Virus record (IMG/VR): IMGVR_UViG_3300037882_002953
Location: 1 to 38,858 of that record
DNA from: a virus
Direction: 5' to 3' (one strand)
Length of the DNA: 38,858 nucleotides
Every line of letters begins with the position of its first letter. The first letter of the stretch is position 1. Below the pieces are notes generated by a model that saw nothing but the letters and a program-made list of their open reading frames with translations, ran no database searches and was not told the DNA's origin. This document shows, in pieces, positions 1 through 38,858 of this stretch. Position numbers and translations under genes: made by a program.

Positions 1-4
1 CTTG

Positions 5-138
5 CCCGTGCCAGGTTGGCAGTATGCAACCCTCATACCAGTGCCACTCTGTCATTGGCCCGCATCTTGCTACCCTGCAACCCCCGTGCCAGGGGGGTCT
101 ATGCAAGGGGTGTGCCAGTTCCCCTTTTGGCATGGCAC
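5..138. repeat. Cluster of GTGCCA hexamers (iteron-like)
   Basis: GTGCCA occurs directly at 8-13, 41-46, 86-91 and 112-117 and inverted (TGGCAC) at 133-138. Two of the copies are part of a longer imperfect direct repeat: CCCGTGCCAGG followed 6-7 bases later by TATGCAA, at 5-29 and 83-106. Five copies of a hexamer in about 130 bases is far above chance. The function is not visible. Binding sites for a phage initiator, repressor or terminase are the natural candidates. Confidence 0.6.
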
Positions 139-162
139 GGTTGCGGCTTCTGGGTCCCCCCT

Positions 163-174
163 CCCACATGTGGG
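163..174. repeat. Perfect 12-base palindrome
   Basis: CCCACATGTGGG is a perfect dyad, followed directly by the AT-rich stretch GATAAATTTT. It lies between the hexamer cluster and the promoter region and could be an operator or part of an origin. No function can be read from the sequence. Confidence 0.4.
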
Positions 175-454
175 ATAAATTTTCCAACTTACCCCCCAAA
201 TTCGGCCCTATTTAAGGGGTTCCAGACGCCCCCTTACTCGAATGATAGAAGTAAGTTACCTCACATGGGCCTCCCCTCGAAATCCCAGTTCTCAATGTAG
301 GGTGCTGGAGGGTCATGTATTCTTAGCCTCACTTACTCCCCCGTCCCGACGAAGGAGGGCGAGGAGACGTCCGAGAGGGGTCCATGCGCAAGCCCGGCAT
401 AAGTATGAATTCGTCATGTAGGTAAATTCACAGACTTGACAGGAGGTGAAAACT

Positions 455-634
455 TTGAGACACTACGCGCGTCAGCAGAAGAGAGATGCGGTCGGACGAA
501 GCGTCCAACCTGCCCCGCTCTTCTCCACCCTTGACAGGGTGTCAAAGAACGAGGTACAGTGTAAGTCTTCCGGGTCGAGAGGAACGAGACACGGAATAAT
601 GAACAGGTCCGCCCTGACTCCCCAAGAGGAGTAA
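455..634 (+). CDS. Possible small leader protein (weak)
   Basis: A 59-residue basic reading frame starts with TTG at 455, eight bases after a perfect AGGAGG (441-446). The product has no recognisable motif, and its Arg, Ser and Gly composition is compatible with a chance frame. The promoter-like element at 531-560 lies inside it, which argues against it. It is listed only because the ribosome binding site is so good. It could equally be a leader peptide or nothing. Confidence 0.2.
   Translation: MRHYARQQKRDAVGRSVQPAPLFSTLDRVSKNEVQCKSSGSRGTRHGIMNRSALTPQEE
531..560 (+). promoter_or_regulatory. Sigma70-like late promoter overlapped by a palindrome
   Basis: A perfect -35 box TTGACA (531-536) is followed after 18 bases by TACAGT (555-560), a fair -10 box. 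The -35 box is the left arm of the perfect palindrome TTGACAGGGTGTCAA (531-545), so a dimeric regulator bound there would cover the -35 element. A second TTGACA stands at 436-441, but its -10 region is weak. The orientation would drive the whole plus-strand packaging and structure unit beginning at 696. Confidence 0.55.
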
Positions 635-695
635 CCCGCTGTCAAGACTGGCGTGGGTGGCAGGACCGGCCGACGGGCACACGTAGAAGGCTAGC

Positions 696-1142
696 ATGGC
701 AATCGAGTTTGAGGTTGAGACTCTCCGAGGGCGAGAGCGAGACAAGCGTGAGCGCATTGTGGTTCGTCTCCAGGATGAGCTGGACCGCATGATTAAGATG
801 TTCTCGGCCTGCCGAGAGAGCCTTGAGAACGAGATGCTGGAGGGCATGGGGTACAAGAACCTGGCCCTCACTCCCGTGGTCCTGAAGAAGGCCAAGGAGC
901 TGGCTGCGATGATGGGCTCGGTTGTGGAGGCGAAGATTCGCTTCGACAAGGCCCAGAAGCAGCTCACCGAGTCAATGACCCCGGATGAGGAGCGCAAGGC
1001 CGTCCTCTCCTACATTGACTCCCTGACCCCGGAAGACCGGCAGGCCCTCATGACCGAGGTCCAGCGGCGCCGGGTGCGCAAGGGCGAAGTGACCCGTACT
1101 CCTCGTGAGGGTGCCGATGGAAATCCTGACCCGACCGAGTAA
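696..1142 (+). CDS. Small coiled-coil protein, candidate small terminase subunit
   Basis: A 148-residue, highly charged and mostly helical protein. The N-terminal third is rich in Arg and Glu with heptad-like spacing (ERIVVRLQDELDRMIKMF). The middle is a long helix around LKKAKELAAMMGSVV, and the tail is basic then acidic. An AGAAGG ribosome binding site lies five bases before the ATG. It is the first gene of the late unit, three genes before the large terminase, which is where the DNA-recognising small terminase usually sits. That context is the main reason for the suggestion, since I see no clear helix-turn-helix. The 3' end overlaps the next gene by 26 bases. Confidence 0.55.
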   Translation: MAIEFEVETLRGRERDKRERIVVRLQDELDRMIKMFSACRESLENEMLEGMGYKNLALTPVVLKKAKELAAMMGSVVEAKIRFDKAQKQLTESMTPDEERKAVLSYIDSLTPEDRQALMTEVQRRRVRKGEVTRTPREGADGNPDPTE

Positions 1143-1527
1143 GCCGGCCGACCTCTCCCTGGTCTTCGACTCCTGGTTAAACCAGTGGCGCACGTCGAAG
1201 TTCGCCGGGGTCATCCCTAATCACAAATACTACGAAGTGCAGCGGGGCCTCATCGAGGACCTGTTTGCCCGGGGGATGCGGGTCACCGTGGCCCACCCCG
1301 AGGGTCATCCCGACCTCATCATGGGCTGGGTGGCTTACGAGGTGAAGGACATGGCCATTGTCCACTACCTCTTCTGCAAAGACGCTTACCTGGAATCGGC
1401 TGTCCGGTCGCTCCTGGTGTCGGCGGTCCCGGGGGCCCAGCCAGGGCTCGTCACGCACCGCCAGAACCATCCGCAGCTCAAGACGTGGCGACACGTACCC
1501 GAGCTTGCCCGCAGAAAGAGCCTGTAG
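1117..1527 (+). CDS. GNAT-like phage protein upstream of terminase
   Basis: 136 residues from the ATG at 1117, chosen over the GTG at 1105 because GAGGGTG stands six bases before it. The start RPSKPADLSLVFDSWLNQW and the later block GWVAYEVKDMAIVHYLF resemble the small acetyltransferase-like proteins often found beside phage terminase genes. The strand order suggests a degraded GNAT fold: an N-terminal strand, then a central strand pair, then a helix of the type YLESAVRSLL. A clear acetyl-CoA loop (Q/RxxGxG/A) is not evident, so enzymatic activity is doubtful. The gene lies between the small subunit candidate and the large terminase and may act in packaging or assembly. Confidence 0.6.
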   Translation: MEILTRPSKPADLSLVFDSWLNQWRTSKFAGVIPNHKYYEVQRGLIEDLFARGMRVTVAHPEGHPDLIMGWVAYEVKDMAIVHYLFCKDAYLESAVRSLLVSAVPGAQPGLVTHRQNHPQLKTWRHVPELARRKSL

Positions 1528-1817
1528 TGTCTGACCGGCGTATCCCCTTGTCCCTTGTGGTCTTCCGGCTACCAGTAGCCATCCCGGGAGCCACCATGCG
1601 GACCACCACGATAGAGGCGGGCAAGGAGCGGGGCCTGGACTTTAAGTGTCCCCAGCCCTTCCTAGACCCCGACCTACGGGTGGTGGTGATTGGCAACCGC
1701 GCGTTTCCTCTGGAGAACGTGGACCACTACGAGCGGGCCAAGATGGCGCTCTCTGACGAGAAGCTAGAGGCCGCTGCCGTGGCCGCCAAGGTCCGCGAGA
1801 AGCTCGCCAAGAAGTAG
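1527..1817 (+). CDS. Small protein of the packaging cluster, unknown function
   Basis: 96 residues, starting with GTG at 1527 that shares its first base with the TAG stop of the previous gene. AGAAAGAG lies upstream as ribosome binding site. A later ATG at 1596 is the alternative start. The C-terminal half is the better folded part: a strand-rich stretch (LRVVVIGNRAFPLENVDHYE) followed by a charged Ala-rich helix ending in Lys. I do not recognise a family. The tight coupling to the gene before it and to the terminase just downstream suggests a role in packaging or head assembly. Confidence 0.55.
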   Translation: MSDRRIPLSLVVFRLPVAIPGATMRTTTIEAGKERGLDFKCPQPFLDPDLRVVVIGNRAFPLENVDHYERAKMALSDEKLEAAAVAAKVREKLAKK

Positions 1818-1819
1818 CC

Positions 1820-3481
1820 TTGACCTCCTCGCACCTCTTCCATAGCCTCAACCGCAAGGCCGGGCAAGCCCAGACCAACACGGCGCTGTGGGCGGAGCGT
1901 GCGCAGGCAATCTACGACGGGTGCCAGTCCAAGCAGCGGGCCCTCTTAGACTCGGTCGAGAACGGCTACAAGTACCTGGGCCTCCGGTGCCCTCGTCGTG
2001 CTGGCAAGACCTACGGCTTCGCATCCCTGGCCCTTCGCCACGGGGAGAAGCACCCGAACTCCCGCATCCTGATTGTCTCGCTCACGCTGAAGTCGGTACG
2101 AGACAACTACTGGTCCGGGGCCCCGGGCGGCATCTTCGCTCTGAACGAGAAGTACGGGCTTGGGCTCAAGTTCAATCACACTTACAATACCTGGCAGCAC
2201 GAGAATGGGTCCCGTGGCCAGTTAGTCGGCGCCGAGACCCTGGCCGACATCGAGAAGATTCGTGGCTCGCTCGCCGAGGCCGATATCGCGATTGTCGATG
2301 AGTGCAAGTCGTTCGCCCCCGAGCTGTTCCTTCAGCTCCTACGCGACGTCCTCCTCCCCGGCCTCATGACCCGCGACGGGGCTCTGGCAGTGGGCGGCAC
2401 CCCTGGTTCTATCCCCATGGGGATGTTCTACGAGGCCACCTGCCCCACGGCCCGTACCGAGTACACCTGCCCCAAGTGCGAGAAGACGCACCCTACCTGC
2501 ATCCCGGTAGGCGACGAGGCCAGCGAGCTGTACGCCTGTCCCGAGCTGGAGAAGGCGGCCCTCTGGCGCCTCCACTCCTGGACCATCCAGGACAACCCGC
2601 GCTCGGACGCCTGGAAGCGCGCGCTCCAGGAGAAGCTCCGCAACCAGTGGCCCGATGACCATCCGCCCTGGCGCCGTGAGTACCTGGGCGAGTGGGTCAC
2701 TGACGCCACGGACCTGGTCTACCACTGGGCCAACTACAAGGACCGTCAGGACTACGTCACCTGGCGCCCTGAGCGCACACGAAAGAATCCGTCGGGTCTT
2801 CCCGTAGAACTTGGCCCCTGGCGATATGTCCTAGGGATTGACCTTGGCTACGTGGATGACACGGCCCTTGTACTCTGCGCGTACTCCGAGGTCAGCAAAG
2901 AGCTGCGCCACGTGTATGACTTCAAGCAGCCGGGGATGACCATCGATGCCTTCATGGACGAGGTCTTCTCGGTCATTGAGCGCTTCGGGCGCCCCGACTC
3001 CATTGTGGCCGATACGGCCGGTGGCGGCTCCAAGATGCTCATTGAGTCGATGAACCAACGCTACGGCCTGGGAATCGAGCCCGCGAAGAAGACGGAGAAG
3101 ATGGACCACATTGAGATGGTCAACTCCGACTTCTCCCTGGGGCGCATCAAAATCATCCCGGGCAGTGACCTGGCCATCGAGCTGGGTGGGCTCCAGTGGG
3201 ACCTCTCTCGCGAGTCCAAGGCGATTCTGTCGCGCACGGGCCGCCTCAAGGAGGACCCGCAGTGCCCCAACCACCTTTGCGACGCCCTGCTCTACCTGCA
3301 CCGCTACTCCTATCACCATTGGTCCTCTCCCCCGCCCATGCGCACGACGCCAGGCACCCCGGAGTGGCTGCGGGAGATGGAGGCGGCGGAGCTGGAGAAG
3401 GCTATGGCGAAGCGGACCGAAGCTAAGAAGGACCCGCACGGGCTCCGTCGTTACGAGAAAGGCCTCCCTTGGACCCGTTAA
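1820..3481 (+). CDS. terL: Large terminase subunit (ATPase and nuclease)
   Basis: 553 residues from a TTG start two bases after the previous stop. The protein pumps DNA into the prohead and cuts it. The ATPase domain shows a Walker A-like loop CPRRAGKTYG (57-66) and a Walker B IAIVDE (D160, E161). The RNase H-like nuclease domain has its acidic residues in the expected order: D341 in VLGIDLG, D398 in SIVADTAGGG and D488 in HLCDALLYLH. Between the domains C217, C220, C227 and C240 are spaced like a zinc-binding knuckle. The length is normal for the family. The tail is charged and Lys-rich. An upstream in-frame start is unlikely because it would overlap the preceding gene. Confidence 0.93.
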   Translation: MTSSHLFHSLNRKAGQAQTNTALWAERAQAIYDGCQSKQRALLDSVENGYKYLGLRCPRRAGKTYGFASLALRHGEKHPNSRILIVSLTLKSVRDNYWSGAPGGIFALNEKYGLGLKFNHTYNTWQHENGSRGQLVGAETLADIEKIRGSLAEADIAIVDECKSFAPELFLQLLRDVLLPGLMTRDGALAVGGTPGSIPMGMFYEATCPTARTEYTCPKCEKTHPTCIPVGDEASELYACPELEKAALWRLHSWTIQDNPRSDAWKRALQEKLRNQWPDDHPPWRREYLGEWVTDATDLVYHWANYKDRQDYVTWRPERTRKNPSGLPVELGPWRYVLGIDLGYVDDTALVLCAYSEVSKELRHVYDFKQPGMTIDAFMDEVFSVIERFGRPDSIVADTAGGGSKMLIESMNQRYGLGIEPAKKTEKMDHIEMVNSDFSLGRIKIIPGSDLAIELGGLQWDLSRESKAILSRTGRLKEDPQCPNHLCDALLYLHRYSYHHWSSPPPMRTTPGTPEWLREMEAAELEKAMAKRTEAKKDPHGLRRYEKGLPWTR

Positions 3482-3483
3482 AC

Positions 3484-3726
3484 ATGACCCCCGAGCAGAT
3501 TGAGGCCATCCTCATGGTTCTTCGCGAGCAGGGGGTGGCCAAGTTCGAGGGCCTGGGCTTCGCCGTGGAGTTCCGCACGGACCTGGAGGTGCCCAAGCAG
3601 GAGACGGCCGAGGAGGCCATCCGCAGCATCGCCAATGAGGAGAGGCGCCAGGCCAAGCCGGGCCTCTTCCACAATCCCATGCTCTGGCCGGGTGGGGCGC
3701 CCCCTAGCTTTGACGGAGAAGACTAA
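3484..3726 (+). CDS. Small protein between terminase and portal
   Basis: 80 residues from ATG at 3484, two bases after the terminase stop. Its last base is shared with the portal start (TAATG). It begins with a short helical, acidic segment (TPEQIEAILMVLREQGV), then a strand-like segment (KFEGLGFAVEF), then a charged helix and a Pro/Gly-rich end. The family is not recognised. Small genes at this position in podoviruses are often assembly factors, but nothing here proves that. Confidence 0.6.
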   Translation: MTPEQIEAILMVLREQGVAKFEGLGFAVEFRTDLEVPKQETAEEAIRSIANEERRQAKPGLFHNPMLWPGGAPPSFDGED

Positions 3727-5705
3727 TGTGGAATCCAGGCAACGAGGGTAACAACCCCGAGGAGCAGCCGCACCACATTGGCTGGTGGGAGAGGGTTACC
3801 AAGCACGAATATCTCCCGGCTGAAGAGGTCGAGAAGATTCGGGCCAACTCCCTCATTGCGACGGCGCGCAACCTAGAGAACCTACAGCGAGAGGTCCATG
3901 AGCAGAACCTCTTCTCGGCCCAGCTCTACTCCAACCGTGAGCTGGCGGCCTTCGACTGGGGCACCAACAACCTCTATCGCGCCTCGCTGGCTCCTGTCTC
4001 TCGCACGGGTGAGAACCTTGTGCTTATGGTCGTGGATACGCTGGTCTCCCAGGTGGGCAAGAACCGCCCCAAGGCCAAGCCACAGACCCGCGGAGCCTCC
4101 TGGAAGCTCCGGCAGGCCGCGAAGCGCCTGGACAAATTCCTCTACGGAGAATTCGTCCGGAACCGGGTGTGGGACATTGGAAAGCGAGTGTTCCGCGATG
4201 GGTGTGTCTTCTCCTTCGGTGCCGCGTACCCGTACATGGACGACGATCGCCTGCGTGTTGAGCGCGTCTTTCCAGATGAAATTCTTGTTGACCAGATGGA
4301 AGTGGCTGCTTGCGGTCGCGCCCGTCATTGGTATCGCCGCCGTGTCCTTCCTAAAGAGGTAGCCGCGGTTATGTTCGGGTGCTCGATTGAGGACCTGGAG
4401 ACTGAGATTGACTCGTCGCCCCAATATCTGGAGTGGCGCAAGGTCGGTAAGAGTTATTGTGTTGTGGTCGAGGGCTGGCAATGCGCGCGGGGCGACAAGC
4501 CCGGTGTTTATGTGGCCGCCACCCATAATAAAATCCTCAAGTCCAAGCCCTACACCCTGGAAGAGGGGCCCTTTGTCACCTGGCAGTACAGCGATCCCCT
4601 CTCCGGCTTCTTCTCCCCGTCCGCGGTGGAGCAGGCAATCCCGTATCAGATTCGTCTGAACGAGATTAACGACGTGATTCGCGACGCCCAGGACCTCATG
4701 GGGCGCCCGCGACTCTTAATTCATGAGGGCTCACGCGTCAATCCGTTAGAGATTGACAATATGGTGGGACGCTTTGTAAAATACACGGGAGTCAAGCCCG
4801 AAGCGGTCACTTGGCCGGCCATTAACGCTGAGATTTACAACGAGCGCGATCGGCTGGTCCGGGTTTGCCTGGAGCAGTTTGGTCTCTCGCAGCTCTCTAG
4901 CAAGCAGGCCCTCCCGGCCCAGGCCCGTCTAGACTCCGCCCCGGCCCTGAACATGGCCACGGAGATTCAGGACGGCCGACTGGGTGACTTGGTCCAGCGA
5001 TACGAGCGCTTCTACCTGAATCTGGCCGAGCAGATGATTCGGGTGGTCCAGGCCTCGGGCGAGAACCCCAAGACCACGTGGGTCTCGGGTGGGCGCAAGG
5101 GTATGGTGGAGGAAATCTGCTGGGATGAGATTGACCTCGACGAGAACGCCTACGTTCTTCAGCTCGAAGCGGCTTCGTCCTTCTCCCAAACCCCGGCTGC
5201 CATTCGCGACGACCTGGAGAAGCAGCTTGCCACGGGCCTCATCTCTCCCGAGACCTATCGGCTAGAACTGTGTGACCCAGACTCCGAGTCTGAGCTGGTA
5301 CTTGCCGCTGCCGCTGCCGATGACATTCGCCGCGTGATTGACCTCCTGGAAGAGGGGGAGTGGGAAGACCCCGAGCCCATCCAGGACCTGGTCAATGGTG
5401 TCCAGACCGTCTCGCTCGCGGCCCTACACCTGAAGAAATACAAGGACGTGCCGGACACGGTGAAGATTAACTTCGCCGACTGGCTCACGGCGGCGCGCAA
5501 TATCCTGGCCATTGGCGAGGAGACGCCCCCGAACATGGACCCGGCCGAGATGGTTCCCGGTCTCGCGACCCCGCCTCCGCTGGGCGGCCCCGGCGGGGAC
5601 CCGATGATGGGTGGCGCACCGCCCCCGACCTTCGCTGGGGCTCCGGGCCCGGCAGCAATTCCCATCCCGGAATCTCTGGGCTTGGGCGGACGAGTTAGAG
5701 GATAA
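3726..5705 (+). CDS. Portal protein
   Basis: 659 residues, a typical size for the twelve-subunit head vertex of podoviruses through which DNA enters and leaves. The call rests on size, position directly after the terminase, and visible features. The N-terminal region is helical and charged. The mixed core includes GENLVLMVVDTLVSQVGKNRP and VFRDGCVFSFGAAYPYM. A long stem-type helix region (PYQIRLNEINDVIRDAQDLMGRPR) is followed by a Gln-rich crown-like segment near FGLSQLSSKQALPAQ. The C-terminal 90 residues are Pro/Gly-rich and probably disordered. The ATG overlaps the preceding stop, and the scaffold gene follows after six bases. Confidence 0.88.
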   Translation: MWNPGNEGNNPEEQPHHIGWWERVTKHEYLPAEEVEKIRANSLIATARNLENLQREVHEQNLFSAQLYSNRELAAFDWGTNNLYRASLAPVSRTGENLVLMVVDTLVSQVGKNRPKAKPQTRGASWKLRQAAKRLDKFLYGEFVRNRVWDIGKRVFRDGCVFSFGAAYPYMDDDRLRVERVFPDEILVDQMEVAACGRARHWYRRRVLPKEVAAVMFGCSIEDLETEIDSSPQYLEWRKVGKSYCVVVEGWQCARGDKPGVYVAATHNKILKSKPYTLEEGPFVTWQYSDPLSGFFSPSAVEQAIPYQIRLNEINDVIRDAQDLMGRPRLLIHEGSRVNPLEIDNMVGRFVKYTGVKPEAVTWPAINAEIYNERDRLVRVCLEQFGLSQLSSKQALPAQARLDSAPALNMATEIQDGRLGDLVQRYERFYLNLAEQMIRVVQASGENPKTTWVSGGRKGMVEEICWDEIDLDENAYVLQLEAASSFSQTPAAIRDDLEKQLATGLISPETYRLELCDPDSESELVLAAAAADDIRRVIDLLEEGEWEDPEPIQDLVNGVQTVSLAALHLKKYKDVPDTVKINFADWLTAARNILAIGEETPPNMDPAEMVPGLATPPPLGGPGGDPMMGGAPPPTFAGAPGPAAIPIPESLGLGGRVRG

Positions 5706-5711
5706 GCACTG

Positions 5712-6743
5712 ATGGATGAACAGAATGAAGCCCCACTTTGGGCCCCGACGGACATTGACCGCCAGGCCATCGACGTCATCAAGGAAATTGAGGCTAGCTA
5801 TGTCGACGAAGGATTGGACGCCGCCTCCGCTCCCGCAGGAGGTGACTCCGGAAATGGTGGAGGAGTTCCTGCGCAAGCTCAGGCCCCGGCCCCAGACGGA
5901 GAGTCCAAGCCCCCTGCCCCCGTTGCCGACCCCATTGAGGGAGCTGTCGTTCGGGAGCTGGGCCTCCGGGACCTAGAGGCCAGGCTCAAGGCCCGCGAGG
6001 AAGCCCTCAAGGCCCGCGAGGTGGAACTCCAGAGTGCCCCCGACTGGGTCCGCGCCCTGGATGATGACCCCGCCGAGGCCCTACGCAAGGCCGGCTACGA
6101 TCCGGACCTCGTTGTCCGCCGTGTCATTGCCAAGCGCTTTGAGGCCCAGGGTAAGCCCGTCCCGGACGAGCTGAAGTCGACCATTGAGTCGGCTACGAAA
6201 GAATCAAGCCTACGCAAAGAGCTGGATGCCATCAAGGCAGACCTCCGGCGTAGGGATAGCGAGTCGGCTGCACGAACCTACTTCGACCAGGTGAATGCAG
6301 ATGCGCGCGCGTATGTGACCAAGGGGCCAGGCGAGTATGCCCCCACGGTAGCCATTGTGGCGAAGCAGAATCCTGACCGCGTTCACTCGGAAATCATGGA
6401 CGAGATTTCTAAGGACGCGGCACAGAAGGCTGCGCGGGACCCCAATCTGCCGTTGATTAGTTACGAGGAAGCCGCAAAGCGTGTCGAAGCGCGATGGGCC
6501 CCCCTTCGTAGCGCCCTGGCCCCTGCGAGTGCAGTGAGCCTTCCCGAACCCAGCACGTCGCCCAAATCGCAAGTAGCGGGTACCGAACCACCGCGTCCAT
6601 CCACTCAGGCGCCGGCAACCACTCCGGACCGCCCCCTTCAGAACCTTCTGCCCTGGCAACAGAAGCAGTCGGACGCTGAGGAGGCCGGCATCCGCGAGGC
6701 GGTCGCCGAATACAAGCGCTTACTTCGACAAGGACAAAGCTAA
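5712..6743 (+). CDS. Head scaffolding protein
   Basis: 343 residues, very acidic and Ala/Pro-rich. The low-complexity Ala/Pro/Gly segment (about 40-80) is followed by a repetitive charged helix in which KAREEALKARE is a near-perfect tandem, then long predicted coiled coil. The C terminus ends with a basic amphipathic helix (EAVAEYKRLLRQGQ), the usual capsid-binding end of scaffolds. It lies between the portal gene and the major capsid gene, the canonical position. No protease motif is seen here, so proteolytic scaffold removal is not implied. The capsid ATG follows the stop without a gap. Confidence 0.8.
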   Translation: MDEQNEAPLWAPTDIDRQAIDVIKEIEASYVDEGLDAASAPAGGDSGNGGGVPAQAQAPAPDGESKPPAPVADPIEGAVVRELGLRDLEARLKAREEALKAREVELQSAPDWVRALDDDPAEALRKAGYDPDLVVRRVIAKRFEAQGKPVPDELKSTIESATKESSLRKELDAIKADLRRRDSESAARTYFDQVNADARAYVTKGPGEYAPTVAIVAKQNPDRVHSEIMDEISKDAAQKAARDPNLPLISYEEAAKRVEARWAPLRSALAPASAVSLPEPSTSPKSQVAGTEPPRPSTQAPATTPDRPLQNLLPWQQKQSDAEEAGIREAVAEYKRLLRQGQS

Positions 6744-7991
6744 ATGCCATCCGCTACTACCATGGCCGCACTGGCCAAAATGTTCAAGACGGTCTATCAC
6801 AACAAGGACCTCACCAACCAGGCGAAGCGCAAGACGACCGCCTACGACCTCGTCAGCAAGTATGACGACTTCGTGGGTAAGGAGCTTGTCTTTCCCTTCA
6901 ACTACAACCTCCCGGTCGGCGTCTCCCCGGACTTCGCGACCGCGCAGGCCAATCCCACGGCCTCTGGCTTCGATAACTGGGTCATGACGACCCGCAAGAC
7001 GCTGTACGGCTTCCTTACCATCGACGCGCTGGCGATGCAGGCGGCCCGTGCAGACATCGGCGCGTTCCTTCGCACCAAGCAGAAGGAGACGAATGAGCTG
7101 CTCTCCTACATGAAGATGGTCCTCGGTGGCCATGCATTCTGGGGCGACGGCGCGGGCGACCTTGCGCAGATTATCTCGGTGACGGGCGCCAACCCCATCA
7201 CGTCCTTCACGGTCTCGCCGCGCTCGGTGGTCAAGATTCACAAGAATCAGCGCCTCCAGTTCAATGCGACGCGTACGGGCGCGGCCGGTGGCCTCCTGGC
7301 GGCAGAGTACCGTGTTGACGGCGTTAACCGTCAGACGGGTGTTGTTACGGTCACTCGCGTGGCTGGCACGACCCCGGACCCGGCGGCCAACCAGTACGTC
7401 TACCAGAAGGGCAGCTACGACGCGTACCCACTCGGCGTCTCGGCCTTCATCCCGGCGGCTGACCCGGGCACGGGCACGGTCCCGGCCACCCTCCTCGGCA
7501 TGACGCGCACGGATGACGTGGCGATGAAGTCGGGCTGGCGTGTGCCGTGGCAGGGCTCCATCGAGGAGTCGGCCAAGTTCCTCTGCGCCCAGATGGGTCA
7601 ATACTTCGATAGCACGACCAGCGCCCTCTGGCTGTCGCGCTACAACTGGTTCCGCCTGGAGCAGGAGTTGGCGGCGCAGGGTCGCGTGATTCGTGACCAG
7701 AAGGCTTCGGCCATCTTTGGCACCTCCGCGATTCTGCTCCAAACCCCGGAAGGCGACATCCCGGTCGTCTCCGACTCGTACCTGGGTGATGATGTGGCCT
7801 TCCTCATCGACATGGCGTGTATCGAGACCCATCACCTCGGTGGCCTCATCCACACCGTGGACGATGACGGCAACTCGTTGCTCCGTCAGACGGCCGATGA
7901 CGGCGTGGAAATCCGGTTCCGCTCCTGGAGCGAGAACATCATCCAGCGCCCGTTCAAGTGCGGTCGCTTCCCCATCCCGGCAGCGGTCTAA
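6744..7991 (+). CDS. Major capsid protein
   Basis: 415 residues, probably of the HK97 fold. The evidence is position after the scaffold, size, even high-expression-type codon use with C or G in third positions, and a mixed alpha/beta composition. Segments such as KTTAYDLVSKYDDFVGKELV (start), TNELLSYMKMVLGG (spine-like helix) and a C-terminal strand region ending KCGRFPIPAAV fit a capsid subunit. An AAGGA ribosome binding site lies at the end of the scaffold gene. A long open frame on the opposite strand is a by-product of the codon bias and is not a gene. Confidence 0.85.
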   Translation: MPSATTMAALAKMFKTVYHNKDLTNQAKRKTTAYDLVSKYDDFVGKELVFPFNYNLPVGVSPDFATAQANPTASGFDNWVMTTRKTLYGFLTIDALAMQAARADIGAFLRTKQKETNELLSYMKMVLGGHAFWGDGAGDLAQIISVTGANPITSFTVSPRSVVKIHKNQRLQFNATRTGAAGGLLAAEYRVDGVNRQTGVVTVTRVAGTTPDPAANQYVYQKGSYDAYPLGVSAFIPAADPGTGTVPATLLGMTRTDDVAMKSGWRVPWQGSIEESAKFLCAQMGQYFDSTTSALWLSRYNWFRLEQELAAQGRVIRDQKASAIFGTSAILLQTPEGDIPVVSDSYLGDDVAFLIDMACIETHHLGGLIHTVDDDGNSLLRQTADDGVEIRFRSWSENIIQRPFKCGRFPIPAAV

Positions 7992-8017
7992 GCTAGCCGC
8001 CCCTCAGGAGAAATCAC

Positions 8018-8410
8018 ATGGGTAACTCGCTTAATCACGGTCTGACCACGTCCGCCAAGGGCATGAGCATTCAGTCCGTTCGCATCACGGGACTCAACGT
8101 TGCCTCGCCTACGGTCGCGGAAGATTGTCGTTCTGGCATCATCTCTTCGATTAGCAAGACGGGCACGGGCGTCTATCAAATTCAGCTCGCCACCCCCTGG
8201 GCGCCGCGCCTGATTGCGTGTCTGTGCGACCTCTCGACGGCTAACGGTGCTGGGGCCCTCCTCCGCGCCCGCTATCGTCAGGCGTCGTACAACTCGACGA
8301 CGGGTCAGTTCATCATCGACATCTCCAGCGCGGTTCCGGCCGCGGCTGACGGTGGCGCTGCTGACGAGCTACATCTCATCATGACGTTCCGGCGCTACGG
8401 CGCGTTCTAA
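8018..8410 (+). CDS. Capsid decoration (cement)-like protein
   Basis: 130 residues with a strong AGGAGA ribosome binding site. The sequence is almost entirely beta-strand type (GIISSISKTGTGVYQIQLATPW and the ending ADELHLIMTFRRYG), as in small jelly-roll proteins that cement capsids. The position right after the major capsid gene is the usual place for decoration proteins in podoviruses. The assignment is by context and predicted fold. A head-completion role cannot be excluded. Confidence 0.6.
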   Translation: MGNSLNHGLTTSAKGMSIQSVRITGLNVASPTVAEDCRSGIISSISKTGTGVYQIQLATPWAPRLIACLCDLSTANGAGALLRARYRQASYNSTTGQFIIDISSAVPAAADGGAADELHLIMTFRRYGAF

Positions 8411-8429
8411 CCAGTAGTCCGAGGGCTCT

Positions 8430-9158
8430 ATGAACACGACTACTAGCAAGCTTGTTGCCCGGGCCATGGCCGCGGCCGACATGCATGACACCTTCGTTAC
8501 CCCGACCCAGTGGATGGATTGGGCAACGCAGGAGCATCGAGCCCTCACCATTTCCCTTGCCCAGTCTTCCTGGACCCAGAACCTGCTTACGACGACTGTT
8601 ACCATTGACAGTGCCGATTTGGGGCTTATCCCCATCCCGGAGCCCCTGGCCGTCGTTTGCGTTCACCATGCGGGACCTCAGGGCACGCGACCCCTCACCC
8701 ACACCAACGCTGTTGACCTGCTCCGGCTCGTTAACCCGTCGGCGCCAGAGGGCAACGCCAGTCACTTCGGGGTGACCTATGACCCCGATGCCTCGCAGTA
8801 TACGGTCCGCCTGGTGCCGCAGCCCCGGAGCGGTGACCAGTACACGATTACCTACGTGCCTCTACCCAAGACCCTGGTCTTGGGTACTCCCGGCGCGGGC
8901 GAGGCCAACTCAGTGGGTTACCCCCTGGGTTTCGAGGAGCGCATCGTCCTGGGCATGGCCCGCCGGGCCCTCATCAAAGAGGAGTCCGACACCATGGCCC
9001 TAGAGCGGCTTATCAAGGAAGAGGACGCCCGCATCGAGCGGGCCATCTGGGGCTTTGTCATGTCCCAGGTGCCGACCATCCGGAACGTGGACCGCCAGGC
9101 CCGCAACTGGACCTCCACCCTCATCTACCCGCCCTCCCGCGACTGGGTCTGGCTCTAG
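8430..9158 (+). CDS. Head-tail adaptor/connector protein
   Basis: 242 residues. The N-terminal part is helical (TPTQWMDWATQEHRALTISLAQ), the centre strand-rich, and the end helical (FEERIVLGMARRALIKEESD). Helical-bundle adaptors that extend the portal ring look like this, and this position, after the capsid genes and before the tail genes, is where they are encoded. The assignment rests on order and architecture. GAGGG precedes the ATG. The stop TAG overlaps the GTG start of the following gene. Confidence 0.6.
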   Translation: MNTTTSKLVARAMAAADMHDTFVTPTQWMDWATQEHRALTISLAQSSWTQNLLTTTVTIDSADLGLIPIPEPLAVVCVHHAGPQGTRPLTHTNAVDLLRLVNPSAPEGNASHFGVTYDPDASQYTVRLVPQPRSGDQYTITYVPLPKTLVLGTPGAGEANSVGYPLGFEERIVLGMARRALIKEESDTMALERLIKEEDARIERAIWGFVMSQVPTIRNVDRQARNWTSTLIYPPSRDWVWL

Positions 9159-9451
9159 TGACCCGCCCCGTCAAGCAGGCGCCCAGCATCACCGACGTCA
9201 CCGACCGCAACCAACGCGAGGTCCGGGACATGCTCAGGGACCTGATTAACCATCCCCTGCTCCGGGGTGTGGCGGTCACGGCCCGCATCGGGACCTCACC
9301 GACCAAGGTGCCCCATCCCCTCGGGCGCGTCCCGCTCGGGTATCTGGTGGTCGACACCGAGGCCCCCGTCGTCTCTGTAGGCAAGCACACCGCCTCGGCC
9401 CTTAGCCTTCAGGCGGATTCCGACTCTCTAACCAAACTCTGGGTGTTCTAA
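9158..9451 (+). CDS. Small tail-region structural protein
   Basis: 97 residues beginning at a GTG that overlaps the preceding stop. The second half holds a strand pattern (TKVPHPLGRVPLGYLVVDTE, then a final LWVF) that I associate with small beta-structured phage proteins near tail and fibre genes. It is followed without a gap by the next gene. A role as an adaptor for an appendage is a plausible inference only. Confidence 0.55.
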   Translation: MTRPVKQAPSITDVTDRNQREVRDMLRDLINHPLLRGVAVTARIGTSPTKVPHPLGRVPLGYLVVDTEAPVVSVGKHTASALSLQADSDSLTKLWVF

Positions 9452-10554
9452 TGGCCATTGGCGACCCGATTTCACAGCCCATCCCCGCCGTTGGCTCTGC
9501 TGGTCAGACCTACGCCTCCCAGCTCGTGGCCTTCCTCCAGGAGGTCAAGGCCCGGCTAGAGTCCAACATCTCCATGTCCTCGCTCCTCACCGGGCTCCTG
9601 GACATGGCCAACAACGCCCTGGAGAACGTCCAGTATCTGGGGCTCTACGAGTCGGCTGACCCTCCGGCCGCGCCCGTGGGCTCCCTGCACCGCTACCAGG
9701 ATGAACTGTGGTACGTAGGGTCCTCGGGTGGCTTCGCCCTGACCTCTAACGGCTCCCTGAACGCGGCGGCCCTGAACGGCATTGGCGGTGACTATGGCCC
9801 GCCCAACCCGGCCCTGGTCACGTACGTGGATGCCGACAGCACCTACGAGTTCTACGACGACGAGCCCAACGGGGTCCTGGCCTCGCTCCGGGGGCAGTCA
9901 TTCACCCTCACCGGGGTCACGGGCGGCGGCTCCACCGAGTTTATCCATCCCCCGGCCGTCACTGACACGCGCCAGCTCACGGTCGGGGCGTACCCGGCCT
10001 CGGGCACCAGCCTCATGTCCCTGGCCGTAACGGGCGGCGACATCGGGACCCTGGTTCCGGCCGAGTCAATCCGGGCCACCAATACGCCCCAGATTACCGA
10101 CCTCGACGCCACGGGTAATACGACCCACGGGGACCGCACCATCACCCTGGCCATGGGGAGCTTCTACTACTTCACTGGCACCCCGGGCATGGGCGTAACC
10201 AGTAACACGGTCCGTTACAGCCTGGACTCTGGTGGCACGGTGTACATCCCGCTCCCTCTCAGGGGTGGTGACCGCCTCAAGAGCGTCAAGGTTTATTCCA
10301 GCACCGCCCGCTGGACTGCGGCCATCTACTCCATCCTCCCGCACACGGACTTTGGCGAGGCCGTTGTGGCCAAGACGGACGCTGACACCACCACGCTCCT
10401 GGGCGAGCTGGAGCGCACTTCTACGGTCACCACGCCTTTCAAGATTAGCAGCGGCGGGGCAGGCGGCGAGGGGGTGATGACTCTCAAGCTCACCTCTACG
10501 GCCACGGCCACCCTGCTCTACTACGTCACCGTCACCTACGACCGCCCCATCTAA
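9451..10554 (+). CDS. Tail appendage/fibre-like structural protein
   Basis: 367 residues. It starts with a helical segment (about 1-55, including YASQLVAFLQEVKARLES) that could trimerise or dock on the virion. After it come long beta-rich, Gly/Thr-rich stretches typical of fibres and spikes, ending in YYVTVTYDRPI. No enzymatic motif is visible. Its place between connector and nozzle genes suggests a virion appendage. Confidence 0.55.
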   Translation: MAIGDPISQPIPAVGSAGQTYASQLVAFLQEVKARLESNISMSSLLTGLLDMANNALENVQYLGLYESADPPAAPVGSLHRYQDELWYVGSSGGFALTSNGSLNAAALNGIGGDYGPPNPALVTYVDADSTYEFYDDEPNGVLASLRGQSFTLTGVTGGGSTEFIHPPAVTDTRQLTVGAYPASGTSLMSLAVTGGDIGTLVPAESIRATNTPQITDLDATGNTTHGDRTITLAMGSFYYFTGTPGMGVTSNTVRYSLDSGGTVYIPLPLRGGDRLKSVKVYSSTARWTAAIYSILPHTDFGEAVVAKTDADTTTLLGELERTSTVTTPFKISSGGAGGEGVMTLKLTSTATATLLYYVTVTYDRPI

Positions 10555-10560
10555 GGACTC

Positions 10561-13500
10561 ATGCCCTTAATCTACGAGACCGCTGCCGTCCCCGTGGTCA
10601 AGGGGGTGGACGTCAACACCCGGGCCCGCCTGGTTCAGGCCCCGGCCCTGTTGGAGGCCCAGAACACCCGTTTTACTCGGGGCTCGGGCGCTGAGAAGCG
10701 TGCGGGCCACGTAGGCGAGCGCGTGCGAGGTCAGGACCCGCTGCCCGAGGGCGTGACCCTGCCCCGGATGCAGGCCGTCCCCTCCTGGGAGCCCTACTTC
10801 ACCGGGGTCAAGGGCCTCCCGGCCTCCTACCTCTTCGGCTGGGGCCCGGTCATCGACACCCTGCGCGTGGGCGACACCGCCTTCGAGACCTCTCCGCACC
10901 CCGATGCCGGCCTGCTCTTTGGCGCCCTGACCCGTGACGACGAGGTGGTGGGATGGAACGGTCATCAGCTCTTCTCGCGTTCGTCTGGGCAGCTTGCCTC
11001 CTCGTCGGCTGGCTCGGCGGTCATGCCCCACCTGCGGGCCCTACCCATCGCCAAGACCCGCGACGCCCAGGAGAACCCGGACCTGGCCGATAACGGGCGC
11101 CTGCGCGTTGTCACTTGGGTCAACGAGGGCGAAGCCTTCTACGCCGTCTATAGCTCTCAGACGGGCTCAGCCATTGTGCCGCCCCGGCTAGTCGGTGGCG
11201 TCGGGGTGATTGCGGCCCGCGTGCTCCCGGTCGGGGGCTGGTTCCATATCATCCTGTCCGCCACGAACGACACCCTGCGGCGCTACTCCTTCCACGAGGG
11301 CTCCCCGCTCGTCATGCACCAGGCCTCCCTGGGCACGGCCATCAGCGGGTGGTATGACGCCCACAAGCTGTCCGAGACGGCCTGGGGCGTGGTGGCCAAT
11401 CACAATGGGCTGGAGTTCCGCGTGCGCTGGTACGAGGCGGACGGCTCCGGCTCCCTCGCCTTCAATCCTTTCGAGCACACTCCGGGCACCCAGGTCATCA
11501 CCGTGGCCCTGGCCGCGCATCCCGAGGGCACCAGCTTCTGTGTGGCCTGGCGCGAGAGTGGCGCTGGCAACTTCGTCAAGGCCCTCACCGTCTATGCCGG
11601 GGGATCCTCTTTTGAGGCACCCTGTGGTCAGATTGACATCCTGGAGCGGGCCGTGGCCGTGGCCCCTAAATGGGTCCGCGGGGACTCTGTGGGTACCCCC
11701 GATGTCTACGACGTGTACTGGGATGACTCCCCGGACGTGTTCGGCGACCCGCGCACCACGGTCTCTATTGCCCGCACCCTGAACAATAATGTTTCTTTCA
11801 CCCAGACCCGCTGGGGCCTCCAGCTCGCCTCCCAGGCATTCCGCGTTGGTGACCGCACCTTCGTGTGGGGCGCCTACGCCTCGCAGCTCCAGTCCACCTG
11901 GTTACTCCTGGACGAATCGGTGGAGCCGGTCGGGCACGCCCACTATGGAGTGGCCGCCGTGGCCGATTTCACCGATGACCCGGTGTCCCTGTCCTCCATG
12001 AATTGGTCAGGCGCGGAAGTCCCGCAGCACCGGACCGTCTACCACGGGGCCTTGGGTTATCGCGTGCGCGTGAGCACGGACGACCCAGAGGCTGTTGGAG
12101 TAAACAAAGCTGCGGTTTACACCGAGCCCTCTGTGTCTCATTTGGCCATGGACTTCCTGCCCCCACTCCGGTCCGCCCAGGCCAACCGCTGCGCCTACGT
12201 GGCTGGCGCCCAGGTCTGGTCCTACGATGGTCAGGAGTTAGTAGAGGCCGGCTTCCACATCGCTCCCGATGTCGTGACCTCGGCAAGTGCGGACGTCACG
12301 GGCGACCTGGTTGTCGACGGCATCTACACCTATCGCGTGGACCTCTGCTACCGTAACGCCCAGAATGAGGAAGTCCGCTCCCACTCCTTCTTCACTGAGC
12401 CGGTGACGGTGCCGTCCAATGATAAGGTGCGGGTGCGCATCTACACCGGGCCCGTGCGCAAGGAGGGGGCCTACTACCTAGTCTTCCGCAACGAGAGTAA
12501 CGGCACGGCCTGGTACCTCATCAACAGTCGCGACCCCTCCTCGCCCCTGTTCCGCCCCGTGGACAAGACCGTCCGCTACGTGGACCTGGTCGACGACGGC
12601 ATCACCACCCCAAACGACACCGGGCTCATCTCGCGCGAGAACTACCCGGGCTCCATCCTAGGCTTCTTCGCTCCGATTGCCGCCCCCGCGTGTGAAATCA
12701 TCTCGGCGGGGCTGGACCGAGTCTGGTTGGCTGGCGGCGAACTGCCACCGGGGGCGGTGCTCCCGTCACGCCTCTTCGAGACCATTGACACCCCGGCCTG
12801 GAACCCCCTGCTCATCCAGCAGGTGGACCGCGGGGCCGCCCCCATCACGGCCATCGGGTTCGTGAGCGACATGGCCGCCATCTTCCGCCGCAACAGTACC
12901 TACATCATGGAAGGGCAGGGGCCCGACAACGTGGGACAGGGTACTTTCTCCCCTCCCCGGCTCGCCTACGCGGACACGGGAGCCGTGGGACCCGAGGGGC
13001 TCGCGCTGGTTGGCGCCGGGCTCATCTTCCAGTCGCCGGCCGGCTTCCAGATTCTCACCCCGGGCTCCGGGCTCTCCAATATTGGCCTCCCCGTGGCCCC
13101 GCTCTCCAACTTCAGAGTGGGTGCCGCGGTGGTTGTGGGCGCGGACCACGAGGTGCGTTTCTACGGAAAAGACGGCCGCAGTCTTATCTACAACTACCAG
13201 TTTGATGCCTGGGCCCACTGGGACGTGGCCGCGGTAGGGGCAACCCTCACCCCGTCCGGAGTGGTCCTGGTCCACCCCGAGGGTGCCTTCTGGGTGGAGA
13301 CGCCGGGCACCTACCTGGACGACGGCCGCGCGTACCTGCATCGGGTCCGGTTTGCCTGGCTCCGAGGCGGGGAGCTTATGGACTTCCAGCGCATCCGGCG
13401 CATTGGGGCCCTGGGCGAGGCCCTGCCCGATAACGCGCACACGGTCCACGTCGAGGTCTTCTACGACGAGCAGGACTTTGCGGCCGAAGGGTTTGACATC

Positions 13501-13602
13501 AGCTATCCGCAAGACAGCGAGGAGGCTTCGTGGAACACCGACACGTTTGGGTCCGAGACATTCGGGGCAGGGACTTTTGGAGATAACGAAAGTGACGAGT
13601 AA
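10561..13602 (+). CDS. Tail nozzle (tubular B-type) protein
   Basis: 1013 residues and beta-rich throughout. The N-terminal block (VKGVDVNTRARLVQAPALLE followed by a charged AEKRAG segment) resembles the start of nozzle or stabilisation proteins of short-tailed phages, where a similar early motif defines genes and offsets on a ring. Further features are several WxxxHW-type strands, the segment FDAWAHWDV near residue 885, and an acidic C terminus. The size matches the larger members of this class, and it is the largest gene in the tail section. The last 11 bases overlap the next gene. Confidence 0.65.
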   Translation: MPLIYETAAVPVVKGVDVNTRARLVQAPALLEAQNTRFTRGSGAEKRAGHVGERVRGQDPLPEGVTLPRMQAVPSWEPYFTGVKGLPASYLFGWGPVIDTLRVGDTAFETSPHPDAGLLFGALTRDDEVVGWNGHQLFSRSSGQLASSSAGSAVMPHLRALPIAKTRDAQENPDLADNGRLRVVTWVNEGEAFYAVYSSQTGSAIVPPRLVGGVGVIAARVLPVGGWFHIILSATNDTLRRYSFHEGSPLVMHQASLGTAISGWYDAHKLSETAWGVVANHNGLEFRVRWYEADGSGSLAFNPFEHTPGTQVITVALAAHPEGTSFCVAWRESGAGNFVKALTVYAGGSSFEAPCGQIDILERAVAVAPKWVRGDSVGTPDVYDVYWDDSPDVFGDPRTTVSIARTLNNNVSFTQTRWGLQLASQAFRVGDRTFVWGAYASQLQSTWLLLDESVEPVGHAHYGVAAVADFTDDPVSLSSMNWSGAEVPQHRTVYHGALGYRVRVSTDDPEAVGVNKAAVYTEPSVSHLAMDFLPPLRSAQANRCAYVAGAQVWSYDGQELVEAGFHIAPDVVTSASADVTGDLVVDGIYTYRVDLCYRNAQNEEVRSHSFFTEPVTVPSNDKVRVRIYTGPVRKEGAYYLVFRNESNGTAWYLINSRDPSSPLFRPVDKTVRYVDLVDDGITTPNDTGLISRENYPGSILGFFAPIAAPACEIISAGLDRVWLAGGELPPGAVLPSRLFETIDTPAWNPLLIQQVDRGAAPITAIGFVSDMAAIFRRNSTYIMEGQGPDNVGQGTFSPPRLAYADTGAVGPEGLALVGAGLIFQSPAGFQILTPGSGLSNIGLPVAPLSNFRVGAAVVVGADHEVRFYGKDGRSLIYNYQFDAWAHWDVAAVGATLTPSGVVLVHPEGAFWVETPGTYLDDGRAYLHRVRFAWLRGGELMDFQRIRRIGALGEALPDNAHTVHVEVFYDEQDFAAEGFDISYPQDSEEASWNTDTFGSETFGAGTFGDNESDE

Positions 13603-14044
13603 GAAGCGGTGGTTTTTGCCTGGTTACCTCTGGGCCCTTCCCCACACCCTGGTTGGCCTACTGCTCTGCCTTGTGTATCGGGCGCACGCGTTTAGCTGGC
13701 ATGAGGGTGTATTAACCTGCCTCGGGGGTCTTGACAATGACGGGGGAACCCGCATCTGGGGGCGCCCCGGGGCCCAGACCCACGGCTGGCTGGTCATCTA
13801 CGCGGACGAGAGGCAACGGTCGCGCACCGACCTCCGGGTCCATGAGTACCAGCACGTGTGGCAGGGGTTCCTCGGCGGCCCGCTCTACATGCTGGCCTAC
13901 GGCTTCACCTTCCTCTGGAACTACCTGGGGCACCGGGAGCTGGGCTGGAAGGCCGCCTACTACAAGATACCATTTGAGATTCAGGCGTACGACCGGGGCA
14001 ACCACGCCAGGCCCGGAGATTGGGGATTCAGCAATGTCTCGTAA
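13592..14044 (+). CDS. Membrane-anchored HExxH putative metallopeptidase
   Basis: 150 residues from a GTG at 13592, inside the end of the nozzle gene, with GGAG nine bases upstream. A positively charged start (SKKR) leads into one hydrophobic segment (about 10-30). The motif HEYQH (84-88) is the zinc-binding and catalytic HExxH signature, and E129 in KIPFEIQAYDRG, 41 residues downstream, could be the third ligand. Between them lies an aromatic, hydrophobic region (GGPLYMLAYGFTFLWNYLG) that may be a second membrane segment. A small membrane-bound zinc peptidase is the best reading. Substrates are unknown. It is an odd gene to find in a tail module. Activity is inferred, not shown. Confidence 0.6.
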   Translation: MTSKKRWFLPGYLWALPHTLVGLLLCLVYRAHAFSWHEGVLTCLGGLDNDGGTRIWGRPGAQTHGWLVIYADERQRSRTDLRVHEYQHVWQGFLGGPLYMLAYGFTFLWNYLGHRELGWKAAYYKIPFEIQAYDRGNHARPGDWGFSNVS

Positions 14045-16451
14045 GCACTTAGTCGGCCTCGTATTCGGTTTCTGTCTGGCCCTGGCCTGCGCGGCCGGGC
14101 AGATTGGCCCTACCGGGGACATCTTCTCTGTCAACACCTCGGCCCCCCTCGCGGGCGGCAGCGCTCAGGGTGACGTCACCCTCTCGCTCGCCCCTTGCGG
14201 CACGAACGAGATATACAAGTGGAACGGGTCGGCCTGGGTGTGTGCGGCCGATGCGACAGGTGGCGGTATCTCGGGTCTCACGGCTACCCGCATCCCGGTG
14301 GCTACGAGCGGCACCACCATTGCGGACTCCGTGATGACGGAGACCTCTTACGCGAGCAACCCCTACGGCATCTCAATCAGCCGGACCTCTTCGGCAGTAG
14401 CCCACTCAGGAGTCAGTCCACGCGTGATTCTGGCCGAAGAGTTGGGCTCGTTCGACACGACTAGTGCGGGCGGGCTTGTCATGGGCGTGAAGACTACCGC
14501 GACTGCCAGTCGGTCGGCCGGGTCCAATGACCTGACCAACGTGGCTGTCTACGCTACCGCCGCAAACGGCCAGTTTAACTATTCGTTCCTCGGAATCTCT
14601 GGGGTCTCTGAAAACGCCGGCCCTATTACGGAGGCCGGAGTTCGCGTCTTCTCACTCGCGGGAGACGGCCTGATTACCTCTGGCGTTCCCTATAGCACTG
14701 CCGCGAAGACGGTCAACGCGGCGTCCCGCCAGCGCGCGGTCGCGGGTGACTGGGGCATCGAGGTTCGGGCGGATGATATCGGATTAACCGATAACTGCAC
14801 CAACGGCCAGGTGCTCAAGTACGACGACGGCTCCGGTGGCACCCTCCACACAGGCGAATGGGACTGCGCGGCGGATAGCAGCAACGTGTACACGGCCGGT
14901 TCCCCGCTGACCCTCGCCAGTGGCCAGTTCACCCTGGGCCTCTGCTCGGCCAACCAAATCCTCCAGATGGACGTTACCGGGACCAACTGGGGTTGTATGG
15001 CGGTCCCCGGTGGCGGTGGCATCTCCGGCCTCACCACGGGGACCCTCCCCATCGCAACCAGCGCCACCACTATTGGCAACTCCCTGCTCACGTTTGCCAC
15101 GGGCACGTTCACCGCCACGGGCAACCTGGCGATTGCGGGTGCGGGTAACGACCTCACCGTGGCTGACGTGGCTCTAATTAACGGTAACCTGAACGCCGAG
15201 GCCCAGGTCCAGCTAGACAACGTCGGTGACATCACGTGGTCTTCGACGGGAACGGCGGGCGGCGCGGTAGATGTCGGACTAGCACGCGGCGTGGCGGGAC
15301 AGCTCGTAATCAACGACGGCGACGGCATCGCGACAGCCGACCTTCGCGACGGACTTTCGCGTACCTGGTCAGCAAGCAACGCGGGCGTTGCGTTCAAGAT
15401 GATCAATACGGGCCGCGTCGAGTGGTCTTCCGCGGCGACATTTACAACGACGGATGCCGCAATTGGTCGCAACGCGGCGGGCGTCCTCGAAGTCAATAGT
15501 GGTACGGCGGCGACCTACCGCGACATCATCGCCCGGACGCACTTCGGCGGCGTGGCGGCGAGTACGAGCTTCAAGTCGCCGAGCACTGGACGTATTGAGT
15601 GGTCGTCAACGACTGCGCACACGGGCGCGTCGGACACGGGACTTGAACGCAGCGCGGCCGGTTCGCTGGTCATCAACGACGGTGCGGGCGTCGCGGTAGC
15701 GGACATGCGCGACCTCAATGCGCGCTCGGTCTTTTCGAATATCGCCGCTGGTACAGCCTTCAAGGCGGTCTCGACGGGGCGTCTGGAGTGGTCCTCCACG
15801 ACGCTCATCGGCGGCGCGTCGGACGTCGGTATCGAGCGCAGCGCGGCGGGAGCACTCGTCGTCAACGACGGAGCGGGCATCGCGACAGCTGACCTTCGCG
15901 ATATCACAACGCGGACGCACTTCGGAGACAACGCGGGCGTGGTCTTCAAGACAGTACTCGGCGGGCAGATTCAGTGGTCGTCGACGACTGCGATTGCTGG
16001 CGCTGCGACGGTGGGCATTGGCACGAACGGCGCGAACCGGCTCGAAGTCAACAACGGCACCGCTGGCACATTCGCCAACCTCATCGCACGCGACATCACG
16101 GCTAACCAGAACCTCACGGTCTCTGGCGCGGTCTCGGGGGGTTTCGACGTCAAGGGCAACGTACGCGACACCACGACGGCGCCCACGGTCACTGCTTGCG
16201 GCACGGGTGCTTCCTCCTCTGTCGGAAAAAACGGATTCACCATCACGATCGGAAGTACCAACCCGACAACCACATGCACGGTGACGTTCCCGTCTGCCTT
16301 TAGCGCGGCTCCAAGCTGCGTCGTGAGTCCGCGCGACGGAACGAAGGCCGGACTGATTACCTATACGACCTCAACCGCCGCGTGGTCGATCACTGCGGCG
16401 TCGGCAACTATTCACAGCACGGTCTGGGACGTTATCTGTATTGGCCACTAA
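14034..16451 (+). CDS. Tail-fibre-like repeat protein with Sec-type signal peptide
   Basis: 805 residues from the ATG at 14034, with GGGGA as ribosome binding site and an 11-base overlap with the preceding gene. The N terminus has a basic start (SRKH), a hydrophobic core and an ALACA cleavage-like site near residue 20. This looks like a Sec signal peptide. A lipobox is poor because position -3 is Ala. The body has short fibre motifs such as GISGLTATRIPVATSGTTIA, which recurs in altered form near residue 330, then five 59-63 residue repeats, then a Cys- and Thr-rich terminal domain ending HSTVWDVICIGH. Fibre-like receptor binding is the likely role. A secreted start is unexpected for a virion part. 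Confidence 0.65.
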   Translation: MSRKHLVGLVFGFCLALACAAGQIGPTGDIFSVNTSAPLAGGSAQGDVTLSLAPCGTNEIYKWNGSAWVCAADATGGGISGLTATRIPVATSGTTIADSVMTETSYASNPYGISISRTSSAVAHSGVSPRVILAEELGSFDTTSAGGLVMGVKTTATASRSAGSNDLTNVAVYATAANGQFNYSFLGISGVSENAGPITEAGVRVFSLAGDGLITSGVPYSTAAKTVNAASRQRAVAGDWGIEVRADDIGLTDNCTNGQVLKYDDGSGGTLHTGEWDCAADSSNVYTAGSPLTLASGQFTLGLCSANQILQMDVTGTNWGCMAVPGGGGISGLTTGTLPIATSATTIGNSLLTFATGTFTATGNLAIAGAGNDLTVADVALINGNLNAEAQVQLDNVGDITWSSTGTAGGAVDVGLARGVAGQLVINDGDGIATADLRDGLSRTWSASNAGVAFKMINTGRVEWSSAATFTTTDAAIGRNAAGVLEVNSGTAATYRDIIARTHFGGVAASTSFKSPSTGRIEWSSTTAHTGASDTGLERSAAGSLVINDGAGVAVADMRDLNARSVFSNIAAGTAFKAVSTGRLEWSSTTLIGGASDVGIERSAAGALVVNDGAGIATADLRDITTRTHFGDNAGVVFKTVLGGQIQWSSTTAIAGAATVGIGTNGANRLEVNNGTAGTFANLIARDITANQNLTVSGAVSGGFDVKGNVRDTTTAPTVTACGTGASSSVGKNGFTITIGSTNPTTTCTVTFPSAFSAAPSCVVSPRDGTKAGLITYTTSTAAWSITAASATIHSTVWDVICIGH
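15197..16080 (+). repeat. Five tandem ~60-residue repeats in the fibre gene
   Basis: The fibre gene carries five consecutive units of about 180-190 bases. Each has the pattern TGRxEWSSTT, then a GASDxGxERSAAG segment, then LVxNDGxGxAxADxRD. The Trp codons of the units lie near 15237, 15421, 15601, 15790 and 15970. Units three and four are the most alike, and the outer units have drifted. Such repeats build a periodic beta shaft and can expand or contract by recombination. Confidence 0.75.
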
Positions 16452-16456
16452 ACCTG

Positions 16457-16465
16457 TGGTATAGT
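16457..16465 (+). promoter_or_regulatory. Extended -10 promoter inside the late unit
   Basis: TGGTATAGT is a full extended -10 element (TGn followed by TATAGT). No good -35 box is present at 17 bases, but extended -10 promoters do not need one. The expected start of transcription falls at about 16472, on or next to the ATG of the following gene. The transcript would therefore have almost no leader. Confidence 0.5.
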
Positions 16466-16471
16466 GCGCAC

Positions 16472-16759
16472 ATGACCAATATCATTCGTCTCGCCGCCGG
16501 TCTCATCCTTTCCATCACCCCCTTCGCCTGTAAGCAGAATAACCGCACCATCGAGGTCCTCAAGGAGGAGGCACCCCTCCTAGTGTGCAAGGACTTAGGC
16601 GGTGACCGGGCCGATTGCACCTACGAGAAGCTCCGCGTCTACTGCGCACCTAGCGAGGCCGAGGGCACCATTCTCTGCCGCCCCCGGGTGCTCGTGAACA
16701 TCCCGAAGGCGCCCGAAGCCCCGGCACCCGAAGCCCCCCGTAACCCGCCCAAGGAGTAG
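16472..16759 (+). CDS. Small exported Cys-containing protein, possible lipoprotein
   Basis: 95 residues. The start MTNIIRLAAGLILSITPFAC is a short signal sequence ending at a Cys. The residues before the Cys (PFA) deviate from the standard lipobox, so lipid attachment is uncertain. The mature part has four more Cys, which suggests disulfides outside the cytoplasm. The C terminus is a Pro/Ala-rich tail (KAPEAPAPEAP) of the kind used to cross the periplasm. There is no Shine-Dalgarno sequence before the ATG, and an extended -10 element ends six bases upstream. The next gene's ribosome binding site (AAGGAG) is in this gene's end. It might be a spanin-like, exclusion or fibre-associated protein. 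Confidence 0.6.
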   Translation: MTNIIRLAAGLILSITPFACKQNNRTIEVLKEEAPLLVCKDLGGDRADCTYEKLRVYCAPSEAEGTILCRPRVLVNIPKAPEAPAPEAPRNPPKE

Positions 16760-16761
16760 CG

Positions 16762-17304
16762 ATGACCATTGACGTAGGTGCCTCTGGCAGTTTAGCCGAG
16801 ATTCAGTTCACCCTCACCAACAACGCGGGGCCAATCGTAGGCCACTCGTTCACCACGGGCCAGGTTAAGTTGGTATTACCGGGTGGCACCTACGGCAATG
16901 CAACCGTGGCCAACATTCAGCCTCGGGGCTTGGGCCTTTACGGGCTTCAGCTCACGGCCGGCGAGACGGCAACCGCGGGGGTGGGGGCCATCCGCATTGA
17001 CGGGACCTCGGGCTCTTACATTGGTGGCGCCCCCTACGAGTCTTCCCCGGCCCAGCACTGGACCTTTGAGATTAGCCCGGCCCCGCTCTCCGCGGCCACC
17101 ATTGCTGCGGCCGTCTGGGCCTACGTCACCGAAGGCACGACCACGGCGGTCCAGGCCTTCCGGGGTATTACCTCATTTGCCATGGGCAAGCTGGTGCGTT
17201 CTGGGACCTCCTGGGTCTCGCGTGACTTGGCCGACACCAAGAACGTCATCTCGGCCACCATCATCTCGGGCGGGCGCACGACTGTGACCCGCAACCTGAC
17301 GTAA
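16762..17304 (+). CDS. Structural beta-rich protein
   Basis: 180 residues, with an ideal AAGGAG ribosome binding site. The N-terminal half is an Ig- or jelly-roll-like strand series (SLAEIQFTLTNNAGPIV). It is followed by a short Ala-rich helix (AATIAAAVWAYV) and a second strand region (NVISATIISGGRTTVTRNL). It resembles small virion proteins that join fibres to tails. No family is recognised with confidence. Confidence 0.55.
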   Translation: MTIDVGASGSLAEIQFTLTNNAGPIVGHSFTTGQVKLVLPGGTYGNATVANIQPRGLGLYGLQLTAGETATAGVGAIRIDGTSGSYIGGAPYESSPAQHWTFEISPAPLSAATIAAAVWAYVTEGTTTAVQAFRGITSFAMGKLVRSGTSWVSRDLADTKNVISATIISGGRTTVTRNLT

Positions 17305-17306
17305 CC

Positions 17307-17948
17307 ATGAGCTATTTAGAGACGTGGGTTGACGACGACGCGGGGGGTGGGGGTCCAGGCGACACCGCGCCCCCGGTCATTGTCAAGGATTCCCCGACCG
17401 ACTTCGACACGGACCCCGGGGTTGCGGCCACAGAGCCCATTGTCATTGACATTACCGACGAAACGGGCCTGTCGTTCTTCGCTATCACCCGGGGTGCGAC
17501 TCTGGTATACTCAGGCACCGGAGTAAGTGGCTCCTTCCAGCCCGGCTACTCCGCCTCGTCGATTACCCCTGTTGTAGGCGGCTATCGGCTCTCGGTGGTG
17601 CCAGTCCCGTCCTGGGGCTCGGGCACGGTCACCCTGGTGGTCTCGGCCGTTGACACGGGTGGGAACCTGACCACGGTCACGGTCTCCCTGCCCCTTCCCC
17701 CCGGGGCCGAGTCGGGGCTCCCGGGCTTCTTCCGGGACAACGTATGGCGCTGGCGCCGCCGCCTGAACCGGCAGAAGTGCTCGGTCATCTCGGTGGCTAT
17801 TGACGATCGTTACGCCCCGAACGCGGGCTTCACCCTTACGGCCATCTCGGTCGAGGCGGGGCGCAAGAGGGGTATGGACCGGGCCCCCTGGCGTGGGGGC
17901 GGATACACTAACAGCTCGGGGTCTGGGACCTCAGGAAACGGGAGATAA
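17307..17948 (+). CDS. Ig-like domain structural protein
   Basis: 213 residues. An acidic Gly-rich start (DDDAGGGGPGD) leads to an Ig/cadherin-like beta domain (about 23-135) with the typical ending SGTVTLVVSAVDTGGNL and strands at VTVSLPLP. After that come a basic WRWRRRLNRQK segment and a Gly/Ser-rich end. Ig-like domains on phage virions usually bind carbohydrates weakly or decorate the surface. The ATG follows the previous stop by two bases without a strong ribosome binding site, so reinitiation is likely. Confidence 0.55.
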   Translation: MSYLETWVDDDAGGGGPGDTAPPVIVKDSPTDFDTDPGVAATEPIVIDITDETGLSFFAITRGATLVYSGTGVSGSFQPGYSASSITPVVGGYRLSVVPVPSWGSGTVTLVVSAVDTGGNLTTVTVSLPLPPGAESGLPGFFRDNVWRWRRRLNRQKCSVISVAIDDRYAPNAGFTLTAISVEAGRKRGMDRAPWRGGGYTNSSGSGTSGNGR

Positions 17949-17949
17949 G

Positions 17950-18825
17950 ATGCCGAATTGGGGACAAGGAGCGCAGGGCGCCGCTGGTGGCGCGATGACC
18001 GGGGCCGCGATGGGCTCGGTGGTGCCGGGTATTGGCACGGGTATCGGGGCCGGCGTCGGTGCGGTCGCGGGCGGACTCGCTGGCCTGTTCTCCGGTAGTA
18101 AGGAGAACCCGGAAGAGGAACAGCGTCGAAAGATGCTGATGGACTACTACGCCCAGGGCAACGGACCGGCCCCTCAGGCGGGTCCCGCGGCGCAGTCTGG
18201 CTACTCTAGTTTCCGCGAGAACCAGAGGGACATGATTACGCGCCTCGAAGCACTGAGCAGGGGTCAGGGCCCGTCGCTTGCCACTGAGCAGATGAAGATG
18301 GCTACGGACCGAGCCCAGAGCCAGCAGAGCGCGATGGCCAACTCGGGTCGTGGCGGTCCCATGGCGGCCATGACTGCGGCCAACAACTCGGCCCTCCTTG
18401 GCGCCAACGCGGGGCAGGCCTCGATGCAGGGTCGCATTCAGGAGCAGCAGATGGCTCTTCAGCAGCTCGGGCTCTCCCTTCACGGGGCGCGCGGGGCTGA
18501 CGAGGCCAATAACCAATTCAACGCCAACGAGCAGAACCAGACTTCGCTCGGCAACCTGGAAGCCCGCATGAATGCCATGCAGCTCTCCCAGCAGCAGAAG
18601 CTGGAAATCCTTCAGATGCTCGGTGGCCAGAATGCGGCTGTCGCAGGGCGCCCAGGTATCGGCTCGCAGCTGCTCGCGGGTGGCGCGGGGGCCTTCTCCT
18701 CGGCCCAGGCCGCGGGTGCATTCAAATCGGCTCCGACTCCGGGCTCGTTTGGTGCTTACGCCGCACAGGGTCGTCAGCAGGCGGCCCCAAACAACCGCCT
18801 CGGCATCGTGGACCCCTGGGCGTAA
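17950..18825 (+). CDS. Ejection (internal virion) protein with glycine zipper
   Basis: 291 residues from ATG at 17950. Residues 8-50 form a Gly/Ala-rich hydrophobic stretch (GSVVPGIGTGIGAGVGAVAG) like a glycine-zipper membrane segment. The rest is Gln- and Ala-rich helix (MALQQLGLSLHG and MNAMQLSQQQKLEILQM), typical of proteins packed inside the head and injected to form the trans-envelope channel. The C terminus is low in complexity. Together with the three following genes it forms the probable ejection cluster. Confidence 0.65.
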   Translation: MPNWGQGAQGAAGGAMTGAAMGSVVPGIGTGIGAGVGAVAGGLAGLFSGSKENPEEEQRRKMLMDYYAQGNGPAPQAGPAAQSGYSSFRENQRDMITRLEALSRGQGPSLATEQMKMATDRAQSQQSAMANSGRGGPMAAMTAANNSALLGANAGQASMQGRIQEQQMALQQLGLSLHGARGADEANNQFNANEQNQTSLGNLEARMNAMQLSQQQKLEILQMLGGQNAAVAGRPGIGSQLLAGGAGAFSSAQAAGAFKSAPTPGSFGAYAAQGRQQAAPNNRLGIVDPWA

Positions 18826-18827
18826 CC

Positions 18828-19295
18828 ATGGACGACCTAGTCCGCTACTTCATCTCCGTGGGCCTCTCTCCGGAGACGGCCATGCAGCTAGCCAAGCAGG
18901 TGCTGACCGAGCACAAAGGCACCCCGGGAATGGGCTTGGACTCCAGAGCCTCTGCCCCCGTGGTCGCCCCCGACATTGCGGCCTCGGGTACGGCCCCGGC
19001 CCCGGTGCGTCCCAGCCTCCGCATGGTCCTCACCTCGCCCATGGCCCAGTCATCCTATGACCTCAAGGAGAGCAAGGACCCGTACGCCAAGATGGAGGCC
19101 GAGTACCTCCGCGAGCGCCACCCCCGTGAGTATTACGAGGGACTGGCGGCCCGGGACAAGGAGGCCTCAATCAAGTTCAACGAGTCCCTGGACAAAGCGG
19201 GCTCCAAGGCCCCAAGGCGCGATGTGAGCAAGTCGACCTACGACGAGATGGCCAAGCTCTATGACGCCAGCACCCCGACTAAGCCGGGTCACTAG
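18828..19295 (+). CDS. Small protein of the ejection cluster
   Basis: 155 residues. An N-terminal UBA-like helix pair (LVRYFISVGLSPETAMQLAKQ) precedes a Pro/Ala-rich linker. A charged helical C-terminal half follows (YLRERHPREYYEGLAARDKE). No family is recognised. The position between two large ejection proteins suggests an injected or assembly protein. A 75-base gap with no strong structure separates it from the next gene. Confidence 0.55.
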   Translation: MDDLVRYFISVGLSPETAMQLAKQVLTEHKGTPGMGLDSRASAPVVAPDIAASGTAPAPVRPSLRMVLTSPMAQSSYDLKESKDPYAKMEAEYLRERHPREYYEGLAARDKEASIKFNESLDKAGSKAPRRDVSKSTYDEMAKLYDASTPTKPGH

Positions 19296-19370
19296 GCACA
19301 AGCGCCCCATCGACCTCCCCCAAACCCCCTCCTATCACGAAACTCCCTCGCCCGTCTAGGGGTGTAATTA

Positions 19371-21512
19371 ATGGCCGACGACATTTATGACTACGCAGCC
19401 CAGACCGGACTGATTCCGCCTGTGATGGTGGACCCGAACATGAAGGCCGGGTTTGCCCCCGTTGAGCAGGAGCCGGTTCCACGGGCCCCCGTCATGACCG
19501 GGCAGCCGGGCTTTGGGGGTGTGCCGATGGAGGCCCTCCAGGGTGTTGACCCTCGGGCCATCCCCCAGATGCCGCGGGGGGTCCCACCCTCTGACTTGCC
19601 ACCAGACCTCGCAGGACGCTCTCAGAGCGCGCGCGTGTCCCAGTCCTATTCCGGCACCAGCGAAGCCAAGAAGGCCTCCCTGGAGAAGGGGGACACCCGA
19701 TACGCGGCCCAGATGGCGAATGCGGACGACCAGGCTCTGTCCGAGATGCAGCCGGCCCTTGATGCCCAGGGGGTGGCCCGTGATGCGTCTAAGGCGGCCG
19801 AAATCGGTGTTGCCGAAGCCAACGCGCGTCATATTGAGGCCGAGGGTAGGGCGGCCCAGGCGCTGTCTGATGCCCAGGCCGGCTTCGCCCAGGAGGACAT
19901 GCGGGCCCACGCCGAGGCCACGGCCAACGAGGACCTTGCCAAGGCAGACTACATCGCGGCTCTCGCCGACTTCCGGGCCCAGAAAATTAACCCGGCCGGC
20001 TACTGGGATGACCAGTCCACGGGCGGCAAGATTGGCATGGTAGCGGCGGCCTTCGCCCATGACTTCCTCGGGGCCCAGGGCATCAAGACCTCTGCCGGGG
20101 CGACCCTGGCAGCGGCCATTGACCGGAACATCGACGTCCAGGCCCGCAACATCCAGCTCAAGGGCGACGCGCTCCCGGGCTTCAAGCAGCTCTGGGAAAT
20201 GCAGCGGGCCCAGAGTCAGTCTGACCTGGAGGCGCGCACCCGGGTCAAGGGGTTCCTCCTGGAGTCCATGAAGCAGGCCATCACGGCCAACATGGCCCAG
20301 TACCAGTCCGGACTCGCAACGGCTCAGGGTCAGAAGGCCCTGGCCGAGGTAGAGAAGCTCTACGCTAAGAACATTTCTGACGTCTACCAGCAGATTTCCC
20401 AGAACACGGCCTCCCTGCGTCAGAACATCACCTCGCGCATGAACGCCCTTACCTCCGCGGCGGCGCAGAACTACGCGACCTCGGTGCAGAAGTCCCTTGG
20501 TCAGCAGCGCATTGACCTGGACAAGGCAAAGCAGGCGGCCGAGGCACAGGCCAGCAGGCCTCTGACTGTCGCAGACCCTGGCGACAATATGAACAAGTAC
20601 GTGTTCAAGGTGGGGGTACTTGACGCGCAGAAGATGAAGGTCATGGACAAGTTTGCCCAGGCTGCTGGCGTGGCTGAGTCCATCGAGGACCTCCGCTCTA
20701 TGGCCCGCGACCCGGCATACACCGTTTTAGACGGCCATGGAGTGCGTCGGTGGAGTGACCCCGGTAAGCGCGCATACGCGTCAAAGGTGGAGCGCTTGAA
20801 GCATGAGTGGGCAGCAGCCATCGACGGGCGCCCCACTGACAAGGATGTTCAGCAGCTCGGGCTTGGGCTCCCTACTCCGACTGAGTTGTCGTCCAAGGTA
20901 GACCGCATTCTGGCTACGTCGAAGCGTGATATTATTGCTCCCCTGCGCCATATGTCAGACCAGTTCCTCGAAACCCTTCCCGAGGACCAGTGGACCCCGG
21001 CCAACCGCATCTCCCCCATGGCAGCTCAGGAGCTAGAGGCCAAGGCATCCCAGGCCGCTGGTGCGGACGAGCCGGCCAAGACGCCTATCTCCAAGGCGTC
21101 GGCCACCATCACGCAGCCCGATTCTTTCGAGTACGCGGCCCCCAACGTCAAGGACGCGGCCCAGAATGATGGGGCCACCCCAAACCAGGACTGGAAGTCG
21201 TTCCAAGACAAGAAGTTTGAGGGCAGCGACGATATCTTGGACAAGGTTCTCGCCAGCCGCAAGGGTGACGATGAAAAGGTGCCGGCCTATGCTGTGGCCT
21301 TATCACGACTAAAGGTGGATGCGCTGAACAACCCAGGAGGGGAGGCCGAGGCCATGCTGAGGGCCTATACCGGCGCTGGCGAGGGTGGCGTACCGTCGTT
21401 TGCCCTGCCCGATGGAACCGACCCCAACTCCCCCAAGGGACAGCAGATTCGTGAATTTGCCCAGCACGAGCTTGAGCTGCTCTACGAGCTGTACCGCACC
21501 TCGGAGAAGTAA
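19371..21512 (+). CDS. Large ejection/internal virion protein
   Basis: 713 residues with an AGGGGTG ribosome binding site. A Pro-rich start (about 1-80) leads into a long Ala-rich helix that continues almost unbroken to residue 400 (ARDASKAAEIGVAEANARHI is typical). At about 205-260 lies a more ordered patch (GYWDDQSTGGKIGMVAAAFA, then DRNIDVQARNIQLKG) that I associate with helical internal proteins of podoviruses. The C terminus is charged and helical. No lytic transglycosylase motif is seen. Its role would be to help build the channel for DNA entry. Confidence 0.65.
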   Translation: MADDIYDYAAQTGLIPPVMVDPNMKAGFAPVEQEPVPRAPVMTGQPGFGGVPMEALQGVDPRAIPQMPRGVPPSDLPPDLAGRSQSARVSQSYSGTSEAKKASLEKGDTRYAAQMANADDQALSEMQPALDAQGVARDASKAAEIGVAEANARHIEAEGRAAQALSDAQAGFAQEDMRAHAEATANEDLAKADYIAALADFRAQKINPAGYWDDQSTGGKIGMVAAAFAHDFLGAQGIKTSAGATLAAAIDRNIDVQARNIQLKGDALPGFKQLWEMQRAQSQSDLEARTRVKGFLLESMKQAITANMAQYQSGLATAQGQKALAEVEKLYAKNISDVYQQISQNTASLRQNITSRMNALTSAAAQNYATSVQKSLGQQRIDLDKAKQAAEAQASRPLTVADPGDNMNKYVFKVGVLDAQKMKVMDKFAQAAGVAESIEDLRSMARDPAYTVLDGHGVRRWSDPGKRAYASKVERLKHEWAAAIDGRPTDKDVQQLGLGLPTPTELSSKVDRILATSKRDIIAPLRHMSDQFLETLPEDQWTPANRISPMAAQELEAKASQAAGADEPAKTPISKASATITQPDSFEYAAPNVKDAAQNDGATPNQDWKSFQDKKFEGSDDILDKVLASRKGDDEKVPAYAVALSRLKVDALNNPGGEAEAMLRAYTGAGEGGVPSFALPDGTDPNSPKGQQIREFAQHELELLYELYRTSEK

Positions 21513-23974
21513 TGCCCGGTAACGTCAACGTAATTCGTTCTGACGGCTCCGTCCTCTCCACTGACCCGGAGACGGCGGCAAAGCTCGTTGCCGTGGGCAT
21601 GCGCTATGAGAGCGCCGGGGAGCAGGCCGAGCGTGGGCGCCAGGAAGGCGAAGAGGCGTACTACTCGCAGACCGGCCAGCGCATTGGGGCCGGGGTCGAG
21701 GGCGTCCTATCCGGCGTCACACTTGGCATCTCGGACCACGTCATCGGGGACGAGGAGTCTGCACTCCGGGCCCAATATAACCCGGGCACCCGTCTCGGTG
21801 GCGAAATCGTCGGCGCTGTTGGTACTGCATTGCTCACGGGCGGTGCGTCCCTTGGTGCAGAGGGGGCTGCGGCGGGTGCCGGTATCGGGGCCCGCATTGC
21901 TGCTCGTACTCCCGCTGGTCTAGTTACCCGTGCCGCTAATTCGGCCGGGCTCGCTGCGGAGGCCCGTGGCGTCGGGGCCGTCGGGCGTGGTCTTGTAGTC
22001 GGCGCCGTTGAAGGTGCCGGTGCAGGATTACAAGCAGAAGTCGCAAACTCCGCTCTCTCGGGAGACCCTCTCACTGTTGAAACAACCCTGGCTGGCATGG
22101 GTTGGGGTGCGTTGTTTGGTGGTGGGATTGGTGGTCTCGCGGGTGGTGCTGCATCTAAACTAGAGGCCGGGGTTGTGGCTCGCGCAGAGGCCAAGGTGGC
22201 GGTCTCCGCAGAGGAGCGGCTCGCGGGTGTGGCGAACGAGGCGTACGGGACCCTCCACGGTACCTTCCGGGACACGGGCAAGACCATCGGCACGGCCATC
22301 GACGATGCCACGGCCCAGGTCGGCAAACTGGAGGTCCACGCAGCTAAGACCGCCGATACCCTGAGGTCTGTCCCACGGCACAACCTGGATGAGATTGGCT
22401 CGGCGGTCACGGCCTCCCGTGAGGCTCTGAATGACGTAGTGGGGCGTGGACTATTAACTCAGTCCGAGACCAGGGCGGCCCATCGTGAAGCCGCGTCGGC
22501 ATTGTCGGCTCTTGGTAAGGCCGTGAAGTCAGGCACCATTGAGGATATCCCGGTGCTCATCGAGAGCTTCGAGACGCGCATGTCGGCCCTGATGGAAGCG
22601 CCAGGCCCGACGGGTCAGCGCATGCTTAAGGAATCCATGGAGGGCTTCGAGCGTACTCCCACCCCCGGCCTCAAGAGCACCGATGTTTCTGCCCTTGAGG
22701 AGGTGGACGCCATGGCCCAGCTCCGGCTCAAGACCCAGGGAGACTCCTTCAAGGAGCTGGCCTCTCTCGGGGCGGCCTCCTCTGTCCTGAAGTCGGCCCC
22801 GCTGGAGCTGGCCGGCTTTGCCCGGATGACCGAGCCCAAGGCCGAGAAGGTCTTCGGGGCCGTGGAGACTGTGCTCAAGTCCGGCGCCCCGGAGCTGGAA
22901 GGCACGCGGGTCGGTCTCAGGTACGCCATCGATGGCATGGCCGAGCGCATGGGCCTGGTAACGGATGCGACCGGGGCCGAGAAGCTGCGAGAGCTTTGGA
23001 TGGCCTCGAAGAAGGTGGCCAGCTCCAGTGGCGAGACGGCGGCCACAGAGGCGGCTTCAGGGTCTCCGGGCTGGCTCCGGCGTCAGATGGGCTATGCGGC
23101 CGGGCGCGGAGCTTCTCAGGCGGCGGCCACTGAGTTTGGCGCTGGCACTATGGGGCGCTCCCTGGCCTACGGGCTCGGCATCAAGATGGCAACCGGGCTT
23201 CTGGGGCTAAAGGGCGCCATCCTGGGCAAGATTACGGAGAAGGCGGCGGCCCTCACCCCCATGGCGGCGAAGGCGGCCCGTACTGCCCAGCGGCTTGGCC
23301 CCCGTGCTGAGCCACTGGCCGTGCGGCTCGATGGCACCCCGGACGACGAGAAGGACCGGCGCAAACTTCTGGAGAACCGGCGCCGTGAAATCAACGAGGC
23401 GGCCCCTACGGTGCGCGACACCCTGTTTCGGGGTGTGCAGCCCCTGGACGTGCATCACCCGGAGTACGCGGCGGCCCTGCACGCCAAGGCCGTGGAGCAG
23501 TTCAAGACCCTGTACAACGAGCTGCCCCGGGACCCTGGCAAGGCCTTCAGCAAGCTTAAGAGCCTTTGGAAGCCGGACCCCGTGGCCACGGAGAAGTTCG
23601 CCCGCGTTTACGAGGTGTTCCAGAACCCGGTGGCCGTGGCTAATCGGGCCCTGGATACTCTGGAAATCTCGTCGGAGGCGGCCAAGGCGCTTCGCACCAT
23701 GGACCCGGAGTTGTTCACCCACCTGCGCGTTAACGTCCTGGAGCGGCTGGCGCATCCCGACGTCATGGACTCGTTAGACTACGGCGACCAGTGCCGGCTC
23801 GGGACCCTTCTGGACCTCCCCCTGCACTCGACCCTCACCCCCCGATTCATCGCCCCTCAGCAGCAGATGTTCACCATCCGCAACGAACCCCTCACCCTCC
23901 CGCCGCAACCGGGTATGTCAAATGGCGGAGGCTCGGGCGGGGGCACTCAAGCTCAGAAGCTCACGGAGAGATAA
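21512..23974 (+). CDS. Large ejection/internal virion protein with membrane segments
   Basis: 820 residues, starting at an ATG that overlaps the previous stop. Residues 50-230 contain several Gly/Ala-rich hydrophobic stretches (GEIVGAVGTALLTGGASLGA and GWGALFGGGIGGLAGGAAS) that could insert in the host membrane. The middle is helical and charged, with a second hydrophobic patch near 540-590. The C-terminal part includes LFRGVQPLDVHHPEYAAALH and a flexible Gly-rich end. Its architecture is that of the largest injected protein of short-tailed phages. No catalytic motif was recognised. Confidence 0.65.
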   Translation: MPGNVNVIRSDGSVLSTDPETAAKLVAVGMRYESAGEQAERGRQEGEEAYYSQTGQRIGAGVEGVLSGVTLGISDHVIGDEESALRAQYNPGTRLGGEIVGAVGTALLTGGASLGAEGAAAGAGIGARIAARTPAGLVTRAANSAGLAAEARGVGAVGRGLVVGAVEGAGAGLQAEVANSALSGDPLTVETTLAGMGWGALFGGGIGGLAGGAASKLEAGVVARAEAKVAVSAEERLAGVANEAYGTLHGTFRDTGKTIGTAIDDATAQVGKLEVHAAKTADTLRSVPRHNLDEIGSAVTASREALNDVVGRGLLTQSETRAAHREAASALSALGKAVKSGTIEDIPVLIESFETRMSALMEAPGPTGQRMLKESMEGFERTPTPGLKSTDVSALEEVDAMAQLRLKTQGDSFKELASLGAASSVLKSAPLELAGFARMTEPKAEKVFGAVETVLKSGAPELEGTRVGLRYAIDGMAERMGLVTDATGAEKLRELWMASKKVASSSGETAATEAASGSPGWLRRQMGYAAGRGASQAAATEFGAGTMGRSLAYGLGIKMATGLLGLKGAILGKITEKAAALTPMAAKAARTAQRLGPRAEPLAVRLDGTPDDEKDRRKLLENRRREINEAAPTVRDTLFRGVQPLDVHHPEYAAALHAKAVEQFKTLYNELPRDPGKAFSKLKSLWKPDPVATEKFARVYEVFQNPVAVANRALDTLEISSEAAKALRTMDPELFTHLRVNVLERLAHPDVMDSLDYGDQCRLGTLLDLPLHSTLTPRFIAPQQQMFTIRNEPLTLPPQPGMSNGGGSGGGTQAQKLTER

Positions 23975-24348
23975 TGTCGGTTTCCTATAGCGTATTCGTC
24001 ACCCGTCCGGGAAACACGGACAACAATGCCCCTCAGCGGGACGGCGTCGCGGTCTCTGCGACCAACACCTACTACTCCGAGGTCTGGGCTCAGGGGGCCG
24101 ATGGCTCCAATGTCCACGTGACCTGGACCGGTACGCCTACGGGCGCCCTCACCATCTGGGCCAGCACCCATCAGGATCCGGACTTGGCCACGGATGCGGA
24201 CTGGTTTGACGCGGGGGCCATCGCGGACCCGGCGGGCTCGGCCTCGGGAGTGGCCATGGACCTCCTGGCCGCGGTCAAGAAGTTCCGCCTCAAGTACGTC
24301 AACGCCTCTGGCTCCGGCACCATGACGGCCGTTGTCAACGTTCGCTAA
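23974..24348 (+). CDS. Small beta-rich structural protein
   Basis: 124 residues, its ATG overlapping the preceding TAA. It is made of short strands (VSYSVFVTRPG, NVHVTWTGTPTGALTIWAS, KKFRLKYVNASGSGTMTAVV), so it is probably a small beta-sandwich. The pattern of a measured value compared with a standard strand series is common in virion decoration proteins. It is the last structural-looking gene before the lysis genes. Confidence 0.55.
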   Translation: MSVSYSVFVTRPGNTDNNAPQRDGVAVSATNTYYSEVWAQGADGSNVHVTWTGTPTGALTIWASTHQDPDLATDADWFDAGAIADPAGSASGVAMDLLAAVKKFRLKYVNASGSGTMTAVVNVR

Positions 24349-24357
24349 GAGGGTCCC

Positions 24358-24546
24358 GTGGTAAGCACTATTCTTACAATCCTCATGGATATTGGCCTGG
24401 GCGGGATGGCCTACAAGTTGGTCCGCTCCCTGGAGGCTAATCAGAAGGTCATGACTTCGGTCCTGGCAGCCCTAAGCGTGCGCGTGGAAGCCCTGGAGCG
24501 GAAGACAGGCGGGGTCGAACCTCTAACCAAGCTGGTGTTGCCGTAG
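24358..24546 (+). CDS. Small membrane protein, holin or lysis accessory candidate
   Basis: 62 residues from a GTG with AGAGGG upstream. The N-terminal 22 residues (VSTILTILMDIGLGGMAYKL) are hydrophobic enough for one membrane pass. A coiled-coil-like helix follows (LAALSVRVEALERKTGG). The stop overlaps the GTG of the i-spanin gene, so the two are translated together. A single-pass holin, antiholin or lysis regulator is likely from context. The other holin candidate is at 25715-25921. Confidence 0.5.
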   Translation: MVSTILTILMDIGLGGMAYKLVRSLEANQKVMTSVLAALSVRVEALERKTGGVEPLTKLVLP

Positions 24547-24842
24547 TGCTCGGCACTCTAGTTGCCGTCCTGGCTGGCGCCGGCACAGTCCTTGCTCTTG
24601 GCGCGGCGATTTGGTACTTTTTCCGTAAGGCGGCCACCGCGGAGTCGAATGCTTCCACGATGGAGGCGGGAGTAGCGGAGGGCAAGGAGCGGGTGGATAG
24701 CCTTGAGTCCGCCGCCATCGCCGTGGAAATCCAGGAACGAAAGCAGGAAGCCAGTGTTAAGCAGGACGTTATTGACCGGGTTGATGTTGAGCGGGCTCGC
24801 AGCATGCTCAGGGACGCCTTCAACAAGGGTGGTTCGAATTGA
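24546..24842 (+). CDS. Inner-membrane spanin (Rz-like)
   Basis: 98 residues from a GTG. One N-terminal transmembrane helix (about 5-26) is followed by a charged, helical periplasmic domain with coiled-coil heptads (VDSLESAAIAVEIQERKQEA). This is the layout of the inner-membrane subunit of two-component spanins, which fuse inner and outer membranes at lysis. The 3' 89 bases encode the start of the o-spanin in another frame, the embedded arrangement known from Rz/Rz1 pairs. Confidence 0.7.
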   Translation: MLGTLVAVLAGAGTVLALGAAIWYFFRKAATAESNASTMEAGVAEGKERVDSLESAAIAVEIQERKQEASVKQDVIDRVDVERARSMLRDAFNKGGSN

Positions 24843-25113
24843 ACCCACGCCGTGCAAGTTCGCGGCCTGGCCCGAGGACCCCGAGGTATTCATCTTTGAC
24901 ACCCTGCCCTCGGGCTCCGTGTGCCCCCCTGACGCGGTGTGTCTAGACGTACCGAGCGCCGTCAACATCGCCACCTGGGCCGAGCAGATTGAGCGCATGC
25001 ACACGGCGCTGCTCACCTGCAAGGCCGTGGTCTTCTACAAGCCCATCACCGATAGCCTCGGCGAGTGGCAGCAGCGGGAGACCGAGAAAATTGGCGCTCC
25101 AGCGACTGACTAA
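24754..25113 (+). CDS. Outer-membrane lipoprotein spanin (Rz1-like)
   Basis: 119 residues starting with GTG at 24754, inside the i-spanin gene, with CAGGAAG five bases upstream. The signal sequence ends in a perfect lipobox LSGLAAC (Cys18), so the mature protein is a lipoprotein. The mature part begins with a short Ser/Thr/Pro-rich region, has three further Cys, and ends with a helix (ITDSLGEWQQRETEK). It is longer than lambda Rz1 but fits the o-spanin pattern and partner arrangement. This pair is the main evidence for a Gram-negative host. Confidence 0.7.
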   Translation: MLSRTLLTGLMLSGLAACSGTPSTRVVRIEPTPCKFAAWPEDPEVFIFDTLPSGSVCPPDAVCLDVPSAVNIATWAEQIERMHTALLTCKAVVFYKPITDSLGEWQQRETEKIGAPATD

Positions 25114-25625
25114 TGGGCTTCAACCTCTTTCAGAATTGGTACTACCTGGCCGCCAACCAGACCAAAAGCGAAAACGCCCTGGAACCGGCTGTAGCGGCTC
25201 TCGGGCGTCGGTATAGGTCTCAGTGGCTGTTCGCTGGGTTAAAGCATATCGCGGATTTTGTGCTTCTCGATGACCGGGTCGTTATCGAAGTGGATGGCTC
25301 CTCCCATTTGGAGCCAGCGCAGAAGCGTAAAGACATCGTACATACGCTTGCGTTGGAAAAGATGGGCTTCCGCGTTGTTCGGTGCCTTAATGAGGAAGCG
25401 CAGTCGGACCCCACCGGAACTCTTGCTCTTTGCCTCGGGGAGCGCCTCACTCATCGGCCAACCCTGGCGGAATTGGAAACACGGCTTCTGGCTCTCGGCC
25501 CCGCTCCACCTCGGCGCGAAACCAAGCGGCGTGGGTCGAAGCGAGCACCTGGGCCAGGGTCGGCTCCTTCCCCGCCCAAGAACGCAGCCCCCAGGGCCCG
25601 TAAGCCCCGACGTACCGCGCAATAA
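25113..25625 (+). CDS. Vsr/DUF559-like PD-(D/E)XK endonuclease
   Basis: 170 residues, ATG overlapping the o-spanin stop. The core (about 15-95) has the pattern of Vsr and DUF559 proteins: E20 or E24 in the first helix, D48 in HIADFVLLDD, E59 and D61 in VVIEVDGSSH, then H65 and a KRKD helix, then GFRVVRCLNEE. These are the residues expected for metal binding and DNA cleavage. After residue 115 the sequence becomes Pro/Arg/Lys-rich and may be a DNA-binding tail, or may reflect coding pressure from the opposite strand. Its place within the lysis genes is unexpected. The role could be host DNA damage, nicking or exclusion. Confidence 0.65.
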   Translation: MGFNLFQNWYYLAANQTKSENALEPAVAALGRRYRSQWLFAGLKHIADFVLLDDRVVIEVDGSSHLEPAQKRKDIVHTLALEKMGFRVVRCLNEEAQSDPTGTLALCLGERLTHRPTLAELETRLLALGPAPPRRETKRRGSKRAPGPGSAPSPPKNAAPRARKPRRTAQ

Positions 25626-25683
25626 TCCCATAGACCCAATCACTTAGCTTCTCTTCTTCGACCGCCTTCCGAAGCTCGGCCAT
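25447..25683 (-). CDS. Possible antisense small protein under the nuclease tail
   Basis: A 78-residue frame opposite the 3' end of the nuclease gene. It looks protein-like: an acidic helix (AELRKAVEEEKLSDW), an aromatic segment (VYGIIARYVGAYGPWGLRSW) and a second helix (LAQVLASTHAAWFRAEVERG). The plus-strand product of the same bases is low in complexity. No strong ribosome binding site precedes the ATG, and it lies against the direction of the late unit. A chance frame remains possible. If read from farther upstream it would extend into the next gene. Confidence 0.3.
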   Translation of the reverse strand: MAELRKAVEEEKLSDWVYGIIARYVGAYGPWGLRSWAGKEPTLAQVLASTHAAWFRAEVERGREPEAVFPIPPGLADE

Positions 25684-25714
25684 GGCGTCATCAACTCTCG
25701 ATAAGGACACAGAC

Positions 25715-25921
25715 ATGATTGAACAAATCCTCTCTATTGGCGCCGGCCTGCTCGTCGGCATCGTCGCGGCCCTCAAGCTGATTGCCCCGCGCACGAAGAA
25801 CACGGTCGACGACAAGGTCCTGGCCTACGCGGACAAGGTTCTAGGCCTTCTCCCGGGCTCGGTCAAGGGCGCCGTCGAGGCGGGCAAGGATAAGGTCGAG
25901 GCCGACAAGACCAAGGCCTAA
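25715..25921 (+). CDS. Single-pass holin-like membrane protein
   Basis: 68 residues from ATG at 25715 with AAGGA upstream. One transmembrane helix (about 5-24, ILSIGAGLLVGIVAALKLIA) precedes a short basic turn, an amphipathic helix (DDKVLAYADKVLGLL) and a Lys/Asp-rich end. Small proteins of this shape are common in phage lysis regions and are often called holins. It is the last gene of the late unit, just before the terminator, and its end overlaps the opposing minus-strand gene by 59 bases. Confidence 0.55.
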   Translation: MIEQILSIGAGLLVGIVAALKLIAPRTKNTVDDKVLAYADKVLGLLPGSVKGAVEAGKDKVEADKTKA

Positions 25922-26213
25922 CCTCCGTCAGAGCCCATACTCCCCGTACTCGGGCCCCCAATCGGGTCTCGGGTGCGGGGTTTTCTTTTGCCTTCACTCC
26001 AACCTCCTCATACCAGGAATTTCCCCAGGAATCTCGCTTCAGGTGAAATATGAGAATGCGGTACTCGGGGTAGTAGTAGAAGGAGAAGTCGGAGGACGCG
26101 TAAGAGCCTTTGACAACTTCAGCCAGGTAATGGGCTCTGGGTAACGGAGTCACCACTGGGTGGAATTCGGTCTTACCGTTCAAGTATCTGAATTCAAGTC
26201 GTTGGGATGGCAA
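25863..26213 (-). CDS. Small protein after the endolysin, unknown function
   Basis: 116 residues from a TTG at 26213, chosen because AAGGA stands eight bases upstream and because it overlaps the endolysin end by 20 bases. The first 85 residues look well folded and strand-rich (SYASSDFSFYYYPEYRILIF is notably aromatic). The last 35 residues are Arg/Pro-rich, span the late terminator in antisense and run into the end of the holin-like gene. It is the last gene of the minus-strand unit. No family is recognised. It could modulate the endolysin. Confidence 0.55.
   Translation of the reverse strand: MPSQRLEFRYLNGKTEFHPVVTPLPRAHYLAEVVKGSYASSDFSFYYYPEYRILIFHLKRDSWGNSWYEEVGVKAKENPAPETRLGARVRGVWALTEVRPWSCRPRPYPCPPRRRP
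25942..25989 (+). terminator. Intrinsic terminator of the late unit
   Basis: A 13-pair stem, with a few G-T pairs, is formed by CCCCGTACTCGGG (25942-25954) and CTCGGGTGCGGGG (25968-25980). A further C/G pairing in the loop extends it, and the stem is followed directly by TTTTCTTTT (25981-25989). It lies 20 bases after the last plus-strand stop. The minus strand lacks a T-run on its side, so it should act on plus-strand transcription only. Confidence 0.85.
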
Positions 26214-26733
26214 TGACAGAGTCCTTTCTCTTGGCCCAGAGGGAGATGTCACGCTCGGCGATGGCGTACCCCGTGACCCGGCGGGCCCAGGCCGAGGCGC
26301 AGTCAATCACAATAATCTTCTTGCTGTTGGCCTTCTCGCGCCAGCTCAACGAGTGGACCTGCTCAGCGTGGATTACCAGACCCATGTGCCCGATGCTAAC
26401 CCGGCGCCCGTCCTTGAAGAGGCCCGGGTAGATAATCGCGGCCCCTGGGATGGGGAAGGGAATCGAGCGCCACAGCTTCTGGGCCCCCATAGCGTCCGCG
26501 ACGATGCTATCCGTATTTTGCCACCCGTCGTAAAGGGGGAACCGCTTGGGCTCATAGCGAGATAGGCCAAGGCACCAGCAGACGAAGCCGGAGCAGTCGC
26601 AGCCCATCTTACCGTCTTTGTAGCCGTGGGGAAGTAGGTCAAGGGGGCGGCGTCCGCCTGCTCCTAGGATATAGCGGGTCTTCTCGGATGCGGCGTTCCT
26701 GGCTCGTATGACGGCGTTTTCAAGGGTCGACAA
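26194..26733 (-). CDS. NlpC/P60-type endolysin
   Basis: 179 residues from a TTG at 26733 with GGAG seven bases upstream. A longer GTG start at 26778 would overlap more of the preceding gene. The catalytic motif GCDCSGFVCW gives Cys47 in the DCSGF signature of NlpC/P60 peptidases. H116 in IGHMGLVI is the base, and D144 in VIDCASAW or a neighbour could be the third residue. The block PIPGAAIIYPG corresponds to the PGD strand of the family. It should cleave peptide bonds in peptidoglycan. No signal peptide is present, so release needs a holin. It stands on the strand opposite the holin and spanin genes. Confidence 0.8.
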   Translation of the reverse strand: MSTLENAVIRARNAASEKTRYILGAGGRRPLDLLPHGYKDGKMGCDCSGFVCWCLGLSRYEPKRFPLYDGWQNTDSIVADAMGAQKLWRSIPFPIPGAAIIYPGLFKDGRRVSIGHMGLVIHAEQVHSLSWREKANSKKIIVIDCASAWARRVTGYAIAERDISLWAKRKDSVIAIPTT

Positions 26734-26935
26734 AGGGCAACTCCAGTTGAATATGCGGGTTGGTGGGCTCCTCGTCACCCGTCTCCTCGTCTAACCAGCC
26801 CGCAAACTCGAACTTGGCAATCCGAGCGGGCAGAGCTTTTGTAGTGAGCTGAGACTGGATGACCACGGCGCGGACCCGGCTCCGGGTAACCTCGAAGGGG
26901 AGGCCATTTTGGTAGATGACAAACACGTTATCCAT
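26720..26935 (-). CDS. Small unknown protein
   Basis: 71 residues from the ATG at 26935, preceded by AAGGAG and sharing bases with the stop of the gene before it (a GTG at 26938 is the alternative). Strand-like start (VFVIYQNGLPFEV), a possible helix (TTKALPARIAKFEFAGWLDE) and an acidic end. The 3' end overlaps the endolysin start by 14 bases and supplies its ribosome binding site. No family is recognised. Confidence 0.6.
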   Translation of the reverse strand: MDNVFVIYQNGLPFEVTRSRVRAVVIQSQLTTKALPARIAKFEFAGWLDEETGDEEPTNPHIQLELPFVDP

Positions 26936-27141
26936 CACTCACTCTCCTTGGCCACCAATAGGACCTGGTCACCAAGGTGCTTCGCGCTATCGATCTTAAT
27001 GTCGGGGTACTCCTCAACAACTCTGGCCACGGCAATTTGGAGGGTGGGGGCGAGGACCGTGATGGTAACATTGGCGGCCCAGCGCCTGTCGTTGCCCTTG
27101 CTGCCTTTGGGGATAGAACCAGTAACGCGGTAGGACTTCAT
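26935..27141 (-). CDS. Small unknown protein
   Basis: 68 residues. The ATG lies in an ATGA overlap with the preceding gene, whose end carries AAGGAG. A basic start (KGSKGNDRRW) precedes a strand and helix (NVTITVLAPTLQIAVARVVE), reminiscent of small alpha/beta domains. It ends KESE because the codons hold the next ribosome binding site. No function can be given. Confidence 0.6.
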   Translation of the reverse strand: MKSYRVTGSIPKGSKGNDRRWAANVTITVLAPTLQIAVARVVEEYPDIKIDSAKHLGDQVLLVAKESE

Positions 27142-27572
27142 TCAGACTCCTTCGGGGCCGGCTCCAGGGGGAAGAACCAGGGGCCGTGGTTGTAGAAGCG
27201 GAACCCCACCCAGACGCCGGGTTTGGGTTCAAAATATTCGTAGGGGACCTCGGATAGCGGGCCGTGCCAGCGGATGGGGACCTCGTTCAGCTTCAGCTCC
27301 CGGGCCGCCTCACGCACGTCGCCCCAGGTCACCTCGGGCTCAACACTCAGCAGCTCCTTGGAGTCCAGGGTCACGGCGATGTCCAGGAGGCGCTCTTTCC
27401 AGGGGCCCAGGTCGGAGCACACCGGAGCCGCCTGCTGTCCAGGGGCCCAATTCATGGTCAGCTCCGGGAGCAGGTAGTGGTCCTTCACCTCGCAGGGGAA
27501 ATAGGCGATGACGATGCCTTCGTCGGGGTCGCACCCCGGGAGGGAGGCGAGTAACTCGGCTGCGGAGTTCAT
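27138..27572 (-). CDS. Unknown acidic protein
   Basis: 144 residues. It is a mixed alpha/beta, acidic and Trp/Pro-rich protein, with a first segment DPDEGIVIAYFPCEVKDH, a helix WGDVREAARELKLNE and an aromatic end GVWVGFRFYNHGPWFFP. No catalytic motif stands out. It overlaps both neighbours by a few bases and so belongs to the coupled minus-strand chain. The family is not recognised. Confidence 0.6.
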   Translation of the reverse strand: MNSAAELLASLPGCDPDEGIVIAYFPCEVKDHYLLPELTMNWAPGQQAAPVCSDLGPWKERLLDIAVTLDSKELLSVEPEVTWGDVREAARELKLNEVPIRWHGPLSEVPYEYFEPKPGVWVGFRFYNHGPWFFPLEPAPKESE

Positions 27573-27730
27573 GCGCGCCCCCTGCGGCGAATGGAACGGA
27601 GTAGGCGGTCGATGTCCTCCACGATGTCCATGAAGCGGCGGCCCGCAAAGGAGGTGGTTTCTAAGCGAGACCGGAGGAGGTGCTTGACGCGCTCGTCGAT
27701 TTCGGCGGGCAGGTTGTCTAATCGGGCCAT
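27569..27730 (-). CDS. Small helical basic protein
   Basis: 53 residues, ATG at 27730, stop overlapping the next ATG. The sequence (MARLDNLPAEIDERVKHLLR and onward to a poly-Arg end RSIRRRGR) is predicted almost fully helical and basic. It could be a small DNA-binding or regulatory protein. It fills exactly the space between its neighbours with four-base-type overlaps, which supports it. Confidence 0.6.
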   Translation of the reverse strand: MARLDNLPAEIDERVKHLLRSRLETTSFAGRRFMDIVEDIDRLLRSIRRRGRA

Positions 27731-27963
27731 TATGTGTTCTCCAATCCGGTGAAGCCGGCTACTACCAGCCAGCGTTTATAGGCGGCCCGACCCAGGTCTT
27801 CGATGGCGCCCAAACAGTCAACACAATCGCAGTCGTGAATGGATGAGGCTTGAGCCTCCATGGTCCGGATGCGAAATCCGCACCACGCTCGTCCGTTGTC
27901 CCCCTCCTCCAGATGCTTAGTTGTACTTGGCGATATGGAGGGTGTAGGCGGCTCTGATGGCAC
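27730..27963 (-). CDS. Small Cys-containing protein, start uncertain
   Basis: 77 residues from a GTG at 27963 with AAAGAGG upstream. An ATG at 27861 would give 45 residues and a TTG at 27996 would give 88. The certain part is the C-terminal half, with the Cys cluster DCDCVDC and a helix (AIEDLGRAAYKRWLVVAGF). One more Cys upstream (GRAWCGF) could complete a metal site. The Pro/Ser-rich start overlaps the preceding gene and may not be translated. Confidence 0.5.
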   Translation of the reverse strand: MPSEPPTPSISPSTTKHLEEGDNGRAWCGFRIRTMEAQASSIHDCDCVDCLGAIEDLGRAAYKRWLVVAGFTGLENT

Positions 27964-28123
27964 GTTCGGCCTCTTTCTTGGTGATGTGTTGGTCAAACAG
28001 GAACTCGCCCCTGGGCAGGTCCAGGGCCCAGCGCCCCCGTTTCCGGGTTAACCGCGAGACCATCTCGTCTTCGGTCATGGAGTCCAAGGGGAGTCCCTCT
28101 TCGTCTGAGTCATATTCACTCAC
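27917..28123 (-). CDS. Small acidic unknown protein
   Basis: 68 residues from a GTG at 28123 that overlaps the HNH gene end. A later ATG in EDSMTEDE-type sequence (residue 16) is the alternative. The start is strongly acidic (SEYDSDEEGLPLD). A helix-rich domain follows (TKKEAERAIRAAYTLHIAKY). No family is recognised. Confidence 0.5.
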   Translation of the reverse strand: MSEYDSDEEGLPLDSMTEDEMVSRLTRKRGRWALDLPRGEFLFDQHITKKEAERAIRAAYTLHIAKYN

Positions 28124-28583
28124 TTAGCGTCGTTCCAGGTGAGGCCCTCGCAGCCTGGCGACGTGCCTTGCGCTTGGCCTCTGATTTGGTTACTGAGTCG
28201 TTTCGACAGGTCTTGCAGGTCCTCACGGCAGTACCATAGCTCACGATGTTGTCTGGGGTCAACGGGTGGCCGCGGCGACAGACAACTAGGCGCAGAGACC
28301 GCAGTCGTAGGTTCTGCTGTGCTGTAACTGCCTGTAGGTGATCAGGGTTGACACACATTGGGGTATTGCACTTGTGGTCAATCTGAAGGCTACCAAGCGG
28401 TCCGTGGGCAGCCTCGTAGACCAGGCGGTGCGTGGCGACCAGCTTCTTGACCCCGTTAACCACTACCGAGACCTTGGGGTAGGATTTCACCTCGGTCCCC
28501 AGCCACAGCCAGCACCCGGTGGTGGGCTCTGGAATTATCCGCTCCCAGACGCGGTTGGGCAGGTTTAGCCCAGTAAGAGCCAT
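28116..28583 (-). CDS. HNH homing-type endonuclease
   Basis: 155 residues from the ATG at 28583, which shares a base with the polymerase stop. The HNH core reads THRLVYEAAHGPLGSLQIDH, then KCNTPMCVNPDHL, with the conserved D69-H70, N79 and H82. Two Cys pairs flank or follow it (C72/C77 and C102/C123/C126), probably binding zinc. The N-terminal WLWLG segment is typical of phage HNH_3-like proteins. A free-standing homing endonuclease beside a DNA polymerase gene is a familiar arrangement. Confidence 0.8.
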   Translation of the reverse strand: MALTGLNLPNRVWERIIPEPTTGCWLWLGTEVKSYPKVSVVVNGVKKLVATHRLVYEAAHGPLGSLQIDHKCNTPMCVNPDHLQAVTAQQNLRLRSLRLVVCRRGHPLTPDNIVSYGTAVRTCKTCRNDSVTKSEAKRKARRQAARASPGTTLSE

Positions 28584-29986
28584 CACTTGGCTGCCGCCCA
28601 CGTGTCACCGACTCCCATTGAGACTCCCAGCTTAACCGTCAAAGGGTAGGCCGTCATCCACTTCTTTACCTGACCCTTGATAAGGTCCTGGTCGGCCCCC
28701 TCAGGAAACCTGAAGTCAAGCTCATCGTGAATCTGGCGCTCCAGCAGCAGGCCCTGCTCCTTAAGCAGCGGGTCGTTCATGATGTCCACCATCGCAGCCC
28801 CAACAATGCGTGCCCCGCCCTCCTGCATGGGGTAGTTCTGGGCCACGCGACAGGCCCGCTTAATCTTCCACTCGTCTCGGCTTTTGGTGAACTCGGATAG
28901 GTCACACCAGGCGCCACCAAGGCCCACAATGCCGTGGTGTTCTAATACGTAGTTGCGCACCCACCCCATGTACTTGGGCAGCCCAGGAAGGGCGGCGTAG
29001 TAGGCCCCAACAATCTGTTTGGCCCTCTCCTCACCAACGGGGTTACCGTCAACGTCACGCAGGGAGGTGGCGAACCCGTACTCCGACTTACCGTAATTCA
29101 GGCCGTACGAGATAGCCTTGATGTCTTCACGTAAAGCCTCTAACTCATCAATCTCCTTGAAGGCCGCGTCCGGGTATTCGTCAACCCGGATGCCTTTGAC
29201 CTCCCACTTAAGTTCACGGCCGTAAACCGCCTTGGCATTGACCGCGTGCATATCTGCCCCGGAGTCCAGCAAGTCACCGAGCAGGTGGTCATCAAACAGC
29301 TTGATGAGCACATGGGCCAAGATGACCATCTCCAGGGCTTTCTCGTCGGCAACCAATAGCTTGTGACCCGGCGGGGCAATGAAGGCCTTGCGAATACCGA
29401 ACCAATCCTTCTTGGGGTTCCGGGGAATCTGAGCAATCTCGGGGTTCTTACATGCTAATCGCCAGGTGATGGTGCCCGAGCGGTCGTCGTCGTCAGACGC
29501 GGGCCCCGAAACCGGATGCACCAGGCCATCGGGGGCCACGAAGCGGGGGAGCTTGGTGAGGTACTTGATGGCGCCCCGGATACGGCGCAGGCGAATCAGC
29601 TCCACCAGGAGGCCCCGCTTCTCGGGAGGGGCGTGGGCGATAATCCACTCCAGGGCCGTCTCGTCCATCTTGACGTCACCCTTGTCGATTTTTACCCGGC
29701 CCTTCTTCCACACCGGGCTCTTGGGCATCCGGAGCTTGTCGTGGACCAGCTCGATGACCTGGGTGGGGCTGGCCCAGTTGGGTTCGTCCTCCGGCTGGAG
29801 ACCCAGGGCCTCCATGTGCTTCGCGAGAGCCTCGATGGTAGCGCGTTCCTGGTCCTGGGCCACCAGGGCCGTCTCTTCGCAGAACTTGGTGTCCAGGGCG
29901 AAGCCATTGCGCTCCATGGCAATGATGGCCTGCTCCACCTCATCGACCCGGGCGGACTTGTAGAGGTCTAAGCTACTTACCTGCAT
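28583..29986 (-). CDS. Family A DNA polymerase, polymerase domain only
   Basis: 467 residues from the ATG at 29986, with CTGGAG upstream. An upstream extension to 30154 would give a low-complexity shadow. All three polymerase motifs are present. Motif A is LLVADEKALEMVILAH with catalytic D214 and a changed SQI core. Motif B is REDIKAISYGLNYG with R286, K290 and Y294. Motif C is QIHDE with D421 and E422. The block QNYPMQEGGARI is also typical. The protein lacks the 3'-5' exonuclease and 5' nuclease domains. A separate exonuclease is encoded upstream at 30600-31382, so proofreading is probably supplied in trans. It should replicate the phage genome. Confidence 0.88.
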   Translation of the reverse strand: MQVSSLDLYKSARVDEVEQAIIAMERNGFALDTKFCEETALVAQDQERATIEALAKHMEALGLQPEDEPNWASPTQVIELVHDKLRMPKSPVWKKGRVKIDKGDVKMDETALEWIIAHAPPEKRGLLVELIRLRRIRGAIKYLTKLPRFVAPDGLVHPVSGPASDDDDRSGTITWRLACKNPEIAQIPRNPKKDWFGIRKAFIAPPGHKLLVADEKALEMVILAHVLIKLFDDHLLGDLLDSGADMHAVNAKAVYGRELKWEVKGIRVDEYPDAAFKEIDELEALREDIKAISYGLNYGKSEYGFATSLRDVDGNPVGEERAKQIVGAYYAALPGLPKYMGWVRNYVLEHHGIVGLGGAWCDLSEFTKSRDEWKIKRACRVAQNYPMQEGGARIVGAAMVDIMNDPLLKEQGLLLERQIHDELDFRFPEGADQDLIKGQVKKWMTAYPLTVKLGVSMGVGDTWAAAK

Positions 29987-30164
29987 TGGACTCCAGTGAC
30001 GACATAAACCCCAGAAGCTCCTGCCGGACGTAAACCACCTCGTCCCGGAGGGCCAGGATTGCGTCGGCAGCGAACTTGTACTCGTGACAACTTTGTCCCT
30101 GAGACTCACTAATCTCGCGGACCCGTTCTGCCCACTCGATAGCTTCGTCCACACTCACTTGCAT
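29973..30164 (-). CDS. Small helical acidic protein before the polymerase
   Basis: 63 residues from the ATG at 30164. It is almost fully helical (SVDEAIEWAERVREISESQG and a second helix AADAILALRDEVVYVRQELL), like a two-helix hairpin. It overlaps the polymerase start by 14 bases. It could be a small partner of the polymerase, but only the position says so. Confidence 0.55.
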   Translation of the reverse strand: MQVSVDEAIEWAERVREISESQGQSCHEYKFAADAILALRDEVVYVRQELLGFMSSLESNAGK

Positions 30165-30403
30165 AGAATCTCGCACTCCGAGGCGATTTCGATGAGGATA
30201 TTACGAAGGGTGATAATCTCTGCTGGGGAGACCCCGGAGTTTGGGTGTTCCCAGTTGCGGCGAAGCTGGTCCAGAATCTTGTAGGTCACACGGTACTGGG
30301 CCAGAGTGTCACAGACCCAATTAGAGCAGCCTACCTTGTCACAGGTGCAGTCAGACATACAGCCCCATGGGTAGGAGGGTGGACTTGGCTCGCATCTCTT
30401 CAT
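30155..30403 (-). CDS. Small Cys-rich protein
   Basis: 82 residues from an ATG in an ATGA overlap with the gene before it. A second ATG at 30358 would skip the first 15 residues. The cluster CTCDKVGCSNWVC could bind zinc, and two more Cys stand at the end (ECEILC). Between them lies a helical domain (QYRVTYKILDQLRRNWEH). The function is unknown. It is one of three small genes between the exonuclease and polymerase genes. Confidence 0.55.
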   Translation of the reverse strand: MKRCEPSPPSYPWGCMSDCTCDKVGCSNWVCDTLAQYRVTYKILDQLRRNWEHPNSGVSPAEIITLRNILIEIASECEILCK

Positions 30404-30606
30404 ACGTCACGGCGCTTCTCCATCCAGGCAGCCAGACCCTCCATTACCTTGTCATCCTCCACATAGAAGATGGTCTTAGTCATCTCGTGACCTGCAAAGT
30501 GGAGCATGGTGTCCACAATCTGGCAGAACCGGAGGTCCGGGGTCTCTCTCCAAATCAGGGCCACGGCGTTCAAAATGTCGTCAATGCGGGCAGGGTCTCT
30601 CACCAT
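30400..30606 (-). CDS. Small YihD/DUF1040-like protein
   Basis: 68 residues. The pattern RIDDILNAVALIWRETPDLR followed by FCQIVDTML and a final FYVEDDKVMEGL recalls the small YihD/DUF1040-type proteins, in which a helix with a W-x-x-x-PDL core is followed by a short acidic end. The start codon overlaps the exonuclease stop. The biochemical role of these proteins is not known to me. The assignment is from memory of the pattern. Confidence 0.5.
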   Translation of the reverse strand: MVRDPARIDDILNAVALIWRETPDLRFCQIVDTMLHFAGHEMTKTIFYVEDDKVMEGLAAWMEKRRDV

Positions 30607-31382
30607 GGCACGTTCACTTTCCGCCTCTTAGAGGCCGCAATAGCCAGGTCGTAAACCGCGAGAGCCAGGACGGCGTCTTGAGCCGCATAATCCAGGGCCT
30701 TTTCCCAAAGTGGGTGGCCAGGAACCACCGACTCCAGTGGGACTGGGTAGGTGACAAGACGGGGACGCCGTGTTTCCACACGTCCCTCGATACGAGCGTG
30801 GCCCGGGGTAGTGGAGCGCATTCGGCACCCCTTGGTTCCACACTCGCAGGCTTTGACTTTTCTGGAGGTGACGGTGTACTCGGTGCGGACCTCTGAGAAT
30901 AGCTCCCGGAAGTCAATCGTCTTACCAGCTCCGACAAGGTCCAGTCCGAGGCTATCGAGCGTGAATCCAGCACCACGGGCTCGTTCCGGCCAAGCCCAGC
31001 GAGCGAGGGCGAGAGTGTTGACAGCGCCTTCCAGCTCAATCCCGGCATTGTGAAGGGTATGGGCGTCGACGGGTAGATTATGAACAGCCCACGAGCCTCG
31101 TCCCGATAATAGGGCACGGAACGGAGGGAAGGAAAGGGCTGAGGCATCAAGTACGGCAGCGTCTGAGACATGATAGCCCTTTGGGTGGAGGACATGGGGG
31201 AAGCGCTTCACGGCCACGGACATGAGGTGCATCTTAGAGCGGGCCACGGTGGACTCTTTGCGGATATCCAGGCCGTAGAACTCGGTGTCCAGGCCCACGG
31301 TGTCGCCCCGGGCAAAGGCGGCCTCGATGGCAGCGGTGACCTTGGCCACGCGCTCTGGGGTCCCGGCGTAGAAAGGAGGCAT
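30600..31382 (-). CDS. DnaQ-like 3'-5' exonuclease (DEDDy), separate proofreading subunit
   Basis: 260 residues, with GGAGG eight bases before the ATG. The three exonuclease motifs are clear: Exo I VGLDTEFYG (D32, E34), Exo II HNLPVDAHTL (D106) and Exo III YAAQDAVL (Y232, D236). They make it the DEDDy type found in family A polymerases. An insert at about 165-215 carries CECGTKGC and basic residues. The polymerase domain is a separate gene 600 bases downstream, so this is probably the proofreading half of a split enzyme. A stand-alone nuclease is the alternative. Confidence 0.82.
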   Translation of the reverse strand: MPPFYAGTPERVAKVTAAIEAAFARGDTVGLDTEFYGLDIRKESTVARSKMHLMSVAVKRFPHVLHPKGYHVSDAAVLDASALSFPPFRALLSGRGSWAVHNLPVDAHTLHNAGIELEGAVNTLALARWAWPERARGAGFTLDSLGLDLVGAGKTIDFRELFSEVRTEYTVTSRKVKACECGTKGCRMRSTTPGHARIEGRVETRRPRLVTYPVPLESVVPGHPLWEKALDYAAQDAVLALAVYDLAIAASKRRKVNVPW

Positions 31383-31552
31383 TAGAGTCCCTCCTCTCCG
31401 TACTCAGGCGGCAGCTCACTCTTAGGCGGCTTTACCAAGAGAGTCACGAGACCGGGGATGACATCTACGTACCACCTGCCGTTTCGCTGGTATGGAATGC
31501 CATACTGGTCATAGTTCTCCAGATAAAACGTGATGGTAGGCTTAGAGTCCAT
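31382..31552 (-). CDS. Small protein, paralogue of its upstream neighbour
   Basis: 56 residues (MDSKPTITFYLENYDQYGIP and onward). Its central part YGIPYQRNGRWYVDVIP matches YGLPYQRDDKWFIDTIP of the adjacent gene, and both end in a YGExGL tail, so they are tandem duplicates. The ATG lies within the last codons of that neighbour. The end (GGAGAGGAGGG) provides the exonuclease ribosome binding site, and its stop overlaps the exonuclease ATG. The function is unknown. It is a small strand-rich domain. Confidence 0.65.
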   Translation of the reverse strand: MDSKPTITFYLENYDQYGIPYQRNGRWYVDVIPGLVTLLVKPPKSELPPEYGEEGL

Positions 31553-31787
31553 ACTCGCCGTAGGTGTCCGGGTCCAGGCGCTCGGGCAGCTCCACGGTTA
31601 GGGCGAGGTCCCGGGGGATGGTGTCGATGAACCACTTGTCGTCCCGCTGGTAGGGGAGGCCGTAGATGGTCCGGTCCCTTAGCTTCCAGTAGACCGCGCG
31701 TGTGGCAGCCAAGTCCTTCAGGGAGGCCTCGTTGTACCGCCTCTTAAGCATGTCGCTTAACCAGCCGTAATCAAATGACGATGCCAT
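31542..31787 (-). CDS. Small protein, tandem paralogue
   Basis: 81 residues from the ATG at 31787, with AGGAGG upstream. The frame extends farther but would overlap the peptidase gene. A helical N-terminal half (YGWLSDMLKRRYNEASLKDL) is joined to the domain YGLPYQRDDKWFIDTIPRDL, shared with the next gene, and to the ending DTYGEYGL. The family is not recognised. Duplication and retention of both copies suggests a useful, perhaps variable, binding role. Confidence 0.6.
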   Translation of the reverse strand: MASSFDYGWLSDMLKRRYNEASLKDLAATRAVYWKLRDRTIYGLPYQRDDKWFIDTIPRDLALTVELPERLDPDTYGEYGL

Positions 31788-32193
31788 ACCAGCCTCCTCG
31801 TGGGCCCTCCCAGCGGGCCAAGATTTCGTCCGTTGTGTAGGTGAGTACCAGCTCGTTGTCCGCCGAGTCAGCAACCAAAACCCGCTGTCCGATAGCCCCG
31901 ATGGCGGCCACCCAGTGCTCCCAGTTGTCCACGGGCAGAATCATGGGTTGGCCCCGATTAAGGTGGAGCCAGAGCGAGGCAAAGGCGGCGTGGGCGTCGC
32001 GGAACTTAACTGGGTGCCCCCAGCCTGGGTTGATAGACCGGATGGCTTTGAGTAAGCCGGCCTGGCTAGTCCCATCAGTTTTCTGGCGAGCCAGCTTTCC
32101 TAGCTCGTCCTCGGACCGGACCACCCCGATGGCGGCCAATGCGTTGTGCAAGGCCGCCGGGCCACAGCTACTCTGATTTGATTGGAACCGCAT
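31771..32193 (-). CDS. C39-like papain-fold cysteine peptidase
   Basis: 140 residues. The start QSSCGPAALHNALAAIGV has the Q/N-x-x-C-G-P-A core of C39 peptidases, with C10 as nucleophile and Q4 or Q7 for the oxyanion hole. H93 in NWEHWVAAIGA and D109 in VLVADSAD complete the triad in the right order and spacing. The family usually cuts double-glycine leaders from peptides within ABC exporters. Here the domain is alone and cytoplasmic, with no transporter nearby. Substrates could be host or phage proteins. Its start overlaps the upstream HTH gene by 26 bases. Confidence 0.72.
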   Translation of the reverse strand: MRFQSNQSSCGPAALHNALAAIGVVRSEDELGKLARQKTDGTSQAGLLKAIRSINPGWGHPVKFRDAHAAFASLWLHLNRGQPMILPVDNWEHWVAAIGAIGQRVLVADSADNELVLTYTTDEILARWEGPRGGWYGIVI

Positions 32194-32533
32194 ATTTTTC
32201 CTTGCGAGTGGTAAGGCCCTTGGCTCGGGCCCGCGTCATCATACTGGAAAGGGCCCTCCGGGTAATTCCAAACTCATCGGCTAGGGTCCGGAAGTCGACC
32301 CCATCGTTATAGGCCTTGATAACTCGACTAACTCGGCGCTGGTCGGGTCGGGGCCGATACCAGGACCTAATCTCCGCCTGCGTGTGAATGCGTCCCAACT
32401 CCTGCTCGGCCGTCCACCGGGCGTAGGAGATAGTGGTACTCTTTCCTCCACCCACCAGGGTAACTCGGAGCCCTCCGTCAGTGTCGTAGGGTCCATACAC
32501 TTTCTTGTCTGGTCGCAGCTTGTCAGCTAGCAC
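32168..32533 (-). CDS. Putative DNA-binding protein with C-terminal HTH
   Basis: 121 residues from a GTG at 32533 with GAGGAG five bases upstream. Longer frames would run into the tRNA. The N-terminal half (strand pattern GLRVTLVGGGKSTTISYARW) resembles the front part of some phage HNH proteins but lacks the catalytic His/Asn. The C-terminal half has a helix-turn-helix (FRTLADEFGITRRALSSMMT) and a basic tail. It may be a degenerate homing enzyme or a small regulator. Confidence 0.6.
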   Translation of the reverse strand: MLADKLRPDKKVYGPYDTDGGLRVTLVGGGKSTTISYARWTAEQELGRIHTQAEIRSWYRPRPDQRRVSRVIKAYNDGVDFRTLADEFGITRRALSSMMTRARAKGLTTRKEKYAVPIKSE

Positions 32534-32545
32534 GGTTTCTCCTCG

Positions 32546-32619
32546 TAGGCCTAGTGGGGCTCGAACCCACACTTTGTCGCTTTTAAGGCGAGTTCCTCTA
32601 CCGATTGGGATACAGGCCC
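32546..32619 (-). tRNA. tRNA-like gene, anticodon UAA (Leu?)
   Basis: 74 bases on the minus strand fold as a cloverleaf. The acceptor stem is GGGCCTG/TAGGCCT with two G-T pairs. The D arm contains GG. The anticodon stem is TCGC/GCGA with loop CTTAAAA. The variable loop is five bases, and the T arm is GTGGG-TTCGAGC-CCCAC with a discriminator A. CCA is not encoded. The anticodon reads UAA, for Leu UUA codons, yet bacterial tRNA-Leu has a long variable arm that is missing here. The D stem has a mismatch. It may be an unusual or decaying tRNA. Confidence 0.75.
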
Positions 32620-32666
32620 TGGAGCCACCACCCGTACGGGACCAGGCCCCGCACTAGCTCCGAAAT

Positions 32667-33479
32667 TTAGCGGTATAGCTCCCCGCGGAACATGCAGTAT
32701 GGAGCCCCACTCTCATCCCTGTCAATCGTCCCCTGCTCCACCTGGAAGCCCAGCTCCCCGGCCAGGTCCTGCATCGTGACAATGGCAAACCCCTGGCGGT
32801 GCTTCTCCGCGTGCGGGCCCAGGAAGGGGTCGGACAGCTCCTGCTCGATGTCCCTCATGTGTCCGATGGTCCAGGCCCCGTGCATGACCGGGGCGCCATA
32901 CTTGAAGCTGGGGGTGGTACACGATTCCGCCCGATGCGTGTGGCCATAGAGCGTATTTTGGCCCGGGTAGTTCGCCAGTACCGATGCAGCGGAAAACTTA
33001 GCCAGAGAACCACGAAGGCGATGACCATGGCATACAAGCAGTGGCCCCAGCTTGAGTCCGTACTCTTCACCATAGACATGCCAGCCGTCAAACAGGTCTC
33101 CATACAGCTCCGGCCAGTGGGTGTCCATGAACCCGGGGTAGTCGTCTTGGACCTGGGAAATCCAGTTCTCGTGGTTGCCGGTCAGGGCCAGGCGGTTGCC
33201 CTGGAAGAGGCGCCCCCACTCCTGGAACCAGGGCTTGGCAGCCTCGCGCTCGGCCTTGATGGTGCCCTTGCCCAGGCGGAACTTCTTGGCGGGGCGACCA
33301 TGGCGGGAGATGCCGGCACAGTCGAAGGTGTCCCCGACCAGGAGCATGTTGTCACACCTGGCGTCCACCGCAACCTGGGTCGCGATGCGTAAGGCCTCGG
33401 GGTCCTCCTTGTCGAAGTGAATGTCGCCGGGGATGAACCAGGCGTCGCCGGGGTGGGTGTCGATGGTGGCAATCTTCAC
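32667..33479 (-). CDS. Calcineurin-like metallophosphoesterase
   Basis: 270 residues from the GTG at 33479, which overlaps the previous stop. The metal-binding motifs are all present and in order: PGDIHFD (D19, H21), LLVGDTFD (D50), LTGNHENW (N102, H103), CHGH (H151) and LYGHTHRA (H180, H182). Length and order fit the metallophosphoesterase fold of nucleases and phosphatases, such as the Mre11/SbcD class. No C-terminal capping domain typical of SbcD is seen. The neighbours are DNA-metabolism genes, so a nuclease or nucleotide phosphatase role is reasonable. Confidence 0.82.
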
Positions 33480-33787
33480 TTGATTCTCGCATCTCGCCGA
33501 ACCCGGCGGTTGTTGGCTTGCTCTTTGCGGGTAGCCCAGCGACAATTTGCCTTTGAGTACCCCAGGCTATTATCAACTCGGTCCAGGGTCATGCCTGGTG
33601 GGGCCGCGCCCATGTCTCGGTAGAAGGCCCTGAAGTTATCCCACTCCGGGTCGAACCCGATGCCTCGACCACCGTAGTAGTCATACTTGGGGTGGGCTGG
33701 GTTACTGCACCTCTGCTTCATATTCATCCACGAGCGATATTCTAGGGACTTGGAGCGCCCGTGGTCGGTTCTGCGGAGGGCTCTCAT
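33476..33787 (-). CDS. Phage HNH-type endonuclease
   Basis: 103 residues, ATG overlapping the previous stop. The pattern is that of a common phage family: [15 protein letters not shown], then [23 protein letters not shown], then [19 protein letters not shown] and a final EQANNRR. These are usually described as HNH or AP2-related homing endonucleases. The family keeps the DR-D-N and NCRW residues near the metal site. It sits next to the phosphoesterase gene as a likely mobile addition. Confidence 0.75.
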
Positions 33788-34137
33788 TTCACCTTGGACT
33801 CCTCGAACTGAATAAGCCGGTCGATATAGGTTCTGGCCTTCTTCAAATCCTGGATACGCGTATCTGACCCGCCCTTATACCCAGCCCTACAGAGATACTT
33901 CACCGCGTTGCTCTCGGGGAAGCCCAGGCCCCACTTCAGGAGGACGTCCAGAGGCTCGGGGGAGAGGCGGGAGTAGTGGGAGGGGCTGTTGACGAGGTCG
34001 GCGAGCTTGGCCGGGAACAGCGGAGCCTCAGGGCTGAGGATTGGTACCGCCTTGTTTTGGCAGTGTAGCTCTCCCATGGCCGTGTAACAGCTGTTGAATA
34101 TCCCACCGCACCCACTGCACGGTGTGCCCATCCCCAT
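33784..34137 (-). CDS. DUF3310 protein with N-terminal zinc ribbon
   Basis: 117 residues from the ATG at 34137, in a TAATG overlap. The N terminus [20 protein letters not shown] has four Cys spaced like a zinc ribbon. The C-terminal half ([20 protein letters not shown], then [14 protein letters not shown] and [13 protein letters not shown]) is the DUF3310 (nucleotide kinase-like) domain common in phages. That domain has been linked to nucleotide metabolism, but its reaction is not settled. The extra ribbon suggests nucleic acid binding. Confidence 0.75.
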
Positions 34138-34514
34138 TAGAGGCTCTCCGGCTTCCGCACCCAGAGCTGCCAGTGCTTCATGGACACCCGACCCTGCCGC
34201 ACCGCCGTCTTGAGCACCCGGCACTTGGTGGAGAGCCGCGCTCGGGCCCCAAACTTGATCCGGGCCCACAATTCCACGGCCTCCAGAGAGCTAAAATGGC
34301 GCCGGAGGGAGCCCTCAGGCTTCTCCGCTCCCAGGGTGCCGGTGATGACGTACTCTTCGGGGTGGCGGTCGCTGTATTCGACCACACTGGGAATACCCTC
34401 GTCGAAACTGGGTGTACTGGTGTCTGAAAGCATCTGCTCCTCAATGGTTAGCTCGGGCTCTAAGTCCCGAGGGTTGGTGTACCAGACTAAGCTACGGCGC
34501 TTCTTGGGGGTCAT
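34137..34514 (-). CDS. Unknown protein
   Basis: 125 residues from ATG at 34514 with AAGGA upstream. A basic start (TPKKRRSLVWYTNPR), an acidic middle (LTIEEQMLSDTSTPSFDEGI) and a strand-rich C-terminal half (EEYVITGTLGAEK, then HWQLWVRKP). No family is recognised. It lies between the helicase and the DUF3310 gene, suggesting DNA metabolism. Confidence 0.6.
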   Translation of the reverse strand: MTPKKRRSLVWYTNPRDLEPELTIEEQMLSDTSTPSFDEGIPSVVEYSDRHPEEYVITGTLGAEKPEGSLRRHFSSLEAVELWARIKFGARARLSTKCRVLKTAVRQGRVSMKHWQLWVRKPESL

Positions 34515-34535
34515 ATCGGTCCTTGGTACAAGTGA

Positions 34536-35477
34536 CTATCGTCCACGGTCCCTCAGGGTGCTGGTGGGTAGGTCAATCTCGAAGGTCATATCTCCCTCTC
34601 GGGCGAAGTTGGCCTTGGCGATGATGACCCGCAGCAGGTTGTCCTTCACGTTGGCCCCGAGCCGGGCCGCCACACGATTCTCGCGCCAGAGATACATGAG
34701 GCACTTGGCCCGCTCGCCCAGGGTCTTGGCCCAGGAGATGTCATTGAGCCCCGAGGGCATGAAACCAGAGGTGTCCAGGGAGTCGGGATTCTTGAATTGG
34801 GTCCGCTTCAGCTTCTCGTAGCCCCGGGCCTCGACGTCGGCCTTGACCTGAGAGAACACGACGATGGCACACTTGCGGCGCTGGGCTAGGGCGTTGGCCT
34901 CCCAGGCAAAGGCGGCAATGGTGCGCTCCATGGTCTTGTCGTCGTCCTCGGGGAAGGCCTGGGCATAGTCCACCAGAATCAGGTCCGCGTCGCTCTCCTC
35001 CATGAGCTTCAGGGTCTCTGCGGTGCTCTTGAGCCCACACGCGTGCTTGACCCGGGACCCCCAGCTCTCAATCTCCTTGACGCTGGCCTCCAGGCGGGCC
35101 TCGTCCAACTCTTCCAGGTCCAGGAGACCAATCAGGCGACTATCGATGCCACTTACCCCGGCCAGGGCACGGTCAGCCGTCTTCTCCGCCGGGTCCTCGA
35201 AGTCAATCATGAGGACCTTGAAGAACTCCTTGGCCGCCCCCCGCGCTAGTTGCAACTTGACGATGCTCTTGCCCTCGCCCGTGGCCGCCCCGATGACGGT
35301 TAACACAGAGCGCTGGATGCCCCCGTTGCTGTCCCACACGCGTAAGCCCGTGGGAATGAATGGCTGGACGTCGATGCCCTGGGCCTTCTCGGCGAGCAGG
35401 GCCCTGATTTCCGCGAAGCGAGTACGGACTGTGGAGGCTAAGTCGGAGGGCCCATCGTTAGAGTCCGAACTTGCCAT
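34536..35477 (-). CDS. DnaB-type replicative helicase (RecA fold)
   Basis: 313 residues. Walker A is IGAATGEGKS (63-71), followed by KVLMIDFEDP. Walker B is LILVDYAQAF (D170), and a FSQV strand gives the sensor region. A charged C-terminal segment follows. Only the C-terminal helicase domain of DnaB is present, with a short N-terminal segment (about 40 residues) in place of the usual helical domain. It should unwind DNA ahead of the phage polymerase. No primase domain is fused or seen nearby. The ATG lies inside the end of the preceding gene, with GAGG six bases upstream. Confidence 0.78.
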   Translation of the reverse strand: MASSDSNDGPSDLASTVRTRFAEIRALLAEKAQGIDVQPFIPTGLRVWDSNGGIQRSVLTVIGAATGEGKSIVKLQLARGAAKEFFKVLMIDFEDPAEKTADRALAGVSGIDSRLIGLLDLEELDEARLEASVKEIESWGSRVKHACGLKSTAETLKLMEESDADLILVDYAQAFPEDDDKTMERTIAAFAWEANALAQRRKCAIVVFSQVKADVEARGYEKLKRTQFKNPDSLDTSGFMPSGLNDISWAKTLGERAKCLMYLWRENRVAARLGANVKDNLLRVIIAKANFAREGDMTFEIDLPTSTLRDRGR

Positions 35478-35703
35478 AGATGGCCTCGTCTAGGGGAGGG
35501 GCTTCGGGCTTTTTCTCATCAACGATAAAGGTGCCGTTGTAGCCCCTAACTTCTCTATTCCAGAGGGCCTCGTAGAGTTCACGGCTTGAGTTCTCTATGA
35601 CTGCGGTGGGCGGAAAGCCCACCCACGCTCGGGGCCGGCTTAGCTCCTCCTGCCTTGCCCTGATTTGCCGCTCCAGCATCGTGAAGTCCAGGCTCTGCGC
35701 CAT
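35458..35703 (-). CDS. Small protein before the helicase
   Basis: 81 residues from the ATG at 35703. A charged helix (LDFTMLERQIRARQEELSRP) precedes an ordered segment (WVGFPPTAVIENSSRELYEA) and the end LDEAIYGKFGL, similar to the tails of two proteins at 31382-31787. The first 125 bases overlap the end of the next upstream gene in another frame, and no ribosome binding site precedes the ATG. A frameshift product or reinitiation should be considered. It overlaps the helicase start by 20 bases. Confidence 0.5.
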   Translation of the reverse strand: MAQSLDFTMLERQIRARQEELSRPRAWVGFPPTAVIENSSRELYEALWNREVRGYNGTFIVDEKKPEAPPLDEAIYGKFGL

Positions 35704-36088
35704 AAAGGAGTTTGAGCGCCTGCCACCGTAGGGTGGCGAGTTCGATGGGTCCGCGTAGAGTGAACGAGGCTCGCTCGCAGATTCGCCGCCACTGTTCGAT
35801 GTCGATTCCGAGGGCGCGGATTCCGGCAGCGAGTCCGTTGGTGTAGGCCTCGCTAGGTTTTGGAGGGAGTAGGAGCCTCTGGCCGAGTATGTCCGCGGCG
35901 TGAGCCACAAGGTCCCGGTATCCAAGCCGCCCCTCGGGTTTCGAGGCCTGTCGTTCGGCATCTAGCACCTTCTTTGGTTTGTAGGCATCGAGGAGGGCCA
36001 CCAGCTCCGAGAACAGCTCGTGATGGGCCTCATGGGCTGACTTGCGCAACTTCTTTTCGAAGGCGGCGCTAATCTTAATCGTCTTCAC
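35579..36088 (-). CDS. Helical replication-region protein, unknown
   Basis: 169 residues from a GTG at 36088 with AGGAGGG upstream. The first 125 residues look real and helical (KKLRKSAHEAHHELFSELVA, then LALGIDIEQW-like segments and IELATLRWQALKLL). The last 40 residues are Gly/Ala/Pro-rich and overlap the next gene, so the natural end may be earlier, or a frameshift may join the two. It could be a loader, primase-like or DNA-binding protein. No motif decides this. Confidence 0.6.
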   Translation of the reverse strand: MKTIKISAAFEKKLRKSAHEAHHELFSELVALLDAYKPKKVLDAERQASKPEGRLGYRDLVAHAADILGQRLLLPPKPSEAYTNGLAAGIRALGIDIEQWRRICERASFTLRGPIELATLRWQALKLLYGAEPGLHDAGAANQGKAGGAKPAPSVGGLSAHRSHRELKP

Positions 36089-36105
36089 GCACCCTCCTAA
36101 AGTAG

Positions 36106-36140
36106 TGGCAGACTGAGGAAGCCCCTCTGTCGGTCTGCCA
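36106..36140 (-). promoter_or_regulatory. Hairpin in the leader of the gene ending at 35579
   Basis: TGGCAGAC (36106-36113) and GTCTGCCA (36133-36140) form a perfect eight-pair stem. A GAGG/CCTC pair inside it extends the structure. On the minus-strand transcript it stands about ten bases before the ribosome binding site of the gene starting at 36088. There is no following T-run, so it is more likely a processing or translation-control hairpin than a terminator. Confidence 0.4.
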
Positions 36141-36182
36141 GCGACCTGGTACCCCGATGTAAGCCGGAGTTGACACTCTTGC

Positions 36183-36371
36183 TCAGTGCGTGCCCGACAC
36201 CCGATACAGGGCGACCGGCTCCATCGGATAGTCCAATGCTAGGGCGCTATCATCCGCCCTCAAAAGCCTGCCACCCACCGAGCAGAAAAGAGTCCACTTT
36301 CTTTGGGACGGGCTGGACGATACCCGGTACGTAGCTGCGGGTGGATTCTTAGGCCCAACGGCAGCCCCCAA
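36183..36371 (-). CDS. Possible small protein between SSB and the next gene
   Basis: A 62-residue frame starting with TTG three bases after the SSB stop, with no proper ribosome binding site (AAGG is only one base away). The product reads reasonably: ATYRVSSSPSQRKWTLF, then GGRLLRADDSALALDYPMEP. It fills an otherwise empty 285-base gap, which supports it weakly. The remaining part of the gap holds the hairpin at 36106-36140. Confidence 0.35.
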   Translation of the reverse strand: MGAAVGPKNPPAATYRVSSSPSQRKWTLFCSVGGRLLRADDSALALDYPMEPVALYRVSGTH

Positions 36372-36374
36372 ACC

Positions 36375-36761
36375 TTACTCGAACGCCGGAGTGCCGGTCA
36401 TGTCCGGGGTCTCACCGGCCGGGGGCGCCTCCACCACACGGTCAGATAGCTTCACAAAGCTCTGCACCATCGCGTCGTAGATGATGCCTTCCAGCTCGCC
36501 CGACTTCTTGTTGCGGCGATAGCGGGTCTTGCCTGTGATTTGAACCTCGTCGCCCTTGAGGTAGCCGGCCGAGCGCTCGGCCTGGAACTTGGCCACCTTG
36601 GCGTCAATCCAGAGGGTCTCGGTGCCCTTGGCCCGGCTGTTGTCCGGGAAGCGGAGGTAGACGTCCTTGGTGCCGTCCTCGTTGGCAAAGACGCGGGCGT
36701 CATTGGTGAGGCGGACGAGGTAGGTGGTGGTAGCGTGGGTGTCGTAACGGGTTTCGCTCAT
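36375..36761 (-). CDS. Single-stranded DNA-binding protein (SSB-like)
   Basis: 128 residues with AAAGGA upstream. A strand-rich OB-like domain (TYLVRLTNDARVFANEDGTK, then TETLWIDAKVAKF, then DEVQITGKTRYRRNKKSGEL and IIYDAMVQSFVKL) is followed by a flexible acidic end ETPDMTGTPAFE that resembles SSB tails. It lies between helicase and nuclease genes. The OB-fold pattern with the G-D-x-V-x-I-x-G core is typical of SSB proteins. Confidence 0.72.
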   Translation of the reverse strand: MSETRYDTHATTTYLVRLTNDARVFANEDGTKDVYLRFPDNSRAKGTETLWIDAKVAKFQAERSAGYLKGDEVQITGKTRYRRNKKSGELEGIIYDAMVQSFVKLSDRVVEAPPAGETPDMTGTPAFE

Positions 36762-36770
36762 GGTATCCTT

Positions 36771-37481
36771 TCAGTACGGGGTGTTGGGGTCCTCGGGACA
36801 GTGCGGCGCTGATGGGCACCATCTACACTGCTCGCCTGGGACTAATCTAGGCTGCTCAGCTCGTGCTTCTCTTAATGACACGAGGCGGTCGACAAGGTCA
36901 ACTAGTTCCTGCACGGTCGTTCTTGTCTCAGTGCGAACCGGGGGCTCGGCCAGGGGATACTTGGGCCAGTGGAGAATCGTATTGAGGCCGTCGGCAGCTC
37001 CTCCGGTGGCCTCGACAGTGGCGCAGAGCAGGTAAAAGCGCTGCTGGTACTTGTGTTTATCGAAATCGGCGTAGCGCCCGGTCTTGAGGTCTTCGACCCA
37101 GATGCGCCCAAACAAGTCGGACACATAGTCGGCCTGCCCCGTGACCCACTCATTGCCAAATTGGGCCTTCCAGGCGTCGGCCTCGGTCTTGCTCAGTCCC
37201 TTGGCAGATGCTACCTCAGCCGTTATTACGTTGTACGCGTAGCAGACCTCAAACTGTCCTGGAGCGGGCCACAGCTTGACCCTGGATACACCTGAGGCCT
37301 TTACCTTTCTCTTCAGGGTGTCTCCGTCCGGGCCACCCGGGTAGCGCCCGGTCTCCATCCAGTGATGACACGCCGTGCCCCATTGTGCGGCCTTTCCTGG
37401 GGGCGCGTTGACCCTGGGAAGGACCAAGGAGCCGGGGCACGTTAACAGGCGGTCTAATTCAGAAGCGCGAGCGAGGGGCAC
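36771..37481 (-). CDS. Cas4-like PD-(D/E)XK exonuclease with Fe-S cysteines
   Basis: 236 residues from a GTG at 37481, with a poor ribosome binding site. C15 in LLTCPGS, then H39 in GTACHHW. Next come D118 in GQADYV and D131-L-K133 in WVEDLKTGRY, the nuclease core, and QQRFY as the motif IV-like helix. The end GEQCRWCPSAPHCPE has C219, C222 and C228. Together with C15 they form the iron-sulfur site of Cas4- and AddB-type nucleases. Such phage enzymes resect DNA ends. With the annealing protein at 37897-38628 it forms a recombination pair. Confidence 0.8.
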   Translation of the reverse strand: MPLARASELDRLLTCPGSLVLPRVNAPPGKAAQWGTACHHWMETGRYPGGPDGDTLKRKVKASGVSRVKLWPAPGQFEVCYAYNVITAEVASAKGLSKTEADAWKAQFGNEWVTGQADYVSDLFGRIWVEDLKTGRYADFDKHKYQQRFYLLCATVEATGGAADGLNTILHWPKYPLAEPPVRTETRTTVQELVDLVDRLVSLREARAEQPRLVPGEQCRWCPSAPHCPEDPNTPY

Positions 37482-37602
37482 TGGATGGTCTTATCGCAAT
37501 ATAGAGACCCATGGCAAGCAAAAGCAGCCCCAGGCCCACAAGGGTGTAGTTGACCCTTTGGAGGCCTCGGACGTGGTCTGTGGGCTCCTCCAGTGCTCTC
37601 AA
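37459..37602 (-). CDS. Tiny single-pass membrane protein
   Basis: 47 residues from a TTG at 37602 that overlaps the stop of the peptide before it (TTGA). A charged start (LRALEEPTDHVRGLQ) precedes a clear transmembrane helix (YTLVGLGLLLLAMGLYIAI) and a basic tail PSSAPRSRF, so the tail would stay in the cytoplasm. It overlaps the Cas4-like gene start by 23 bases. Its membrane nature is clear. Its function is not. Confidence 0.5.
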   Translation of the reverse strand: MRALEEPTDHVRGLQRVNYTLVGLGLLLLAMGLYIAIRPSSAPRSRF

Positions 37603-37682
37603 AACCCATCACGAAGTCTCATGTGCCCGTAAATGGATAGTATGGTCAGGGTGGAGAGCACGGCGCAGAGCACCAGGAGCAT
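37599..37682 (-). CDS. Tiny membrane peptide
   Basis: 27 residues (MLLVLCAVLSTLTILSIYGH and seven more). The ATG overlaps the preceding stop (TGATG) and its own stop overlaps the start of the next gene. It is almost entirely one hydrophobic helix. It is too short to judge by composition alone, but the double overlap supports translation. Confidence 0.45.
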   Translation of the reverse strand: MLLVLCAVLSTLTILSIYGHMRLRDGF

Positions 37683-37897
37683 CACCCCGCCTCGGTAATC
37701 AGTTTGTTCAGGGCCGCCACCTCGACTTGGGACTGACTGAACTTCTTCAGCTTAACCCCCTTGGCCTTGAGACGGGCCGCGAGCATCCGGGCGCTAAGCT
37801 CTGTCATGCCCAGCTTGTCGGCAGCCTCCTTGACCGAGTTGGCCAGGGTCCAGACTTTGACGAAGGCGGTGTAGTCGTACTTGCGAGTGTTTGCCAT
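37682..37897 (-). CDS. Small HTH protein
   Basis: 71 residues. A helix-turn-helix appears in SVKEAADKLGMTELSARMLA, followed by RLKAKGVKLKKF. This pattern, beginning with YTAFVKVWTLANSV, is familiar from small phage DNA-binding proteins in which a KVW-x-NSV start leads to a winged or simple HTH and a GVxLKKF end. It may regulate early transcription. It lies directly after the annealing protein, with overlapping stop and start. Confidence 0.7.
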   Translation of the reverse strand: MANTRKYDYTAFVKVWTLANSVKEAADKLGMTELSARMLAARLKAKGVKLKKFSQSQVEVAALNKLITEAG

Positions 37898-38628
37898 TAG
37901 AAACTTCCCTTCTTTGCGTTGTAGGTCTCGTGTAATTGCAGCTTGTCTTCGAGTTCGAGCAGGTCGGAGGCCGAAATCTCCTTGCCGATGGCCTTGAGGA
38001 TTTCAAGGCTGACCGCAGAGTCAATTCGGGCCTTGTAGACACTCAACGGGTTGTCAATCCGAGCAGGAGCCTCAGCCTTCGCCGCGCCCCCCTTACCATC
38101 GCTCGGATAAACAACGCCCTTATCCGCCTGGGCCATCTCTTCGATACCATACAATCCTCCCAGGGCCTCAGGCATCGCCTTGCGCAGGGCCAGCATCTCA
38201 GCGCACTTGGCCGCCATGGTGCTAGGGAACTTATCCCACATGGGGCCGGCCTTGTAGTCCTTGAACTTGGCCACGCCCCAGGTGACGTTGCCACTCTTGT
38301 GCTTCACGCCCACCTTGGCCGCGTAGACCGGGCCATCGGGCGGGATGTCGGACCAGGGCTTATCCTGGGCCGTGGTCCAGAAGGGTCCCTCTTGGCCCCC
38401 GTAGTCCGGGTTACGCGCTGCCACGGTCCGGAAGCCGTCGATGGACAGCGTGACCATCCACTTCCCGCCGCGTTCCATGAGGTAGACGTGGCGTTTCTTC
38501 CAGTCCAGGCCAGTTGAGGAACATACCTCGTCTAGGAGGCGCTGGGCGTACTCCGGGGGTGCCTTAGGGGCTTGCCCAGAGCGCGCCGGCATCATGTTCA
38601 TGAGAATTTCGAGGTCTTGCTTGTTCAT
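37897..38628 (-). CDS. RecT/Bet-family single-strand annealing protein
   Basis: 243 residues with GAAGGAG upstream. The core block (WMVTLSIDGFRTVAARNPDY, then VYAAKVGVKHKSGNVTWGVA and WDKFPSTMAAKCAEMLALRK, then PEALGGLYGIEEM) is the conserved centre of Bet/RecT annealing proteins. The C-terminal 80 residues hold a charged helical domain. It should pair complementary single strands in phage recombination, with ends prepared by the Cas4-like nuclease. It is the first complete gene of the minus-strand unit seen here. Confidence 0.85.
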   Translation of the reverse strand: MNKQDLEILMNMMPARSGQAPKAPPEYAQRLLDEVCSSTGLDWKKRHVYLMERGGKWMVTLSIDGFRTVAARNPDYGGQEGPFWTTAQDKPWSDIPPDGPVYAAKVGVKHKSGNVTWGVAKFKDYKAGPMWDKFPSTMAAKCAEMLALRKAMPEALGGLYGIEEMAQADKGVVYPSDGKGGAAKAEAPARIDNPLSVYKARIDSAVSLEILKAIGKEISASDLLELEDKLQLHETYNAKKGSF

Positions 38629-38651
38629 TGGTCTCCTTCGTAACGCACTTT

Positions 38652-38666
38652 GTTGTAGTTTACAAC
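38652..38666. promoter_or_regulatory. Palindrome upstream of the annealing protein gene
   Basis: GTTGTA-GTT-TACAAC is a perfect six-base dyad with a three-base centre, in the only non-coding gap (38629-38696) of this end of the unit. On the minus strand it includes TAAACT, a possible -10 box. An operator or promoter is possible. Nothing else of note stands in the gap. Confidence 0.4.
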
Positions 38667-38696
38667 CACTTCTTGGACCCGGGCCGCGAACGCGGA

Positions 38697-38858
38697 CTAC
38701 TCGGCGGGCGTTATGAGTCCTCCTGGGGCCTCCTGGAGTTCGATCGCCTCGATGTACACAGCAATGCTGCGCTCAATGGTCTTCTTGCGCAGCTCGGCGA
38801 AAGTCAGCTTGTCGGCAGCGTCGGCAGCGGCGGCAGCGGCGGCGTAGGCTGCGGCGTC
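38697..38858 (-). CDS. Ala-rich protein, cut by the window end
   Basis: The last 53 residues of a gene that begins beyond the window. They begin with a run of Ala broken by Asp and Tyr (AAAYAAAAAAADAADKL), a spiral-like repeat seen in several phage proteins. A charged helical end follows (FAELRKKTIERSIAVYIEAI). No function can be assigned from this part. Confidence 0.55.
   Translation of the reverse strand, partial: DAAAYAAAAAAADAADKLTFAELRKKTIERSIAVYIEAIELQEAPGGLITPAE

Follow-up and report, generated by a model that had tools for sequence, protein, structure and literature searches.

The stretch of DNA analysed here (the window) is one IMG/VR virus record, 38,858 bases in length, from an uncultured virus of bacteria, and its gene layout is podovirus-like, with genes for the terminase (1820-3481), the portal (3726-5705) and the capsid (6744-7991), a lysis region at about 24.5-26 kb and, on the opposite strand, a replication block encoding DNA polymerase A, a DnaB-like helicase, RecT and a PD-(D/E)XK nuclease. 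A small, free-standing peptidase C39-like protein is encoded inside this block (31771-32193), and a tRNA-Leu (TAA) gene is found on the minus strand at 32545-32619. Searches of GenBank phages and IMG/VR with the large gene upstream of the locus, the terminase, portal and capsid genes and the three genes described below identified no close relative of the phage, and gave weak matches to the terminase and the HExxH protein and nothing else.

The three genes, here called A, B and C, are adjacent on the plus strand at 13592-16759 and are tightly packed in the late rightward tail operon: A shares 11 bases with the gene upstream of it and another 11 with B; C begins 20 bases past B, and the following gene 2 bases past C. 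A preliminary description of this DNA had presented them as three envelope-directed genes located after a "nozzle" gene. Their place and adjacency are as described. As an exported protein, B has good support, C is a plausible candidate and A an uncertain one. Family searches gave no confirmation of the nozzle name. A strongly hydrophobic N-terminus is present in six of the 45 gene models of the window, namely A, B, C, the i-spanin, a holin-like gene and gene 1485, the start of which is doubtful. In addition, B and C contain 12 and 5 cysteines, respectively, compared with 0-1 in most other late proteins. None of the three products has a match in Pfam or NCBIfam.

Gene B and its signal-bearing fibre relatives

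Gene B (14034-16451, plus strand) encodes an 805-aa protein whose first 22 residues (MSRKHLVGLVFGFCLALACAAG; 14034-14099) comprise a basic n-region, a hydrophobic core and a cleavage site, as identified by a rule-based signal call. The site fits signal peptidase I (A-C-A), and the sequence LALAC also passes a PROSITE-type lipobox rule; cleavage by signal peptidase I and processing as a lipoprotein are thus predicted to be equally possible. Three Cys modules follow (CGTNEIYKWNGSAWVC, 14196-14243; CTNGQVLKYDDGSGGTLHTGEWDC, 14796-14867; CSANQILQMDVTGTNWGC, 14943-14996), then five repeats of about 60 aa each (xxWSST...D.G..R.AAG.L.VN.G....RD; 15225-16142) and a C-terminal domain with four Cys (16143-16448). 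With five copies of the A5 repeat, B belongs to a phage tail-fibre repeat family, and its initial reading as a repeat fibre with a Sec-like signal is borne out by these repeats and by the signal. A PDB sequence search returned no credible relative.

B-type repeats were detected on 27 IMG/VR contigs and at two loci in bacterial genomes (84,980 species, each represented by a single genome); since they are almost confined to viral contigs, they define a phage fibre family. Signal or signal-anchor N-termini were called in seven of the 27 viral relatives (L016, L018, L022, L029, L032, L040 and L045), and a signal-like N-terminus was likewise seen at a MAG locus (L050), with starts unresolved or incomplete in four of the signal-bearing relatives. 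The genes surrounding these fibres include an SU10-type capsid gene (L016), P22-type coat and SU10 adaptor genes (L018), a terminase gene (L022) and a gene matching a tail-fibre family (L045), which indicates that the loci are true phage modules.

Signals of this kind also occur in cultured phages. Orf35 of Xanthomonas phage PBR31 (L053, 24674-25483), which starts with MKKLIALFSLFCTSAFGA, and gp19 of Burkholderia phage BcepC6B (L057, 7001-8074), annotated as "tail fiber protein" and starting with MKKLIAILLAVPALALGA, each carry a signal and one Cys module. The two proteins are 52-55% identical, and their genes adjoin tail spike or fibre genes and holin genes; the PBR31 fibre is rare among bacterial genomes (1/369). 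The signal-bearing fibre is not discussed in the passages located in the PBR31 and BcepC6B papers, and no report of Sec-exported tail fibres was found in the open literature searched.

The presence of a signal goes along with that of spaced Cys pairs, a feature separate from the signal sequence. Such pairs were found in 15 of 18 signal-bearing proteins and in one of the 12 fibres that have no signal (p = 9e-5 counted per protein, 0.002 counted per contig); these figures compare small, partly related groups, picked after L016 and L018 had been seen and defined by the same simple hydropathy and motif rules that were used to call signals. L016, with a signal and no Cys pair, is an exception. This association points to an oxidising compartment. 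A contrast within one genome is provided by L019, where the fibre has neither a signal nor Cys pairs, while two of its neighbours do bear signals and contain 12 and 23 Cys. Other signal-bearing genes are also more frequent in signal-fibre loci (19/87) than near signal-free fibres (5/146; p = 2e-5), in a comparison where coding starts are uncertain on the GC-rich contigs and several relatives are incomplete.

The trio had been proposed as a grouping to look for in other phages. The exact trio was found only here, because no close relative of the phage was found in the collections searched; what recurs in unrelated phages is runs of consecutive signal-bearing genes around fibres (L018, L019, L022, L029, L040 and L045), with four such genes in L029, three in L045 and two each in L018 and L019. 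Several of the four in L029 (3501-8495) encode Cys-containing fibre-like proteins. In the phage tail module of L022 (7671-11533), the gene for a signal- or anchor-bearing fibre precedes those for two secreted proteases, an M10 matrixin (HEVGHALGLGH) and a trypsin-like one, and for a lipoprotein. A small signal-bearing family (T-x-TM...STVDQA), with no relative among GenBank phages, is encoded just downstream of the signal-bearing fibres of L045 (5913-6287) and L040 (5394-5795).

Export of B is well supported at the sequence level, because its signal and Cys pairs recur in viral relatives and in isolates and because signal-bearing genes cluster. Two other readings of B have to be weighed against this evidence. 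In other tailed phages the cytoplasm is where virion proteins assemble, and B, a fibre-family member encoded where a late operon has its fibre gene, could be an ordinary virion fibre made there, whose hydrophobic N-terminus is a trimer-anchoring tail plug that resembles a signal peptide. A segment that docks to the tail should be conserved, however, and the signal-like N-termini (a basic start, 10-13 hydrophobic residues and A-x-A or AQ) keep the grammar of signals while their sequence is not conserved between phages. As the Cys pairs are moreover missing from cytoplasmic fibres of the same family, we consider a plug distinctly unlikely.

Conversely, the preliminary description had reasoned that an exported protein is not expected to be a virion part. 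This does not follow, as other phages have signal-bearing fibres at the place where a fibre is normally encoded; the evidence for export is compatible with the presence of B in virions and does not show its absence. A related proposal casts B as a moron-like surface adhesin with no place in the virion; the infected cell would put it on its surface or shed it, and so block receptors or neighbours. Its signal and Cys pairs, its exported neighbours and the lysis-adjacent position of the PBR31 and BcepC6B genes would all fit such an adhesin. Yet the usual fibre slot is held by signal-bearing fibres, with no signal-free fibre recognised in the L018 stretch examined, and the late, overlapping gene order is ill-suited to lysogenic conversion, no integrase having been recognised in the subset of window genes searched. 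A pure surface adhesin hence appears fairly unlikely, if worth keeping in mind. More generally, the occurrence of similar fibres in unrelated phages suggests, for some phage fibres, either extracytoplasmic maturation or an action on the cell envelope.

Genes A and C

Gene A (13592-14044, plus strand) has a GTG start and encodes a 150-aa HExxH...E gluzincin-like protein with an N-terminal hydrophobic helix. Its HEYQH motif spans residues 84-88 (13841-13855), and Glu129 (13976-13978), located 45 residues past the first His, is the candidate third zinc ligand. The family came to light through a crAss-like protein, only distantly similar, and through a contig from the gut; an alignment then gave nine more loci. 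In the family alignment of 10 sequences, H84, E85, H88 and E129 are invariant, as expected of a gluzincin motif, and so are W14, L16, P17 and G22.

Database searches returned little for this family: Pfam gave nothing convincing for the relatives of A, no Pfam or NCBIfam model was found for the family, and A itself weakly matched a PHROG labelled "protease". A search of whole genomes for the PHROG family of A was silent even for the window and is thus uninformative. No credible relative was found by sequence in the PDB, and Foldseek gave no significant match there for the structural model of A (pLDDT 77). The model matches viral models, phage proteins of its own family, well and, in the PDB, weakly resembles 3c37, the VgrG2b effector domain (6h56) and BepA, at Z scores of 4.6-4.7; all are zinc peptidases.

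The N-terminal segment of A has a mean hydropathy of 1.55 over 19 residues, which is borderline for a transmembrane helix. It coincides with a conserved family motif (W-x-L-P....G) and is folded within the domain in the model, and may therefore be part of the core rather than an anchor. Of the membrane-anchored HExxH protein announced at first, the HEYQH motif is thus present, and the anchor is in doubt.

The relatives of A are mostly encoded in lysis cassettes. M15 endolysin genes are neighbours in L005 (4267-6042) and L006 and a holin gene in L007 (6745-8357), while in L008 (299-3575) the relative adjoins genes for a holin and a GH19-like enzyme, and in L012 (2375-4678) a gene for a DUF5675 protein with an Rz-like gene nearby. 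No recognised signal-bearing fibre gene adjoins these relatives. From this distribution, a lysis-related role at the envelope is our best guess for A, and through this gene a HExxH family that has no name is connected with the lysis cassettes of phages.

Gene C (16472-16759, plus strand) encodes a 95-aa protein with a predicted signal (MTNIIRLAAGLILSITPFAC), five Cys and a Pro-rich tail. Its lipobox, PFAC, fails the PROSITE-type rule, but non-consensus lipoboxes can work, and AWAC is found in phage spanins (PMC6139136). C is probably a lipoprotein with an unusual lipobox, and its export is plausible. No relatives of C were found, and its single-sequence model, all-beta and of low confidence (pLDDT 63), is not reliable enough to search by fold.

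C had been reported as an exported Cys protein with its own promoter. The signal and the five Cys are there, and so is an extended -10-like sequence before the gene (TGGTATAGT; 16457-16465, plus strand), but such sequences are not above chance in the window (two matches versus 0.75 expected, with at least two in 16 of 100 shuffles), and a transcript starting from this one would be nearly leaderless. It was consequently rejected as evidence for a separate promoter.

Small size, predicted export and a Pro-rich tail could also make C an extra outer-membrane spanin subunit, with A as an accessory lysis enzyme. Unusual lipoboxes do occur in phage spanins (PMC6139136), and the lysis cassettes around the relatives of A go in the same direction. 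However, C matches none of the spanin families of PHROG, diverse as spanins are, and the window already has an Rz-like i-spanin gene (24546-24842) overlapped by an o-spanin candidate with the lipobox LAAC and five Cys (24775-25113), so that a minimal lysis set would be complete without A and C. A spanin function for C is in our view quite improbable.

Alternatively, A and C could form a peptidase and partner pair, C being a Cys-rich inhibitor, a substrate or an immunity partner of A. Such pairs have been described: a Listeria phage-derived metzincin is paired with a TIMP-like lipoprotein (PMC8235301), and VgrG2b has an immunity partner (PMC6899460). The L022 fibre also lies near an exported metalloprotease and a lipoprotein. 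In the window, B stands between A and C, and C offers neither a relative nor a confident model to support the pairing, which makes it highly improbable.

A possible envelope-directed late cassette

Signals on B and C, Cys pairs that go with signals, fibre repeats, an HExxH...E motif and the lysis-cassette position of A relatives are features read directly from the sequences, and from them we infer export, disulfide formation, catalysis, the individual roles of A, B and C and their joint function. The reading that we tentatively prefer, and that could well turn out to be wrong, is that the trio forms an envelope-directed late cassette in which an exported fibre meets virions at lysis, A acts on the envelope and C blocks the receptor. 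The three genes would be read together with the late tail genes. B, as a member of a phage tail-fibre family, would leave the cytoplasm by the Sec route and form its disulfides beyond it, would wait in or on the envelope and would meet progeny particles at cell lysis, where it may join them as an adhesin or cover receptors on debris. As a gluzincin-type metallopeptidase, A might loosen the envelope near lysis or trim exported products. C could be a small lipoprotein that blocks the receptor as T5 Llp does, and by analogy superinfection exclusion fits as its role. Points against this reading are that the trio has no second example, that the lysis-cassette relatives of A have no recognised signal-bearing fibre as a neighbour, and that the window has its own spanin genes already.

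T4 fibres and the P22 tailspike can attach to particles in extracts, so export in itself does not bar B from the virion. Extended beyond this phage, the proposal would be that a widespread class of tailed phages builds fibres via the host Sec system, with disulfides formed outside the cytoplasm, and fits them at lysis in company with envelope proteases and lipoproteins; this generalisation is rather doubtful at present.

The current view is that tailed phages fold and assemble their adhesins in the cytoplasm. Fibre-family proteins that repeatedly carry Sec signals and Cys pairs, two of them in cultured phages, open the way to a direct test. If signal-bearing fibres join virions, phage assembly includes an extracytoplasmic step; if they stay off virions, the tail module of many phages contains an unrecognised set of envelope effectors.

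Comparison with known systems

The gene for T5 Llp adjoins that for the receptor-binding protein pb5, and Llp blocks the receptor from the periplasm (PMC9586334). C resembles Llp and Cor in that it is small, Cys-containing, predicted to be exported and encoded directly downstream of a fibre gene; in contrast to them, it has an atypical lipobox, and no sequence relative was found for it in our searches.

With VgrG2b (6h56) and M48-type peptidases (3c37, BepA), A shares HExxH and a Glu 45-48 residues on. In VgrG2b, the corresponding residues are H935, H939 and E983, with the Glu 48 residues on, and toxicity of the domain is restricted to the periplasm (PMC6899460). The fold match is weak (19% identity over 98 residues, Z only 4.7), and A differs from these enzymes in being a phage protein that stands on its own and has a conserved hydrophobic helix at its N-terminus. 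Clear homologues over the full length of A are the members of the uncharacterised HExxH family of crAss-like and other phages (cr125_1 gp058, L005-L013), whose genes, unlike A, are mostly located in lysis cassettes or by the portal gene, with no recognised exported fibre alongside.

Although the metalloprotease of L022 is a metzincin of family M10, unrelated to A, the tail module of this locus is like that of the window in that an exported metalloprotease and a lipoprotein accompany a signal- or anchor-bearing fibre. Similarly, BcepC6B gp19 and PBR31 orf35 have no sequence match to B beyond their architecture, and no gene-A-like neighbour was noted in the listed tail and lysis regions of the two phages; they nonetheless share with B a fibre-like character, a Sec-type signal, a CxxxxxxL...GxC Cys module and a late position by the tail and lysis genes.
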